A DNA stretch of 64,000 nucleotides from Sedimentibacter sp. zth1 (GTDB lineage Bacteria > Bacillota > Clostridia > Tissierellales > Sedimentibacteraceae): contig NZ_CP071445.1 in NCBI RefSeq assembly GCF_017352195.1, positions 682,001 to 746,000 on the forward strand. Reading direction: 5' to 3'. This document shows, one piece after another, positions 1 through 64,000 of this stretch (position 1 is its first letter; each line of letters starts with the position of its first letter). The notes beneath the pieces were generated by a model. It was not told the DNA's origin. It made no database searches and saw only the letters and a program-made list of their open reading frames with translations. A program made the position numbers and the translations under genes.

Positions 1-2640
1 GCACAAGCTGCATTGAGAGTAGTTCCATATATTCATGCATACAAAAAAACAACAGATGGCATAAAAAGGGTTACAGAACAGTTAGATGATGCAAAAATTG
101 TTTTGTTTAAAACTAAATCGGATAAAATTGAAGCAGAGAATAGACATAATATAGTTAAAGAATTTAGAGAAATAAATGTACCTTTATTAAATACAAAAAA
201 AGATAAAGCTCTTGATGCAATAAATTTATATAAAGAATTAGATAACACAAAACTTGAAATAAACAAACTTAATAAGGAACAAGAAGTCCTTTTAGATGAA
301 ATGAGTATAAATTATAATGATTTAACTACTGTTAAGCAACAAATAAAACAAATTGATAAGAAAATTGATGGTTTAGAAAATAAAACTGAAAGCTTAAAGA
401 TAAATAATGAGTTTAAACTTGATATAATAAATGGATTAAATCTATCTAAAGATTTTAAAAAATCAAAAAATGATTTCCAAGATAAAACTTCAAGACTTGA
501 CAAAATAATTGGTGTTATTGATGAAAGCACTAAAAAATTGCTTCAACTTAAAAAAGAATTAGATAAATTAAATTTAATAATCAATGAAAAGCAAAAATCT
601 TTGAATGAACTAGAAAAAGCAAATCCATGCAGCCAAAATTCACTTCTTGATTTGCAAAAACAAATTACCATTAAACAGGATTTATTTAATAAATATGATA
701 CATACAACAAAGATTTATCTAGGTATAGTGAAGAATTTGCTAAATATAATACAGATTTAGAAAAATGCAAATTAACGAGCGAAAATATAGAAAATAACAT
801 TTCAATTATTAAAAATTACATAAAGGATGCCGAGGTCGAAATTTTAGCTATAAAATTAAGGAATGACTTAAATAAAACTGGTGTTTGTCCAGTTTGTGGT
901 TCAATAGAACATCATCTAGAAAATGTTAAGCATATAGATGTTTCTAACATAGAAGAATTAAATCAAAAACTCAAAAACTTAGAAAATGAAAAGCTAGCGA
1001 TTTTAAGAAATATGACTGCATATACTACAAGAATTGAAGATTTAGTAGAAAATATTGAGTACACTAAGAAGCTTATTAAAGATTTAGGAGAAGATTTTAA
1101 ATCTGTAACAGTAGATGATTTAAAAGCAAAGTTTAATACCGTAAATGAGAGTTTAGATAGGAGTAATGCCTTAAAGGAAGAACTAATTGAATTAAATAAC
1201 AAAAAAATTTCTGTAGACAGCAATGTTAAAAATATATTAGAAAATATACAAAAATATATTTTAGATAAAGAATTATTGGCAAAAGAATTGCAAATACTAA
1301 ATAAATCTTTAGAAAAACTTTCAAATAACTATAATAATGTTGCAAGCAAAACAAATGTTCAGGATTTTCAAATGAAATATGAAGAGATTAATGAAATAGA
1401 AAAACAAAGAGAAGAATTATTATCAATTATAAAAACTGATAGAGAAAAATCAAATGTTCTAAATCAAAAGCAAAAATTGTTAGAAAATAAATTGAACATC
1501 CTCGAACAAAACAAAGTTAAAATAATAGCTACACTCCAACAAAAAAATAATTATATAGATAAAACAAAACAAACTATTATTGAAAAGGTTGGTGATATTG
1601 ACGATATCAAAGTATATTATAAAGCATTAGAGACAGAAATTGAAAAAATCAATAAAAAATTTAATGCTGCTGAAATTTACTTAAACTCATGTCAACAAAA
1701 ATATGATTTAGCTAATGAAACATACATTAGAATATCTACTAATCTAAACGAGTTAAATATATCTAAGGATCATGATAAAACATCTATGCAAGAAGCTTTG
1801 CTTGAAGAAGGATTTAATACTATTGAAGATGTTAAAAAATGCTACTTAGAGAGACCGGCTGTAAACGAATTTGTTGAAATAATTGAGAAATATAAAAATA
1901 ATCTTGCCAAAATTGAGGGTTCTATAGAAAGCATTTGTTTGAAAATTAATGATAAGCATATAGACGAGGCTCAATGGATGGAAATACAAAGCTTAAAAAT
2001 AGAAACAGACAACAAATTAAAAGAAATAAACGAAACAAGAATTAATTTGGATAGAAAACTAAAGGAATTTGAAAAAAAATTAGTTGAAATCAACGATTTG
2101 CTAAAGCAAAAGGAAAAATTATCACATCACCTTGCTCTTCTATCGGACTTAGAAAAATTATTTAAAGGTAAAAGATTTGTTGAATACGTAGCTTCCACAA
2201 GACTAAAATATATTTCAATTGAAGCAGATAAAAAGTTAAAAGAAATATCATCTGGCAACTACGGACTTGAGGTTGATAAAAATGGGAAGTTTATAATTAG
2301 AGATTATAAAAATGGGGGAGTTACTAGAGATGCATCTACGCTATCAGGTGGTGAAACATTTATAGCATCACTTGCACTTGCACTTGCTCTTTCTGCCGAA
2401 ATACAGCTAAAAGGTACTGCACCCCTTGAATTGTTTTTTTTGGATGAAGGCTTTGGAACACTTGACGATGAACTATTAGAAGTTGTTATGTCATCAATTG
2501 AGAAAATTCATAATGACAGATTAAAAGTAGGTATTATAAGCCATGTAGAATCTATTAAAAACAGAGTTCCGATCAAATTAATTCTTACTCCTGCCGAATC
2601 TGGCAGAGGTGGAAGTAAGGTTAAGCTTGAAAGAAGTTAA
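1..2640 (+). CDS. sbcC: SbcC, ATPase subunit of SbcCD nuclease (5' partial)
   Basis: Large coiled-coil SMC/Rad50-type ATPase; in the family it pairs with SbcD to open and trim DNA ends and hairpins. The reading frame is open from base 1, so the N-terminal Walker A half lies outside the window. About 880 residues are visible: long coiled coils on both sides of a zinc hook CPVC (codons at 886-897), then the C-terminal ATPase lobe with the signature LSGGE near visible residue 781 and Walker B FFLDEG near residue 813. It ends 27 bp before the HAD gene, so the two are probably cotranscribed. sbcD is expected just upstream. Identification is firm; only the start is unknown. Confidence 0.96.
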   Translation, partial: AQAALRVVPYIHAYKKTTDGIKRVTEQLDDAKIVLFKTKSDKIEAENRHNIVKEFREINVPLLNTKKDKALDAINLYKELDNTKLEINKLNKEQEVLLDEMSINYNDLTTVKQQIKQIDKKIDGLENKTESLKINNEFKLDIINGLNLSKDFKKSKNDFQDKTSRLDKIIGVIDESTKKLLQLKKELDKLNLIINEKQKSLNELEKANPCSQNSLLDLQKQITIKQDLFNKYDTYNKDLSRYSEEFAKYNTDLEKCKLTSENIENNISIIKNYIKDAEVEILAIKLRNDLNKTGVCPVCGSIEHHLENVKHIDVSNIEELNQKLKNLENEKLAILRNMTAYTTRIEDLVENIEYTKKLIKDLGEDFKSVTVDDLKAKFNTVNESLDRSNALKEELIELNNKKISVDSNVKNILENIQKYILDKELLAKELQILNKSLEKLSNNYNNVASKTNVQDFQMKYEEINEIEKQREELLSIIKTDREKSNVLNQKQKLLENKLNILEQNKVKIIATLQQKNNYIDKTKQTIIEKVGDIDDIKVYYKALETEIEKINKKFNAAEIYLNSCQQKYDLANETYIRISTNLNELNISKDHDKTSMQEALLEEGFNTIEDVKKCYLERPAVNEFVEIIEKYKNNLAKIEGSIESICLKINDKHIDEAQWMEIQSLKIETDNKLKEINETRINLDRKLKEFEKKLVEINDLLKQKEKLSHHLALLSDLEKLFKGKRFVEYVASTRLKYISIEADKKLKEISSGNYGLEVDKNGKFIIRDYKNGGVTRDASTLSGGETFIASLALALALSAEIQLKGTAPLELFFLDEGFGTLDDELLEVVMSSIEKIHNDRLKVGIISHVESIKNRVPIKLILTPAESGRGGSKVKLERS

Positions 2641-2667
2641 ATATAATATTGAAAGGAAGATAATTAG

Positions 2668-3327
2668 ATGCATAAATATAAATGCTTAGTGCTAGACCAT
2701 GACGATACAGTTGTAAAAAGCACTCCACAAATACACTATCCAGCTTTTATGGAAACACTAAATAAATTGAGGCCGGAATATAAGCTTACATTAGAAGAAT
2801 TTGTAATGTATAATTTCGAACCGGGTTTTCTAGAAATGTGCTACGACATATTTGGGTTTACTCAGGAGGAAATGAAGTTACAAGAGGAACATTGGATAAA
2901 GAAAGTTAATAAAAAAATACCAACCTTCTACGAGGGTATAGGTGAAACAATAAAAAAATTTAAAGCAGATGGAGGAATTATCTGCGTAGTTTCTCATTCG
3001 TTTTCTAAAATTATTGTTAGGGATTATGTATCCAATATAAATTTCGAACCTGATATGACTTTTGGATGGGAGTATGAGAATGATAAAAGAAAGCCAAATC
3101 CTTTTCCATTACAGGAAATTATGCGAAAATATAATTTGCAACCCAGGGATTTATTGATGGTTGATGATTTAAAACCAGGCTATGATATGGCCAAAAAATG
3201 TGGTGTAGACTTTGCATATGCTGGATGGTCATGTAATATCAATAAAATTAGACAATTTATGAAGCAATATAGCGATTTTTATTTTGAGGATGTAGCATCA
3301 TTTGATGAATTTTTATATAAAAAATAA
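2668..3327 (+). CDS. HAD-superfamily hydrolase (phosphoglycolate phosphatase-like)
   Basis: A 219-residue haloacid dehalogenase-type phosphatase. The four HAD motifs are visible: DHDDT with nucleophile Asp10 and acid Asp12, Ser in VVSHSF, Lys in KRKPNP, and the Mg-binding pair in MVDDLKPG. A helical cap is inserted between motifs I and II (subtype I). The start follows GAAAGGAAG. It lies 27 bp behind sbcC and likely shares its transcript. The substrate cannot be read from the sequence; small phosphorylated metabolites are typical of the family. Its contents show no specific link to DNA repair. Confidence 0.85.
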   Translation: MHKYKCLVLDHDDTVVKSTPQIHYPAFMETLNKLRPEYKLTLEEFVMYNFEPGFLEMCYDIFGFTQEEMKLQEEHWIKKVNKKIPTFYEGIGETIKKFKADGGIICVVSHSFSKIIVRDYVSNINFEPDMTFGWEYENDKRKPNPFPLQEIMRKYNLQPRDLLMVDDLKPGYDMAKKCGVDFAYAGWSCNINKIRQFMKQYSDFYFEDVASFDEFLYKK

Positions 3328-3394
3328 TAGTTTTTTTAAAAATCAAGAACGCAATTTATCTTTACTAATATATGTTTGCTATATATAATTACAG

Positions 3395-3400
3395 TATAAT
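3395..3400 (+). promoter_or_regulatory. -10 element of the transglutaminase/SLH gene
   Basis: TATAAT 30 bp before the ATG, in the 102-bp gap after the HAD gene. No convincing -35 hexamer lies at 16-18 bp, so the promoter call is tentative. Confidence 0.4.
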
Positions 3401-3429
3401 GATGAAATATTTTTACATTTGGAGGAAAT

Positions 3430-4995
3430 ATGAGGATAAGATTTAAAAAAATTTGTTTGTTAATATTAATATTAGTTATTCTAATGTTTAATACTGTTTA
3501 CGGAGTAGAATATGAATCATTTTATAGTTTTAATATAACTAATAGTCCAGATAATTATATTACTTTTAATATTGATGGAAATACATTAACTATTGATGGA
3601 AAAATTTTAGTACCTAAAAATCAAAACTATGCAATGATTAAAATCAATAATTCTAAAGAAGTAGTTGATTTAAATTCAAACAAAGAATTTACTTATAAAT
3701 ATAATCTATCTTCACTAACAAGTGATATTGTTGAATTAGAATTGTATTTTTCAAATACAAAATATGGTACATATCAAGGCATTATAAATGGTAAAGATAT
3801 AGTTTTACTTAATCAAAATAATAAGTGGAAATTTATTTCAAATAAAATGGTATATCAAAATAATAATAATATAAAAGAAGGCTGGATTAACCCAGTAAAT
3901 TGCCTTCATAGTGATTTTGAAAGCGAACTAAAAGACTTAGTAAATAATATAATAAAGGGTGCAAAATCAGATTATGAAAAAGCATATCTAATACATAACT
4001 GGGTTAGCGAAAATATTTATTATAATTTGGACTATTATTATAATCAACTTACAGAAGACATAGTTTATGACACCATATCAGTTATAAAAGAAAGAACTAC
4101 TGTTTGTGAAGGATATGCTAATTTAACAAATGATTTGATGAGAATTGCAGGCATTCCCAGCATTAAAGTTACGGGTTATGCCTTGGGTATGTCAACAAAT
4201 GGGGCATGGAATGAAAGCACAGAAAAAATCAGTGATTCTAATCACGCTTGGAATGAAGTTTTTATAGATGGCAAATGGATTATGATTGATACCACATGGG
4301 ATTCCGGTAATGACTATACTGATAATAAATTTAACTATGGTGGATTAAGATTTCCTAGATATTTTGATACTTCGTTAGAATATTTCTCAAATAGTCATAA
4401 AATTTTGTCGAGACCATACGCTACTTTAACAAATACCCCTGCTAATTGGGCAATTAAAGAGGTTTCTGTAGCTCTATCTAAAAATTTAATACCTTATACA
4501 ATTCAAAGTAAATATAGTAACAATATTACTCGATTAGAATTCTGTGAAGCTATAGTAAATATGGTTGAAGAAAAAACTAATTCATCAATTGAAAAAATAA
4601 TAGCTCAAAATTCTTTAATTATTAACTATGAAAAATTTAAAGATACAAAGGATATTAATGTTCTTTTTGCCAATACTTTAGGTATAGTAAATGGCAAGTG
4701 TGAATATTTCGATACAAAGGGTTTTATTACGAGGCAAGAAGCAGCAGCAATGTTGCAAAGAACTGCAAAGGCTTTAGGTATGGATGTAAATATAGAAAAT
4801 AATTTGACATATAATGATAGTACATCAATTGCTAATTGGGCAGTTGATGCAGTAAACTTTGTTTCAAACGTTAGGGATAAAGAGAACAACAAAGCATTGA
4901 TGAATGGAATGCAAGACAACACATTTTCACCAAAAAACTACTATACAAGGCAACAAGCTATCATTACAATTGTAAGACTTTTTAATTCACTTTAA
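3430..4995 (+). CDS. Secreted transglutaminase-like protein with SLH repeats
   Basis: A 521-residue cell-surface protein. A signal peptide (basic start, hydrophobic stretch to about residue 25) is followed by a beta-rich segment. A transglutaminase-like core comes next, with Cys in TVCEGYAN, His in SNHAWNEV and Asp in IDTTWDSG, all three of the papain-like triad. The last 180 residues hold three S-layer homology repeats (an ANWA start, TRQEAAAML, and TRQQAIITIVRLF), which in the family bind pyruvylated secondary wall polymer. The start has a strong GGAGGAAAT site. The gene is likely monocistronic. Function could be wall peptide processing or cross-linking; no substrate is evident. Confidence 0.88.
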   Translation: MRIRFKKICLLILILVILMFNTVYGVEYESFYSFNITNSPDNYITFNIDGNTLTIDGKILVPKNQNYAMIKINNSKEVVDLNSNKEFTYKYNLSSLTSDIVELELYFSNTKYGTYQGIINGKDIVLLNQNNKWKFISNKMVYQNNNNIKEGWINPVNCLHSDFESELKDLVNNIIKGAKSDYEKAYLIHNWVSENIYYNLDYYYNQLTEDIVYDTISVIKERTTVCEGYANLTNDLMRIAGIPSIKVTGYALGMSTNGAWNESTEKISDSNHAWNEVFIDGKWIMIDTTWDSGNDYTDNKFNYGGLRFPRYFDTSLEYFSNSHKILSRPYATLTNTPANWAIKEVSVALSKNLIPYTIQSKYSNNITRLEFCEAIVNMVEEKTNSSIEKIIAQNSLIINYEKFKDTKDINVLFANTLGIVNGKCEYFDTKGFITRQEAAAMLQRTAKALGMDVNIENNLTYNDSTSIANWAVDAVNFVSNVRDKENNKALMNGMQDNTFSPKNYYTRQQAIITIVRLFNSL

Positions 4996-5094
4996 ATAGT
5001 ATGAAATAAAGAAATACATATTTTTAACTTTACACGTATAATTTTTTTATTTAATGTAATAATTATATAAGTAATATAAGGGATGTGATTACAT

Positions 5095-5814
5095 ATGAAA
5101 ATTGGAATAATGACTGATATACACAATAATATAATAGCATTAGAAGAAATTTTAAAAGTTTTTGAAAAACTAAAATGTGATAAAATAATTTGCTGCGGAG
5201 ATATAATTGGAATTGGACCTGAACCTGAAAAATCCATCAAAAAAATCATGAGTATACCCAATTTAATATGTGTATGTGGCAATCATGAAGGGTATTTAAC
5301 TAAAGGAATAACAAGAGATTATTTACCAAAAATGTATGGGAATGAAGTAGCACACCATGAGTGGGAACATGGATTGTTGAGTGAAGAGTCAAAAAACTTT
5401 ATTAAAAATTTACCAAATTCAATTAGTATTAATTTAAATGGTTTGAAAATATATATATCACATTATGCTCTTGATAATAATAGTAACTGCTTATGTATCT
5501 GTCCAAAGCCAACTATTTTAGATTTGCAAAAAATGTTTAATTACATTGATGCGGATGTAATATTGTATGGACATGACCATTTTGGTTCAATTATTAAGAG
5601 TGACAAAACGTATTATATAAACTGCGGCTCACTTGGTTGTCCAGGAAAACTTAAAAACATTGCAAAAGCAGCTATTATAAATATTAAAGATAACGATATA
5701 GTACTTGATAATTTAGAAATTGAATATGATGTCGAAGAGGTTGTATCAAAAATAAAAGATCTTAAGTATCCTGCTTATGAAGAAATTATTAAAATGTTCT
5801 ATGGAATTAAGTAG
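5095..5814 (+). CDS. Metallophosphoesterase (YfcE/calcineurin-like family)
   Basis: A 239-residue phosphodiesterase-type protein of the calcineurin fold. Metal-binding motifs occur in order: DIH near residue 8, GDIIGIGPEP near residue 40, GNHEG near residue 62, and GHDHFGS near residue 160, followed by NCGSLG. This set matches the bacterial YfcE/MJ0936-like group that hydrolyses phosphodiesters with Mn or Ni. The start follows GGGATGTG. It ends 36 bp before the convergent degV gene. The physiological substrate is not predictable. Confidence 0.88.
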   Translation: MKIGIMTDIHNNIIALEEILKVFEKLKCDKIICCGDIIGIGPEPEKSIKKIMSIPNLICVCGNHEGYLTKGITRDYLPKMYGNEVAHHEWEHGLLSEESKNFIKNLPNSISINLNGLKIYISHYALDNNSNCLCICPKPTILDLQKMFNYIDADVILYGHDHFGSIIKSDKTYYINCGSLGCPGKLKNIAKAAIINIKDNDIVLDNLEIEYDVEEVVSKIKDLKYPAYEEIIKMFYGIK

Positions 5815-5850
5815 ATTTTTATATTATCTTTAAACCTCTTTTTCGCTATC

Positions 5851-6732
5851 CTATCTTTTTCCTCCAATAAAAAATAAAGCGACTGTGCCGGGGCCAGTGT
5901 GTGAACCAATTACAGTGCCTACACTGTTTATCATTACCTTCCCGTTTAAATTTTTAAAAGTGGCTTCAATCAAGTCAGCCACTGCACGTGCGTCATTTAA
6001 ACAAGCAGAATGCGAGATAAAACATTTACCACTGTAGTTTAAACCATTCTGAGCATTGACTTTCATTTTTTCTACAATTTCATAAATGACTTTCTTTTTT
6101 GACCTGATTTTCTCTCTCGGAATCAAATGTCCCTTATCATCCATGTTTAAAAGAGGACAAATACCTAAAATTGTACCAAATAATCCTGCTGTTTTAGAGA
6201 TTCGACCACCTTTTATATATGATGTTAAATCTGTTGAAAAAAACCAGTGATGAATAAGTAACTTATTATTTTCTGCCCATTTGTGAACTTCTTCATAAGA
6301 TGCACCATTGTCCCGCATATCTGTCAGCATTTCAATAAGAAGCCCATAACCCGAAGATGCTCCCAAAGAATCGACAATTTCAATTTTTCTATTTGGATAT
6401 TTGTTTAAAAGATCATTTTTGGCAATGTTTGCCGAATTATAAGCACCGGATAAACCAGATGATAAACTTACATGTAGTATGTCTTTCCCAGCTATTAAAA
6501 GTGGTTCAAAAAACTCTATAAACTCCTGAACATTAACCTGAGAAGTTGTAGCTTGGGAACCAGTAGAAATTTTTTCATAGAATTCCTTATAAGGCATAGA
6601 CTTCCCCAAATCATCCTGATATTGTTTCCCGTCTATACTAAAATGAAAACATACATACTGTATAGACTTTTCCTGAAAATATTCATTCGGCATATCTGCT
6701 GTTGAACAGCAGGTTATAGCATATTGTTGCAT
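5851..6732 (-). CDS. DegV family fatty acid-binding protein
   Basis: A 293-residue DegV/FakB-type protein. Family hallmarks are the N-terminal STADMP segment, the TSQV region after a Gly-Ser motif near residue 58, the SSGLSGAYNSA lipid-head-group loop near residue 90, and the late GPGTVALFF strand. Family members bind a fatty acid and present it to the kinase FakA for incorporation into phospholipid; no fakA lies nearby. The start has AGGAGAATAAA. It stands alone, leftward, between two rightward genes. Confidence 0.9.
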   Translation of the reverse strand: MQQYAITCCSTADMPNEYFQEKSIQYVCFHFSIDGKQYQDDLGKSMPYKEFYEKISTGSQATTSQVNVQEFIEFFEPLLIAGKDILHVSLSSGLSGAYNSANIAKNDLLNKYPNRKIEIVDSLGASSGYGLLIEMLTDMRDNGASYEEVHKWAENNKLLIHHWFFSTDLTSYIKGGRISKTAGLFGTILGICPLLNMDDKGHLIPREKIRSKKKVIYEIVEKMKVNAQNGLNYSGKCFISHSACLNDARAVADLIEATFKNLNGKVMINSVGTVIGSHTGPGTVALFFIGGKR

Positions 6733-6857
6733 AATTTTATTCTCCTATTAGAAATCACGATTGCTTCTGTTTGAAATTTAGAAGCTTTACTCATTATATA
6801 TTATATCCTTCCAATAAGTCAATCTATACTGACATTAGAGTCAATAAACATACTTTC

Positions 6858-7325
6858 TTAAGTAAGTTTTTTAATATTATAATACGTAGTAAGTATTTTC
6901 TTTATATCCATAGGTGTTTCTGATTCTAAATATAAAGTATTTTTTTCTCCCAAATACAGAGATTTAATATCTACGTAGCTGGAAAGGGTACAGTAAATAT
7001 CTTCAAGTATTCCTATTGGCGTTTTTGAAGCCCTGATGCTTGTAATAATTTTTTCATTATATGAAATGTTGCTGTTATCTAATATTTTTCGTGTAGAAAC
7101 AATAATATCCTTAGTTTGAATGTAGTCACAGCCTACAATAAACTTATATACATTCTGATTACCACCGTTATAAAGAAACAAAAATCCATCTATATTAATA
7201 TTTTGTTCAGCAATTGATTTTAGTAAATTGCATATATTTGCATTACTTAAAACAACTGTAAACTGAAGCTTATAATCTATATCTAAATTAATATTTTCTG
7301 AATTTTTCTTTTTTAATATATTCAT
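6858..7325 (-). CDS. Hypothetical protein with two ACT-like halves
   Basis: A 155-residue soluble protein I do not recognise by name. Residues 17-70 and about 95-150 each read as a short beta-alpha-beta-beta unit (LQFTVVLSNANICNLLKSIAEQ, then GILEDIYCTLSSYVDIKSL), resembling tandem ACT domains that bind amino acids or act as regulatory modules. This is inference from pattern only. ATG at 7325 is preferred because GGGGGAG sits seven bases upstream; an in-frame TTG precedes it. No catalytic motif, signal peptide or membrane segment is visible. It is transcribed divergently from the HD-domain gene. Confidence 0.6.
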   Translation of the reverse strand: MNILKKKNSENINLDIDYKLQFTVVLSNANICNLLKSIAEQNINIDGFLFLYNGGNQNVYKFIVGCDYIQTKDIIVSTRKILDNSNISYNEKIITSIRASKTPIGILEDIYCTLSSYVDIKSLYLGEKNTLYLESETPMDIKKILTTYYNIKKLT

Positions 7326-7479
7326 CAACTTCTCCCCCTTAAATATATGTATATAAAATGATATGTTTTTTAGTTATAATTGTTACAGTTTGCAAGTTTC
7401 TAAAATAATGTAATTCATAAATAATTAATAATAATTATATGAAAAATTAATTGTATAGATGTATAATTTAAATGATTTA

Positions 7480-7509
7480 TTGTATAAATTATGTAAATCT
7501 TGCTATAAT
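7480..7509 (+). promoter_or_regulatory. SigA-type promoter of the HD-domain gene
   Basis: TTGTAT at 7480-7485, an 18-bp spacer, and TATAAT at 7504-7509. The predicted transcript starts near 7516, downstream of the first possible ATG (7459), which supports the TTG start at 7543. Confidence 0.55.
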
Positions 7510-7542
7510 AATAATAGACTTTTATTGAGGAGCACTAAATCA

Positions 7543-8082
7543 TTGAAAATACTTAATTTATTTAAAAATAAAGTAAAATTTCCACCAGAACAGTTAGAAC
7601 AACTATTTTATGCTTATGCTATACCTATCCTGAAAAATAAAAATATGATGACTACAAAGGAATATTGCCAACATGGAAATACATCGTGTTATTTGCATAG
7701 TATTTCTGTTGCATATTATAGTTTAAGACTTGCTAACGTACTGAGATTAAATTATGATTTAGAGAGTTTGATTAAGGGAGCACTTTTACATGATTATTTC
7801 TTATATGACTGGCATAAAAAAAGCAAAAATCACAGATTACATGGGTTTTCCCATCCAGTAGTTGCACTAAAAAACGCAAAAAAGGAATATGTATTAAACG
7901 ATATAGAAACAGATATAATAATAAAACATATGTTTCCATTAACAATTTTACCTCCAATATATAAAGAAAGCATTTTAGTTTGCTTAGTTGATAAAATTTG
8001 TAGCATTAAAGAGGTTTTTTACTTTGGATTACAGAAAATATATCATATTGAATTAAAGATAAACTTGTATACCACTATATAG
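7543..8082 (+). CDS. HD-domain phosphohydrolase-like protein
   Basis: HD-superfamily protein of 179 residues if started at TTG 7543. The metal-binding pattern is present: His in CYLHSISVAY, HD in GALLHDYFLYDW, His in HGFSHP and KHMFP, and Asp in LVDKICS. Such proteins hydrolyse phosphate mono- or diesters, often nucleotides. An ATG at 7459 would give a longer protein but has no ribosome binding site and lies upstream of the best promoter; TTG 7543 follows GAGGAG. The stop codon overlaps the dif-like palindrome. Substrate unknown. Confidence 0.75.
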   Translation: MKILNLFKNKVKFPPEQLEQLFYAYAIPILKNKNMMTTKEYCQHGNTSCYLHSISVAYYSLRLANVLRLNYDLESLIKGALLHDYFLYDWHKKSKNHRLHGFSHPVVALKNAKKEYVLNDIETDIIIKHMFPLTILPPIYKESILVCLVDKICSIKEVFYFGLQKIYHIELKINLYTTI

Positions 8083-8108
8083 TTTACATAGTGGAAATTA
8101 TGTAAACT
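8081..8108. repeat. dif-like 28-bp palindrome (site A)
   Basis: Perfect 11-bp arms AGTTTACATAG and, after the six bases TGGAAA, TTATGTAAACT (outer ten pairs plus context). The 11-6-11 layout and the right arm match what I recall of the XerD-binding half of Bacillus subtilis dif. It overlaps the HD gene stop codon. It could equally be a hairpin at the transcript end; a second hairpin (CCACTAT at 8072-8078 with ATAGTGG at 8088-8094) would compete with it. Confidence 0.45.
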
Positions 8109-8115
8109 ATTTCAT

Positions 8116-8172
8116 AAAACCATAGGGATATTTTAAAAAATTCTGACTTACATTTATCTTCTATGGTTTTTA
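8116..8172 (+). terminator. Terminator after the HD-domain gene
   Basis: Ten-base arms AAAACCATAG (8116-8125) and CTATGGTTTT (8161-8170) with a run of T. The loop is long (35 bases), which lowers confidence. Confidence 0.5.
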
Positions 8173-8240
8173 TTATGCATAAAAATTATCATTATATAGA
8201 CATATACATGTATAGCAATACTTGCAAAATAAGTTTCTTA

Positions 8241-8269
8241 TTGAAGAAATTTGTTTATAATGATATAAT
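8241..8269 (+). promoter_or_regulatory. SigA-type promoter of the miaB operon
   Basis: TTGAAG at 8241-8246, a 17-bp spacer, then TATAAT at 8264-8269 with a TG one base upstream (extended -10). It lies 47 bp before the miaB ATG. Confidence 0.65.
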
Positions 8270-8315
8270 ATTTTAGATATAATATTTTGTGTATTTACAC
8301 ATCGGAGGAAATTTT

Positions 8316-9635
8316 ATGAGTAAAACTTTTCATATTTTAACATACGGCTGCCAAATGAATGAACACGATTCAGAAAAAATATGTGGTATGTTAAATTCAA
8401 TTGGATATAAAGAGATAGATAATAACAATGCTGATTTGGTTATATTAAATACTTGTTTAATTAGAGAGAACGCAGCACAAAAGGTTTTCGGAAAATTAGG
8501 AGAGCTTAAAGGCTTGAAAAGAAATAATCCTAATATGTTAATTTCAGTTTGTGGATGCATGATGCAAAAAGATGATGTAAGAGAGAAAACTCTTAAGCAA
8601 TGTCCATTTGTAGATATAATTTTTGGTACTAACAATATACACGAATTACCTGAATTGATTAAGAAAGCTCAAACTGAAAAATTAAAAGCTGTTCATATTA
8701 TAGAAAATACAGTTGAAATTCATGAGGAAATGCCTAAAGTTCGTAAATATAAACATAAAGCACTGATTAATATTACTTATGGTTGCAATAATTTTTGTAC
8801 TTATTGTGTAGTTCCTTACACAAGAGGTAGAGAGAAGAGTAGAGAACCAGAGGATATTTTAGCAGAAATCAAAGATTTAGCATCAAATGGCTGCAAGGAA
8901 GTAACATTACTTGGACAAAATGTGAATTCATATGGCAATACATTGTCTAGAGATTATAGCTTCGCTGATTTACTGTATGATATAAATAAAATTGATGGAA
9001 TTGAATTTATCAGATTTATGACATCACATCCAAAAGATTTATCAGATGATTTAATAAAAGCAATAAAAGAATGCGATAAAATATGTAATCATGTTCATCT
9101 TCCTGTTCAATCGGGTAGTACAAAAGTGCTTAATGAAATGAATAGAAGATACACTAAGGAACACTATTTAGGCTTAGTTGAGAAAATAAGAAGAGAAATA
9201 CCTGACGCGGCAATAACTACAGATATTATTATTGGTTTTCCTGGTGAAACAGAGGAAGATTTCTTAGAAACTGTTGATTTAGTTAAAAAGGTAAAATATG
9301 AATCGGCATTTACGTTTCTATACTCTATTAGAGAAGGAACAAAAGCCGCAACTATGGAAAATCAAATACCTGATGATATAAAACATGATAGATTTAATAG
9401 ATTACTTGAAGAATTATATCCAATCGTTCTTGACAAAAATAAAGAATGTATAGGTAAGACATATAGAATCCTTATAGATGGAGTTAGCAAAAACTCAGAT
9501 GATTATTTAACTGGTAGATCTGAGCATTTTAGACTTGTTCATTTTAAAGGTGATAAAAGCTTAATTGGTAAAATTGTAAATGTTAAAATAGATAGTGCAA
9601 AGACATTTTTCTTAGAGGGAACTATTCAAAAATAA
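8316..9635 (+). CDS. miaB: tRNA-2-methylthio-N6-dimethylallyladenosine synthase
   Basis: A 439-residue radical-SAM methylthiotransferase that converts i6A37 to ms2i6A37 in tRNAs reading UNN codons. The N-terminal cluster domain has its three Cys (YGCQMN, NTCLI, CGCMM). The radical SAM motif is GCNNFCTYCVVPYTRGR near residue 155, and a C-terminal TRAM-like RNA-binding domain follows. The SREPEDI context and full length fit MiaB rather than MtaB or RimO. ATG 8316 is chosen because GGAGGAAATTTT precedes it. First gene of a rightward operon with mutS, mutL, miaA and hfq; MiaA, which makes its substrate, is encoded 5 kb downstream. Confidence 0.96.
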   Translation: MSKTFHILTYGCQMNEHDSEKICGMLNSIGYKEIDNNNADLVILNTCLIRENAAQKVFGKLGELKGLKRNNPNMLISVCGCMMQKDDVREKTLKQCPFVDIIFGTNNIHELPELIKKAQTEKLKAVHIIENTVEIHEEMPKVRKYKHKALINITYGCNNFCTYCVVPYTRGREKSREPEDILAEIKDLASNGCKEVTLLGQNVNSYGNTLSRDYSFADLLYDINKIDGIEFIRFMTSHPKDLSDDLIKAIKECDKICNHVHLPVQSGSTKVLNEMNRRYTKEHYLGLVEKIRREIPDAAITTDIIIGFPGETEEDFLETVDLVKKVKYESAFTFLYSIREGTKAATMENQIPDDIKHDRFNRLLEELYPIVLDKNKECIGKTYRILIDGVSKNSDDYLTGRSEHFRLVHFKGDKSLIGKIVNVKIDSAKTFFLEGTIQK

Positions 9636-9671
9636 ATTTTAATAATTGTTAATGCTTGGAGGGAGATTTTC

Positions 9672-12350
9672 ATGGGATGTAAAGTAACGCCTATGATGCA
9701 ACAATATTTAGATCTAAAAGAAAATTATAAAGATTGTATCGTTTTATATAGACTTGGTGACTTTTATGAAATGTTCTTTGACGATGCTTTAGTAGCATCA
9801 AAAGTGTTAGAGATTGCGTTAACAGGCAGAGATTGTGGATTAGAAGAGAGAGCTCCAATGTGTGGTGTTCCTCATCATGCTATAGATAATTATATACCAA
9901 AGCTTATTGAAAATGGCTTAAAGGTTGCCATTTGTGAACAAATGGAAGACCCAGCAACGGCAAAAGGAATAATAAAAAGAGATGTTATTAGGGTTGTAAC
10001 GCCAGGTACTATCACAGATCAAAATATGCTTGATGATAAATCCAATAACTATTTACTTTGCATATACAAGGTTAATAATGGCTTTGGTTTAGCATATGTT
10101 GACGTTTCTACAGGTGATTTACTTGTAACTGAATATGACGAGGTAAATACTGCTGTGTTGACAGATGCACTTATTGGTGAAATTATTAAAATTAATCCAT
10201 CAGAAATAATTTCAAATTGTCTTATTCAAAATAATATTGTAAATAATAAAATCAATTGTATTAATAAGATTAATAATTTTGAGGAATACAAGCACCTAAT
10301 TTTAAAACATTTCAATATAGTATCATTAGATGTATTCGGAATTTCAGATAATAAAAATTCTATTATGTCACTTGGAATGCTGATTGAGTATTTATATAGT
10401 ACTCAAAAGATTTCACTAGACCACATCAATAAAGTTCAAAATTATAAAATTGGTGACTATGTACTTTTAGATAGTAGTACAAGAAAAAATCTTGAACTAT
10501 CTGAAACAATTCGTGGTAAAAAAGGACAAGGTACTCTTTATCATGTACTTGATTATACTATGACTGCGATGGGTGGTAGACTTCTTAAAAAATGGATAGA
10601 AGAGCCATTAAGAAATAAAATTTTTATCAATGAAAGACTTGATGCAACTTCTGAGCTATATGAAAATGTACTGGTATCTAATAATATCAAAGAATACATG
10701 AAAAAGATTTATGATATTGAAAGGCTTATTGGAAGAATTGTTTATGGTAATTGCAATGGACGTGATTTAATTGCTCTAAAGCAGTCAATATCTAATTTAC
10801 CAGACTTTAAATCAGAGTTATCATTTACAGAATGTAAAGTAATAAAAGATATATATGAGAAGTTTGACGTATTAGAGGATATTTTTGATTTACTTGATAA
10901 ATCAATCATCGAAGAACCTCCTATTTCTGTCAAAGAAGGTGGAATTATAAAGAGCGGCTTTAATGCTGAATTAGATGAAATAAAAGAAGTATCTATAAAT
11001 GGTAAGGCTTGGATTAGCAATTTACAAAATACTGAACGTGAAAGAACAGGCATCAAAAATTTAAAAATTGGTTATAATAGAATATTTGGTTATTTTATTG
11101 AAATTACTAAATCAAATATTAAAAACGCACCGGATTATTATACTAGAAAGCAAACTCTTGCTAACTGTGAGAGATTTGTTACTCCTGAATTAAAAGAAAT
11201 GGAATCTAAGATTTTAAATGCTGATGAGCAAATTATGAAACTTGAGTATAATTTGTTTTTAGAGGTTAGACAATATATCAAAGAACAAATAACTCGTATT
11301 CAAAATACAGCACATAATATTGCAATAATTGATACAATCAATTCACTATCAATTGCAGCTGTAAAAAATAACTATGTTAGACCAAATATAAACACTTCTA
11401 ATCATATAAATATAATTGACGGTAGACATCCTGTTATTGAAAAAATTATTAAAAATGAAATGTTTGTTCCTAATGATACTCATATTGATAATAACAAGCT
11501 TAGAATGTCAATAATTACAGGTCCTAACATGGCTGGTAAATCAACTTATATGCGTCAAGTTGCTTTAATTGCTCTAATGGCACATGTTGGAAGCTTTGTT
11601 CCAGCAAAAGAAGCAGATATATGTATTGTAGATAAAATTTTTACAAGAGTTGGTGCAAGTGATGATTTAGCTCAAGGTCAAAGTACATTTATGGTTGAAA
11701 TGTCTGAGGTTTCTAATATTTTAAATAATGCTACGAAAAATAGTTTATTAATTCTTGATGAAATAGGCAGAGGAACGAGCACGTACGATGGACTTAGTAT
11801 AGCATGGTCTGTTGTTGAATTTATTACTAAAAATATTGGTGCCAAAACTTTATTTGCTACACATTATCATGAGTTATCAGAACTTGAAGAAAAACTTGAT
11901 TGCATAAAAAATTACAGAATACTAATCAAAGAGTCCGGCGATAAGATTACATTTCTTCGTAAAATAGCAGAAGGTAGTGTTGATAAAAGTTATGGCATAC
12001 AGGTTGCTAATTTAGCTGGACTACCAAAAGAAGTTATAAATCGTGCAAAAGAAATACTTAATCAGCTTGAAGAAAATGATATAAATAAATCATTAATTGA
12101 ACATTTAGATGTAAATACTTCTTGTGCAAATTCTATAAATAGAATAGAAGAAGATGTAAATATCAATAATGTTAATGAAAATAGTACTCAAATATCAATA
12201 TTCGGTGATATTCCTGTTCCGAAATTAAGTGATAGCTATAAAAACTTTGTTGATAAAGAAATTAAAAATATTGATATTAATTTGTTAACTCCTATGGAAG
12301 CAATGATGATATTAAATAATATAATTAAAAAATCAAAGAAAATTAAATAG
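9672..12350 (+). CDS. mutS: DNA mismatch repair protein MutS
   Basis: An 892-residue mismatch-recognition ATPase. The mismatch-binding Phe-x-Glu is in GDFYEMFFDD near residue 36. The ATPase end has Walker A GPNMAGKST, Walker B LLILDEIGRGTSTYDG and THYHEL, and a C-terminal helical region follows. Length and domain order match bacterial MutS1, not the MutS2 type (no Smr domain). The start has GGAGGGAG. It sits 36 bp behind miaB and ahead of mutL, the standard arrangement in Firmicutes. Confidence 0.97.
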   Translation: MGCKVTPMMQQYLDLKENYKDCIVLYRLGDFYEMFFDDALVASKVLEIALTGRDCGLEERAPMCGVPHHAIDNYIPKLIENGLKVAICEQMEDPATAKGIIKRDVIRVVTPGTITDQNMLDDKSNNYLLCIYKVNNGFGLAYVDVSTGDLLVTEYDEVNTAVLTDALIGEIIKINPSEIISNCLIQNNIVNNKINCINKINNFEEYKHLILKHFNIVSLDVFGISDNKNSIMSLGMLIEYLYSTQKISLDHINKVQNYKIGDYVLLDSSTRKNLELSETIRGKKGQGTLYHVLDYTMTAMGGRLLKKWIEEPLRNKIFINERLDATSELYENVLVSNNIKEYMKKIYDIERLIGRIVYGNCNGRDLIALKQSISNLPDFKSELSFTECKVIKDIYEKFDVLEDIFDLLDKSIIEEPPISVKEGGIIKSGFNAELDEIKEVSINGKAWISNLQNTERERTGIKNLKIGYNRIFGYFIEITKSNIKNAPDYYTRKQTLANCERFVTPELKEMESKILNADEQIMKLEYNLFLEVRQYIKEQITRIQNTAHNIAIIDTINSLSIAAVKNNYVRPNINTSNHINIIDGRHPVIEKIIKNEMFVPNDTHIDNNKLRMSIITGPNMAGKSTYMRQVALIALMAHVGSFVPAKEADICIVDKIFTRVGASDDLAQGQSTFMVEMSEVSNILNNATKNSLLILDEIGRGTSTYDGLSIAWSVVEFITKNIGAKTLFATHYHELSELEEKLDCIKNYRILIKESGDKITFLRKIAEGSVDKSYGIQVANLAGLPKEVINRAKEILNQLEENDINKSLIEHLDVNTSCANSINRIEEDVNINNVNENSTQISIFGDIPVPKLSDSYKNFVDKEIKNIDINLLTPMEAMMILNNIIKKSKKIK

Positions 12351-12428
12351 CTAGGCTAAATTGCTAAAGGAATAAAAGGTTTTATACATAATAGATATTG
12401 TGTATTTATAAATAATTAAAGCAACTAA

Positions 12429-12458
12429 AAGCCTACTATTAATTAGAATAGTAGGCTT
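12429..12458 (+). terminator. Hairpin between mutS and mutL
   Basis: Perfect 12-bp stem AAGCCTACTATT / AATAGTAGGCTT with a 6-base loop. The T tail is weak (TTTG), so it may only attenuate transcription into mutL. Confidence 0.6.
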
Positions 12459-12498
12459 TGTAATTTATAAAAAGTTATTAAACTAAAGGGTGATATAT

Positions 12499-14442
12499 AT
12501 GAATTGTTTAATTAAACAGTTAGAAAATAGCACAATTAATAAAATAGCAGCTGGGGAAGTTATTGAAAGTCCTAAATCAATAATAAAAGAATTAGTAGAA
12601 AACTCTATAGATGCTAATGCAGATGAAATTATAGTTGAAATAAAGAATGGCGGTAAAAAGTTTATTCGTATAACTGACAATGGTGTTGGTATTGATAAAA
12701 ACCAGATTGAAGATGCTTTTAAAAGACATTATACAAGTAAAATTACTACTTCTGAAGATTTAGATTCATTACATACATTAGGGTTTAGAGGTGAAGCATT
12801 AGCTAGTATTGCAGCTGTTTCTAGAGTTGAGGTTATAACTAGAACTGCAAATGAGGACTATGGAACTAAAATTGCCATTGAGGGTGGAAAAACAGTTTTA
12901 AAAGAAGATATAGGATGCCCAATTGGAACTACTTTTATAGTAACTGATTTATTTTACAATATACCTGCAAGGTTAAAATTTCTGAAGAGTGATATTTCAG
13001 AGAGCACAAAAATAAATGAAATCGTTTTATGCTTGGCATTAAGTACTAAAAATGTTTCATTTAAATACATAAACAATAATAATACAACATTTAAGACTCC
13101 AAAATCAGACAATATGTTAAATATACTATCTAGTCTTTATGGAAGAGATTTAATAAATTCTCTTATTGAAGTCAATCATGAAAATGAATTTATGAAGATT
13201 ACAGGATATACATCTAATCTTAACTATTATAGGGGCAACAGAAAATATCAACTATTGTTTGTTAATGGTAGATATGTTAAGCACAATAGGGCAAATTTCT
13301 TTATAGAAGCTGCCTATAGAACATTGTTACCCAAAGATAAACATCCCGCTTGCTTTTTATGTATAGATATAAATACAAATTTAGTTGATGTAAATGTTCA
13401 TCCCGCAAAAACTGAAATTCGTGTTAAAGAGGAAGAAAGATTTCTTGGTGAAATTAAAAATGCAATTTATAAAGCACTTAGAGAAATTAATTTAGTTAAA
13501 GAAGTAAAGAGTGAAAATATTGTGAAAAAAGCATCCGTTATTAATAACGAAAACAATATTACAATTGATGAAATTTTTGAAAATTCTGATAGCACTAAAA
13601 TTATTGATTTAAATGATGATAATTTTAAAATTTCTACAGAAAATAAAGAAAATATAAAATCTATAACTAATAATGATATATTTAGTGATGAAGTACTTAA
13701 AGATTTTGACTCAAGTACAAAAGATTTAATCAAAATTGATGAAAATATTAATATCATAAAAGAAGACAAAGATAATTATGATTTAAATGTATCTAATGAA
13801 GTTGTTGAAATTATAGATGATAAAGAAAGCTTAAATCATGTTGACAAGGATACAATTTCTAATTTAAGATATATCGGAATGCTTTTTAAGACATATATTT
13901 TATGTGAGAGCGAGCAAACAAACGAATTTTATATGATTGACCAACATGCAGCACATGAGCGTATAAATTACGAAAAATATTTAAATCAAATTGAAAATAG
14001 AAACATAATTTTACAAGAATTGCTGATACCCGAAGTTATAAATTTATCATATGAAGATTATTATTTCACTATAAATAACAAAGATTTTTTCGAAAAAATT
14101 GGTTTGCCTATTGAAAGCTTTGGAATTAATGATATACTGATTAATAGTGTGCCTTTAATTTTTATTGATGTAAATATAAAATATTTATTTTATACTATTT
14201 TAGATTCAATGAAAGAAACAGGAAAAAATAGTAATTTGGATTTTGAATTGAATAAAATAATCAAAAATGCATGTGTTAGTTCTGTTAAATCAGGCGACAA
14301 TTTGCATAACTTAGAAATTAAAAAGTTAATTGGGGACCTTGCAAATACAAAGAGTCCATATACTTGTCCACATGGTAGACCTACAATAATAAAAATGACA
14401 AAATACGAAGTAGAGCGTATGTTCGAACGAGTACAGATATAA
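12499..14442 (+). CDS. mutL: DNA mismatch repair protein MutL (endonuclease type)
   Basis: A 647-residue GHKL ATPase that couples MutS to strand nicking. N-terminal motifs: Asn in ENSIDANA, DNGVGI, and TLGFRGEAL. A long charged, poorly conserved linker (about residues 335-450) is followed by the C-terminal domain with the endonuclease motif DQHAAHERINYE and the CPHGRP metal-site motif, so this MutL should nick DNA itself, as in bacteria without MutH. ATG 12499 follows AAAGGGTG at good spacing; a GTG three codons earlier overlaps that site. Confidence 0.96.
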   Translation: MNCLIKQLENSTINKIAAGEVIESPKSIIKELVENSIDANADEIIVEIKNGGKKFIRITDNGVGIDKNQIEDAFKRHYTSKITTSEDLDSLHTLGFRGEALASIAAVSRVEVITRTANEDYGTKIAIEGGKTVLKEDIGCPIGTTFIVTDLFYNIPARLKFLKSDISESTKINEIVLCLALSTKNVSFKYINNNNTTFKTPKSDNMLNILSSLYGRDLINSLIEVNHENEFMKITGYTSNLNYYRGNRKYQLLFVNGRYVKHNRANFFIEAAYRTLLPKDKHPACFLCIDINTNLVDVNVHPAKTEIRVKEEERFLGEIKNAIYKALREINLVKEVKSENIVKKASVINNENNITIDEIFENSDSTKIIDLNDDNFKISTENKENIKSITNNDIFSDEVLKDFDSSTKDLIKIDENINIIKEDKDNYDLNVSNEVVEIIDDKESLNHVDKDTISNLRYIGMLFKTYILCESEQTNEFYMIDQHAAHERINYEKYLNQIENRNIILQELLIPEVINLSYEDYYFTINNKDFFEKIGLPIESFGINDILINSVPLIFIDVNIKYLFYTILDSMKETGKNSNLDFELNKIIKNACVSSVKSGDNLHNLEIKKLIGDLANTKSPYTCPHGRPTIIKMTKYEVERMFERVQI

Positions 14443-14462
14443 ATATTTATAATGGAGTAATG

Positions 14463-15398
14463 ATGAACAATAAAATTTTAGTAATTGTTGGACCAACAGC
14501 TGTTGGTAAAACACATGTTTCAATTGAATTAGCAAAAAAATTTAATACAGAAGTTATTTCAGCAGATTCTATGCAAGTTTATAAACATATGAATATAGGT
14601 ACTGCTAAAGTCACAGAAGAAGAAGCTTGCGGAATTAAGCATCATATGATTGATTTAATCGAACCTGATGAAGCATTTTCTGTTTCCGATTTTAAAAAAC
14701 AAGCGGAAAAACATATTGATAATTTGCTAAGAAATCATAAGTTACCTATAATTATAGGCGGAAGTGGATTATATGTTAATTCGCTAATTTATGATTTAAA
14801 TTTTGGCAATGTGAAATCAGATGAAAAGGTTAGACAATATTATGTAGGTTACTATAACGAACATGGTAAAGATAAATTATATGACCTTTTAAAAAAAGTC
14901 GATATAGAAGCTACTATTAAAATTCATAAAAACAATGTAAAGCGTGTAATAAGAGCACTTGAAGTTTGTGAAATGACCGGTAAAAAGTTTTCAGAAATGA
15001 ATACTAATATAAGAAAACCAAGTGATAAATATGAGTGTGTTATAATTGGTTTGTCAATGGATAGAGAACTTTTATATCAGAGAATTAACAAAAGAGTTGA
15101 TATTATGGTTGAAAGCGGATTAATTGAAGAAGTTCAAGAGTTGCTCAATAAAAATTATGATAGAAATTTAGTTTCATTGCAAGGAATAGGGTACAAAGAA
15201 GTAATAGATTATCTAGATGGGAAAATATCAAAAGAAGAATCTATAGAAATATTAAAAACAAATACGAGAAGATTTGCTAAAAGACAATTTACTTGGTTTA
15301 ATGGCGATACTAATATTAAATGGTTTGATTTGTCTAATTTATATGATATAGATATGCAGATTAATAATATATACGAATACGTATTGGAAGGAAATTAA
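14463..15398 (+). CDS. miaA: tRNA dimethylallyltransferase
   Basis: A 311-residue prenyltransferase adding dimethylallyl to A37 of tRNAs that read UNN codons, giving the substrate for MiaB. P-loop GPTAVGKT sits near residue 9, followed by DSMQVYKHMNIGTAK and the GGSGLYVNSL motif; FAKRQFTWF lies near the C-terminus. Two ATGs are adjacent (14460 and 14463); the second has better spacing to GGAG. It follows mutL by 20 bp and precedes hfq by one base. Confidence 0.95.
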   Translation: MNNKILVIVGPTAVGKTHVSIELAKKFNTEVISADSMQVYKHMNIGTAKVTEEEACGIKHHMIDLIEPDEAFSVSDFKKQAEKHIDNLLRNHKLPIIIGGSGLYVNSLIYDLNFGNVKSDEKVRQYYVGYYNEHGKDKLYDLLKKVDIEATIKIHKNNVKRVIRALEVCEMTGKKFSEMNTNIRKPSDKYECVIIGLSMDRELLYQRINKRVDIMVESGLIEEVQELLNKNYDRNLVSLQGIGYKEVIDYLDGKISKEESIEILKTNTRRFAKRQFTWFNGDTNIKWFDLSNLYDIDMQINNIYEYVLEGN

Positions 15399-15399
15399 T

Positions 15400-15648
15400 A
15401 TGAGTAATTTTAATTTACAAGACTCTTTTTTAAACAATGCTAGAAAAGAAAAGAAAAAGATATCTATATTTTTAGTAAATGGATATAAAATTAATGGGAT
15501 AGTACAAGCATTTGATAGCTATGTTATACTTTTACAGGTTGATAATTCACAACAACTTGTATATAAACATTCTATATCAACTATCATACCTAAAGGTGAA
15601 GTTAAATTATTTAATGAACAAGTTATTAACATAGAAGAAATGGAGTAA
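15400..15648 (+). CDS. hfq: RNA chaperone Hfq
   Basis: An 82-residue Sm-like protein forming a hexameric ring that binds small RNAs and A-rich tails. The Sm1 region (FLVNGYKINGIVQAFDSYVI) and Sm2 motif (YKHSISTI) are intact, with the proximal-site Lys-His. It starts one base after the miaA stop, as in many Firmicutes and proteobacteria where miaA-hfq are coupled. The C-terminal tail is short, normal for Gram-positive Hfq. Confidence 0.96.
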   Translation: MSNFNLQDSFLNNARKEKKKISIFLVNGYKINGIVQAFDSYVILLQVDNSQQLVYKHSISTIIPKGEVKLFNEQVINIEEME

Positions 15649-15650
15649 TT

Positions 15651-16952
15651 ATGCTAACTAAAGAAATATTGAACAGAGATTTTGGTATTAGTAAAAAAGT
15701 TTTTAATTATGTAACGCAGATAGAAGAAAAAGTTAAAGAAGAACATTTTGCAGAAATTGATAAGATTAGAGAAGCTAATCAATATAAAGTTATTGCTGCA
15801 ATGCAAGAAAACAGATTGGATTATACGCATTTTTATTGGAATACAGGATATGGATATGGTGATGTAGGTCGTGAAAAAGTTGAAAGTATTTTTGCTTCAG
15901 TTTTCCATACTGAAGATGCTCTTGTTAGACCTTCTATAGCTTCAGGAACACACGCTTTGTATTTAACACTTTCATCAATATTACAATATGGAGATGAAGT
16001 TATAGCAGTAACAGGTAAACCGTATGATACGTTATTGACTGTACTTGGTGAGGAAAATAATGAGCCTTGTAATTTGAAAGAGCAAGGTGTTTTATATAAA
16101 GAAGTTGCATTATTTGAAGACGGCAGCATAGATTGTGATACAGTTATTAAAACAATAACTGGCAAAACAAAACTTCTTATGTTTCAACGTTCTACAGGCT
16201 ATAGCTTTAGAAAGGCATTTACCGTTGAACAACTTAAAGATGCAATAGATAAAATAAGAAAAGTATATCCACACATTTGCATAATGGTAGATAATTGTTA
16301 TGGTGAATTTATCGATACAAGTGAACCTTCTGAAGTTGGTGCTGACGTAACTGTAGGCTCTTTAATTAAAAATCCAGGTGGTGGAATTGCCTTGTCTGGA
16401 GGATATATTGTTGGTAAAAAAATAATAATTGATAGAATAGCCAATAGACTTACTGCTCCTGGGGTAGGAAAAGAAATAGGATTAACTTTTGGCACAACAA
16501 GAAATACACTTCAAGGATTGTTTTTTGCACCACATATTGCTAGTGAAGCACTTAAGGGAGCAATACTATTTGGTGCTGTATTTAATTCACTTGGATATGA
16601 TATTATTCCAAAATTAACTGACAAAAGAAGTGATATAATACAAGCAATTAAATTTAAAAATCCAGAATTGGTAATAAAAATATGTCAAGCTATTCAGTCT
16701 GCTTCACCAGTTGATGCACATGTTACACCAGAGCCTTGGGACATGCCAGGTTATACAAATCAAGTTATTATGGCATCTGGAGCATTTGTTTCAGGTTCAT
16801 CGATTGAGTTAAGTGCAGATGCACCAATTAGAGATCCGTATATAGCTTATATACAAGGTGGATTATTTTATGATCACTCAAAGCTTGCGGTTATGCTATC
16901 TTTACAACAAATGTTAGAGTTAGATAATATAGAAGCAAAAATAACAAAATAA
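15651..16952 (+). CDS. Methionine gamma-lyase family protein (YnbB type)
   Basis: A 433-residue fold-type I PLP enzyme of the YnbB/'aluminium resistance protein' family. The candidate Schiff-base Lys is in VGSLIKNPGGGIA near residue 240, after MVDNCYGEF, whose Asp should contact the PLP pyridine nitrogen. The position directly after hfq (2-bp gap, GGAG site inside the hfq end) is conserved in Bacillus and clostridia. The family is annotated by similarity to Cys/Met metabolism enzymes; the real reaction is not established by the sequence. Confidence 0.88.
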   Translation: MLTKEILNRDFGISKKVFNYVTQIEEKVKEEHFAEIDKIREANQYKVIAAMQENRLDYTHFYWNTGYGYGDVGREKVESIFASVFHTEDALVRPSIASGTHALYLTLSSILQYGDEVIAVTGKPYDTLLTVLGEENNEPCNLKEQGVLYKEVALFEDGSIDCDTVIKTITGKTKLLMFQRSTGYSFRKAFTVEQLKDAIDKIRKVYPHICIMVDNCYGEFIDTSEPSEVGADVTVGSLIKNPGGGIALSGGYIVGKKIIIDRIANRLTAPGVGKEIGLTFGTTRNTLQGLFFAPHIASEALKGAILFGAVFNSLGYDIIPKLTDKRSDIIQAIKFKNPELVIKICQAIQSASPVDAHVTPEPWDMPGYTNQVIMASGAFVSGSSIELSADAPIRDPYIAYIQGGLFYDHSKLAVMLSLQQMLELDNIEAKITK

Positions 16953-16981
16953 GAATTCAACTAATATGGAGTACTTTAATT

Positions 16982-17890
16982 ATGAAAAAGGTTTTAGTAA
17001 TAGGATCAACGGTTGTAGATATTATCATAAATGTAGATTTTTTACCATCAACAAAACAAGACGTGCATGTAATTTCACATAAGATGTCTTTAGGAGGATG
17101 TGCCTACAACGTTTCTGATGTTTTACGTCACTTTAAAGTTCCTTACATTTTATTTTCACCTGTAGGAACAGGAATATATGGAAATTATGTTAGAGAGAAA
17201 TTACTTGAGAAAGGTGTTCCTTCTCCAATACCAATAGCAGAAATAGAAAATGGATGTTGTTATTGCTTTGTTGAACCATCTGGAGAGAGAACCTTTATTT
17301 CAAACCATGGTGCAGAGTATTTAATTTATAAAAAGTGGCTTGAACAAATTGATATGTCACAAATATCTAGTGTTTACATATGTGGATTAGAGATAGAAGA
17401 AAAAACTGGTATAGACATTGTTGAGTTTTTAGAAGATCACAAAAATGTTCAAGTTTATTTTGCTCCAGGTCCAAGAATAAATAAAATACCAAAACAATTA
17501 CTAGATAGAATATTCAAATTATCACCAATATTACATTTGAATGATGATGAGGCTTTAGGATACACTAAGAGCGGTAATTTGCTTAATGCAGCAGAAATAA
17601 TTAACAAGAAAACTAACAACACAGTTATAATAACTTGCGGAAGTGAGGGAGTCTATTATTATAACAATAATATATTAAATAAAATAGATGCATTTAAAGT
17701 AGAGCAAATTGATACAATCGGAGCAGGGGATTCACATATAGGTGCTACAATAGCAAGTATAAGCAGAGGAAATAATTTAGAGACTGCTTTATCCAATGCA
17801 AATAGAGTTTCATCTGTAGTTGTAAATTCAAATGGTGCATTGTTATCTGATGAAGCATTTAAAGAAATTAAGAAGGATATTCAAGTATAA
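16982..17890 (+). CDS. PfkB-family carbohydrate/nucleoside kinase
   Basis: A 302-residue ribokinase-fold kinase. Visible PfkB features are the N-terminal GSTVVDII, the GGCAYNVSDVL substrate-binding segment, and the C-terminal anion hole with catalytic Asp in DTIGAGDSHIGA near residue 245. Substrate may be a sugar or nucleoside (pseudouridine kinases share this form), but no psuG-like partner lies nearby. It begins 29 bp after the PLP enzyme and probably ends the miaB operon. Confidence 0.82.
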   Translation: MKKVLVIGSTVVDIIINVDFLPSTKQDVHVISHKMSLGGCAYNVSDVLRHFKVPYILFSPVGTGIYGNYVREKLLEKGVPSPIPIAEIENGCCYCFVEPSGERTFISNHGAEYLIYKKWLEQIDMSQISSVYICGLEIEEKTGIDIVEFLEDHKNVQVYFAPGPRINKIPKQLLDRIFKLSPILHLNDDEALGYTKSGNLLNAAEIINKKTNNTVIITCGSEGVYYYNNNILNKIDAFKVEQIDTIGAGDSHIGATIASISRGNNLETALSNANRVSSVVVNSNGALLSDEAFKEIKKDIQV

Positions 17891-17951
17891 TATTGTACAA
17901 AATATCAAAAAAACACTAAATATATAGTATATATAAATATTATATCTAAAC

Positions 17952-17980
17952 TTGAATCTTTTCCCAAACAATAATATAGT
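17952..17980 (+). promoter_or_regulatory. Promoter of the first GNAT gene
   Basis: TTGAAT at 17952-17957, a 17-bp spacer, and TATAGT at 17975-17980, 55 bp before the chosen ATG. It supports starting that gene at 18036 rather than further upstream. Confidence 0.5.
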
Positions 17981-18035
17981 ATTTAGTAAACATAACCTCC
18001 TAAAAAATAAAAAATTAATGAGAAAGAGGAATTCA

Positions 18036-18587
18036 ATGTTATTAGAAAAATCTGTTGAAATTAAAGAATTAAATCTTTATGAAATTAATAAAACTTTACT
18101 AGATAATTTTAATCGTTATCAAAAAGTTGAGCGTTGTTGGAGAAAAGATAATAACAAGTGGATATTAAAGGATAATCCATTTATTGAAAACTGGGATAAT
18201 GAAAAGAAACAACAAATAATTAGTTGGTTATATGACTGTAAACAGCAAGGTGACATAGTATTAGCGGTTTTCTATGATAATAAATTGATTGGTTTCTCAT
18301 CTTTAGGAAATACATTATTTGGACAACATAAAGAATACATTGAACTCAAAATGTTACAAATATCTTATGAATACAGAAACAAAGGTATTGGGAAAAAATT
18401 ATTCTTTTTATCTGTTAATAAAGCAATAGAAAAAGGTGCAAAAAAATTGTATATTTCAGCACATTCTTCAGAAGAATCCCAAGCATTTTATAAGTCTATT
18501 GGCTGTATCGAAGCACAAGAAATTAATACACAAATTGCTGAGAATGAACCTTTTGATTGTCAAATGGAATATAATTTAACCTATTAA
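18036..18587 (+). CDS. GNAT-family N-acetyltransferase
   Basis: A 183-residue acetyl-CoA-dependent acetyltransferase. The core fold is visible: strand QISYEYRNKGIGKKLF carries the R/Q-x-x-G-x-G/A acetyl-CoA loop near residue 125, followed by the LYISAHSSEESQAFYKSIGC motif typical of the GNAT C-terminus. Start ATG 18036 has AGAGGA upstream and a promoter at 17952-17980. Substrate unknown. It is separate in sequence from the second acetyltransferase just downstream, so these are not a recent duplication. Confidence 0.8.
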   Translation: MLLEKSVEIKELNLYEINKTLLDNFNRYQKVERCWRKDNNKWILKDNPFIENWDNEKKQQIISWLYDCKQQGDIVLAVFYDNKLIGFSSLGNTLFGQHKEYIELKMLQISYEYRNKGIGKKLFFLSVNKAIEKGAKKLYISAHSSEESQAFYKSIGCIEAQEINTQIAENEPFDCQMEYNLTY

Positions 18588-18706
18588 TTTCTCTAAATTT
18601 TTTTATTGTATGATAATTAATGTTATAATTATCATACATATTTATTGCATACATGTATAGTATTGTAAAGTATTATTATTTTACTTTTTTTAAGGGGGAT
18701 TATACA

Positions 18707-19165
18707 ATGATAGAGATAAAGAAAGCAATGATAGAAGATGCACAAATAATTACGGACATAAAAACCAGAGCTTTCAATAAAGAGATTAATACATATTTAG
18801 GCAGAAATGGAGGACCTCCAGGATACGATAAAGTTGAATCCGAGATATATATTATAAAAAATATGATTGCTTATAAAATTGAATTAAATAACCAAATCAT
18901 TGGTGGTTTCTTTCTTATACCATTAAGTAATAACAAGATGAGGTTTGAGGATTTTGTAATTGAACCAATATTTCAAGGCAATGGTTATGGCTTGAAGGTA
19001 ATGCAATTAGTGGAAGAGGCATATCCAGATATTTACGAATGGCAACTTTCAACACCAGTATTCAGTATTGGAAATCAACATTTGTATACTAAATTTGGGT
19101 ACATTGAATGCTCGAGAAACGAACATGAAATAGAATATAAAAAACAAATTAAAGCAATTAATTAA
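18707..19165 (+). CDS. GNAT-family N-acetyltransferase
   Basis: A 152-residue acetyltransferase. It has the GNAT strand FEDFVIEPIFQGNGYGLKVM with the Q-G-N-G-Y-G acetyl-CoA loop near residue 95, and the terminal LYTKFGYIE motif. ATG 18707 follows AAGGGGGAT. It is a separate transcription unit ending in the strong hairpin at 19187-19230. Substrate unknown. Confidence 0.8.
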   Translation: MIEIKKAMIEDAQIITDIKTRAFNKEINTYLGRNGGPPGYDKVESEIYIIKNMIAYKIELNNQIIGGFFLIPLSNNKMRFEDFVIEPIFQGNGYGLKVMQLVEEAYPDIYEWQLSTPVFSIGNQHLYTKFGYIECSRNEHEIEYKKQIKAIN

Positions 19166-19186
19166 ACTTAATCTACACAATATTCT

Positions 19187-19230
19187 AAAAAAATTTAAGA
19201 GAAGTCAAAATATTTCTCTTAAATTTTTTT
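19187..19230. terminator. Bidirectional terminator between GNAT gene and lexA
   Basis: Perfect 17-bp stem: AAAAAAATTTAAGAGAA (19187-19203) pairs with TTCTCTTAAATTTTTTT (19214-19230). A and T runs on both sides allow termination of both converging units. Confidence 0.85.
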
Positions 19231-19273
19231 ATATTTTCAATATTATTATATCAATTAAGCATATATCATAATT

Positions 19274-19900
19274 CTAATATTTTCTAATTACACCTTTCAC
19301 AACACCTAATATATATGGGTCTTTTACTATAATAGGGGACATTGTGCTATTTTGAGGTTGCAATCTAATATAATCTTTCTCTCTATAAAAAGTTTTTACT
19401 GTCGCTGAGTCATCAATCAATGCAACAACAATATCTCCGTTTTCTGCAGTATTTTGTTTGTTTACTATAATATAATCACCATTCATTATACCGACTTCTA
19501 TCATACTTTCACCTTTAACCTTTAAAATGTATGATTCTTCTGAATTGCCAATCAAATCTATTGGAACAGGCATTAAATCTTCTACATTTTCTACAGCAAG
19601 GATAGGGCTACCAGCAGCAACATTACCTAGAACAGGTAGATGAGTTACTTCCTTTTTTTGAAACTCAGTATATGGATTTTCAACATCAACCAACTCAATC
19701 GCTCTCATTTTATTATTACCCTTAATAATATATCCTTTCTTCTCAAGAGTATTTAAGTGCGCGTGTACAGAAGAGGTAGAGCTTAATCCTGTAGCTTTAC
19801 ACATTTCACGTACAGAAGGTGGGTATCCTTTTTCAGTAAGTTCTTGCTTTATGTATGTCAATATTTTTATTTGAATTTCACTTAAATCGTCGTAAGCCAT
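19274..19900 (-). CDS. lexA: LexA SOS repressor
   Basis: A 208-residue self-cleaving repressor. The N-terminal winged helix includes SSTSSVHAHLNTLEKKGYI. The cleavage site is Ala96-Gly97 (VAAGSP); the catalytic dyad is Ser132 (GESM) and Lys169 (TVKTF). RecA filaments encoded by recA at 25-26 kb stimulate cleavage. The promoter carries LexA-like boxes, so it should be autoregulated. It is divergent from the yneA-like gene, as in Bacillus. Confidence 0.97.
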   Translation of the reverse strand: MAYDDLSEIQIKILTYIKQELTEKGYPPSVREMCKATGLSSTSSVHAHLNTLEKKGYIIKGNNKMRAIELVDVENPYTEFQKKEVTHLPVLGNVAAGSPILAVENVEDLMPVPIDLIGNSEESYILKVKGESMIEVGIMNGDYIIVNKQNTAENGDIVVALIDDSATVKTFYREKDYIRLQPQNSTMSPIIVKDPYILGVVKGVIRKY

Positions 19901-19924
19901 TTCATACCTCCAAATGTTTTTATA

Positions 19925-19953
19925 ATTATATCATAATATTTTTAAAAAATCAA
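19925..19953 (-). promoter_or_regulatory. lexA promoter
   Basis: On the minus strand: TTGATT (19948-19953), 17-bp spacer, TATAAT (19925-19930) with an extended TG. The -35 element overlaps the LexA-like palindrome at 19951-19964. Confidence 0.75.
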
Positions 19954-19964
19954 ACATTTGTTTG
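19951..19964. promoter_or_regulatory. LexA-like box over the lexA -35 region
   Basis: Palindrome CAAACATTTGTTTG, a relaxed form of the Gram-positive GAAC-N4-GTTC box. Position over the -35 fits autorepression. Confidence 0.6.
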
Positions 19965-19973
19965 CAATAAATA

Positions 19974-19985
19974 AAACAAATGTTT
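19974..19985. promoter_or_regulatory. LexA-like box, intermediate
   Basis: AAAC-AAAT-GTTT, same spacing as the neighbouring boxes but with A/T outer bases. It sits between the lexA and yneA-like promoters. Confidence 0.5.
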
Positions 19986-20005
19986 GGATAAATTTCAAAA
20001 AAGCA

Positions 20006-20034
20006 TTGACAAAGAACGTTTGTTCTGATAATAT
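20006..20034 (+). promoter_or_regulatory. Promoter of yneA-like gene with SOS box in the spacer
   Basis: TTGACA (20006-20011), 17-bp spacer, TAATAT (20029-20034). The spacer contains the canonical LexA box GAAC-GTTT-GTTC at 20014-20025, so bound LexA should block RNA polymerase directly. Confidence 0.8.
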
Positions 20035-20078
20035 ATATTTAATGAACCAAACAAATATTCGATTATAGGAGAAATAAC

Positions 20079-20384
20079 ATGATTATTTTAAATAAATATA
20101 GAGTAACAAATATGAATAGATTTAAAGCATTTATATTTACATCAGTATTAATAATTAGTTTTATTATTTTTTTATTACTATCATCTTTAACTAAAGCATA
20201 TTCTACTAACAACATTATTTATGATACTGTTTATGTAGAGAAGGGCGATACAATATGGCAAATTGCTTCCAAATATAATTGTAAATTAAGTATGGATGAG
20301 TTTATTTATAATATAAGAGAAGCTAATAATTTATCTGATTGTACGATTTATCCTGGACAAGAACTATTGATACCCATCGACTAG
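20079..20384 (+). CDS. yneA: YneA-like SOS cell division inhibitor (LysM protein)
   Basis: A 101-residue membrane-anchored protein. One N-terminal transmembrane segment (about residues 17-37) precedes a single LysM peptidoglycan-binding domain (VYVEKGDTIWQIASKYN to YPGQELLIP). This architecture, the divergent position beside lexA and the SOS box in the promoter match Bacillus YneA, which delays septation during DNA damage. ATG 20079 has a TAGGAGAAA site; an internal ATG at 20112 is weaker. Sequence similarity outside LysM is low in this family, so the assignment rests largely on context. Confidence 0.8.
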   Translation: MIILNKYRVTNMNRFKAFIFTSVLIISFIIFLLLSSLTKAYSTNNIIYDTVYVEKGDTIWQIASKYNCKLSMDEFIYNIREANNLSDCTIYPGQELLIPID

Positions 20385-20470
20385 AGATTAGGTTCAAAAT
20401 ATTTGATTTAGTTTACCTAATATATATTATGTATACCTACTGACTAATTTATCGATTTTTTACATATATT

Positions 20471-20508
20471 AAAAGGTAAAAGCATTTTTAAATTTGCTTT
20501 TACCTTTT
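20471..20508. terminator. Bidirectional terminator between yneA-like and recombinase genes
   Basis: Fourteen-base arms AAAAGGTAAAAGCA (20471-20484) and TGCTTTTACCTTTT (20495-20508), with A/T runs on both sides; it serves two convergent genes. Confidence 0.8.
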
Positions 20509-20547
20509 CCCCTTTAAAATATAAATTACATGCCTATTTTTAACCTC

Positions 20548-21591
20548 TTAATTTTTATCATCTTCAGATATGTTATAATTGTCTTTTGCTATAACTTTCT
20601 TTTCTTTTTCATTTTTATTTTTGGAAGTAGTAAATGTACTAAGTGGATTGCTTTTTATAGCATCCTTTAATCTTTTATTGTTAATGTGTGTATATATTTG
20701 TGTAGTTGCAACACTTTCATGTCCTAATATATCTTGTAATGCAACTATATCTACATTACCGTATTGATACATTAATGTGGCTGCTGTATGTCTTAGTTTA
20801 TGGGGTGAATAGTGTTTGTTTGCAAGACCTGCAGCGTCTAGGTACTTATCTACTAAATGTTGAATAGCTCTTTGAGAAATTCTAGTTCTTCTATTGCTTA
20901 AAAACATAGCATCTTCATTGCCAACTATAGCTACAGGTCGAACTTTTAGATATTCTTCTATAGAATATTTACAGGAATCGTTTAGATATATAGTCCTTTC
21001 TTTGTTTCCTTTACCTATAACGGTTAGAATTTCTTCTTTATAATTTGATATGTTAATACTTACAATCTCTGATAAACGAACCCCACAGTTCAAAAAAATC
21101 ATTATAATTGCAAAGTTTCTTTCCTTGTTTTGACCATCAATTGAATCTAGCAAAGCTTTTGATTCTTCTAATGACAAATATATTGGTAATCTTTTGTTAC
21201 CTTTAGGAGTTTCTAATCTTTCGGCAGGATTATCATCAACAATATTGACTATATTGTATAAATACCTATAAAATGATTTCAAACATGCAACTTTTCTTGC
21301 TTTTGTTCTGTTTGTATTGTTACGTTCTTTATCTATAAACGAAATAAAAGCATGTAAATCTAAAAGAGTAACCTTTTTTATATAAGTAATATCTATTTTA
21401 AAGTAATCTATTTCTTCAAAATCAGTATTTTTAGATACAAGTCTAAATCTTAAACATAAAAACTTATGAAAAGTTTTTAAATCTAAAAAGTACTCGTGAA
21501 CAGTTCTTGAAGATCTTCCTTTAATTGAAATTAAGTATTCAAGAAAATCAGACATAGGGGAGGGTGCTAACTCATTATAATCGTATTCCAT
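20548..21591 (-). CDS. Tyrosine recombinase (XerC/XerD-like)
   Basis: A 347-residue integrase-family recombinase. The N-terminal SAM-like DNA-binding domain (about residues 10-110) is followed by the catalytic domain with Arg in CGVRLSEI, Lys in the GKGNKERTI hairpin, HKLRH, HES in LGHESVATT, and nucleophile Tyr in QIYTH. It is slightly longer than classic XerC/XerD, with a charged C-terminal tail of about 25 residues. ATG 21591 follows GGAGG; an upstream TTG overlaps that site. Xer proteins resolve chromosome dimers at dif, and two dif-like palindromes occur in this window. Which Xer paralogue this is cannot be decided here. Confidence 0.88.
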   Translation of the reverse strand: MEYDYNELAPSPMSDFLEYLISIKGRSSRTVHEYFLDLKTFHKFLCLRFRLVSKNTDFEEIDYFKIDITYIKKVTLLDLHAFISFIDKERNNTNRTKARKVACLKSFYRYLYNIVNIVDDNPAERLETPKGNKRLPIYLSLEESKALLDSIDGQNKERNFAIIMIFLNCGVRLSEIVSINISNYKEEILTVIGKGNKERTIYLNDSCKYSIEEYLKVRPVAIVGNEDAMFLSNRRTRISQRAIQHLVDKYLDAAGLANKHYSPHKLRHTAATLMYQYGNVDIVALQDILGHESVATTQIYTHINNKRLKDAIKSNPLSTFTTSKNKNEKEKKVIAKDNYNISEDDKN

Positions 21592-21848
21592 AAAAACCTC
21601 CAAAATTTATTTTAACTAAAAACATTGTTAAAAATTGTCTCAATATATTTACTAATTTAATTATAACAGTTAAATTTATTAAATCAATACAAAAATAGCT
21701 ATAAAAACATATGAATTGTGCGAAATTCATTATATTGGCTATAAATCGATTTTAAAAAGTTTTATATATGAAAGAGTATCATAAGTCATTGAATTCAATT
21801 TTAGTAGCTTAAAATCGATATTACAGCCTTGAAATTTAGAAATTTACC

Positions 21849-21888
21849 TATACTTTGTCGCAAAATTATTATTTTGCGACAAAGTATA
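21849..21888 (+). terminator. Perfect 18-bp hairpin, terminator-like on the + strand
   Basis: Arms TATACTTTGTCGCAAAAT and its exact complement around a 4-base loop TATT, followed on the + strand by TTTTT. No annotated + strand gene reads into it, so it may end an unannotated RNA. Confidence 0.5.
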
Positions 21889-21898
21889 TTTTTAAAAA

Positions 21899-21936
21899 AA
21901 TATTCTGAAAAATAGCATATAAATTTCAGAATATTC
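21899..21936 (-). terminator. purB terminator
   Basis: On the minus strand AATATTCTGAAA pairs with TTTCAGAATATT, followed by a T run, shortly after the purB stop. Confidence 0.8.
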
Positions 21937-21949
21937 CTAAATCTAAATA

Positions 21950-23383
21950 TTAAACATTTAATTCAACATTAATTCCAAGCATATTTTTATTTTCTTCTAA
22001 TAATGGTTTTATTATATCATAATAAAAATCTGTAACTTGTTCAGGTGCGCGACCAACAAATTTTTTTGGATTTATAACATTATTTATTTCTTCTACAGAT
22101 AAACTTATAATATTACTATTTGCCATTCTTTCAATTAAATCATTTTGCTTTCCGAACTTTTTAACTTGTTCACCAGATAACATTGACAATTCTCTAATTT
22201 CTTCGTGTAATTCTTGTCTGTTTCCGCCTTTTTTAACACATTCCATAATTACATTTTCTGTTGCCATAAATGGAAGCTCTTCAAGTACATGTTTTTCAAT
22301 AACTTTTTCATTTACAACCATACCATTAAATATGTTAATAGCAATTCCTAAAATTGCATCACAAGCTAAAAATCCTTGAGGTATGCTTAATCTTCTATTT
22401 GCTGAATCGTCTAAAGTTCTTTCTAACCATTGAACCGATGCTGTATTTGCCATATTTGAAGTATTAGAAATTATAAATCTTGCTAATGAAGCTATCCTTT
22501 CACTTCTCATTGGATTTCTTTTATATGCCATAGCAGATGAACCTATCTGGCTTTTTTCAAACGGCTCCTCTATTTCTTTTAAGCTTTGTAAAATTCTTAT
22601 ATCATTTGTAGCCTTGTGCAAACTTTGAGCTATTCCACTAAGCATATTTGCTACTATTGAATCTAGTTTTCTTGAATATGTTTGACCTGTTAAATAAAAA
22701 GATTCTTCAAAGCCCAATTTTTTAGCTACTATTTTATCAAGCTTCTTAACTTTTTCACTGTCATTATCAAACAAGTTCATATAGCTTGCTTGTGTTCCCG
22801 TAGTTCCTTTTGTTCCTCTAAGTTTTATATTGCTTAAACAAAATTCTAATTGTTCATAGTCCATATATAAATCTTGTAACCAAAGACTTGCTCTTTTTCC
22901 TACAGTAGTTAATTGAGCTGGTTGAAAATGTGTAAAACCTAATGTTGGTATATCTTTATATTTCAAGCAAAATTCTGATAATACATTGATTAGATTAATT
23001 AACTTTTTCTTTGTAAGTATTAATGCTTCTCTCATTATTATTACATCTGTATTATCTCCAACAAAACAACTTGTAGCTCCTAGATGTATAATTGGCATTG
23101 CTTTAGGACAAATTGTTCCAAATGCATGTACATGCGCCATTACATCATGTCTAAACTCTTTCTCTTTTTTTGCAGCTAACTCATAATCGATATTATCTAT
23201 ATTAGATTTCATTTCGTTTATTTGTTCATCTGTTATATTTAATCCAAGCTCCTTTTCACTCTCTGCTAAAGCAATCCATAGTTTTCTCCAAGTAGTAAAT
23301 TTCTTATTATCTGAAAACAAATAGCTCATTTCTTTGCTTGCATAACGAGTATTTAGTGGGCTTTCGTATAAATCTCTATTCAT
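21950..23383 (-). CDS. purB: Adenylosuccinate lyase
   Basis: A 477-residue enzyme of the fumarase/aspartase superfamily, catalysing two steps of purine synthesis (SAICAR to AICAR plus fumarate, and adenylosuccinate to AMP plus fumarate). The superfamily signature GSSAMAYKRNPMRSE is near residue 285 with the catalytic Ser loop, and HVHAFG and TSCFVGDNTD segments are in the N-terminal part. Length fits the longer clade. ATG 23383 is preferred: GGAG lies nine bases upstream, while the earlier ATG touches that site. It stands alone, away from other pur genes. Confidence 0.95.
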   Translation of the reverse strand: MNRDLYESPLNTRYASKEMSYLFSDNKKFTTWRKLWIALAESEKELGLNITDEQINEMKSNIDNIDYELAAKKEKEFRHDVMAHVHAFGTICPKAMPIIHLGATSCFVGDNTDVIIMREALILTKKKLINLINVLSEFCLKYKDIPTLGFTHFQPAQLTTVGKRASLWLQDLYMDYEQLEFCLSNIKLRGTKGTTGTQASYMNLFDNDSEKVKKLDKIVAKKLGFEESFYLTGQTYSRKLDSIVANMLSGIAQSLHKATNDIRILQSLKEIEEPFEKSQIGSSAMAYKRNPMRSERIASLARFIISNTSNMANTASVQWLERTLDDSANRRLSIPQGFLACDAILGIAINIFNGMVVNEKVIEKHVLEELPFMATENVIMECVKKGGNRQELHEEIRELSMLSGEQVKKFGKQNDLIERMANSNIISLSVEEINNVINPKKFVGRAPEQVTDFYYDIIKPLLEENKNMLGINVELNV

Positions 23384-23429
23384 CAACTTCATCTCCAATT
23401 TATTAATTTGTAGAAATATTTATAATGCT

Positions 23430-23458
23430 AATATATAATATTTATGTTTAAATGTAAA
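23430..23458 (-). promoter_or_regulatory. purB promoter
   Basis: Minus strand TTTACA (23453-23458), 17-bp spacer, TATATT (23430-23435), 47 bp upstream of the chosen start. No purine riboswitch fold was seen. Confidence 0.55.
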
Positions 23459-23500
23459 GAAATAAATATGACTAATTTACAACTTCATATATCAAATAAA

Positions 23501-23528
23501 AAGAAGTAAACATTTTGGTTTACTTCTT
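23501..23528 (-). terminator. rny terminator
   Basis: Arms AAGAAGTAAAC and GTTTACTTCTT with a 6-base loop, followed on the minus strand by TTTATTT, 13 bp after the rny stop. Confidence 0.8.
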
Positions 23529-23540
23529 AAATTATCTAGT

Positions 23541-25079
23541 TTATTTTGCGTACTCAGTAGCTCTAGTTTCTCTTATAACATTAACTTTAATTTGACCAGG
23601 ATATTCTAATTCATCTTCTATTCTCTTAACAATATCTTTAGCAACTAGTATTATTGAATTATCATTTACTACTTCAGGTTTTACCATTATTCTTATTTCT
23701 CTACCCGCTTGGATAGCAAAAGATTTTTCAACACCATCAAATGAGTTTGATATTTCTTCTAATTTTTCTAATCTCTTAATATATGTTTCAAGTGTTTCTC
23801 TTCTTGCACCAGGTCTTGCTGCTGAAATTGCATCTGCTGCCTGTACCAATACAGCTTCTACTGTTTGTGGCTCAACATCACCATGATGAGCACCTATTGC
23901 GTTACAAATTGCTTTGTTCTCTTTGTACTTCCTAGCTAAATCCTCTCCAATAACTACATGAGGGCCTTCTACTTCATGATCTATTGCTTTACCTATATCA
24001 TGTAACAAACCAGCTCTTTTAGCCAATTTTATATCCGCGCCTAATTCAGCTGCCATTATTCCAGCTAAATGAGCAACTTCTATAGAATGTTTTAAAACAT
24101 TTTGACCATAGCTTGTTCTAAATCTTAGTCTACCTAATAATTTTATAAGTTCAGGACGTAATCCGTGTATGCCAGTATCAAATGCCGCTTGTTCACCGTC
24201 TTCTTTAATTTTTTGATCGATTTCTTTTTTAGCTTTCTCAACCATTTCTTCAATTCTTGCTGGATGTATTCTTCCATCTGAAATTAATTTTTCTAATGCA
24301 ATTCTTGCAACTTCACGTCTCATAGGATCAAATCCAGATATAACTACAGCTTCTGGAGTATCATCAATAATTAAATCAATTCCAGTAAGCGTTTCTAATG
24401 CTCGAATATTTCTTCCTTCTCTACCTATGATTCTGCCTTTCATTTCATCGTTAGGTAAATCAACTACAGAAACAGTTGTTTCTGCTACATGGTCAGCTGA
24501 GCATTTTTGTACCGCATAAGTAATAATTTCTCTTGCTTTTCTATCAGCGTTTTCTTTTGCGTCTCTTTCAATTTCTTTTACCATTAATGCAGCTTCTTTT
24601 TCTGCTTGTCTTTTAATGTTTTCAATTAACATAGCCTTCGCTTCTTCTGATGTCAAACCAGAAATTCTTTGTAGTTCTTCGTTTTGCCTATCATGTAAAG
24701 CTGCCAATCTGGCTTGTTTTAATTCTAAATCTTTAATTTTTCTTTGTAAGCTGTCTTCTTTTCTCTCTATACTTAAACTTTTTGAATCAAGTATTTCTTC
24801 TTTTTTAAATAATCTTTTCTCAGTTCTCTGAAGTTCAGCTCTTCTTTCTTTTGTTTCTCTTTCAAGTTCATTTCTTAGCTTGTGTGACTCGTCTCTTGCT
24901 TCTAATAATATTTCTTTTTTCTTTGTCTCCGCTTCTTTTACGGAATTTTCCATTATCCTTTTCGCTTCTAATTCAGCACTACCTATTTTTTTCTCAGCTA
25001 TATTTTTACGTACAAGTATACCTATGTAAATACCCGCACCAATACCGATAATGCCTACTAGTATTTCAATGTATGGCAA
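23541..25079 (-). CDS. rny: Ribonuclease Y
   Basis: A 512-residue membrane-anchored endoribonuclease that starts mRNA decay in Firmicutes. Order: N-terminal transmembrane helix (residues 3-24), a long coiled coil (about 30-200), KH domain ([15 protein letters not shown] near 215), and HD domain with [14 protein letters not shown] near 355. The start is TTG at 25079, with GGAGG seven bases upstream and no better ATG. It lies between recA and purB; pnp, another RNA-decay enzyme, is also in this window. Confidence 0.96.
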
Positions 25080-25252
25080 TTCAACACCTCCCTATTTATT
25101 TTTCAAGCTGCGTAATATATTTATAAATAAAATAATTTTATTATTTATCATTATATAAGCTTAACTCTATTTTATTATTTTTTCTTTAAAATGTCAAGAA
25201 ATGAATGATTTTTCTCTAATATTTATTTACATAATATTTTTTAAATAAACTA

Positions 25253-25287
25253 AAAGCCTTTGCGACTTCGTTTGTCATAAAGGCTTT
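25253..25287 (-). terminator. recA terminator
   Basis: AAAGCCTTT and AAAGGCTTT arms close a hairpin with an inner GAC/GTC pairing; the minus strand continues with TTTTAG. Confidence 0.65.
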
Positions 25288-25316
25288 ATATTTCGAAATT
25301 TCATTTAATCATACTG

Positions 25317-26348
25317 CTATTTTTTTTCTTTGCTATCTTCTTTTTTATCTACAGGCTTATCCTTTTGATTAAGATCATATTTTTCTCTAACTAATCCATC
25401 AATTTCATTAAGTAATTCTATATTACTCTCTAAATATTCTTTGGAATTTTCTCTGCCTTGTCCAATTCTTGTAGAACCATATGAATACCATGAACCTGCC
25501 TTATTTACAATATCAGACTCTACTGCCATATCTAGTATGCATCCTGATTTTGATATACCTTTTCCGTATATTATGTCAAATTCTGCTACTTTAAATGGAG
25601 GTGCTACTTTATTTTTAACAACCTTAACTCTAGTTCTATTTCCATAAATTTGGTCGCCTTTTTTTAAAGCTTCAATTCTTCTTACATCGAATCTAAGAGA
25701 TGCATAGAATTTAAGTGCACGTCCACCTGTTGTTGTTTCAGGGCTACCAAACATTACACCAACTTTTTCCCTTAACTGATTAATAAATATAGCAGTTGAA
25801 TTTGATTTATTAATTGCACCGGCAAGCTTTCTAAGCGCTTGAGACATAAGTCTTGCTTGTAATCCAATATGAGAATCTCCCATTTCACCTTCGATTTCTG
25901 CTTTAGGTACTAATGCTGCTACAGAGTCTACTACTATAACATCTACTGCACCACTTCTCACAAGAGCCTCAGCTATCTCTAAAGCCTGTTCTCCAGTATC
26001 TGGTTGAGAAACTATCAAATTTTCGATTTTAACACCTAAATTTTTAGCATACAATGGATCTAATGCATGCTCTGCATCTATAAATGCTGCAATTCCGCCC
26101 TTCTTTTGAGCTTCTGCTATAATATGCAATGCAACAGTAGTTTTACCTGATGATTCAGGACCAAATACTTCTACTATTCTTCCTTTTGGTACTCCACCAA
26201 CACCCGTAGCTATATCTAATGTTAGAGAACCAGTTGATATAGTTTCTATATTAAGTTTAGAGTTTTCTCCTAATCTCATTATTGAACCTTTACCAAACTG
26301 CTTTTCTATATTAGCTAAAGCAGCTTCTAGAGCTTTTTCTTTTTCCAT
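25317..26348 (-). CDS. recA: RecA recombinase
   Basis: A 343-residue strand-exchange ATPase and coprotease for LexA. Walker A is GPESSGKTT near residue 65, Walker [11 protein letters not shown], loop L2 region [15 protein letters not shown], and a lysine/aspartate-rich acidic tail. ATG 26348 has GGAG eight bases upstream; a GTG three codons earlier is unlikely. Its promoter carries a LexA box, so it belongs to the SOS regulon with lexA and the yneA-like gene. Confidence 0.98.
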
Positions 26349-26365
26349 ATTTAACACTCCTTATC

Positions 26366-26377
26366 GAACAATCGTTT
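26366..26377. promoter_or_regulatory. LexA box of recA
   Basis: GAAC-AATC-GTTT (read on + strand), just downstream of the recA -10 element, so it overlaps the transcription start. One outer base differs from the GAAC-N4-GTTC consensus. Confidence 0.7.
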
Positions 26378-26382
26378 GATTA

Positions 26383-26411
26383 ATTATACATTCTATTTTT
26401 TAATTTGTCAA
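26383..26411 (-). promoter_or_regulatory. recA promoter
   Basis: Minus strand consensus TTGACA (26406-26411), 17-bp spacer, TATAAT (26383-26388): a perfect SigA promoter kept in check by the adjacent LexA box. Confidence 0.88.
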
Positions 26412-26464
26412 CATTAAACTATAAATAATTTATTAATTATTAAAATGCAAATATTTATTAAGTT

Positions 26465-27016
26465 TTATTGTAAAACTTTTTTGTTGTCAAGTATATATGT
26501 TGCAGCTGAAACTATTGTCAATACTATTGTTAACACAATAAGCGGTGTAATTAAAACACTAAGGAAAGTTAAAATTCCAGCAAAGTCACATAAAATTACT
26601 ATAACCAATGACATTTGAATAACTGTTTTTAATTTTCCCCACATATTAGCTGCAATTGTTATGCCTTTTGATGCTGCTAACATTCTAAAGCCTGAGATTA
26701 TAAACTCTCTAGCGACAATCAATATTACTATCCATGAAGCTATATAATCAATTTCGATAAAACATATTAATGCTGAACAAACAAGTAATTTATCTGCCAA
26801 TGGATCCATAAATTTACCAAAATCAGTTATTAAATTATTCTTTCTAGCAATTTGACCATCCAATCTATCTGTAATGGAAGCTCCAACAAATATTATAAGT
26901 GGTAGTAATCTAAAAAATGTTATATTTGTGTTATTACTTAATAATAGTATCAAAACAAAAAACGGAACTAAACACATTCTTAAAATTGTTAGTTTATTGG
27001 GTAAGTTCATCTTCAT
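26465..27016 (-). CDS. pgsA: CDP-diacylglycerol-glycerol-3-phosphate 3-phosphatidyltransferase
   Basis: A 183-residue integral membrane enzyme making phosphatidylglycerophosphate, the first committed step to phosphatidylglycerol. The CDP-alcohol phosphotransferase motif is complete in residues near 50-75: Asp-Gly, Ala-Arg (QIAR), then Gly and two Asp in DFGKFMDPLAD. About five or six membrane segments. It overlaps the end of rimO by 23 bp, with GGAG inside rimO, so translation is coupled. Confidence 0.94.
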   Translation of the reverse strand: MKMNLPNKLTILRMCLVPFFVLILLLSNNTNITFFRLLPLIIFVGASITDRLDGQIARKNNLITDFGKFMDPLADKLLVCSALICFIEIDYIASWIVILIVAREFIISGFRMLAASKGITIAANMWGKLKTVIQMSLVIVILCDFAGILTFLSVLITPLIVLTIVLTIVSAATYILDNKKVLQ

Positions 27017-28334
27017 CTTCTATATCTCCTATCAAATCATATTCTAGTGCATCTACTATATTAACTTTATATATATTGCCAACTTCTAGTTTCTTTTTAG
27101 AATTAACGAATACACATCCATCAATTTCTGGAGAATCCATATATGTTCTACCTACATACTCGTTTTCACCAGAATCTTCATCTATTATAACATCATAAAC
27201 ATTGCCTATTTTTGCATTATTGTTAGCAAATGAAATTGCTTGTTGAATTTGCATTAGCTCTTCCTGACGTTGTTCTTTTACCTCTTCGTCAATTTGATCT
27301 TTAAGCCTATATGCGGGAGTATCTTCTTCTCTTGAATACTTAAATACGCCTACTCTATCAAGTTTATATTGCTGTAAAAAACTTTTTAACATATTATGAT
27401 CTTCTTGTGTTTCTCCTGGAAAGCCAGTAATCAATGAAGTCCTTATAACAGCTTCAGGTACTTCAGTTCTAATTTTCTCAATTAAATGAGTTATTTGCTC
27501 ATTACTAGTTTTTCTACTCATTCTTTTCAATACATCATTACTAATATGTTGAAGTGGAATATCAAAATATTTTAATAACTTGTTATTATTTCTAAATTCT
27601 TGAATAAGTTCATCATAAAAATCTTCTGGATATAGATAATGAATTCTAATCCATTCGATACCATCAATTTTTGAAAGTTTCTGTATTAGTTTATGAAGCT
27701 GTCTTTCTCCATAAATATCTACACCATATTTACTTGTATCTTGTGCAATAATTATTAATTCTTTAATTCCTTGATCTGCTAATATATGTGCTTCTTTTAC
27801 GATATCTTCAATTTTTCTACTTCTGTATTTACCTCTTATTTTTGGAATTATACAATATGTACAATTATTACTACAGCCTTCTGATATTTTTAAAAACGCA
27901 TAATAATTGGGTGTTAATAATTCTCTTGGCAAATCCTCAACTATTGTTTCATCCATTTCAATATTTATAACTTTATCTTTTTCTGCTTCAAATTTTTCTA
28001 TCAATAAATCAATTTTATCATAGCCATGAGTACCTACTAAAATATCAATTTCCGGAACTTCTTTAAATAAATCATAGCTATATCTTTGTGCCAAACAACC
28101 AGTTACTATAATTTTTATGTTAGTGTTTTGTTTTAACTGTGCTGCTTCAATAATTGAGTTGATACTCTCTTCTTTTGCATCGTTTATGAATGAACACGTA
28201 TTAATAATTATATAATCTGCTTTATCAGCAAATTCAACTATAGTATGACCTTTCATTTTAAGTATACCTAGCATGTTTTCAGAATCAACTAAGTTTTTTG
28301 AACATCCAAGTGATTGTAAATATATTTTGCTCAT
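26994..28334 (-). CDS. rimO: Ribosomal protein S12 methylthiotransferase
   Basis: A 446-residue radical-SAM enzyme that methylthiolates an Asp of ribosomal protein S12. Cluster Cys residues occur in SLGCSKN, NTCSF and TGCLAQ; the radical SAM motif is GCSNNCTYCIIPKIRGKYRSR near residue 150; a C-terminal TRAM domain follows. The SLGCSKNLVDSE opening distinguishes RimO from MiaB, which is also present here. It starts 4 bp after ftsK and overlaps pgsA. Confidence 0.95.
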   Translation of the reverse strand: MSKIYLQSLGCSKNLVDSENMLGILKMKGHTIVEFADKADYIIINTCSFINDAKEESINSIIEAAQLKQNTNIKIIVTGCLAQRYSYDLFKEVPEIDILVGTHGYDKIDLLIEKFEAEKDKVINIEMDETIVEDLPRELLTPNYYAFLKISEGCSNNCTYCIIPKIRGKYRSRKIEDIVKEAHILADQGIKELIIIAQDTSKYGVDIYGERQLHKLIQKLSKIDGIEWIRIHYLYPEDFYDELIQEFRNNNKLLKYFDIPLQHISNDVLKRMSRKTSNEQITHLIEKIRTEVPEAVIRTSLITGFPGETQEDHNMLKSFLQQYKLDRVGVFKYSREEDTPAYRLKDQIDEEVKEQRQEELMQIQQAISFANNNAKIGNVYDVIIDEDSGENEYVGRTYMDSPEIDGCVFVNSKKKLEVGNIYKVNIVDALEYDLIGDIEDEDELTQ

Positions 28335-28338
28335 TAAA

Positions 28339-30837
28339 TTACTCCTTCATCTCTTCCAATTCTTCTATTGTTACAAGTACCTTTCGTGGTTTGCTACCTT
28401 CACGACCACTAACAATACCTCTTTTTTCTAATGCATCAATAAGTCTTGCCGCTCTATTATACCCTATAGAAAATCTCCTTTGCAAGTAAGATGCAGATGC
28501 CTGCCCCTCACTAACTACAAGTTCAATGGCTTTTTCTAAAAGATCATCAACCTTTTCATTTTGCACAGGTTCTTTTTCTATCTCTTTACTAATATTATTA
28601 ATTTTTTGTTGAATTCTTTGCTTTGAAACAAAATCAACAACTCTTTTAATTTCATCGTCTGTTATAAATGTCCCTTGTATTCTTATTGGTTTTGGTATAC
28701 CAATAGGATGATAAAGCATATCTCCTTTACCAAGAAGCTTTTCAGCTCCACTTGCATCAAGTATTGTACGTGAATCAATATACGATGATACAGCAAATGC
28801 AATTCTCGAAGGAATATTAGCCTTAATTGTACCTGTTATAACATCTACTGATGGTCTTTGTGTTGCTATAACTAAATGTATACCACATGCTCTTGCAAGC
28901 TGAGCTATTCTTGTTATACTTTCTTCAACTTCACCAGGTGCTACTTGCATTAAATCAGCTAACTCATCAATAATAATTACTATTTGTGGCATTTTTTCAT
29001 TTTCTCTATTTTCCATCATAATCTTTGTATTGAATGAAAAAATATCTCTTACACTGTTTGATGCAAATATTTTATATCTAGTTGTCATTTCAGAAACAGC
29101 CCAATTCAGAGCATTTGAAGCTTTTCTAGGATCAGTTACAACTGGAATGAGCAAGTGTGGTATTCCATTATATATACTTAATTCAACTACTTTAGGATCA
29201 ATTAAAATCAATTTAACTTCGTCAGGTTTTGCCTTGTATAAAATACTCATTATCAAAGTATTGATACATACACTTTTTCCAGAGCCAGTTGCTCCTGCTA
29301 CTAACAAGTGAGGCATTTTTTCTATATTTCCTATTATGTTTTTTCCAGCTATATCTTTGCCAAGCGCAAAAGGAACTTTTGTCTGCTCGCATTTAAATTC
29401 TTTTGATTCCACTAAACTCTTAAATATTACATTTGTCTTTTCTTTGTTTGGAACTTCAATACCAACTGCTGATTTTCCTGGTATTGGAGCTTCAATTCTT
29501 ATATCAGATGTTGCCAAGCTTAGAGCTAAATCATTAGATAGACTGGTTATTCTACTTACCTTAATTCCAGGTGCAGGTTGTAATTCATATCTAGTAATAG
29601 TAGGTCCTTTGCTAATCTGAGTAATATTACATTCAATTTTAAAGCTATGTAATGTATCTAATAGTTTTTCAGCCTCACGCCTTAAGTCATCTTTTACGTT
29701 AACTGTTTTCTTTTTAGGATTATTCAATAAAGTTATATCTGGCAAAACATACTCTATTGATTCAAGTTTATTTGCATCAAGATCTATTGAAGAATCTTTG
29801 GCTTTTACATTTTCAACATTCTCTTTTTCCTTTGATTTTTGTTTCTCTGATTCAAATAAATTTTCATCTTCATTTGAATGTAAAAGTTCAATCTCAGAAT
29901 CTGGCCCAACATTAACACTTACAGTTTTAGTCTTGTTAAAGTATATTTTTTTGTCTTTACTCGATTTTTTAGAATTATTTTGGTTATCATCTGAAAATTC
30001 TTTTAAATCATCAATTTTTAATTGAGTTATATTTTTTTGCAATGCTTTTGTTTGATTATGGTCTGAGTTATAATCAAATATCTCTATGTTTTTATTAGAT
30101 TGTTTCTCAGTTTCTTTTATAGGTTTTTTATTACCCTTTTCGCTGATATTAACATCAGTGTTATCTACTTCAACATATACAAAATTATATATTAAAGCTC
30201 CTATTTTTTTTATAAAATTAATTATCATTTTAAAGAAACCAATCATACTTTTATTTGTGAAAATAATAGTAAAAATAAGTATAAATGCGGATGAAAGAAT
30301 ATATGTCCCCGTTATTCCTACTAATTTCACAAATACAAAGCAAAATACATTGCCAAAAATTCCTCCACCCATAACCTTATCAATATTATAGTTGTTTGAA
30401 ACTTTAATTATATTAATTATTGAATCTTGTTGAGTGAAAAAATTATTATTGACTACGTCACCTAAAGATACTAATATTAATATACATAAAAAGAGACCTA
30501 ATATAGCAATAATCTGTTTTTTCTCACTATACATTATTACATTTAAAAGCTGTATTATACCCATAAACATAATTGCAAATGGTAATATATACATACCTCT
30601 ACCAAATAAAGCATGTAAGATTATTTTAATCCAATCGCCAATAATTCCTATTTGTGATATTTGATTTACAGCAAACATTAAGAAAGATGCTATGGCTATT
30701 AAAATAACACCTATAATTTCTTTTTTTAATATTTGTTCTTTTTGTTTTTTTTCTTTGCTGCTAATTTTTTTCTTCCTATTAGTTGTTGATTTACTGTTAT
30801 TACGTGGTTTAGTTTTTTTCTCTTTTTTGTTATTCAT
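28339..30837 (-). CDS. ftsK: FtsK/SpoIIIE DNA translocase
   Basis: An 832-residue septal DNA pump. A lysine-rich start is followed by four transmembrane segments (about residues 40-210), a charged linker (about 230-350), then the RecA-like motor with Walker A GATGSGKSV and Walker B IIIDELADLM, and a C-terminal winged helix (gamma domain) with the RRFSIGYNRAARLID segment. In sporulating species it also moves the forespore chromosome. ATG 30837 has AAAGGTG upstream. FtsK also activates XerCD at dif; a Xer-like gene lies 7 kb away. Confidence 0.95.
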   Translation of the reverse strand: MNNKKEKKTKPRNNSKSTTNRKKKISSKEKKQKEQILKKEIIGVILIAIASFLMFAVNQISQIGIIGDWIKIILHALFGRGMYILPFAIMFMGIIQLLNVIMYSEKKQIIAILGLFLCILILVSLGDVVNNNFFTQQDSIINIIKVSNNYNIDKVMGGGIFGNVFCFVFVKLVGITGTYILSSAFILIFTIIFTNKSMIGFFKMIINFIKKIGALIYNFVYVEVDNTDVNISEKGNKKPIKETEKQSNKNIEIFDYNSDHNQTKALQKNITQLKIDDLKEFSDDNQNNSKKSSKDKKIYFNKTKTVSVNVGPDSEIELLHSNEDENLFESEKQKSKEKENVENVKAKDSSIDLDANKLESIEYVLPDITLLNNPKKKTVNVKDDLRREAEKLLDTLHSFKIECNITQISKGPTITRYELQPAPGIKVSRITSLSNDLALSLATSDIRIEAPIPGKSAVGIEVPNKEKTNVIFKSLVESKEFKCEQTKVPFALGKDIAGKNIIGNIEKMPHLLVAGATGSGKSVCINTLIMSILYKAKPDEVKLILIDPKVVELSIYNGIPHLLIPVVTDPRKASNALNWAVSEMTTRYKIFASNSVRDIFSFNTKIMMENRENEKMPQIVIIIDELADLMQVAPGEVEESITRIAQLARACGIHLVIATQRPSVDVITGTIKANIPSRIAFAVSSYIDSRTILDASGAEKLLGKGDMLYHPIGIPKPIRIQGTFITDDEIKRVVDFVSKQRIQQKINNISKEIEKEPVQNEKVDDLLEKAIELVVSEGQASASYLQRRFSIGYNRAARLIDALEKRGIVSGREGSKPRKVLVTIEELEEMKE

Positions 30838-30985
30838 AATATTCACCTTTTATTTACAAATAATATTATAACTAATTTATTATACCATAAAACTATTTAA
30901 AACTGCAAATATAAATACTTATTAGACAAGTATTTGTACTAATAGTTACATACAATTAAAGAAGTAGAACTTCCCTAGCATATAA

Positions 30986-31020
30986 AAAAAAACACACAAA
31001 GAATTATTCTTTATGTGTTG
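30986..31020 (-). terminator. Terminator of the TepA-like gene
   Basis: On the minus strand AACACATAAAGAAT pairs with ATTCTTTGTGTGTT (one mismatch) followed by nine T. Confidence 0.8.
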
Positions 31021-31026
31021 AAATAT

Positions 31027-32040
31027 TTAATTATCATTATTATTTTCTTTGATTAATTCTCTTAATTTGGTAATAGCTTCTTTAAAACCTCCTGTTTCAT
31101 TTATAAGTCCTAATTTCACTACTTCATCACCATTTAGTACAGTACCAACATCATTGGCAATTTCATCAGTGTCATACATGTATTTCATAAATTTGTCTCT
31201 ATTGACATCGGAATTATCTAATATAAATTTAGTTATTCTTTCCTGCATTTTTTGAAAATATCTAAATGTTTGAGGTACTCCTATGACTAAACCTGTTGTA
31301 CGAATTGGGTGAATTGTCATACTACCTGTTGGTGCTATAAATGAGTAATTTGTTGAAACTGCTAAGGCATTTCCAATACTATGTCCTCCACCTAAAACAA
31401 TTGATACTGTAGGTTTTGATATACTACAAATAAGTTCAGATATTGCAAGCCCTGCTTCTACATCCCCACCTACTGTGTTAATCAAAAGCATGACTCCTTT
31501 AACCTCTGGATCTAGCTCAGCCGAAATTAATTGAGGTATGATATGCTCATACTTTGTAGCTTTTGTAGTTGGAGGAAGTACATTATGTCCTTCTATTTCA
31601 CCAATAATACTTAAAAAACATATTTCTTTATTAGGATTAGGCTGGCTAGCTGTACCCATTTCCTTTATGTTATCAGAGTTAGTGTCACTATTGTTATTGT
31701 TGTCACTATTTTTAGTATCATTATTGTTATTGTTAATACCGTTTATCAAGTTATCATTTATATTGTTTGAATTATTGCAGTTATTGTTATTATGTTTATT
31801 TGAATTTACGTTTAATTCATTGTTTATGGTACTTTGATTACTAGATTGATTACAACAATTAGTACTTCTATAAGTTTGTCTAAAATTAGGATAATTATAA
31901 CCTTGAGTATTATTATAATCATTTGTGAAGTTATTATAATCATCATAATAATCATTATCATTATCATGATGATCATTTATACTAAAATCATTTCCTGTAT
32001 CAATAATTTTATTGATTTTGCTATCAAATTTATATTTCAT
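31027..32040 (-). CDS. TepA-like ClpP-family serine protease with Asn-rich N-terminus
   Basis: A 337-residue ClpP/crotonase-fold protease of the translocation-enhancing (TepA/YmfB) family, usually encoded beside ftsK/spoIIIE in Firmicutes. The protease core starts near residue 140: nucleophile Ser in GGGHSIGNA and His in MTIHPIR. Unusual are residues about 20-125, almost entirely Asn, Asp and Ser, a disordered tract longer than I expect in this family. ATG 32040 is chosen for its GGAGGTAAT site; an upstream in-frame ATG lacks one. Probably acts without a dedicated AAA partner at this locus. Confidence 0.85.
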   Translation of the reverse strand: MKYKFDSKINKIIDTGNDFSINDHHDNDNDYYDDYNNFTNDYNNTQGYNYPNFRQTYRSTNCCNQSSNQSTINNELNVNSNKHNNNNCNNSNNINDNLINGINNNNNDTKNSDNNNNSDTNSDNIKEMGTASQPNPNKEICFLSIIGEIEGHNVLPPTTKATKYEHIIPQLISAELDPEVKGVMLLINTVGGDVEAGLAISELICSISKPTVSIVLGGGHSIGNALAVSTNYSFIAPTGSMTIHPIRTTGLVIGVPQTFRYFQKMQERITKFILDNSDVNRDKFMKYMYDTDEIANDVGTVLNGDEVVKLGLINETGGFKEAITKLRELIKENNNDN

Positions 32041-32113
32041 TATTACCTCCATTAAATTGTATCCATCATACTTATTTTTTGAAGGTTTATGAAAATTATT
32101 CATACTATTTCAA

Positions 32114-33274
32114 TTATTCTGTCATTTTAAATTTAATTTTTTTATTTTCTAATCTTTTATTAACAAATGCTCTAAATATCGTGTAAATAACAGATGTTAA
32201 TGGTATAAATATTAGTATTCCTAAAATACCCATCAAACTTCCACCTACAGTAACTGCAACTAAAACCCAAATTGATGGTAACCCAACTGAATTTCCTACT
32301 ACACGAGGATAAATCAAATTTCCCTCTACTTGTTGTAATATTAAGAACATTATTATAAAAATCAGCGCTTGTATTGGACTTTTCATAAGTATCAAAAAAG
32401 CACCAACACCACAGCCAATAAATGCTCCAAATATCGGAATAAGTGCTGTTACTGTTATAAGCATACCTATAGGTAATGCATATGGCAATCTAATTATCGA
32501 CATTATTATAACAAACATTAAACCAAGTATAACTGCTTCTATACATTGTCCAGTTATAAAGTTAGCAAATGCCTTATATGTTAATGAAGCAATATCAAGT
32601 ATCTTTTTAACCTTTATGGGATGAATAAATGCATACATTACTTTTTTTATTTGAACGCTCAGTTTCTCTTTTTGTACAATAATATAAATTGAAAATACTA
32701 GTGCAACAAAGAACATTACAATTCCACTTATTATACTTTTAGCAGTTGAAAATGAAACGTTTAAAACATTGCCTACTCCAGTCTTAAAGAAATTAATAAT
32801 TGTTTGAACTATTTTTTCCCAATTGAACTCTAAACTATTAACCCAGTCTACTACACTTTGGTTGTTATGGAATGTTTCAATACACCAATTTTTTAGCATA
32901 AGTGCAAAATTTTGAATATTAGCTCCCAAACTAACAAAAGTTGTGCTTAGCTGTGGAACAAAAACAAAAATAATTAAAGTAATTACTGTCGCAATTAACA
33001 CTATAGTTATTAACAGACTTATAGGTCTTTTAATGCTTTTTACTATTTTTTTATCCTTTATTTTTTTACCCTCAAAAAACTTTCTTTCAATAAAACTCAT
33101 TGGAACATTTAGTATAAAGGCAAATCCAGCTCCCAAAATAAATGGGGAGATAATTCCGAGCAAAAACTGAAAAACGTTTATAACCACATTGAATTTCCAT
33201 ATAAATACAAGTACCAATATGGTAAATACAATTAAGCCTCTTAATTTTTTTAAATTTTCTTTATTCAATTCCAC
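32114..33274 (-). CDS. AI-2E family transporter
   Basis: A 386-residue polytopic membrane protein of the AI-2E (TqsA/YdiK/YtvI) permease family. Hydrophobic segments appear in family order, with paired helices at the N-terminus, a soluble amphipathic stretch (about 120-180), then the conserved late region including ALPIGMLITVTALIPIFGAF and the GNLIYPRVVGNSVGLPS motif. GTG 33274 follows GAAAGGA and gives the normal start just before the first helix. Members export AI-2 or drive Na/H antiport; luxS is present at 43 kb, but no specific link is shown. Confidence 0.88.
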   Translation of the reverse strand: MELNKENLKKLRGLIVFTILVLVFIWKFNVVINVFQFLLGIISPFILGAGFAFILNVPMSFIERKFFEGKKIKDKKIVKSIKRPISLLITIVLIATVITLIIFVFVPQLSTTFVSLGANIQNFALMLKNWCIETFHNNQSVVDWVNSLEFNWEKIVQTIINFFKTGVGNVLNVSFSTAKSIISGIVMFFVALVFSIYIIVQKEKLSVQIKKVMYAFIHPIKVKKILDIASLTYKAFANFITGQCIEAVILGLMFVIIMSIIRLPYALPIGMLITVTALIPIFGAFIGCGVGAFLILMKSPIQALIFIIMFLILQQVEGNLIYPRVVGNSVGLPSIWVLVAVTVGGSLMGILGILIFIPLTSVIYTIFRAFVNKRLENKKIKFKMTE

Positions 33275-33385
33275 TATAGAAATTCCTTTCTTGTTATTTA
33301 TTATATATTTTACAATAAATACTTTAATAAAACAATATATATATATAACAATAGCCATATTATATGTATAATATGGCTATTCAAA

Positions 33386-33619
33386 TTAATTTTCTTCGAT
33401 AATAATCATATCGCTACCTATTTTTTTAATATTTCTCCACGTAACTTCTTTTTTCTTTTGTTCTTTAAAGAAGCTAAAGCTAGATGCTTGGCCTGACACA
33501 AAACTGTTTATTTCGCCTGTTTTTTCGTTAATAAGCAAATCACAATCACCAAAGATTCCTAAATTTTCTCCAGTGTCAATATTTATTATTTCTTTATTAT
33601 ACATTTCACTTAATTTCAT
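33386..33619 (-). CDS. YlmC/YmxH family PRC-barrel protein
   Basis: A 77-residue single PRC-barrel protein. MKLSEMYNKEIINIDTGENLG opens the barrel and a short basic segment (KEQKKKEVTWRNI) leads to the terminal GSDMIII. YlmC/YmxH proteins are small, conserved in spore-forming Firmicutes and found in the dap/M16 peptidase neighbourhood; their function is unknown. ATG 33619 follows GGGTG. It sits alone, with the AI-2E gene 110 bp downstream. Confidence 0.85.
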   Translation of the reverse strand: MKLSEMYNKEIINIDTGENLGIFGDCDLLINEKTGEINSFVSGQASSFSFFKEQKKKEVTWRNIKKIGSDMIIIEEN

Positions 33620-33698
33620 ATACATCACCCGTATAAGTATATGCCTTTTACATATATATAATGAATAAGTTTATTTGTATTTTTAACTTTTTTGTTTT

Positions 33699-33726
33699 TG
33701 TTTACATAATATGTGTTATGTAAACA
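33699..33726. repeat. dif-like 28-bp palindrome (site B)
   Basis: Perfect 11-bp arms TGTTTACATAA and TTATGTAAACA around TATGTG. It shares GTTTACATA-N8-TATGTAAAC exactly with the site at 8081-8108. It lies 3 bp beyond the stop of the HicB-like gene and could alternatively be that gene's terminator hairpin, though no T run follows on the minus strand. Confidence 0.45.
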
Positions 33727-33729
33727 AAT

Positions 33730-34446
33730 TTATTTAAAACAGAAGGGATTTAAAAATTCATTTTCGTTTTCTATTTGCGATGCTAACCTCCACATTGCTT
33801 TTGCATGTATTCTATCATGCCATATAAATCGCCTCATCACTTTTTTTAATGTCCACTCTTCTTTACAGTTTCCTCTAAATACATGGTTATTTAAATAACT
33901 TTTAGATGATTCGACACAATCAAAAAAATATTTTCTATTGTTAACAATATTATTTAGATTAACTATTGTAATACCTATTTCACTAGCATAATACTTGGAT
34001 ACATTGTTTGTATGCTCATACATTTCTTTTGCTGTAATTGGAACATTACCATAAAATGTTTTTCTTAGTTTTTTCACGGAAGTATTTTTGCTTGAAATCG
34101 AGTTATATAAAATTTGAAAGTCAAAAGATGATTTTAGCACTAATGATTTTAGATTTTCATATTCTTCAAATGTTATTGCTATCTTTTCACTATCAAATAT
34201 AACTTCTGAATCTCCATCACTTACTTGTGCTTTACTTTTTACTTCTTTAATTATATCTACCTTTATTGCGTTATCATCTATATCAGTTTTATATGCCCAT
34301 TGATTATACTGTAAAATTTCATTTTTCAATTTCCTTAATGCTTCTTCTTTTGTCCTACCTCTACTATATGCTCCGACAAAATTATCTGCATAAATTAAAT
34401 AGCCATAATTATTATACTCAATTATAACGTTGACAAGTATAGACAT
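33730..34446 (-). CDS. HicB-like N-terminus joined to a DinB-like C-terminus
   Basis: A 238-residue protein with two visible parts. Residues 1-50 (NVIIEYNNYGYLIYADNF, then GRTKEEALRKLKNEI) have the HicB antitoxin fold pattern that senses or neutralises HicA-type toxins, but no hicA is adjacent. Residues 110-238 form a helical bundle with His-rich WHDRIHAKAMWRLA near the end, a pattern I associate with DinB/YfiT-like metal-binding bundles. No helix-turn-helix is evident. It is monocistronic, with repeats around both ends. Function unknown. Confidence 0.6.
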   Translation of the reverse strand: MSILVNVIIEYNNYGYLIYADNFVGAYSRGRTKEEALRKLKNEILQYNQWAYKTDIDDNAIKVDIIKEVKSKAQVSDGDSEVIFDSEKIAITFEEYENLKSLVLKSSFDFQILYNSISSKNTSVKKLRKTFYGNVPITAKEMYEHTNNVSKYYASEIGITIVNLNNIVNNRKYFFDCVESSKSYLNNHVFRGNCKEEWTLKKVMRRFIWHDRIHAKAMWRLASQIENENEFLNPFCFK

Positions 34447-34475
34447 TTTTACCTCCTATATTTAACCTTTTTTCC

Positions 34476-34494
34476 ATTATACTACATATTATGT
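34476..34494 (-). promoter_or_regulatory. Promoter and palindrome of the HicB-like gene
   Basis: TATAAT on the minus strand (34476-34481) lies 30 bp before the ATG; immediately upstream is the palindrome ACATAATATGT (34484-34494), also found inside the 33699-33726 repeat. A repressor site is possible. Confidence 0.45.
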
Positions 34495-34586
34495 GTTAAA
34501 TAAATAATAAAAAGTAAATTTATACACTAAAGTTACAATTTTTCTTGACTATATCACTTCAAATTGATTTGTATTTGTTTTTTTGC

Positions 34587-35339
34587 TTATAAATCAATGA
34601 TTAGGCTTATTGGACAATGATCACTACCTAAAATATCTGCATGAATAATTGAGTCACTTATTTTGTCCTTTATACAATCAGATACAACTAAGTAATCTAT
34701 TCTCCATCCTGCATTATTTTGTCTTGCTTTAAAACGATAAGACCACCATGTATATTTTTCTTTAACATCAGGATACAAATATCTAAAACTGTCTGTAAAA
34801 CCACTTAAAAGCAAATTATTAAATTTTTCTCTTTCTTCATAAGAAAATCCAGCATTGCCTATATTTGATTTTGGATTTTTTAAATCTATTTCATTATGTG
34901 CAACATTCAAGTCACCACACATTACGACAGGTTTTTTGGAGGAAAGTTCGACTAGATATTTTCTAAAACAATCTTCAAACTCCATACGATAATCAATTCT
35001 TGCCAACTCTACTTTAGCATTTGGAGAATAGCAATTTACTATATAGAAATTGTCAAATTCTAGAGTTATTAATCTTCCTTCATCTGTATAGCTACCATTT
35101 ATACCATAGCTATACGATAATGGCTCTTTTTTACTAAATATCAATGTTCCTGAATATCCCTTTTTATTAGCGCTATTCCAATATTGATAATAATTTGGAG
35201 TTATAATCTCTGCTTGATCTTGCATCATTTTAATTTCCTGCAGACAAAAAATATCTGCTTCTACTTCGTTAAAAAAGTTCATAAATCCTTTAGTTATACA
35301 TGCTCTTAATCCATTTACATTCCAAGATACAATCTTCAT
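34587..35339 (-). CDS. xth: Exodeoxyribonuclease III (AP endonuclease)
   Basis: A 250-residue EEP-fold AP endonuclease for base excision repair (Bacillus name exoA). Catalytic motifs: SWNVNGLRA, LQEIKM with the metal-binding Glu, GDLNVAHNEIDL with the nucleophile-activating Asp-Asn pair, YTWWSYRFKARQNNAGWRIDY, and terminal GSDHCP with the catalytic Asp-His. Full length. ATG 35339 follows GGAGAATAATT. Probably monocistronic. Confidence 0.96.
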   Translation of the reverse strand: MKIVSWNVNGLRACITKGFMNFFNEVEADIFCLQEIKMMQDQAEIITPNYYQYWNSANKKGYSGTLIFSKKEPLSYSYGINGSYTDEGRLITLEFDNFYIVNCYSPNAKVELARIDYRMEFEDCFRKYLVELSSKKPVVMCGDLNVAHNEIDLKNPKSNIGNAGFSYEEREKFNNLLLSGFTDSFRYLYPDVKEKYTWWSYRFKARQNNAGWRIDYLVVSDCIKDKISDSIIHADILGSDHCPISLIIDL

Positions 35340-35479
35340 AATTATTCTCCTATTCTAGTTACCTAATTTATTATACAAATTATTGCGTTTATAGTAAATA
35401 AATTCTTTAAAATTATTACTTATTCAAATATAACATACTCAAAATCATCTAAATTAACCAAATATATCACTTTAACACA

Positions 35480-35516
35480 AAACCAACACCCTAAAAACGG
35501 GAGTGTTGGTTTTTAT
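35480..35516. terminator. Terminator after the DUF975 gene
   Basis: AAAACCAACAC and GTGTTGGTTTT arms around a 12-13 base loop; a T run follows on the + strand and a shorter one on the minus strand. Confidence 0.65.
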
Positions 35517-35551
35517 GTTTTTATCTATCTTTTTATTATTAAAATTATTTT

Positions 35552-36286
35552 CTAGTAAAAGTCTTTACCATTTTCATTTTGATAATCCAATTCTAATTCA
35601 TCATAGTATGTAGCTAATGTAATATTATAATATGGATATACATAAATAGACGCTAAACCAAATGTTATACAAACTAGTATATACCATAGAACAAAAGATA
35701 AGTTTAAAATAAAATATTCCCATATATGTTTTTTCATCATTTTTTTACTTTTGTTTATAGCCTCTAAAATTCCAATATTATTATCAGCTAAAATAAATAT
35801 TGCTTGACTATATCTGATAGAAGCTATGATTGCAGGAACTGAGAGTATTGTTATAACTAAATACATGAAAAATTGAGATCCAAAATAATATGAAATACTG
35901 CTGTCAAAGGAATTATATATAATCATTATAATCGGTACAATAGCAATAAGCTCCCATAATAAAACAAAAAAGCCTATAGCTATTTCTAAACGTAATACTT
36001 TAAAAAATTCATTTAAACCCTTAAACATGTCAGATGTTGTTGTATGTGTATCTCTTGAAATTGTTAAACAATACCATTTATAACTAATATCCAAAACTCC
36101 TAAAAACAATGATATTGCAATACCTATAATTGAAACTGTTAAACCTCCACTTCTCATGAATAGGTTATTAATTACAGAAATTGCTATAACAATGACAAAA
36201 TATAAAATAGTGTTTAAAATAGGACTAGTCATACTGTTTTTAATAGAAAATTGAGCATGCTCCTTTAGTTCCAATCTTGAATACAT
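35552..36286 (-). CDS. DUF975 family integral membrane protein
   Basis: A 244-residue polytopic membrane protein. The opening SRLELKEHAQFSIKNSM followed by a hydrophobic pair is typical of the DUF975 family; about five or six membrane segments can be counted, ending in a short acidic cytoplasmic tail. The family has no established function. The start has GGGGGTATAAC. It is leftward, 66 bp after the dehydrogenase gene, and may share its transcript. Confidence 0.75.
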   Translation of the reverse strand: MYSRLELKEHAQFSIKNSMTSPILNTILYFVIVIAISVINNLFMRSGGLTVSIIGIAISLFLGVLDISYKWYCLTISRDTHTTTSDMFKGLNEFFKVLRLEIAIGFFVLLWELIAIVPIIMIIYNSFDSSISYYFGSQFFMYLVITILSVPAIIASIRYSQAIFILADNNIGILEAINKSKKMMKKHIWEYFILNLSFVLWYILVCITFGLASIYVYPYYNITLATYYDELELDYQNENGKDFY

Positions 36287-36352
36287 ATGTTATACCCCCA
36301 TTAAATCAATATATAAACTATATTTTACTATAATATTCCATATATGTCAAAA

Positions 36353-37240
36353 CTAAATAAAATTCATGTCTTCAATATTATTTATTACTTTTTTTGCAAG
36401 TCTCCTTCTAGCATTTTTAGTAAAACCTGTACATTTACTGCTAATTATAATATTATTATATTGCCCATATTTTTCAATCAAATCATCGGTCAAAGAAACT
36501 ATGTCTAATATAGCAAAGTTATGTTTATTTTCAATCCACTTTTCAAATGCTTCTATTTCAAATGATGGACATAATCCTGTATTGATTAATACTTTACCAT
36601 CTCCAAATAGTTCAAACTCATTTTTTCCTAAACATACTATGTTTCTTGGTAAATGTGTTGATATAACATCTGAATTTTTCAGAAGTTTTTCCATGCTAAA
36701 ATATTTGTAGTCAACATTTTTTATATTTCTACTATGATATGAAATATTCATGTTAAAGAAATTTCCAGTATCAGCTACCATTTTTCCGACAGTACCTAAA
36801 CCTATAATACCAAGATTTATATCTTCTAGCTCTATTTGCTCTGGTTTATATTGGTGCTCACCTAATCCCTTAAAAAGCCTTATAAGTTCACTATATATAA
36901 ACTCAACTACACCATTATCACCATAATTAATAACACCTTTTACAATAATATTTTGTTTTCTAGCCTGTTTTATGTCAACATTTGCTGACTGTTCATCATA
37001 TAGGCTACAACACATGCCTATATATTTAAGCTCAGGTAGATTTTTAATTATATTCTTAGTTATTTTAGTGTTCCAAGATACTAATATACATTCAGCGTCT
37101 TTACATCTTTTTATTATTTCATTTTCATTTGTTGGAAAATCATCATACATAATTAATTCATCACACAAGCTTACTAATTCATCATGTACAAATTCATCAA
37201 TACCTGTATAATCTACAGCTACTATTTTATTAAATTTCAT
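36353..37240 (-). CDS. D-isomer 2-hydroxyacid dehydrogenase family protein
   Basis: A 295-residue NAD-dependent dehydrogenase-like protein. The Rossmann motif GIIGLGTVGKMV lies near residue 152, and the substrate-domain segments AECILVSWNTKI and IGMCCSLYD precede it; STHLPRN and NTGLCPSFE follow in the positions of conserved family loops. The usual catalytic Arg-Glu-His set is not clearly recognisable near the C-terminus (SSKCTGFT replaces the common HxxG form), so activity is uncertain. ATG 37240 follows GGAGGACAGT. It begins 38 bp after the DUF2785 gene. Confidence 0.75.
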   Translation of the reverse strand: MKFNKIVAVDYTGIDEFVHDELVSLCDELIMYDDFPTNENEIIKRCKDAECILVSWNTKITKNIIKNLPELKYIGMCCSLYDEQSANVDIKQARKQNIIVKGVINYGDNGVVEFIYSELIRLFKGLGEHQYKPEQIELEDINLGIIGLGTVGKMVADTGNFFNMNISYHSRNIKNVDYKYFSMEKLLKNSDVISTHLPRNIVCLGKNEFELFGDGKVLINTGLCPSFEIEAFEKWIENKHNFAILDIVSLTDDLIEKYGQYNNIIISSKCTGFTKNARRRLAKKVINNIEDMNFI

Positions 37241-37278
37241 ACTGTCCTCCAAAAATACTATAATTATATTTATATTGC

Positions 37279-38112
37279 CTAATAAAATTTGTGCATATCA
37301 TCTAAAACTTTTTTAGTTGCTGCTAAAAAACTCTCAAGATAATTTTTGTTCAAAAATCTAAAGTACAAGCTACGCAGAAAATTTCTTCTGTTAGTATTTT
37401 CTATGATTCTATCCGGAAAAATATTTTCTCTTTTATAATTATCAAAACTCAAAATCCAATCAACAATTTCATCATCACTTAGTATATGTCTTTCATAAAT
37501 ACTTTCAATTATATTGATTAATCTCTCATCCTCATTATATAAATATCCAAGATTATTTATTGTGGCTTTTTCTCTGATAACATTAAGTATCTCCATTAAC
37601 TCATTTTTATTTAAATGTTCAGATTTAGCTAAATCACATAAAGTATCTGCAGTATGGGCGGTTGAATGTCCCCATCCCTTAACACTGTCATAGCCCCTAT
37701 AATCATTTTCTAATTTATAATATTTCATTACCTCACTATATATGTGTAATAATTCTTGTTCATTTAAAAAGCTATTTTCATTATTCATTTGAACAATAAT
37801 ATCCAATAATAGTGAAGTAAACGTCCTTGTATAAACTTTATCTGATATTTCACCTAATCCATTGAAAAGACATTTATCGCTTAAACAAATATCAACTAAA
37901 TGCTTTAGCTGCTCAGTTGATAATCTGTTATATTTGTATATTATATAATAAAATCCTGTATAAATTAAATCATCTCTCAGTGTTGGATTTACATCACCGA
38001 TATGTTCAATCATATCCAATATTAACTCATACGGATTAATATCATCAGATATCTGCCATTGTTGATTACTATACGTTATTAGCTTATCAAATAATTGCTT
38101 TTCGCTTATCAT
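37279..38112 (-). CDS. DUF2785 family protein
   Basis: A 277-residue helical soluble protein. The segment KGWGHSTAHTADTLCDLAKS near residue 125 is the DUF2785 hallmark, with alpha-helical repeats on both sides. No catalytic function is known for the family. ATG 38112 follows a strong GGAGG. Only 16 bp separate it from the upstream permease gene, so it appears to be the third gene of the ABC exporter operon. Confidence 0.8.
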   Translation of the reverse strand: MISEKQLFDKLITYSNQQWQISDDINPYELILDMIEHIGDVNPTLRDDLIYTGFYYIIYKYNRLSTEQLKHLVDICLSDKCLFNGLGEISDKVYTRTFTSLLLDIIVQMNNENSFLNEQELLHIYSEVMKYYKLENDYRGYDSVKGWGHSTAHTADTLCDLAKSEHLNKNELMEILNVIREKATINNLGYLYNEDERLINIIESIYERHILSDDEIVDWILSFDNYKRENIFPDRIIENTNRRNFLRSLYFRFLNKNYLESFLAATKKVLDDMHKFY

Positions 38113-38128
38113 AAAACCTCCTCCAAAA

Positions 38129-39304
38129 TTATTTATTAAACATAATTTTTTCACTTTTGAACATTTTAGCAAGTACAAATACTCCAATACCTGTATATGC
38201 AAGATTGCTCAATACAGCAACTATTATATTCATTTGAATAACTTTAAATGTAAAAATACTATTCATACACTGCAAGCTATTATAGAATGGCAAGAAATAA
38301 TAAAATAATTCTGTTTTTGCTCCATTGCCAAACATAGATGTTACACCCAATATAGTAATAACAAACATTAATGGTGCAGAAGATGTTTGAGCTTCTTTTA
38401 TTGTCTTTGCGTTAGCAGATAAAATTGAAACTACAGCTACTAAAAATAGTATTGTTGAGATAATAACTGTTCCTAATAGTATATAGTCATTAATTCCATA
38501 TACAGCAGCACTGACATCACCAAAATTCATAAGTTTAGGCAATGATAGCATAGTACCAAGTGCACTAGAAATACCACTTAGTAATGCTATAACTGCTAAT
38601 GCAATAATTTTACCAATAGCTAAATTACTACGTTTAATAGGTGTTACTAGAAGTGGTGCAATAGTTCCACGCTCCTTCTCTCCTGCAATTGATTCCGGTG
38701 CTATTGCCATACAAGCTTGGAATAAAAATATCATAAGTAGCATTGGCATTATAAGTGAAAACATCATTCCTGTTGAAGCTTTTTCAGTAGCCAAATCATG
38801 TGCCTCATCTGTATTGTTTATATCAAATTTATTTGAAAGCGATGTTTCATATTTATCTAATATATCTGATATTATACTATAAATATTTTGCGATTTTGTT
38901 GAAGCTGAATTATAATACATGTCAATGTTCAATGCTTTTTCGTTAGAAATGTTATCGAATGATGGAACAATTTCATCAAAGTTTTCTGGAAATACTATAA
39001 GTAAATCAAGTTTTTCATTAACTATTTGTTCTTTAGATACAGTAACATCATCTACTGTAATATCTTTTTTATCTAATGACAATTCACTAAGCATTGTTTC
39101 TACTGATTGTGGTAAGTTTACAATATTAACCTTTGAAGCATATTCCTCATCAACGGAAAATACATTTGAAAATGCACCTCCCATAAGACTATACATTATG
39201 TATATCATTAGACCAGGCATAATTACTGTCGTAAAGAAAAGTCTTTTATCACCAAAAAATCTTGCAAACTCTTTTTTTATAATTGTAACAATACTGCTTT
39301 TCAT
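38129..39304 (-). CDS. natB: ABC-2 type permease (NatB-like)
   Basis: A 391-residue membrane subunit of an ABC exporter. One N-terminal transmembrane helix (FFTTVIMPGLMIYIMYSL) is followed by a large extracytoplasmic domain (about residues 40-165) and then five helices; the IAGEKERGTIAPLLVTPIKR cytoplasmic coupling segment is typical of NatB/YhaP permeases. It starts one base after the ATPase stop. NatAB in Bacillus extrudes sodium; related systems move drugs or antimicrobial peptides, so the substrate is open. Confidence 0.85.
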   Translation of the reverse strand: MKSSIVTIIKKEFARFFGDKRLFFTTVIMPGLMIYIMYSLMGGAFSNVFSVDEEYASKVNIVNLPQSVETMLSELSLDKKDITVDDVTVSKEQIVNEKLDLLIVFPENFDEIVPSFDNISNEKALNIDMYYNSASTKSQNIYSIISDILDKYETSLSNKFDINNTDEAHDLATEKASTGMMFSLIMPMLLMIFLFQACMAIAPESIAGEKERGTIAPLLVTPIKRSNLAIGKIIALAVIALLSGISSALGTMLSLPKLMNFGDVSAAVYGINDYILLGTVIISTILFLVAVVSILSANAKTIKEAQTSSAPLMFVITILGVTSMFGNGAKTELFYYFLPFYNSLQCMNSIFTFKVIQMNIIVAVLSNLAYTGIGVFVLAKMFKSEKIMFNK

Positions 39305-39305
39305 A

Positions 39306-40076
39306 TTATTCACCAACCTTTTTCTTGTATATTTCAAAGAAACTATCTTCTAGTGATTTTTCTTTTGTAATATTTACAAGGTCATCACATTTAATCATTT
39401 CACCATTTATGATTATACCTACTCTATCACATATTTTTTCAACAAGACTAAAAATATGTGTTGAAACAATAATAGTCTTACCTTCATTTTTTAACTCAAT
39501 CAAAAAATCTGTTACAACCTTTGCTGTTAAAATATCTAATCCATTTGTAGGTTCATCGAATATGATTAGATTAGGATCATGCGCTAAAGAAATTGCAAGA
39601 GAAGCCTTTTGTTTCATACCAGTTGACAAATTTGATACTTTTATCTCAGCAAAATCATTAATTCCAAACTTCTCAAACAGTTTTTTCTTTCGTATATTTC
39701 TTGTTTCAACATCTACCTTATGTAAATCTGAGAAAAAATCAAATAAGTAATTTGGAGTGAAAAATTCCTCAAGTTTAAGTTCACTTGTTAGGAATCCAAT
39801 CTTTGTTCTTATTTCATCTGGATTATTAACAACGCTTATACCATCAATTAATGCATCCCCACTATTTGGTTTTATAAGTGTTGCAAGCATTCTAAGTGTT
39901 GTTGTTTTACCCGCACCGTTTGGTCCAAGCAATCCAAATATTTCACCTTCATTTACTGAAAATGAAAGGTTATTAACTGCATGCTTAACTTTTACTTTTG
40001 TTTTTTCAATCTTTTGTTGTTTTTTAGATAATTTAAAGCTTTTATTTAAATTATTAACTACTAAAATTTCGCTCAT
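39306..40076 (-). CDS. natA: ABC transporter ATP-binding protein (NatA-like)
   Basis: A 256-residue ABC ATPase. Walker A GPNGAGKTT near residue 53, signature LSTGMKQKASLA, Walker B LIIFDEPTNGLD, and switch His in VSTHIFS. An insertion of basic residues near the N-terminus (KKQQKIEKTKVKVKH) is typical of NatA-type subunits. The start has GGAGGAGAG. First gene of natA-natB-DUF2785, divergent from trpS. Confidence 0.9.
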   Translation of the reverse strand: MSEILVVNNLNKSFKLSKKQQKIEKTKVKVKHAVNNLSFSVNEGEIFGLLGPNGAGKTTTLRMLATLIKPNSGDALIDGISVVNNPDEIRTKIGFLTSELKLEEFFTPNYLFDFFSDLHKVDVETRNIRKKKLFEKFGINDFAEIKVSNLSTGMKQKASLAISLAHDPNLIIFDEPTNGLDILTAKVVTDFLIELKNEGKTIIVSTHIFSLVEKICDRVGIIINGEMIKCDDLVNITKEKSLEDSFFEIYKKKVGE

Positions 40077-40190
40077 TACTCTCCTCCTTGAACTTTAAAT
40101 ATTTAACCTATAAAATTTTATCATATCTGTAACATAAAGTAAATATTATTTACATAATTTAATTAAATTTTAAGAATTCTGAAAATATAG

Positions 40191-40218
40191 TTGCATTTAT
40201 TTCTAATAGTGATATAAT
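40191..40218 (+). promoter_or_regulatory. trpS promoter
   Basis: TTGCAT (40191-40196), 16-bp spacer, TATAAT (40213-40218) with extended TG. The transcript should start near 40225, ahead of the T-box leader. Confidence 0.65.
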
Positions 40219-40224
40219 GTAAAA

Positions 40225-40457
40225 AAATAATAAACCGTTGATTAAGATTAGTAATCATAATAGCGACTTTACAGAGAGTTACCGATGGTGAGATGGTAAT
40301 ATGTTTAATTATGATGAATGGACTTATGAGGTCGACCTGAACTATTAGTAGGCGTCGACGGAAACTCTAACCGTTATGATGAGAGCATGTGTTTGCATGT
40401 AAAGAACTTTAAGGTGGCTTATATACTTCTATTCCTTTTGGAATAGGAGTTTTTTAT
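40225..40457 (+). ncRNA. T-box leader (tryptophan)
   Basis: Transcribed leader of trpS with T-box features: Stem I opening GAGAGUUACCGAUGGUGAG, specifier UGG (Trp) at 40319-40321 within GAAUGGA, and the tRNA acceptor-binding UGGC at 40415-40418, whose C pairs with the G discriminator of tRNA-Trp. A terminator hairpin follows directly. The T-box core reads AAGGUGGCUUA, weaker than the common AGGGUGGNACCGCG. Uncharged tRNA-Trp is expected to favour readthrough. About 424 bp separate natA and trpS, explained mostly by this leader. Confidence 0.88.
40425..40456 (+). terminator. T-box attenuator terminator
   Basis: ACTTCTATTCC pairs with GGAATAGGAGT (one G-U) around TTTT, followed by TTTTTATTTT. 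The acceptor-binding UGGC lies just upstream, so the antiterminator would compete with this stem. Confidence 0.88.
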
Positions 40458-40500
40458 TTTCTGCTTAATTGATGGTTAAAACAAATTTGGAGGAATTAAA

Positions 40501-41496
40501 TTGGAGAAAAAAAGAATTTTAACAGGTGATAGACCAACAGGAAAATTACATTTAGGACATTTTGTTGGAAGTTTACAAAACAGGGTTTTATTACAGGATG
40601 AATATGAAACATTTATATTGATAGCAGATATTCAAGCATTAACTACACACTTTCAAAACCCAAAACTTATTAATGACAGTATCTATCAAGTAACTATGGA
40701 TAATTTAGCTGTAGGGCTTGATCCAGATAAGGTAACTTTTGTTCAACAATCTCAGATACCATCAATTGCAGAATTAACTATTTTTTACTCTATGTTTGTT
40801 TCTGTAAATTCTTTACGTCATAATCCAACAATTAAAACAGAAGCTAAGCAATATGGTTATGATGATTTAACATATGGATTTTTAGGTTATCCAGTAAGTC
40901 AGACAGCAGACATAACATTTTGTAATGCGGATTTAGTACCAGTTGGAGATGACCAATTACCTCACATGGAACAAGCAAGAAAAATCACAAGAAGATTTAA
41001 TGAACTATACGGTAATGGTGAAACGATTATTAAGGTTCCTGAAACACTGTTAAGCAAGAATTCTAGATTAGCAGGTTTAGATGGAAATAGTAAAATGGGT
41101 AAAAGCTTAGGAAATGCAATATATCTATCTGATGATTCTAAAACTATTGATAAAAAAGTAAAGGCTGCTCTAACTGATAAAAATAGAATTGCATTAACAG
41201 ATAAGGGAAATCCTAATATTTGCATGGTATCTCAATATCACAAAGTATTTAATGAAGAAGAATATGAAAACACATGTGAAATGTGCAGAAGTGCTAACAT
41301 TGGTTGTGTTGCATGTAAAAAACTTTTAGCTAAAAAGTTAAATAATACGCTTGAACCTATTAGAGAAAGACGTAATTACTACGAGAATAACTTGAATTTA
41401 GTGAAAGAAATTATAATAGAAGGTACAAAAAAAGCTAATCTAATTGGAAATAAGCAAGTTGAAGCAATCAAAGAAGCTATGAAAATAATACTCTAA
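40501..41496 (+). CDS. trpS: Tryptophanyl-tRNA synthetase
   Basis: A 331-residue class I aminoacyl-tRNA synthetase. HIGH-like motif LGHF at TGKLHLGHFVGS near residue 14 and KMSKS motif KMGKSLGN near residue 195; the Trp pocket segment GDDQLPHMEQAR is intact. Start is TTG at 40501, with GGAGG seven bases upstream. Regulated by the Trp T-box before it. A Cys-rich segment near residues 255-275 (CEMCRSANIGCVACKK) resembles the extra Cys set found in some clostridial TrpRS, possibly a metal or cluster site. Confidence 0.96.
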   Translation: MEKKRILTGDRPTGKLHLGHFVGSLQNRVLLQDEYETFILIADIQALTTHFQNPKLINDSIYQVTMDNLAVGLDPDKVTFVQQSQIPSIAELTIFYSMFVSVNSLRHNPTIKTEAKQYGYDDLTYGFLGYPVSQTADITFCNADLVPVGDDQLPHMEQARKITRRFNELYGNGETIIKVPETLLSKNSRLAGLDGNSKMGKSLGNAIYLSDDSKTIDKKVKAALTDKNRIALTDKGNPNICMVSQYHKVFNEEEYENTCEMCRSANIGCVACKKLLAKKLNNTLEPIRERRNYYENNLNLVKEIIIEGTKKANLIGNKQVEAIKEAMKIIL

Positions 41497-41501
41497 TAAT
41501 T

Positions 41502-41539
41502 AATCAAGCTATTAACACATATGTATTAATAGCTTGATT
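41502..41539 (+). terminator. trpS terminator
   Basis: Perfect 14-bp stem AATCAAGCTATTAA / TTAATAGCTTGATT; the T run is poor. Confidence 0.65.
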
Positions 41540-41559
41540 GTTAATTATCAAAATAAAAA

Positions 41560-41587
41560 AACACGAAATAAATTAATATTCCGTGTT
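41560..41587 (-). terminator. Cold shock gene terminator
   Basis: Minus strand AACACG and CGTGTT, with inner AATA/TATT pairs, followed by seven T. It leaves a 120-base 3' untranslated region after the csp stop. Confidence 0.65.
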
Positions 41588-41705
41588 AAACTTTAGTATT
41601 CTGTACGATATATGATAAATTCGGAGGATGAACAACTTTTTAAAGAAGTAGACCTTAGAATATACGATTTAGTGTAAAATACCTTGTTTTAAGTTATTGG
41701 TTTAT

Positions 41706-41918
41706 TTATACCAAACGTACATTTGCAGCACGAAGTTTCTTGCTGTTTTTAGGATCAGCTTCGATATCAAAAGTAACCTTTTGTCCTTCGTTTAGTGACT
41801 TGAATCCGTCTGAATCAATAGCTGAAAAGTGTACAAATACATCTTCTCCACCATCATCATTTGAAATAAATCCAAATCCTTTTTCTGAGTTAAACCATTT
41901 TACTGTACCGTTATTCAT
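41706..41918 (-). CDS. Cold shock protein (CspA family)
   Basis: A 70-residue single OB-fold RNA chaperone. RNP1 KGFGFI and RNP2 VFVHFSAI are intact. ATG 41918 follows GGAGG; upstream in-frame codons overlap that site. A long leader (about 118 bases) starts from a good promoter, as is usual for cold shock mRNAs whose leader refolds on temperature downshift. Confidence 0.95.
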
Positions 41919-42228
41919 TTGCAGTACCTCCAAAAAATATTTATATTCTTAAATAATAAAACCTCGCATGATTTTGTAAATTATCAAAACAACCAATGAA
42001 TTACACTATCTGTGAGTTCATAGCAATTATTTGAATATAGCTCATTATATCATTAATATTTTAAAATGTAAATATATATTTATATATTATAGCTTATATA
42101 TTTATTATATAAATATATATTGTATCAAAAATAATCGTAATTTGAAGGAAATTAGTATTTCAAAATATTATTTTATCAAATTTGATAATTGTGTTATAAT
42201 ACATATCAATAGTTTGAAATGGAGATTT
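41919..42228. other. Gap between csp and nnrD: csp leader and divergent promoters
   Basis: The left two-thirds is the csp 5' leader (about 41919-42036). The rest is AT-rich with the csp promoter and a TATAAT at 42195-42200 before nnrD. Although the nnrD frame stays open back to 42031, the added residues are not conserved-looking and lack a ribosome binding site. Confidence 0.6.
42044..42072 (-). promoter_or_regulatory. Cold shock gene promoter
   Basis: Minus strand TTTACA (42067-42072), 17-bp spacer, TATAAT (42044-42049) with extended TG. Confidence 0.7.
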
Positions 42229-43113
42229 ATGATGGAAAGTTGTTATTATACCCTAGATGAATGTAAAAAATATATAAAGCCACGTGCTTTAGAAACGCAT
42301 AAAGGAACTTATGGAAAAATTGGAATTATTGCTGGTAGTGTTGGAATGACTGGCTCTGTTTGTATGTCTAGTCAAGCTACTCTTAGAACTGGTAGCGGGT
42401 TAGTTTATACTATTATTCCAAGCTGTATATTGAACTTAGTTAGCATAAAGCTAACGGAATGCATTATTAAACCAGTTCACGACCAAAACAACAATGAGCA
42501 TTTTAAAATTCAAAATATTGATGAAATAATGGATTATATAAATGATTTGGATTGTTTAGTATTAGGTCCTGGAATTAGAGTTAATGAAGATACAAAACAA
42601 ATAGTAAAACATATTTTAGTAAATTATAATAAACCAATAATTTTAGATGCAGATGGACTGAACTGTATTGGCGAAAACATTGAAGTATTATATAAAAGAA
42701 AAGAAAAAACAATTCTTACGCCACACCCGAAGGAATTCGAAAGATTGTTAGAAAATACAAACATTAATTTCAACGATAGAATTAAAACATCATTAGAATT
42801 TTCTAATAAATATGGTGTTGTAACTGTATTAAAAGGATATCATACTGTTATTTCCAATGAAAAAGGTGAATATTATATTAATCCAACAGGAAATCCAGGT
42901 ATGGCAACTGCCGGTAGTGGTGACGTTTTGTCAGGTATAATAGCCTCTTTGGTTGGACAAAAAATAAATCTATTTGAGGCATCATGCTGTGGTACTTTTA
43001 TCCACGGTATATCAGGTGATTTAGCTGCTAAAGATAAAGGTGAATATGGCTTGATAGCTACAGATATTATTGAAAATATACCATATGCAATAAAAGCAAT
43101 CATAGCTAAGTAA
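42229..43113 (+). CDS. nnrD: ADP-dependent NAD(P)H-hydrate dehydratase
   Basis: A 294-residue ribokinase-like enzyme that repairs hydrated NADH/NADPH. Motifs: KGTYGKIGIIAGS near the start, LVLGPGI, DADGLN, TPHPKEFERLL and catalytic NPGMATAGSGDVLSG. The NnrE epimerase domain often fused at the N-terminus is absent, so this is the stand-alone dehydratase. ATG 42229 (or 42232) follows GGAGATTT; the frame is open further upstream but that part is not translated convincingly. Confidence 0.93.
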   Translation: MMESCYYTLDECKKYIKPRALETHKGTYGKIGIIAGSVGMTGSVCMSSQATLRTGSGLVYTIIPSCILNLVSIKLTECIIKPVHDQNNNEHFKIQNIDEIMDYINDLDCLVLGPGIRVNEDTKQIVKHILVNYNKPIILDADGLNCIGENIEVLYKRKEKTILTPHPKEFERLLENTNINFNDRIKTSLEFSNKYGVVTVLKGYHTVISNEKGEYYINPTGNPGMATAGSGDVLSGIIASLVGQKINLFEASCCGTFIHGISGDLAAKDKGEYGLIATDIIENIPYAIKAIIAK

Positions 43114-43131
43114 TAACATAGTTATGATTGC
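43096..43131. terminator. Bidirectional terminator nnrD/luxS
   Basis: GCAATCATA and TATGATTGC arms, overlapping the nnrD stop codon; T-rich tails on both sides (better toward luxS). Confidence 0.55.
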
Positions 43132-43149
43132 CTTTCGATTTTGTATTAT

Positions 43150-43629
43150 TTATTTACTGTAATGTAAATTTTCATAAGATAAATTTTCTAGTACCTCTTT
43201 TAAATAAACATTTGCTTCGTATTTAGCCATTGGCAAATTCATATCCAAGTAATTACCACAGGATGCAGCATCTGCTCCTGGAACTTCACCCTCATAGTTG
43301 GCAATATATTTAAACATTTCTGTTATAATATCAACAACATTTTCTGAGTCGAATTCACCTTTAAATACAACGTAAAACCCAGTTCTGCAACCCATAGGTC
43401 CAAAATATATAGTTTTTTCATCATATATGTCATGATTTCTCAAAAAAGTTGCACATATATGCTCTATTGTGTGCAATTCAGCAGTATTCATAACTGGCAT
43501 CTGATTTGGCACCTTCATCCTAATATCAAATGTAGTTATGCAATTATCACCTATATAATCTTTTCTTGATAAATAAATACCTCTTCTCAGATTTAAATGG
43601 TTAACTTGAAAACTTTCAATTTTTTTCAT
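43150..43629 (-). CDS. luxS: S-ribosylhomocysteine lyase LuxS
   Basis: A 159-residue metalloenzyme converting S-ribosylhomocysteine to homocysteine and DPD, the precursor of AI-2. Metal ligands His53 and His57 (HTIEH) and Cys124 (ASCGNY) are present, as is catalytic Cys81 in GPMGCRTG. ATG 43629 follows GAGGAG. It is 37 bp behind mgtE on the same strand, probably in one transcript and so possibly under the mgtE leader's control. Confidence 0.96.
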   Translation of the reverse strand: MKKIESFQVNHLNLRRGIYLSRKDYIGDNCITTFDIRMKVPNQMPVMNTAELHTIEHICATFLRNHDIYDEKTIYFGPMGCRTGFYVVFKGEFDSENVVDIITEMFKYIANYEGEVPGADAASCGNYLDMNLPMAKYEANVYLKEVLENLSYENLHYSK

Positions 43630-43666
43630 ATGCAATCTCCTCACAAAATTATATTTTAAACAATAT

Positions 43667-45019
43667 TTATACACCAAGTAAAATTGCAGCAATTTTAAAG
43701 TATATAAGCAGTGACATAGCATCTACAATTGTTGTTATAAACGGACTAGCCATAACTGCTGGATCAAAACCTATTTTTTTTGCTAACATTGGTAATGTAC
43801 AACCTACTATTTTGGCTATAAATACTGTTACAACTAAAGTTATACAAACTGTTAATGCAACAAAAATTGTTACTTTATCAAATAATATTAGCTTAATGAA
43901 ATTAAATACTGCTAGTGTTACACCACATAGAAAAGCAACTCTAAACTCTTTCCAAGCAACTTTTAAAATATCTTTAAATCGTATTTCATCAAGAGATATA
44001 CCTCTAATAATTGTAACTGAAGCTTGACTACCACAATTACCACCTGTATCCATTAGCATAGGTATAAAAGATGTTAAAATTACACATGCAGATAATGCTG
44101 ATTCAAATCTTTTTATTATTATACCTGTGAATGTTGCTGATATCATAAGTAGCAATAACCAAGGAATACGACTTTTGAATATATCAAAAACTCTTGTTTT
44201 AATATATGGTTTTGTAGATGGCGTAATAGCTGCCATTATGTTTATATCTTCAGTTGTTTCATCTTCTAATACATCAATTGCATCATCTACCGTAATTATA
44301 CCTACCATACGATTCTCTGTATCTACAACAGGCATAGCAAAAAAATCATATTTGCTAAACTTGTGTGCCACTTCTTCTTGCTCATCCTGTGTGCAAACAG
44401 ATATTATGTTTTTTTCCATAATATCATTAATAATTTCACTTTCATCTGAAACTATAAGCTTTAATATAGACACTACTCCAATTAATCGCTTGGTTTCATC
44501 TGTAACATAACAAACGTTGATTGTTTCTTTGTGTATACCTGTTAATCTAATATGCTTGATAGCTTCATTTACATTCGTACTTGGCTGTAAGTTAACAAAT
44601 TCTGTAGTCATTATACTTCCAGCACTATTTTCAGGATATTGTAAAATACTGTTGATTAGTTGTCTTTTTTGTGTGTCTGCTTGCCTTAATATACGTCCCA
44701 CTACATTTGCTGGCATTTCCTCAACTAAATCTACTGCATCATCAATATACAGTTCATCCACTACTTCCTTTAACTCTTTATTTGAGAAGCCTTTAATTAA
44801 TCTTTCCTTGAAATCACTCTCCATTTCAATGAATGTTTCTGCGGCTTTTTCTTTAGGTAATAATCTAAATAACAAAGGAACAAGATCCTCGTTTATTTCC
44901 TCAAATAATATTGCAATGTCAATTGGCTTAATTGTTATAAAGATGTCTTTCAATGAGCTAAATTTCTTCTTTTCAGTAAGAGTTATAATAGTTGTAATTA
45001 ATGTGTTTTCTGTATTCAT
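43667..45019 (-). CDS. mgtE: Magnesium transporter MgtE
   Basis: A 450-residue Mg2+ channel/transporter. The N domain of helical repeats (residues 1-130, with LPKEKAAETF and DDAVDLVEEMP) is followed by a CBS pair (about 135-255) and five transmembrane helices (from residue 285) with the conserved DTGGNCGSQAS and PFITTIVDAMSLLIYF segments, the latter containing the pore Asp. All parts are intact. It is preceded by about 200 bases of structured leader RNA. Confidence 0.95.
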   Translation of the reverse strand: MNTENTLITTIITLTEKKKFSSLKDIFITIKPIDIAILFEEINEDLVPLLFRLLPKEKAAETFIEMESDFKERLIKGFSNKELKEVVDELYIDDAVDLVEEMPANVVGRILRQADTQKRQLINSILQYPENSAGSIMTTEFVNLQPSTNVNEAIKHIRLTGIHKETINVCYVTDETKRLIGVVSILKLIVSDESEIINDIMEKNIISVCTQDEQEEVAHKFSKYDFFAMPVVDTENRMVGIITVDDAIDVLEDETTEDINIMAAITPSTKPYIKTRVFDIFKSRIPWLLLLMISATFTGIIIKRFESALSACVILTSFIPMLMDTGGNCGSQASVTIIRGISLDEIRFKDILKVAWKEFRVAFLCGVTLAVFNFIKLILFDKVTIFVALTVCITLVVTVFIAKIVGCTLPMLAKKIGFDPAVMASPFITTIVDAMSLLIYFKIAAILLGV

Positions 45020-45217
45020 TTTTCTTAACCTCCATAATAATTCATTAATAGTATTTGAATACTACTAAGACAGGAGAAAAACACTAAATATTTAAAGTAG
45101 TAGCATGTACAGACAATTGCTAATTATATACTGCCTACTAAATATATCTGTCGTGCTCCCACCACTGCCTGGTTCCATGCCGCTCACCTCTCTTTTAATC
45201 TAAAATAATATTATAAC
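45020..45217 (-). ncRNA. Structured leader RNA of mgtE (unassigned class)
   Basis: About 200-base leader with an unusually GC-rich 5' part for this genome. Helices on the minus strand: GCAUG (45180-45176) with CAUGC (45107-45103); ACAGA (45151-45147) with UCUGU (45113-45109); hairpin ACCA/UGGU with loop GGCAG; hairpin UAUAU/AUAUA whose loop contains UAGUAGGCAG. CUACUA (45103-45098) can pair with UAGUAG in that loop (pseudoknot) or with UAGUAG at 45067-45062. I could not match it to the M-box or another class I know; regulation by metal is inferred from the gene it precedes. Confidence 0.55.
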
Positions 45218-45435
45218 CCATGTATTATATCATATTATCATATAATTAAAAAGTCTTTAAAGTAGTTTGTTTGTTTTTTCCTTTATTAGTATATGAAAAA
45301 AACTTTTATTTACTAAATATATTATGTATATTTCTTTTTTTGTTAAGTGAAAAAGTAAAATCCAGAGCAAACAGTCTACTCTAAAAACATCAAAACTCTA
45401 TAAACACGTTGAAATCAACAAATTTATGGCATAAA
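45218..45435. other. AT-rich spacer upstream of the mgtE leader
   Basis: It contains the mgtE promoter (45224-45252) at one end. The remainder has no convincing frame, repeat or RNA structure. Confidence 0.5.
45224..45252 (-). promoter_or_regulatory. mgtE promoter
   Basis: Extended -10 on the minus strand, TGATATAAT (45232-45224); the -35 region (TTTTTA at 17-bp spacing) is weak. Confidence 0.55.
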
Positions 45436-45437
45436 AA

Positions 45438-45478
45438 AACTCCAACTTCAATACTTAATTGTATCAAAGTTGGAATAC
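45438..45478 (-). terminator. Terminator of the lipoprotein gene
   Basis: Minus strand TTCCAACTT ... AAGTTGGAG with an inner ATAC/GTAT pairing, followed by seven T. It lies about 90 bp after the stop. Confidence 0.75.
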
Positions 45479-45567
45479 ACTTTTGAAAACAAACGCTACG
45501 AATAATACAATGCGCACCCCTACTGACTTAAGGGTGTGCAAAACTGTTCAGGTGTGTGCAATTTCAC

Positions 45568-47562
45568 CTACCTACATGCTTCTACATCTGCACCTAACGT
45601 ATATGGATTTCCATTTTCATCATATTGATAAGAAAAAAGTACCCTATCACCAATATCAACATTGCGTAAAGATTTTGCATTATCTATAATTTTTATGTTT
45701 AATACATTACCTTCATCGTTTTTGATAGTAATTATGTAATCTTCTGAGATATCAATAACTTCACCATAGTCAACTATGATTTGTTCATCTTCATTCGCAT
45801 CACTGATATTATCCTCAACAGGTGGATCTGATGTAGTGTATACATCATCGGAATCTTTAGTAATATCACTACATACATGATATAAGTTGTCATCAAAATT
45901 ATAAAGCAACAAACAAGTTACTTTGTCATCAACATTTATGTTTGTATTACTTAATGCAACATCATCATCAATTTTTATTGTATATTCCAATTCACTATTA
46001 GTATCCTTTATAACGAAAATGTCAACTGACTTCTTTTCTATTACCTTTGCTTGGATAAATATTTTACCATAACGATTAGAAGCCTGCTTAAAAAGTTCAG
46101 AAGTAGAAACATGTGAACTATTAAATCGATTAATTAGTTTTTGCATATCATTATAGTAGGTATCATAAGAAAAGCTTATTAACTCTATGCTTAAAGGATT
46201 ACACTTTTTTAGCTCCTTATTGATAGCTTCAAGATAAACTTCAAAACCATCCCTGAAATTATTATCTTTAGTGGCAAAGCCCCATTTTTTCCATTCTACT
46301 TCAAATAAATGATAGTAGTATAATTCATTAATTAATTCATCCCTAAAAGAATTTAATGATGGATCAATTATACTATTATTATAGCACTTTTTATAATAAT
46401 CTAGATATAACTGATAAGCCTCTAGAAAATGATTTAATATTTGTTCCGACCAACATACCTCTGGCATATGAGATTCTCTATCATTTATAGTACATTGCTC
46501 GTTATTATAGTTATAAGGTGCACACAAATAGGATGACCCTTTTTCGTATGAATCTGTATCTAACAAAGTTAAACTCTCTAAAATCAATAAATCATTGCTA
46601 TTTAACACTTTTATAGGAAATTCTAAAAAAATTGAATTATATTTTCCGTACGGATTTAGAATGAATAATGCAGGGTCAGCTGTATCATGTCCACATGACA
46701 TACGTATATCATAACTTATCCCTTTATTTATAGGTTCAGGTAAAATAAATAAACAATCCTTTAGAGTACTTCCGCTTAAAGAAATGGTATGATTTGATTC
46801 TTCTTTAAATTGTTCTCTATAATTCTCAAATATTCCTTTCATGCTATCTAATTCTTCTCTATTAAAGTATATTTTTACCTCGTATTCTGAATCTAATTCA
46901 TTTATTATCTCTACATTATCACCTTGTACAAGATTAAAAATATTTGGAGATACACTGCTACTATTATTCGCTAATTTTAAATCACAATTGTAATTAATTA
47001 CTGCATATTTTTTACCATCATCTTTATTTTTGGATAAAATTAAACTTTTTGATTCCCTTGAAATGAAAGAATTAACATTTAATGATACATTAGTGTCTGA
47101 ATATCCCAATGTAAAAAACAACATCTGAGACTCGTTCAAAGAACTACCGTCCTTAGCTTTTAGTTCCTTTGGAAGATAAAACGCATTAATACCATAATTA
47201 TAATATTGCTCTGTAGCATATATTTCAATATAATTATCCTGTATTTTATAATAAAAATATCTATGCTCACTTGAATCTGGTTCTTTTGTTATAGCTAAAA
47301 AGATACCTGAATTTATATTTCCAAGTATATAATCGTCATCAACTAAGGGCTTGTTAAAATAAATTTTTAAAGTAGGCTGAAATAATTTTACAGGGATATC
47401 ATTTCTCAAAAGACAATAGCCACCAGGTGCATATACTTCTGTAATCTCTAAACCACCTTTTAAATCCGTATAATTATTAGGACTATGATGGTGGTCACTA
47501 TCGCAACCACCACATAGAAACATGCAACCTACTATTAAAATTAAGCAAAATCCTTTTCTCAT
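45568..47562 (-). CDS. Large predicted lipoprotein of unknown function
   Basis: A 664-residue exported protein I do not recognise. A signal peptide (residues 1-19) ends at LCGGC, a near-lipobox with Cys in place of the usual Leu at -3, followed by a His-rich stretch. Residues about 40-150 resemble a bacterial Ig-like (Big_5-type) domain with KIYFNKPL. The middle (about 350-470) is helical and Tyr-rich. The C-terminus holds two short beta-barrel-like repeats (KVIEKKSVDIFVIKD and GEVIDISEDYIITIKND). ATG 47562 follows GGAGTGAG. It is monocistronic, with no neighbours that explain it. Confidence 0.7.
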   Translation of the reverse strand: MRKGFCLILIVGCMFLCGGCDSDHHHSPNNYTDLKGGLEITEVYAPGGYCLLRNDIPVKLFQPTLKIYFNKPLVDDDYILGNINSGIFLAITKEPDSSEHRYFYYKIQDNYIEIYATEQYYNYGINAFYLPKELKAKDGSSLNESQMLFFTLGYSDTNVSLNVNSFISRESKSLILSKNKDDGKKYAVINYNCDLKLANNSSSVSPNIFNLVQGDNVEIINELDSEYEVKIYFNREELDSMKGIFENYREQFKEESNHTISLSGSTLKDCLFILPEPINKGISYDIRMSCGHDTADPALFILNPYGKYNSIFLEFPIKVLNSNDLLILESLTLLDTDSYEKGSSYLCAPYNYNNEQCTINDRESHMPEVCWSEQILNHFLEAYQLYLDYYKKCYNNSIIDPSLNSFRDELINELYYYHLFEVEWKKWGFATKDNNFRDGFEVYLEAINKELKKCNPLSIELISFSYDTYYNDMQKLINRFNSSHVSTSELFKQASNRYGKIFIQAKVIEKKSVDIFVIKDTNSELEYTIKIDDDVALSNTNINVDDKVTCLLLYNFDDNLYHVCSDITKDSDDVYTTSDPPVEDNISDANEDEQIIVDYGEVIDISEDYIITIKNDEGNVLNIKIIDNAKSLRNVDIGDRVLFSYQYDENGNPYTLGADVEACR

Positions 47563-47817
47563 AGAAAAGCTCACTCCTATTATTTGGTAATGTCTAGTAA
47601 ACACCCCACTTTATTATTTCTACAGTAAATTTATATTTTGCAGATTTTTGCAATGCACTATAATAGATGTTTTAGTTTAGACTTATAACATATACACTTG
47701 ATGCTAAGTTAAATTAGATATTAACTCAATATACAAGCGATATATTTTTATGCATATTCTATGCAATATTCAATATCTACTTACCAAACTAGAATTTAGT
47801 TTAGCACTTTACTTTCT

Positions 47818-48615
47818 TTACTTTTTACATATGTATAACAAATGATTACTCATACCAAGAAATTCAGGCTTTTCACATATATACAAATGATATTTGATAT
47901 ATTGATTATAGCTTTCCTCATCCATCTCATTTATTTTATCAGTAAGCAGTTCGCTAGCACCATCAGAAGCTATAATTTTTTCTATATGCATACTGGCTTT
48001 ATTTAACATACACTTAGATTCGTCAACTGTAAAAAATATAAACGGGAAGTTATCTAATTTCATTGTTTTATGGTTATAATTATGTTCTTTAAAATAAGTA
48101 TTACACCTATAAAACTCTGTTAAAAAAATCATATCATGATTTATAAAAGCTACAAAAATTGTTCCATCTTTTTTACAAACTCTCATTGCCTCTTTTATGC
48201 ATTTTTGTCTATCGCATTCTTTTTCTAAATGGTATAAAGGACCAAATAAAAGTACTATGTCAAAAGTATTATCATCAAATACTGATAAATCTATTGCATT
48301 ACCTTGTCTTAAGTCTACTTTAAGATTAGGAGTAATCTTCTTTTTAAATGCTTCTATATTTGCATCCGCAAGCTCAACAGATGTTACATCATAACCTTTA
48401 GCTGCATAATGCAGGCTATATTCACCTGCACCAGCACCGATATCCAAAATTCTATCACCATATTTTAAATATTTATCAATATAGCTTGTAGTAGTAATAA
48501 ACTCTATTCTTGCTGCTTTACACCAGTTTAGTCTACTATCCTCATTAAACCAATTATAAACAGCATTTACTCTCTCAGTCTCATTTTTCATTTCTCTTAT
48601 TTTTTCTATTTCCAT
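47818..48615 (-). CDS. Class I SAM-dependent methyltransferase
   Basis: A 265-residue Rossmann-fold methyltransferase. Motif I ILDIGAGAGEYSLHYA near residue 58, acidic motif II VTSVELAD, motif III GNAIDLSVF and motif IV FDIVLLFGPLYHL. The form resembles ubiE/biotin-synthesis-type small-molecule methyltransferases, but the substrate is not evident. The start has GCAGGTGATT. It begins 20 bp after the phosphodiesterase-like gene, so the two may form an operon. Confidence 0.85.
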   Translation of the reverse strand: MEIEKIREMKNETERVNAVYNWFNEDSRLNWCKAARIEFITTTSYIDKYLKYGDRILDIGAGAGEYSLHYAAKGYDVTSVELADANIEAFKKKITPNLKVDLRQGNAIDLSVFDDNTFDIVLLFGPLYHLEKECDRQKCIKEAMRVCKKDGTIFVAFINHDMIFLTEFYRCNTYFKEHNYNHKTMKLDNFPFIFFTVDESKCMLNKASMHIEKIIASDGASELLTDKINEMDEESYNQYIKYHLYICEKPEFLGMSNHLLYICKK

Positions 48616-48635
48616 TTAAATCACCTGCTTTTAAT

Positions 48636-49736
48636 TTATTTGCATTCAATAGCAATCAGTGGAACCATCATCTCTTCTTCTGTTAATCCTGCATGTGCAC
48701 CTTTAAAATGATTAGTTTCTTGATATGAATTAAATAATGTAATATTATTAATTGCAATAGCTAAATAATCACCAATAAAATCTTCAGTTTTTCTATGTGC
48801 AGAACCTTCTCCAAATAATTTCATATCCATTACCTTTTGATGCTTCAGAAGTAAAAAATCATTTTTAAAATTTTTATTAAATTCTTCTTCAAATTGATTA
48901 TGCATTCCTTCTTTTATAAAAAAAGATATTGCTCTTGATTCAACCGATGGTAGAAATTTTAATGTTTTTAATAGTTTTGGATAGTCTAAAATACATTTAC
49001 CTTTAATATCAATATGTCCATGGTCCGCTGTGACAATTATTAATGTATTTTTCAACTTATTACTTAGCTTCTCTACCGACTTATTTATTCTTATAAACCA
49101 TACTTTAACATCATCATTATCTGTTCCAAGCTCATGCATACTTGAATCTGGCTCGTTCCAGTAGGTATATATATAATTATTTTGACTTGTGCTGCCTATA
49201 TTCTCTATCTCTTCAAACAATTCATCAAAACTGTCAATTATGTTAGTTCCAAACTGTGAAACAGAAAATGCATTTGCAGTACCTCTATTATTTATCCTAT
49301 TAACTATGCTTTCATATGGAATTATTTTGTTTGCAACATTAAAATGTTTAAATTCTACATTATCATCGTTTGTATTAACGAATATATTAATATTGTCATT
49401 AATTTCATCAAAATGAAGGCTCCATCCAAGCCACCCATGTTCTTTTGGCGACAATCCACTATACAGTGTTGTTGTTGCAGCAGTAGTAGTTGGAGGAAAT
49501 ACAGATGAAATATTTTTTACTTTATGCTTAATCAAAAAACTGTCTTTATCAAGCATCTTATTTATATTATAGCTACCCATTCCATCAAAAATCATTAAAA
49601 TTACATTATCATAGTTTTTCAGAAGCAAATCATCTATTTCTTTAATTGTTTTGTGATGATATTCTAAATTGTAGTGTTTTAAAATAGAATTTGATAAGCT
49701 TAAAATACTATCGTCATAATCCGGATACTTTATCAT
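48636..49736 (-). CDS. Alkaline phosphatase superfamily phosphodiesterase/pyrophosphatase
   Basis: A 366-residue cytosolic member of the type I phosphodiesterase/nucleotide pyrophosphatase family. Metal and nucleophile motifs: MIFDGMGSY, PPTTTAATTTLYSGL with nucleophile Thr, VTADHGHID, and HAGLTEEEMMVPL. No signal peptide. Three near-by ATGs exist; 49736 has the best spacing to AAGGA, while 49745 or 49742 are possible. Substrate unknown. Probably cotranscribed with the methyltransferase. Confidence 0.85.
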   Translation of the reverse strand: MIKYPDYDDSILSLSNSILKHYNLEYHHKTIKEIDDLLLKNYDNVILMIFDGMGSYNINKMLDKDSFLIKHKVKNISSVFPPTTTAATTTLYSGLSPKEHGWLGWSLHFDEINDNINIFVNTNDDNVEFKHFNVANKIIPYESIVNRINNRGTANAFSVSQFGTNIIDSFDELFEEIENIGSTSQNNYIYTYWNEPDSSMHELGTDNDDVKVWFIRINKSVEKLSNKLKNTLIIVTADHGHIDIKGKCILDYPKLLKTLKFLPSVESRAISFFIKEGMHNQFEEEFNKNFKNDFLLLKHQKVMDMKLFGEGSAHRKTEDFIGDYLAIAINNITLFNSYQETNHFKGAHAGLTEEEMMVPLIAIECK

Positions 49737-49918
49737 TTTCATCATCCTTTGCTATTATAATTTTTGTTTTTAAGACAAATTTTCGGAGCAATTCTTTCAA
49801 ACATATTGCACCTCACAATAAAATTAACATATTATACCCTATAAGATAATATTAAACAAGTATTTTTGTAAAATTTTACATGAATTATGGGGAATAAGAA
49901 TATTATAGGAGGGATATT

Positions 49919-50458
49919 ATGCATGCCTTTAGTGATGCTGAGGTTAGTATTCAGGAATTTGATGAAATACGTGAGGATAAGTCATTTAATTATGAATTGA
50001 TAGATGGTATAGTATGTATGTCATCTAAAACTAATTTGATAGATAAAAGTATATTGATGAATTTGTCTAGTGAAATAAGTTTCTACCTTAAAGGAAAGCC
50101 TTACAGAGTTTTTAGTGATATTGAAGTTGAAATTAATAATAACGTATTCTTCGCAGACATTTGTGTGGTTAAAAATCTTTATGATTTAAATACAAATAGA
50201 CTTAAAGCTATTCCAATAATAATAATTGAAATGCTTAATACTGACAAAACAGTTTTAGAAACTGAGGACAAAATCAACAATTTTAAAAATTTTGGTGTAA
50301 AAGAATACTGGATTCTTAATCCTAAAAATAAATCTATTTATATAGTTAATTTACAAAATGAAACAATGATAAACTATTTTAATAGTATTAATATTAAATC
50401 AGATGTTTTAGTAGATTTCTCCATTTCTATGGAGGAAATATTTGATATGCTTTTGTAG
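49919..50458 (+). CDS. Uma2 family (DUF820) endonuclease-like protein
   Basis: A 179-residue PD-(D/E)XK fold protein. The core is visible: NYELIDGIVCM, SDIEVEINNNVFFADICVV with the Asp, IIIEMLNTDKT with the Glu, KINNFKNFGVKEYWILNP. Uma2 proteins are common and multicopy in cyanobacteria and clostridia; their role is unknown and nuclease activity is inferred from the fold. The start has GGAGGGATATT. It is a single rightward gene among leftward genes. Confidence 0.88.
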   Translation: MHAFSDAEVSIQEFDEIREDKSFNYELIDGIVCMSSKTNLIDKSILMNLSSEISFYLKGKPYRVFSDIEVEINNNVFFADICVVKNLYDLNTNRLKAIPIIIIEMLNTDKTVLETEDKINNFKNFGVKEYWILNPKNKSIYIVNLQNETMINYFNSINIKSDVLVDFSISMEEIFDMLL

Positions 50459-50469
50459 CTATACATATA

Positions 50470-50502
50470 AACCCTTTATCAGTAAAACTGTGATAAAGGG
50501 TT
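50470..50502. terminator. Bidirectional terminator Uma2/dut
   Basis: Perfect 12-bp stem AACCCTTTATCA / TGATAAAGGGTT between two convergent stops. Confidence 0.8.
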
Positions 50503-50511
50503 ATTATTTCA

Positions 50512-50946
50512 TTATTTTATACCTGTGCTTCCTAATCCACCACGATTTTTATTCGACAATTCTTCAGCCTCAATAAATTGTATCTTTGGTTGATTTTCTA
50601 CAATTCTAAATTGACAAATTCTATCATTCTTTTCAATAACAGTATCACGAAGTGCATATGATGGCATATACCACCAGTCTTCAGAACCACAGTACGAATT
50701 ATCTACTATTCCACAATGATTTGTTTGTATAATTCCAAAATTTTTGTATGTACTGCTTCTTGGAACAATATGTGCCTCATACCCATCCGGAAGCTGCATT
50801 GCTACACCTAAATGAACTAATTTAAACTCACCAGCTTTTAACTCAACTCTTTCTGCTGACCTTAAATCTATCCAATCAGATTTTCCATCAATATAATTTA
50901 ATCTCATTATTTCATCGTTCAAATATCTTATTTTTATGTTTTTCAA
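50512..50946 (-). CDS. dut: dUTP diphosphatase
   Basis: A 144-residue trimeric-type dUTPase, hydrolysing dUTP to dUMP and keeping uracil out of DNA. Five motifs are recognisable: DLRSAE (a divergent motif 1), [13 protein letters not shown] with catalytic Asp and Tyr, RICQF, and RGGLGSTG. The start is TTG at 50946 with AGGAGG seven bases upstream. Separated by 46 bp from the M16 peptidase gene upstream. Confidence 0.93.
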
Positions 50947-50992
50947 AATATATCCTCCTAATGTTTATTTCATTATATTTATAAATACAACT

Positions 50993-52258
50993 CTAGTTTA
51001 AAAGATTTTCAAATATGGACTGTAAATTTCTATTTTTCTTTAAATTTCCTGTGTATACTACTGAAATATTTTTCTTGTCGAATATCATATTGCATACTTT
51101 TATTATATCTTCTATCTTTACACTATTTATTTTATTAACTATTTCGTCAGGTGTTGAAATTGTATCATATAATAATTGTCTTCTGCCAACTGATGACATT
51201 CTGCTTGAAGTACTTTCAAGTGCAAGTATGTAGTCACTTTTAATTTGTTGTTTAGCTCTATTAAATTCAGTTAATAATATTCCTGAATTTTTCATTTTCT
51301 CCATTATATCAAGAATTGTCTTAACAGTTTCTTCAAGCTTATCATATGCAAGCCCTGCATAAATACCAAATAATCCTGTTTCAGAATAGTTTGAGGTAAA
51401 AGAATATATTGAATAAACTAATCCTCTCTTCTCCCTTATTTCTTGAAACAATTTTGAGCTCATAGTACCACCAATTATATTATTCATAACTATAAGTGGG
51501 TAATATAAATCATCATGTCTTCCGATTGTTTTATTAGCTAAACAGATATGCAATTGTTCTAAATCTTTATTAACTCCAATAATCTGTCTAGTGTAAGGAC
51601 AATCCAACTTTATGTCTTCAATGTTATTGTTTTCCCACGAACAAAATTTTTCTTCTAACATTTTGATAAGCTTTTCTTCATCAAAACTTCCTGCTACTGA
51701 TATAACAGTTTGTTCAGGAGTATACTGTTTGCTTTTATATTCTAAAACTCTTTCTTTTGTATACGTTTTTAGGTTTTTAGCAGTACCTAATATTGGATTA
51801 GATAAAGGGCTGTCCTTAAATATGATTTCAGAAATCTTATCATGCACTACATCTTCAGGAGAATCTTCATACATTTTAATTTCTTCAATAACAACTGATA
51901 TTTCTTTATCTATTTCTTTTTGCTCAAATTTAGAATTAAAGAACATATCTGATAATATATCAACTGCTTCATTTAAATTTTCATCTAGCACTTTTATATA
52001 AAAGCATGTACAATCTTTACTAGTAAATGCATTTAATTGGCCACCTATATTATCAGTTTCTTCTGCAATTTGATTAGCAGTTCTATTTTCTGTCCCTTTA
52101 AATAGCATATGTTCAATAAAATGCGACATACCATTAGTATCATCAATTTCATTTACTGAACCCACTTTTAACCATATGCCAAATGATACAGATTTTACAT
52201 AGTCTAATTTTTCCGTCATTATTCTTAGCCCATTTTTTAAGGTGTGCTTTTTTATCAT
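50993..52258 (-). CDS. M16 family zinc peptidase (YmxG/MlpA type)
   Basis: A 421-residue inverzincin peptidase. The HxxEH motif HFIEH lies near residue 50 and the third ligand Glu in VVIEEIKMYEDSPEDVVHD about 75 residues later; the C-terminal half is the inactive M16 repeat containing REKRGLVYSIYSF. It normally lies between pnp and dap/ylmC genes in Firmicutes, as here. ATG 52258 follows GGAGGCAAC. The substrate in bacteria is not settled. Confidence 0.93.
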   Translation of the reverse strand: MIKKHTLKNGLRIMTEKLDYVKSVSFGIWLKVGSVNEIDDTNGMSHFIEHMLFKGTENRTANQIAEETDNIGGQLNAFTSKDCTCFYIKVLDENLNEAVDILSDMFFNSKFEQKEIDKEISVVIEEIKMYEDSPEDVVHDKISEIIFKDSPLSNPILGTAKNLKTYTKERVLEYKSKQYTPEQTVISVAGSFDEEKLIKMLEEKFCSWENNNIEDIKLDCPYTRQIIGVNKDLEQLHICLANKTIGRHDDLYYPLIVMNNIIGGTMSSKLFQEIREKRGLVYSIYSFTSNYSETGLFGIYAGLAYDKLEETVKTILDIMEKMKNSGILLTEFNRAKQQIKSDYILALESTSSRMSSVGRRQLLYDTISTPDEIVNKINSVKIEDIIKVCNMIFDKKNISVVYTGNLKKNRNLQSIFENLLN

Positions 52259-52289
52259 GTTGCCTCCTAGTTTGTTCTCATCAAATAAA

Positions 52290-52341
52290 AAAATTAATAT
52301 CAAAGCTAAGTATTAGAAAACATGCGAATGATATTAATTTT
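52290..52341 (-). terminator. Terminator after the small membrane peptide gene
   Basis: Thirteen-base arms AAAATTAATATCA and TGATATTAATTTT with a 26-base loop, followed on the minus strand by TTTTTTT. Confidence 0.7.
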
Positions 52342-52367
52342 GCCTTTAATATTTAGTAATAAACAAT

Positions 52368-52478
52368 TTAAATATAACTGTTTGAACATCTTAACATAAT
52401 TAGAAGTAAAACTATAATAGTCAAAAAAACTATTATAATTATACGTCTTATAAAGAATATATTATTTTTAAAATTCAT
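52368..52478 (-). CDS. Small single-pass membrane peptide (36 residues)
   Basis: A 36-codon frame downstream of pnp. It encodes MNFKNNIFFIRR, a very hydrophobic helix (IIIIVFLTIIVLLLIML), then RCSNSYI. GGGGG is placed six to seven bases before the ATG and the frame is followed by a terminator, so the unit looks real. The binding site is the 3' arm of a hairpin (52485-52515). I know no named homologue; it could be a membrane-associated small protein. Confidence 0.5.
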   Translation of the reverse strand: MNFKNNIFFIRRIIIIVFLTIIVLLLIMLRCSNSYI

Positions 52479-52484
52479 AATAAT

Positions 52485-52515
52485 CCCCCTTTGTAATATT
52501 TATTACAATAAGGGG
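52485..52515 (-). promoter_or_regulatory. Hairpin covering the ribosome binding site of the small peptide
   Basis: Minus strand CCCCTTATTGTAAT pairs with ATTACAAAGGGG around a 4-base loop (small bulge). The GGGG arm is the ribosome binding site of the 36-codon frame. It may also stabilise the pnp 3' end; no T run follows, so it is a poor terminator. Confidence 0.55.
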
Positions 52516-52528
52516 CTATTTATGATTG

Positions 52529-54634
52529 TTATTCTTTAGTACTTTCTTTATCTTTACTTTTTGGTAAAGCATCTTTTCTTGATAAATTAATTCTACCTTG
52601 TGCATCAATTTCAGTTACTTTTACAAGTATTTTATCACCAATTGACAATACATCTTCTACTTTTTTAATTCTCTTATCAGATATTTTAGAGATGTGTAAT
52701 AATCCATCTTTTCCTTCTTCTAATTCAATAAAAGCTCCAAATGTAGTTATTCTAACAACTTTACCTAAGTAAACTTCTCCAACTTCTATTTCTTTAACGA
52801 TTTTTTCAATTATCTTCTTAGCTTTATTTCCGCTTTCTGGATTTTCAGCTGCAATAAATACTGTTCCATCGTCTTGAATATCAATTTTTACGCCAGTTTC
52901 TTCAATTATTTTATTGATAACTTTTCCACCTGCACCAATAATATCTCTAATTTTATCAGGTTTAACCTTCATAATTATTATCTTTGGTGCATACTTAGAT
53001 AATTCTTCTCTTGGCTCTGGTATACAAGCTAACATTTTATCAAGTATGAATAGTCTTCCTATTCTTGCTCTTTCTAGTGCATGTTCAAGTATTTCTTTGT
53101 TTATACCATGAATTTTAATATCCATTTGTATAGCAGTTATACCTTTGCTTGTTCCTGCAACTTTGAAATCCATGTCTCCTAAAAAGTCTTCCATACCTTG
53201 AATATCAGATAATACTGCAACCTTATCTTCTACCTTCATAAGTCCCATTGCGATACCAGCAACTGGTGCTTTTATTGGAACTCCAGCATCCATAAGTGAT
53301 AATGTAGAACCACAAACACTCGCTTGAGATGTTGAACCGTTTGAACTTAATACTTCTGATACAAGTCTTATAGCATAAGGAAATTCATCTTTCGATGGAA
53401 TTACAGGCAATAAAGCTCTTTCTGCTAATGCACCATGACCAATTTCTCTTCTTCCAGGTCCTCTTGAAGGTCTAGCTTCTCCAACACTGTATGATGGGAA
53501 ATTGTAGTGATGCATATATCTTTTTGATTCTTCTTCTGATAAACCATCAAGAATTTGCACATCACTTATTGGTCCTAATGTCGTTATATTCATAACTTGA
53601 GTTTGACCTCTTGTAAATAGTCCTGAACCATGTGGTCTAGGTAATAATCCAACTTCACAAGTAATTTGTCTTATTTCATCTATTTTTCTATTATCAGGTC
53701 TAATTCCTCTTTCAACAATATTTTCCCTTACTTTTTCTTTTATAATCTTGTATGTTGCATCGTCAATATCAGCAACATTTTCAGGATACTTTTCAGAAAA
53801 AACTTCCATAATTTCAGCTTTTAGATTATCTATTTTTTCTTGTCTAGTTAATTTATCTGGCTCAATTATAGCATCATTTATTTTGGATCTAGAATACTCT
53901 ACAATTTCTTCTTGTATACTAGGATCAGCTTTAAATTCATAATATTCAGTTTTTGGCTTTCCTACTTCTTTTTGTATTTCTTCAATAAACACACATATTT
54001 TTTTGATTTCTTCATGTGCAAATAATATTGCTTCTAGCATAGTTTGTTCTGAAACTTCATCTGCTCCAGCTTCAACCATCATTATTGCTTCTTTAGTTCC
54101 AGCTACTGTTAAGTGTAATTTTGATTTTTCTCTTTGTTCGCAATTTGGGTTTATGATGAATTTGTCGTCTATAAGTCCTACTGCAACCGCACCTGTTGGT
54201 CCAGCAAACGGTAAATCAGAAATAGACAATGATATTGATGAACCAATCATACCACAAATTTCCGGTGAATAATCAGTATCCATAGATAATACAGTTACAA
54301 CTACTTGAACATTACTTCTATATCCTTTTGGAAATAAAGGTCTTATAGGCCTATCAATTAAACGTGAAGTTAAAATAGCTTTTTCAGTAGGTCTTCCTTC
54401 TCTTTTTATAAAACCACCTGGAATTTTTCCAGCGGCATAAAGTTTTTCTTCATAATCAACACTAAGTGGGAAAAAGTCAACACCTTCTCTTGGTTCACTA
54501 GAGCCTGCGACATTTGCCATTATTACAGTATCTCCATATTGAACTATACATGAACCTCTAGTTAACTCTGCAATTTTACCTATAGTTACTTTTAGCTCCT
54601 TACCATCAATTATGTATTTAAAAATTCTTTCCAT
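52529..54634 (-). CDS. pnp: Polynucleotide phosphorylase
   Basis: A 701-residue phosphorolytic 3'-5' exoribonuclease. Two RNase PH domains are separated by a helical domain; the second holds the catalytic region [15 protein letters not shown] and the [13 protein letters not shown] Asp motif. C-terminal KH ([12 protein letters not shown]) and S1 ([26 protein letters not shown]) RNA-binding domains are intact. The start has GAGGAGTAA. It lies 97 bp behind rpsO, the conserved arrangement. Confidence 0.98.
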
Positions 54635-54700
54635 TTACTCCTCCTATATTTTTAGAGTATATTAAATTTTTTACATAATATTTATATCGAATAAACAACA

Positions 54701-54723
54701 GAGCGGGAATTACCTCCCCGCTC
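54701..54723 (-). terminator. Hairpin between rpsO and pnp
   Basis: GAGCGGG pairs with CCCGCTC around a 9-base loop, followed on the minus strand by TGTTGTTT. Likely a partial terminator or RNA-processing site. Confidence 0.6.
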
Positions 54724-54731
54724 CTAAAGTT

Positions 54732-55010
54732 TTATCTTCTTAATCCAAGTCTAGCTATAATGCTTCTGTATCTTTCGATTTCATTATTTTTTAAATAGTT
54801 TAAGAATCCTCTTCTTTGACCAACCATCATTAAAAGACCTCTTCTTGAGTGGTGATCTTTTTTGTTGCTTTTTAAGTGTTCAGTTAAATTATTAATTCTG
54901 TGAGTTAATATTGCTATTTGAACCTCAGGAGATCCTGTGTCCTTCTCATTTAATCTGTACTCTTCAATTATTGCTGTTTTTTGTTCTTTTGTTATTGCAC
55001 CTTTTGACAT
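54732..55010 (-). CDS. rpsO: 30S ribosomal protein S15
   Basis: A 92-residue primary 16S rRNA-binding protein. The signature [37 protein letters not shown] is complete and the C-terminal [12 protein letters not shown] is normal. ATG 55010 follows GGAGGATTACAAA. It has its own promoter and a structured leader, and precedes pnp. Confidence 0.98.
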
Positions 55011-55061
55011 TTTGTAATCCTCCAAATATTTTATTTTTTCACCTATAATCCATGTAATACG

Positions 55062-55097
55062 TTGAGGTTTCGTAAAACATAGATTAAGGAAACTCAA
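55062..55097 (-). promoter_or_regulatory. Hairpin at the 5' end of the rpsO mRNA
   Basis: TTGAGTTTC pairs with GAAACCTCAA (one bulge) at the predicted transcript start. S15 autoregulation through leader RNA is known in several bacteria; here it is only inferred from position. Confidence 0.4.
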
Positions 55098-55100
55098 TAT

Positions 55101-55129
55101 ATTTTAACATAATGAGTTGCTTTTGTAAA
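55101..55129 (-). promoter_or_regulatory. rpsO promoter
   Basis: Minus strand TTTACA (55124-55129), 17-bp spacer, TAAAAT (55101-55106), right after the ribF stop. Confidence 0.6.
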
Positions 55130-55131
55130 TA

Positions 55132-55878
55132 TTATTTATTCAAAAAAATAATATTTTCTTTTTGCTCTAGCTGTGTACTAAAGCATAATATTCTATTTCC
55201 ATTTTCTGTACGAATATTTACAGTGCTTACTCTATCCCCCATCATCACAGGATAATCACCGTCCAATGGAATTATTATCTCACTATTCTTACAAACTATA
55301 CAATTTACATTATTTGTATAATCAAAATCATTTGAATACAAAGTATATTTATTTTTTAGCAAATTATTTGCTTTATTTATATTACCTTCTTGTATATATT
55401 TCCTTATCATTGTACTGCTAATTTCCGAATTATTATATTTCACTTTTTCGACAATACTAACTTTATAATCATATTTATTTGCAAAATGGATTAAAGTCTG
55501 TGTATCTCCTTTAGCCATATAACCAAATCTAAAATTATAGCCTACTACAACATGCTTTATATTATATCTTTTAATCAATATTTCAGTTATAAACTTTTCA
55601 GGTGAATATTTAGAAACTTCTTCATTAAGTTCTAGTACACAAACATCAGTAGTATTATAACTTTTCAACATATTTATTTTATTTTCAAAGCTTGTAATGT
55701 ATTTTAAATTTGTAGAATTCTTTTTCATTGACATATCAGAATATTTAAATGTTAAAATAATACTGTTAAAATTATTTTTATGACTTATATCTATCATAGT
55801 ATTAATTAAAATATCATGTCCTTTATGAATACCGTCAAAATTTCCTATAGCTATACAAGAATAATTTTTATTAGTCAT
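55132..55878 (-). CDS. FAD synthetase-like protein (RibF lacking the kinase domain)
   Basis: A 248-residue protein with the N-terminal nucleotidyltransferase (FMN adenylyltransferase) domain of RibF: GNFDGIHKGH near residue 15, VGYNFRFGYMAKGD near 112, and ISSTMIRKYIQEGNI near 150. Usual RibF is above 300 residues, with a C-terminal riboflavin kinase carrying a GFPTAN motif; here only about 75 residues follow, with no such motif. It may adenylylate FMN only, or have another nucleotidyl role. ATG 55878 is preferred for spacing to AGGTG. It sits in the normal ribF place after truB. Confidence 0.82.
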   Translation of the reverse strand: MTNKNYSCIAIGNFDGIHKGHDILINTMIDISHKNNFNSIILTFKYSDMSMKKNSTNLKYITSFENKINMLKSYNTTDVCVLELNEEVSKYSPEKFITEILIKRYNIKHVVVGYNFRFGYMAKGDTQTLIHFANKYDYKVSIVEKVKYNNSEISSTMIRKYIQEGNINKANNLLKNKYTLYSNDFDYTNNVNCIVCKNSEIIIPLDGDYPVMMGDRVSTVNIRTENGNRILCFSTQLEQKENIIFLNK

Positions 55879-55885
55879 TTGCATA

Positions 55886-56773
55886 TCACCTATTTATAAG
55901 CAATTTATTAATTTTAATTTGCTCATTATTTACTCTATGTCCAATACCAACAAGGATGTTTTTACAATACACATAAAAATTTTCAATATATGTTTCATCT
56001 AAAGATAAATTTATCTCGTTGCCCACTACAAGTTTTTCATAATGTTCATCATCAACAAAAACCTTTTTCATAGGTACAATATCGTCTACTGATATAAAAC
56101 ATTTATGTAGCTCATTGATTTCTTTATAATATCTTATTTCATCCAATGTGATAGAATCTTCAATTTTAAGTCCCTTAGCTTGTGTTCTTATCAATATACC
56201 CATATGAGCAAATGTACCAAGTTTTAACCCTATATCGTGGCATAGTGTACGCATATAAGTGCCTTTACTACAATTTACTCTAATTAATATTCTAGGTTTA
56301 TCAATTTTTAAAATTTGTAAATCTTTAATTGTTACATCTCTTGCTTCTTTTTCAATGATTATATCCTGTCTAGCATATTCATAGAGCTTTTTACCTTTGT
56401 ATTTGACAGCAGAAAAAGCAGGAGGTACTTGTTTAATATTACCTTTAAATAAGTTTATTGCATTTATTATAGCTTCGTCATCTATTTCATCTAAAATAAT
56501 ACTATTACATTCATCTATAATTTTTCCATACATATCCTGAGTATCAGTGCTTTTTCCCAATACTATCTCACAAATATATTCTTTATCACCGTTAATTAAA
56601 TAATCACTAAATTTTGTCGCTTTTCCAACACATATCGGCAAAACGCCTGCCACATTTGGATCAAGTGTCCCAGCATGACCAACTTTTTTTATACTAAGGG
56701 TTTTTCTAATAAATCCCACAACATCGTGTGAGCTCATACCCGTAGGTTTTAGTATGTTCAATACTCCGTTCAT
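55886..56773 (-). CDS. truB: tRNA pseudouridine(55) synthase
   Basis: A 295-residue enzyme making pseudouridine 55 in the T loop of tRNAs. KPTGMSSHDVV at the start, catalytic Asp in HAGTLDPNVAGVLP near residue 39, PPAFSAVKYKG and CSKGTYMRTLCHDIG are all intact. The C-terminal domain is present. Its start overlaps the nrnA stop (TAATG), so translation is coupled. Confidence 0.96.
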   Translation of the reverse strand: MNGVLNILKPTGMSSHDVVGFIRKTLSIKKVGHAGTLDPNVAGVLPICVGKATKFSDYLINGDKEYICEIVLGKSTDTQDMYGKIIDECNSIILDEIDDEAIINAINLFKGNIKQVPPAFSAVKYKGKKLYEYARQDIIIEKEARDVTIKDLQILKIDKPRILIRVNCSKGTYMRTLCHDIGLKLGTFAHMGILIRTQAKGLKIEDSITLDEIRYYKEINELHKCFISVDDIVPMKKVFVDDEHYEKLVVGNEINLSLDETYIENFYVYCKNILVGIGHRVNNEQIKINKLLINR

Positions 56774-57750
56774 TATTCACCTAAATAATCTATAAATTCT
56801 TTTACAATCATTTTTTCAGTTTCTTCTATAGAGTTATTCATAGAAAATCCAGCAGCTCTTTCATGACCGCCACCATTAAATTTCTTTGAGATATAAGAAA
56901 CATCTATATTATTTTTTGAACGCAAGCTAACTTTAGTAATATTTTCACTAGTTTGCTTTAATACACATGATATTTCTGTTTCTTTAACTTCACGAATAAA
57001 CTCAACTATTCCCTCTAAATCATTTATATCTATATTATTTCTTTTTACTATTTCATTAGTAATTTTGGCTATGCCGAGCTTATTATTATAATAAAAAGAT
57101 ATATTAGAAATACACTCAACATATGCATTGACAATATTGAATGGCTTAGAGTTATATATTATGTTATCTATTTTAGAGATATCTATTCCTATTTCTATAA
57201 GTTCTGAAGCAACTTGATGAGTCTGACTACTTGTAGATGAATATGCAAATTTACCTGTATCAGTTATGATAGCGATATAAATATATTCTGCCATTTTTAA
57301 ATTAACTGATTTATTTGCAGCTTCAAATATATGATATAATAGCTCACCTGTTGAACTTATTTTAGTATCAATAATATTTATATCTGCAAACATAGTATTA
57401 GTCTTATGATGGTCAATACAAAATGTATGTTTAGAATTATTAATTATACATTTATATTTTCCTAGTCTATCTAAATCTCCACAATCCAATACAATTGTTA
57501 AATCAAATTGTTCATTTTCAAAATCATCCAGTATGCTAATCTGCTTAACATAGTCAACCAAATTAAATGGAATTTTGCCATCAAATCCAACAGACAAATT
57601 TTTATTGTAATTAGAATTAATAAATTCATATAGGGCCATAACTGACCCTATACAATCACCATCCGGAAATTTATGTCCTACAATGCAAATTCTGCTACTA
57701 TTTTCTATCAAACTGAAAAGTTTTTCTACTTTAGTCTTCTCTAGAATCAT
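56773..57750 (-). CDS. nrnA: DHH/DHHA1 oligoribonuclease (NrnA)
   Basis: A 325-residue DHH-family phosphoesterase that degrades nano-RNAs and pAp in Firmicutes. Metal motifs: HKFPDGDCIGS near residue 28, the DHH triad in CIDHHKTN near 110, and the C-terminal DHHA1 motif GGGHERAAGF. ATG 57750 is chosen; a TTG immediately before has slightly better spacing to AGGAGG. The start overlaps rbfA by 20 bp. Position between rbfA and truB is conserved. Confidence 0.94.
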   Translation of the reverse strand: MILEKTKVEKLFSLIENSSRICIVGHKFPDGDCIGSVMALYEFINSNYNKNLSVGFDGKIPFNLVDYVKQISILDDFENEQFDLTIVLDCGDLDRLGKYKCIINNSKHTFCIDHHKTNTMFADINIIDTKISSTGELLYHIFEAANKSVNLKMAEYIYIAIITDTGKFAYSSTSSQTHQVASELIEIGIDISKIDNIIYNSKPFNIVNAYVECISNISFYYNNKLGIAKITNEIVKRNNIDINDLEGIVEFIREVKETEISCVLKQTSENITKVSLRSKNNIDVSYISKKFNGGGHERAAGFSMNNSIEETEKMIVKEFIDYLGE

Positions 57751-58102
57751 CAACCGAACTAGCCTCCTGGTTTATTACTTTATCTATTAAGTTACTCATG
57801 TATATTCCTTTTTCAATTGAATAATCTTTTTCAAAGAATAATTCAGGTACTGTTCTGATTTTCATTTTTTTGCTTAATTCTCTGCGTATAAATCCTTTAG
57901 CCCTATTTAAAGCATCAATTGTAGGCTCACTTTCTCCATAGATAGAAACATAAACCTTGGCAGTTTTTAAATCCTCTGTAATTTTCAAATCTGTAATACT
58001 TAGCATTTCAGAGATTCTAGGGTCTTTAACATCTCTTCTAATAATTTCAGAGATTATTTTTTTCATTTCACCCATTAGCCTATTGTTTCTTTTTATTGAC
58101 AT
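57731..58102 (-). CDS. rbfA: Ribosome-binding factor A
   Basis: A 123-residue KH-fold 30S maturation factor. RLMGEMKKIISEIIRRDVKDPR, the LSITDLKITEDLKTAKVYVSI core and the AKGFIRRELSKKMKIRTVPEL segment are typical. It follows infB by 15 bp and overlaps nrnA. Works with RimP, also encoded here, in 16S rRNA end maturation. Confidence 0.96.
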   Translation of the reverse strand: MSIKRNNRLMGEMKKIISEIIRRDVKDPRISEMLSITDLKITEDLKTAKVYVSIYGESEPTIDALNRAKGFIRRELSKKMKIRTVPELFFEKDYSIEKGIYMSNLIDKVINQEASSVDDSRED

Positions 58103-58117
58103 TTTAAAGCCTTCTTT

Positions 58118-60427
58118 CTATCTTTTTATTTCTTCCATGATATAAGCTTCAATTATATCGCCTATTTTTATATCATTGTATTTGTCGATACCTAATCCAC
58201 CTTCATAACTTGTATTTAATTCAGATGCATCATCCTTAAATCTTTTTAGTGAACTAACATCACCTTCATGGATTACTATATCATTTCTTAATAATCTTAC
58301 TTTAGATTTTCTAGTTACTTTACCATTAAGTATATATACACCTGCAATTATACCTATGTTTGGCACTTTAAATGTTGCTCTTACTTCTGCTCTACCTTGA
58401 ACAACTTCTTTATATTCAGGATCCAACATACCTTTGATAGCTGATTGTATGTCTTCAATAGCATTGTATATAATATTGTAAGTACGAACATCAACCTTTT
58501 CTCTTTTTGCTAATTCAGAAGCAAATACTGACGGTCTAACATTAAAGCCTATTACTATCGCATTTGATGCAGATGCAAGATTTATGTCATTTTCATTTAT
58601 TCCACCAACACCATTGTGTATAATTTTAACTTTTACTTCTTTTATACTTAATTTTTCTAATGATTGTTTTATAGCTTCTATAGAACCACGAACATCTGCT
58701 TTTAGTATAATATTTAAATCTTTAACTTCACCCATTTGTATTTTATCATATAAATCGTCCAAAGATACTTTAGCTGTTGCATTCATGTTATCAGTTCTAA
58801 CTTTGTCTTTCCTCTTTTCGGCAATAACTTTAGCATCCTTTTCAGAATTCATAGCAATCAGTATATCTCCTGCTTGTGGAGTTTCTGATAATCCTAACAC
58901 TTCAACAGGTATTGAAGGTCCAGCTTGGTTAATTTTTTTGCCAACGCTATTGAATAATGCTCTTACTTTTCCGTATGAAGCTCCAACTAACACAAAATCA
59001 CCTTTGTGTAATGTACCCTTTTGAACTAAAACAGTAGCTACTGGTCCTCTACCTTTATCAAGTTTTGCTTCAACAATTGTTCCTCTTGCATTTCTATTTG
59101 GATTAGCTTTTAATTCTTGCATTTCAGATACCAATAGAATCATTTCAAGAAGTTCTTGTATACCTTCTCTTTTCTTTGCAGAAACTGGAACAAAAATTGT
59201 ATCTCCACCCCAATCTTCTGCTAAGACACCTTGCTCAGTTAATTCTTGCTTAACTTTATCTATATTAGCAGTCGGTCTATCCATTTTGTTTACAGCTACA
59301 ATAAGTGGAATATTTGCTGCTTTAGCATGGTTTATAGCCTCAATCGTTTGTGGTTTTACACCATCATCAGCTGCAACAACAAGTATTGCCATATCAGTTA
59401 TACTTGCACCTCTTGCACGCATAGCAGTAAATGCTTCGTGACCCGGCGTATCCAAGAATGTGATTTTTTTACCATTGATTTCAACAATTGATGCACCAAT
59501 GTGCTGTGTAATACCACCTGCTTCATGTGATGTTTCAACAGTATCTCTGATAGCATCAAGTAATGAAGTTTTACCATGGTCAACGTGACCCATAACTGTT
59601 ACAATAGGTGGTCTTTCTTTTAAATCTTTTGGATCATCTTCAACATCTTGATCTAGTTTTTCTTCTATAACTTGTAATTCATCAATTACAACTTTTTGAT
59701 ATACTTCTGCATTAAAATCAGTAGCTATAAGGCTTGCTGTATCAAAATCAATTTCTTGATTCATGTTAACCATTAAACCAAGCATTATAAGTTTTGAAAT
59801 AACTTTGCTTACAGGTACACCCATTTTATCAGCTAAATCTCTAACAACAATTTCGTCTTCCATTTCAATGCGTTTGATTTTAGGTTGCTCTGGAGCTTTT
59901 TCTTTTGGTTTATTAGCCTCTGATAAATTTTTATTATTGTTTTTATTGTTCTTATTGTTTTTATTGTTTCTGTTACTTTTATTGTTTTTATTATTTCTAT
60001 TATTATTATTGTTTTTATTATTATTATTATTATTATTAGGATGATTTTTTGCACTTGTATTTTTACTTTTTACTTCTACTTTTTTATTTGTAATTTCCTT
60101 ATTAACTTTCTTCACCTTAACATCATTTAAAGATATATCTTTTTTCTCGTCAATAGCAGATGTTTTTTCTGATAATACGTCTGCTTTTAAAGATGATGTT
60201 TCCTTTTTGTCTTTTATTTTTGTTTTTGCTTCTTTTACCTTTGGTTTTGCATTTTCTTCTTTTTTGTTCCCATTACGTACATCAATAATTTTTCTAATTC
60301 TAAGAGTTTCTAAATCTGATATAGAACTCATATGTGAGTTTACTTCAATATTAAATTCTTTCTCTATTATATCTATTAACTCTTTACTATTAATTTTCAA
60401 CTCTTTTGCTAACTCATATATTCTCAT
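58118..60427 (-). CDS. infB: Translation initiation factor IF-2
   Basis: A 769-residue GTPase that delivers initiator tRNA. N-terminal IF2N helix bundle ([21 protein letters not shown]), then a linker with a long tract almost only of Asn with Lys and Arg (about residues 130-170), a second IF2N unit, and the G domain with [23 protein letters not shown] and SAKK. Domains II to IV follow. The start has GGAGGTGACTAC. Core gene of the nusA-infB operon. Confidence 0.98.
59930..60043. repeat. AAT/AAC codon repeat tract inside infB
   Basis: Tandem Asn codons interrupted by Lys and Arg codons; on the + strand seen as repeated TTATT units. In frame throughout, so likely variable in length between strains. 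Confidence 0.75.
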
Positions 60428-60443
60428 GTAGTCACCTCCAAAT

Positions 60444-60740
60444 TTATGTGTTGTTTTTTAAATAAGGTATTATATTTTTATCAGTAACTGCTAAAACACT
60501 TACCTCTTTCTTATTTAATATCTTACCATAAACAACCTTCTCACCATATTCTAGAAATTCGCAATTGACTCTTTCACATTCAAATACTATATTTTTTTTA
60601 GTTTTCTCAGATGCATCGCTTGCAATTACGACCAGAATATTTTTACTGCTACTTTTTATAAGACTAACCGTAGTATCATAACCTAAGATTACTTTACCTG
60701 CTTTTCTAGCTATACCTAACATTCCATAAAATTTATTCAT
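60444..60740 (-). CDS. ylxQ: YlxQ, L7Ae-like RNA-binding protein
   Basis: A 98-residue protein of the L7Ae/L30e fold that binds kink-turn [20 protein letters not shown] and [14 protein letters not shown] are typical. Encoded between ylxR and infB, overlapping ylxR by 8 bp. Confidence 0.93.
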
Positions 60741-61014
60741 TTTTAGCTATCTCCAATTTGATTTGTTCATAAATATCATTAGGTATTTCTGTTTCTAAAG
60801 TTCTTGGCAATCTTTTTGACTTTACTGCTTTTTCAAAGCATTTCATATTTTTACAGATATATGCACCTCTGCCATTAAGTTTGCCCGTTGTATCTAACTT
60901 AACAGTTTCTGTGCCATCTTCTAGCTTTGTTTTAATGATTCTTACAAGCTCTTTTTTAGGAAAGCTTTCTGAACATCCAATACATTTTCTCAATGGTATC
61001 TTACGCTGTTTCAT
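60733..61014 (-). CDS. ylxR: YlxR family RNA-binding protein
   Basis: A 93-residue YlxR/RnpM protein. Conserved RKCIGCSESFPKKELVRII and GRGAYICKNMKCFEKAVK segments are present. Bacillus YlxR (RnpM) is reported to bind RNase P RNA. Start ATG overlaps the nusA stop (TAATG). Confidence 0.94.
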   Translation of the reverse strand: MKQRKIPLRKCIGCSESFPKKELVRIIKTKLEDGTETVKLDTTGKLNGRGAYICKNMKCFEKAVKSKRLPRTLETEIPNDIYEQIKLEIAKNE

Positions 61015-62126
61015 TATTCCACCTCTGGAATTTGTTCAGTTTCTACTTCAGTTTCTACTTCAGTAGTTACATCTATGTTCATGTTTCTTTCTACAGATTG
61101 TGTTTCACTTATTATATCTATTTTCCATCCAGTTAATTTTGCTGCAAGTCTTGCGTTTTGTCCTTCTTTACCAATTGCTAAAGATAACTGATTATCCGGT
61201 ACTACTGCAACAGCAGCTTTCTGTTCTTCATTAACTGTTACATTCAAAATTTTTGCAGGTCCTAAACTATTTGCTATAAATATAGATGGATCTTTATCAA
61301 AAACAACTATATCAATTTTTTCTCCATGTATTTCACCTATAATAGTTCTAACTCTAACACCTTTATTACCTACACAAGATCCTACTGGATCAACGTTTAA
61401 ATCGTTTGAGTGTATTGCTATTTTTGATCTTGAGCCAGCTTCACGAGATATACTGCGTATTTCTAATACACCATCATGAATTTCAGGAACTTCTAACTCA
61501 AATAATCTTTTTATAAGATTAGGATGCGTTCTTGATAACAAAATATTAGCACCTTTTCCAGTATTCTTAACTTCAAGTATAACTGCTTTTAATCTATCAC
61601 CTTGATTAAAGTTTTCTCCAGGTATTTGTTCAGTTTGAGTAATCACACCTTCTATTTTACCTAAGTCAATATATATATTACCTCTATTTACTCTTTGAAC
61701 AATACCATCAATTAAATCGCTTTCTCTACCTTCAAATTCATTAAATATATTTTCTCTTTCAGCTTCTCTAATTTTTTGAAGAATAACTTGTCTTGCAGTT
61801 TGTGCAGCAATTCTACCGAAGTCCTTTTTAGGTTTAATTTCAATTTTAACGATATCTCCAACTTCATATGAAGCTTTTATATTTCTAGCTTCTTCTAATG
61901 ATATTTCTTCTTGAGGTTCCTGAACCTCAAGAACTACAGTTTTGTCTGCATATAATCTATAATCACCTGTAACTTCATCAGATTCTATAGAAAAATTATT
62001 AGATTTACTATAATTCTTTTTATAACCTGATTCTAATGCTGCCCTAATTGCTTCAATTACTACTTCAGGAGAAATTCCTTTTTCTTTTTCAAGTTCCCCC
62101 AATGCTCTTAATATATCTTTGCTCAT
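61014..62126 (-). CDS. nusA: Transcription factor NusA
   Basis: A 370-residue RNA polymerase-binding factor for pausing, termination and antitermination. N-terminal RNAP-binding domain (1-125), S1 domain (SDLIDGIVQRVNRGNIYIDLG), then two KH domains (DPVGSCVGNKGVRVRTI and IGKEGQNARLAAKLTGWKIDI). The tail ends in a Glu/Val-rich stretch with no acidic repeats, normal for Firmicutes. ATG 62126 follows GGAGG; an upstream ATG overlaps that site. Confidence 0.97.
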   Translation of the reverse strand: MSKDILRALGELEKEKGISPEVVIEAIRAALESGYKKNYSKSNNFSIESDEVTGDYRLYADKTVVLEVQEPQEEISLEEARNIKASYEVGDIVKIEIKPKKDFGRIAAQTARQVILQKIREAERENIFNEFEGRESDLIDGIVQRVNRGNIYIDLGKIEGVITQTEQIPGENFNQGDRLKAVILEVKNTGKGANILLSRTHPNLIKRLFELEVPEIHDGVLEIRSISREAGSRSKIAIHSNDLNVDPVGSCVGNKGVRVRTIIGEIHGEKIDIVVFDKDPSIFIANSLGPAKILNVTVNEEQKAAVAVVPDNQLSLAIGKEGQNARLAAKLTGWKIDIISETQSVERNMNIDVTTEVETEVETEQIPEVE

Positions 62127-62137
62127 TTTAACCTCCA

Positions 62138-62602
62138 TTAAAAAAATTCAACAGCTTTATTTATTTTAGAAATATTTTTAAGTTCAATTATTACTTTTTC
62201 TTTTCCAACTTGTACTGTTACAGTTTCTTCAGCTTTTTCTAAAAGTGTTCCAATAATAAATTTAGTACCATTAACATTTTTGTAAAGTTTTATTTCAACT
62301 TCATTATTTATGTTATCGATAAAATCCGATTCCTTTTTAAAAGGTCTATCAATACCTGGAGAAGATACTTCTAAATAATATTGTTCATCAATGAAATCCA
62401 TTGTGTCTATTTTTTTATTAAAAGCGTTGCTTATCATCGAGCAATCATCTATATTAATACCGCCATCTTTATCTATATAAATTCTTAGATACATAAATGG
62501 ACCTTCTTTTACATACTCTATATCAATTAGTTGATATTCAGTATCTTTAATTATTTCATTTATGATATCTGTAGCAGTTTGTATAATTAGTTTTTTGTTC
62601 AT
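62138..62602 (-). CDS. rimP: Ribosome maturation factor RimP
   Basis: A 154-residue 30S assembly factor (DUF150). QLIDIEYVKEGPFMYLRIYIDKDGGINIDDC and YYLEVSSPGIDRPF are diagnostic, followed by the C-terminal SH3-like domain. First gene of the nusA-infB operon, 11 bp before nusA. The start has GGAGGAAATT. Confidence 0.96.
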   Translation of the reverse strand: MNKKLIIQTATDIINEIIKDTEYQLIDIEYVKEGPFMYLRIYIDKDGGINIDDCSMISNAFNKKIDTMDFIDEQYYLEVSSPGIDRPFKKESDFIDNINNEVEIKLYKNVNGTKFIIGTLLEKAEETVTVQVGKEKVIIELKNISKINKAVEFF

Positions 62603-62639
62603 AATTTCCTCCTTTGACTTAATTTATTAGTATAATTAG

Positions 62640-62664
62640 AAAGAGTGGGATTTACCCACTCTTT
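62640..62664 (-). terminator. Hairpin between polC and rimP
   Basis: Perfect 10-bp stem AAAGAGTGGG / CCCACTCTTT with a 5-base loop, 180 bp after polC and 37 bp before the rimP start. It could end the polC transcript or attenuate rimP. The rest of the 240-bp gap is AT-rich with nothing recognised. Confidence 0.6.
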
Positions 62665-62842
62665 GACGTCATAACTTTCTTTTGTAGATTATATCATATA
62701 ATAAACCAAAAATCAAATAAAATAATAAAAATTTCATATTTTTGAGTAAGTTATATACAATTTATATAAAAATATGACTTTTTATATAAATTATTTGTAT
62801 ATATATATGATAACCTTATTTTAAAAGTGTATCCTTTAAATA

Positions 62843-64000
62843 TCAAAAATTAAAAATAGAAATTTGATTTGTTTTATCTAGATTTTGTAAACAACCATGT
62901 TTATCAAGAACCTCAATAACTGTTTTAGTAACTCTTGCTCTTTTTACAATGTCTTCAACAGAAATGAATTCTCCTTTTTCTCTTTCATTTTTAATACTTA
63001 TAGCAGCATTTTCTCCTAATCCCTGTAATCCAACTAAAGGAGGTAAAATCCCACCTTGTACAACCTTGAATTTTTTATCATCTGATTTGTACAAATCAAC
63101 TTTTTCACATTTAAAGCCTCTTTTATACATTTCATTGGCAACTTCCAAAACTGTATACATATCTTTTTCTTTTGTAGTTTTCTCATTACCTTTATCTTCT
63201 ATCTCTTTCATTGCTTGCTTTATAGCATCCTCTCCGTTTGAAATTACTTCAGCATTAAAATCCTGTGCTTTCATTGTGAAATATGATGCATAAAATGCTT
63301 CTGGATAATGAACTTTAAAATATGCGATTTTAACAGACATCATAACATAAGCAACAGCATGAGCTTTAGGAAACATATACTTGATTTTTTGACATGAATC
63401 AATATACCATTGCGGTACATTTTGTTCATTCATAGCTTCAATATCTGAATCTCTAAGTCCCCTACCTTTTCTTACTCTTTCCATTATTACAAAGGAGAGC
63501 TTCTTTGCAACACCTTTATGAATTAGATATGTCATAATATCATCTCTTGTTGCAATAACTTCTTTTATTACACAGGTATTGTTTAGTATCAAATCCTGTG
63601 CATTTCCAACCCAAACGTCTGTACCATGTGACAATCCACTTATACGAAGCAAGTCAGAAAATGTTTTAGGTTGTGTTTCCAATACCATTTTTCTAACAAA
63701 TGCTGTACCAAACTCTGGTATTGCAAGCGTTCCAGTTTCACAATTTATATCATTTTTAGTAACATTAAGTGCTTTAGGGCTTGTAAATATTGACATCGTT
63801 TCAGCGTCATCTAGTGGAACATCCTTGTCATTAATTCCTGTAAAGTCCTCAAGCATCCTAATAATACTTGGCGTATCATGACCTAGCAAGTCAAGCTTCA
63901 ATATACGTCCAGAAATAGAATGATAATCAAAATGTGTTGTTATAGAACCAGATTTACTATTATTTGCAGGATATTGTATAGGAGTAAAATCGTGTATATC
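62843..64000 (-). CDS. polC: DNA polymerase III PolC-type alpha subunit (5' partial)
   Basis: The last 386 residues of the Gram-positive replicative polymerase. The frame is open to the window end; the visible part starts with DIHDFTPIQYPANN and includes HFDYHSISGRILKLDLLGHD, KYMFPKAHAVAYVMMSVKIAYFKVHYPEAFYASYF and the C-terminal helix-hairpin-helix region (GLQGLGENAAISIKNERE). The 3'-5' exonuclease and most of the palm lie beyond the edge. A TTG inside is not the start. Its place before rimP-nusA-infB is conserved from Bacillus to clostridia. Confidence 0.97.
   Translation of the reverse strand, partial: DIHDFTPIQYPANNSKSGSITTHFDYHSISGRILKLDLLGHDTPSIIRMLEDFTGINDKDVPLDDAETMSIFTSPKALNVTKNDINCETGTLAIPEFGTAFVRKMVLETQPKTFSDLLRISGLSHGTDVWVGNAQDLILNNTCVIKEVIATRDDIMTYLIHKGVAKKLSFVIMERVRKGRGLRDSDIEAMNEQNVPQWYIDSCQKIKYMFPKAHAVAYVMMSVKIAYFKVHYPEAFYASYFTMKAQDFNAEVISNGEDAIKQAMKEIEDKGNEKTTKEKDMYTVLEVANEMYKRGFKCEKVDLYKSDDKKFKVVQGGILPPLVGLQGLGENAAISIKNEREKGEFISVEDIVKRARVTKTVIEVLDKHGCLQNLDKTNQISIFNF

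Follow-up and report, generated by a model that had tools for sequence, protein, structure and literature searches.

In the literature searched, as far as its available excerpts go, the Mg2+-responsive leader peptides of Mg2+ transporters are enterobacterial. The excerpted report on Salmonella mgtQ describes an open reading frame (ORF) of 8 codons that lies between mgtC and mgtB of one operon and carries Asp2 and Glu5; when translation of mgtQ is aborted, the ribosome-binding site (RBS) of mgtB is freed (PMC8092293). MgtL, the leader peptide of E. coli mgtA, is described in similarly excerpted sources as acting by Rho-dependent termination (PMC11282234, PMC11552253), and early ribosome drop-off at low Mg2+ has been reported for it. 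As for structured RNAs before mgtE itself, the available part of one source reports the mgtE motif, a riboswitch candidate, exclusively from Thioalkalivibrio (PMC11109978); judged by this description only, it resembles the leader considered here in being a structured mgtE leader with a Shine-Dalgarno (SD) sequence at the base of a stem.

Here we consider the leader of an mgtE gene in the window, that is, the whole 64,000-nucleotide stretch of Sedimentibacter sp. zth1 DNA that was analysed. The gene product belongs by its domains to the MgtE family of divalent cation transporters, and luxS (43150-43629) lies behind mgtE on the minus strand. Directly before mgtE there is an upstream ORF (uORF) with an SD of its own. 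The features of the locus, including the segments for which pairings are predicted, are as follows.

45184..45190, minus strand: SD of the uORF, GAGGUGA (read from the sequence; SD score 7)
45092..45178, minus strand: leader uORF of 28 codons plus stop, MEPGSGGSTTDIFSRQYIISNCLYMLLL (translation; relatives carry corresponding uORFs upstream of mgtE; recovered by a model that did not include it)
45176..45190, minus strand: segment 1 (uORF SD and AUG), partner segment 2, -13.4 kcal/mol (swap support in the family; window-alone p 0.148)
45094..45107, minus strand: segment 2 (uORF end), partner segment 1 (swap test and folding)
45144..45170, minus strand: segment M (middle of the uORF), partner segment 3a, -18.0 kcal/mol (swap test; window-alone p 0.016)
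45068..45091, minus strand: segment 3a, partner segment M (swap test and folding)
45062..45082, minus strand: segment 3b (anti-SD), overlapping 3a, partner segment 4, -10.9 kcal/mol (swap test; window-alone p 0.164)
45018..45040, minus strand: segment 4, the mgtE SD (GGAGG, 45033-45029) and start region (sequence and pairing energy)
43667..45019, minus strand: mgtE, the regulated gene (MgtE_N, CBS and MgtE domains, by domain search)

This arrangement resembles mgtQ-mgtB, as the excerpted report presents it, in two respects: a short ORF with an SD and an acidic second residue precedes a Mg2+ transporter gene, and there are alternative helices, one of which sequesters the RBS of that gene (here indicated by swap tests over the family; in the window alone the helices are weak). 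In mgtQ-mgtB, aborted translation of the ORF frees the RBS and control is exerted at translation, and by analogy we propose the same here. According to the same excerpts the two differ in that the present ORF has 28 codons, precedes mgtE, a member of another transporter family, and occurs in Clostridia, and in that the window leader adds a pairing of the uORF's own SD. MgtL, as described in the excerpts, is also a leader peptide before a Mg2+ transporter gene, and its first residues are similar (MEPD... in MgtL, MEPG... in the window and MDS(G/E/D)PLP in the type B leaders described below), but it works through Rho-dependent termination and belongs to a different transporter family. The likeness to both systems is one of position, logic and first residues, and is meant as an analogy; no homology is claimed. 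A description of a leader peptide or uORF element before mgtE was not found in the open-access literature searched on mgtE leader peptides and uORFs, where the present cis-regulatory element thus appears to be undescribed.

The original prediction, which took this region to be a structured mgtE leader RNA of no known class with mutually exclusive pairings, listed a number of sequence elements, and all of them are present on the minus strand: GGCAG at 45169-45165 and 45135-45131, the GCAUG/CAUGC helix, CUACUA at 45103-45098, UAGUAG at 45140-45135 and 45067-45062, GACAG at 45152-45148 and CUGUC at 45073-45069. The GC-rich island that it noted is also real: GC content is 0.48 at 45140-45199, as against 0.13-0.30 in the flanking 60-base windows (0.13-0.17 between 45200 and 45359, 0.22-0.30 between 45000 and 45119). 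As for its two GGCAG hairpins, both motifs exist, and the minimum-energy fold contains only the second hairpin (AUAUAUU/AGUAUAU). What the prediction missed is the uORF, which contains most of the structured part; the GGCAG motifs are in fact codons 4-5 and parts of codons 15-16. The pairings M:3a, 3b:4 and 1:2 include the GCAUG/CAUGC helix and CUGUC, and the CUACUA/UAGUAG options are further alternatives to these three. The leader is unremarkable as a single fold: the whole leader is not more stable than shuffled sequences (z -0.27, with 79 of 200 shuffles as good), and the core at 45090-45195 is slightly more stable (z -1.86, 8 of 200). Upstream of the leader, a terminator-like hairpin at 45476-45439 (1 seen against 0.1 expected in the scanned stretch) probably ends the preceding gene, so that the leader likely begins its own transcript; promoter-like sites in the scanned upstream stretch are at chance level (5 against 4.1 expected).

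For comparison, we collected the regions upstream of mgtE from relatives in the same order and from 80 named loci whose MgtE is 58-66% identical. The latter loci define type A, with typical peptides of the form MDAGSS(S/T/N)GT...GRS. A uORF with its own SD is found in 75 of the 80, 72 by rule and three by eye (L067, where it is short and runs into the mgtE start, L094, which has Gly2, and L108); neither the rule nor inspection by eye finds one in L056, L092, L100, L124 and L128. Note that the rule required D or E at position 2; when this demand is dropped, 62 of the 67 uORFs with the best SD in the 80 loci still have D or E there. The order relatives define type B, with typical starts MDSGPLP, MDSEPLP or MDSDPLS, and a uORF was recognised in 23 of the 27 loci examined (20 by rule, three by pattern), the set leaving out L045, L049 and MgtE matches without a locus; the uORF is absent from L046, L047, L048 and L050. 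Among these relatives, L023 and L036, which belong to the family of the window, have MESG starts. The window is grouped with type A on account of its peptide and of its MgtE, which is closer to those of the 80 loci (66% identical to that of L051) than to any in its own order (at most 53%).

Two further observations concern the gene itself. The MgtE of the window is thus more similar to that of distant Clostridia/Oscillospiraceae loci than to any in its order, and gene and leader have possibly moved together by horizontal transfer. Among loci L021-L190, whose flanks are limited in length and some of which lack mgtE, a LuxS match is found only at L021, which is the window. The pairing with luxS, which the proposed control of mgtE-luxS includes, therefore looks local.

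When the 198-base leader is searched against 61 genomes, only short partial matches are found apart from itself, the best with an E value of 1.2e-5 over 27 bases. What is conserved in relatives is the uORF, which recurs before mgtE. A sequence-only model of the type A uORF start (R1, 40 sequences, window included) finds, in 398 genomes of the phylum, seven places with E < 1e-3, and all seven, the window among them, lie before mgtE; the following 23 loci (L138-L160) have no MgtE match. A corresponding model of type B (R2, 23 sequences) was run on 249 genomes of the order: each of the best 30 loci precedes an mgtE gene, 18 being in genomes outside the model, and 37 more places have E < 1e-4, beyond the 30 that were checked for mgtE. 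Finally, a model of 39 type A sequences from which the window was omitted (R3) finds a single place in the window's own genome at E values up to 10, namely 45193-45150 (E 0.038), which is the window leader. Some R2 matches occur in pairs about 1.5 kb apart (G619:C1:313273 and 314757; G622:C103:9556 and 11020), as expected of tandem mgtE copies with one leader each.

In line with the prediction, the leader matches no Rfam class: no family reaches the gathering cut-off there, and a permissive search yields weak, unrelated chance matches with E values of 0.085 and above. The sole match in the window is a T-box leader elsewhere, at 40229-40440 on the plus strand (98.2 bits), directly before an ORF (40501-41496) that we take to be a tryptophanyl-tRNA synthetase by its resemblance. 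The M-box (RF00380), whose conserved core the prediction had not seen either, is found nowhere in the window at the gathering score, nor at E values up to 10 in 44900-45400, nor in the genome of the window; among the 61 genomes searched, 13 contain a match above the cut-off. It differs from the present element in this respect and resembles it in lying before mgtE at related loci, sometimes in the leader that also carries the uORF. For example, when 26 order-relative loci are scanned against Rfam, the M-box is found in four (L024, L026, L027 and L029), all with a uORF; when 68 of the 80 type A loci are scanned, it is found in four, of which L082 and L118 have a uORF and L124 and L128 do not. 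Replacement of the uORF by an M-box is thus seen twice and coexistence in one mgtE leader six times, which suggests that the two may share a Mg2+ function.

Several features indicate that the uORF is probably translated. Within codons 2-6 both types vary most at the third base, a pattern that is gone from codon 7 on. For example, the variability of type A by base is 0, 0 and 0.87 bits at codon 2 and 0.49, 0.21 and 1.74 bits at codon 4, while at codon 5 the third base is only narrowly the highest (0.85, 0.61 and 0.95 bits). Gaps within the alignment of 40 type A uORF starts have lengths divisible by three, and CGA[AG], whose distance from the start varies, keeps the reading frame in 61 of 68 occurrences. 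Six leader peptides compared with the NCBIfam models give no match, and in Pfam the window peptide matches DVL below threshold (13.9 bits; cut-off 19.6). The suggestion that the leader is a metal-binding aptamer is not supported by these data: its conserved part looks like an ORF under translation, which makes the ribosome a more likely sensor than a metal-binding pocket in the RNA. An undescribed class of metal-binding riboswitch, in which the ORF is incidental, would fit the strong nucleotide conservation of codons 4-13 in type A, synonymous positions included; however, the variable third bases, the gaps that preserve the frame, the CGA codons lying in it, the lack of an Rfam match and the unremarkable single-sequence fold all speak against it, and we regard it as very unlikely.

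The codons used in the uORF are unusual. In type A, Ser is encoded by AGY in 125 of 132 uORF codons versus 410 of 1543 in the mgtE genes, and Arg by CGA in 79 of 117 versus 57 of 1317; this preference means that nucleotides, not residues alone, are conserved. In the leaders of L051-L130, AGU and CGA are favoured in codons 2-16, and both are rare in the mgtE genes of those loci. The bias may serve pairing or slow decoding. The residues vary by type: the early codons of the window include only E2 and P3 as acidic or proline residues and those of most type A loci only D2, and in type B D2, G/E/D4, P5 and P7 are common. Most type A peptides, having one acidic residue (position 2) and little proline, make poor ribosome-destabilising motifs. 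This scarcity, together with the codon bias, favours the same attenuator responding to another signal, such as pausing of ribosomes where AGU and CGA are read slowly, polyamines, the charging state of tRNAs or translation stress in general. We consider this version possible, though doubtful: the target gene is mgtE, at some loci an M-box takes the place of the uORF or accompanies it, type B starts are MgtL-like (D-x-(G/E/D)-P-L-P), and the codon bias may partly serve base pairing.

The pairings were evaluated by a swap test, in which the segment pair of each leader is compared with pairs exchanged between leaders. Column-wise covariation on whole-leader alignments was abandoned in favour of this partner swapping, since the pairing segments shift and are aligned inconsistently. 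In type A plus the window (n=73), the mean energy is -16.3 kcal/mol for own pairs versus -12.5 for swapped pairs in uORF SD:uORF end (better in 63 of 73, p 3.9e-10), -30.1 versus -24.7 in mid-uORF:downstream (60 of 73, p 6.8e-10) and -15.5 versus -12.8 in downstream:mgtE SD (57 of 73, p 8.5e-9). The leaders are related, which makes these p values optimistic, but five non-overlapping type A controls that share the same relatedness (seg1:post, mid:end, mid:sd, end:sd and seg1:sd) give p values of 0.39 to 0.96. Comparisons of end:post are discarded as evidence because their windows can overlap (p 0.17 in type A, 4.9e-3 in type B). Exact Watson-Crick runs of at least 7 are found in 30%, 36% and 22% of own pairs for the three helices, versus 7.6%, 18% and 9% of swapped pairs, and paired exchanges can be seen by eye (GGAAACG/CGUUUCC and GGGAACG/CGUUCCC; CCGACGC/GCGUCGG and GGCACAGC/GCUGUGCC). 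Against dinucleotide shuffles, 38, 37 and 17 of the 73 leaders reach p <= 0.05 for 1:2, mid-uORF:downstream and downstream:SD, versus 3 (seg1:post) and 5 (mid:end) for controls. For the window alone, the shuffles give p 0.016 for mid-uORF:downstream, 0.148 for uORF SD:uORF end and 0.164 for downstream:mgtE SD, and the control uORF SD:downstream (seg1:post) reaches 0.049; the case for more-than-chance pairing hence comes from the relatives and not from the window sequence alone.

Type B (n=20) behaves differently. The uORF SD:uORF end pair is better than swapped in all 20 leaders (p 8.8e-5) and downstream:SD gives p 0.04; mid:downstream gives p 0.52, so that M:3a is unsupported there, and the control mid:end deviates the other way (p 0.044). 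Against shuffles, p <= 0.05 is reached in 19 of 20 leaders for uORF SD:uORF end, in 1 of 20 for mid:downstream and in 3 of 20 for downstream:SD. The cis-regulatory mgtE leader with alternative pairings that had been predicted is thus supported by comparison with relatives, which, at the level of sequence, likewise supports conservation of the uORF and retention of all three pairings in the type of the window. That the downstream:mgtE SD pairing is kept over 73 leaders also bears on whether the uORF might govern transcription, for example through Rho-dependent termination as in E. coli mgtA. MgtL, according to the excerpted source, works through Rho (PMC11282234), but the retained pairing argues against such control here, as does the result that no intrinsic terminator is found in the window leader (Rho sites being outside that scan), and we consider it unlikely.

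Control at translation could then proceed as follows. Segments 3a and 3b overlap in the window, so M:3a and 3b:4 exclude each other. Ribosomes traversing the uORF would cover M, whereupon segment 3 would pair with the SD and start of mgtE and turn it off. Ribosomes that drop off in the first codons would leave M free, M:3a would form, and the mgtE SD would be released, turning mgtE on. The pairing 1:2 would shut the uORF start and hold the on state. By analogy with the drop-off reported for MgtL and with what the acidic codons of mgtQ suggest, low Mg2+ may cause the early drop-off, so that the Mg2+ transporter would be made when Mg2+ is scarce.

To simulate this, a ribosome footprint was placed at the uORF start, codon 5, codon 11 or stop, and the energy for opening the mgtE SD was computed. 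In type A, the mean opening energy is 4.8 kcal/mol for the free leader and 5.3, 6.9, 7.3 and 5.5 kcal/mol, respectively, for the four positions. With the ribosome at codon 11, the SD is harder to open than in the free leader in 58 of 73 cases and easier in 6, and harder than with the ribosome at the start in 56 and easier in 9. These energies imply that mgtE is open when M is empty and closed when M is occupied. Codon 5 is nearly as closing as codon 11, which agrees with drop-off but not with a stable arrest at codon 5. For the 23 type B leaders, the corresponding energies are 4.4 free, 1.6 at start, 2.1 at codon 5, 4.8 at codon 11 and 3.9 kcal/mol at stop (the last for 11 of 23 leaders): codon 11 equals free, and mgtE is opened by a ribosome that stays at the start (18 of 23 leaders then open more easily than when free), which is nearer to the mgtQ picture. 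In the window, the values are 2.5, 2.6, 3.0, 2.7 and 1.5 kcal/mol, respectively; the effect of a ribosome at codon 11 is negligible, and the window is a weak example, whose switch cannot be shown by folding alone.

In L027, L034, L035, L037 and L040, all type B, the uORF stop as judged by eye lies at or in the mgtE SD, for example TAAGGAGG, which suggests translational coupling or occlusion in those leaders. This position of the stop would also suit a constitutive leader ORF that merely couples or buffers mgtE translation and senses nothing, but a leader of that kind does not explain why alternative pairings are maintained, and we find it highly improbable.

Taken together, a conserved and probably translated uORF with alternative pairings likely controls mgtE, as judged from comparative sequence data. 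The chances that the uORF senses Mg2+ through ribosome drop-off are about even; the Mg2+ response and the direction of control are what we infer. The complete reading, a leader-peptide attenuator of mgtE translation in which early drop-off, presumably caused by low Mg2+, turns mgtE on, could equally well prove right or wrong. More tentatively, ribosome-based Mg2+ sensing may have evolved separately across Clostridia, controlling mgtE in place of the M-box or alongside it, with a Gly-Ser start and AGU/CGA codons as the sensor of the larger group rather than an acidic/proline stretch. A conserved mgtE leader peptide could explain how Mg2+ uptake is controlled in genomes that lack the M-box, such as that of the window, and a natural test is offered by the loci in which one of these two elements stands in for the other or both occur together. 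If the attenuator reading is true, it would suggest that ribosome instability was recruited more than once as a gauge of Mg2+.
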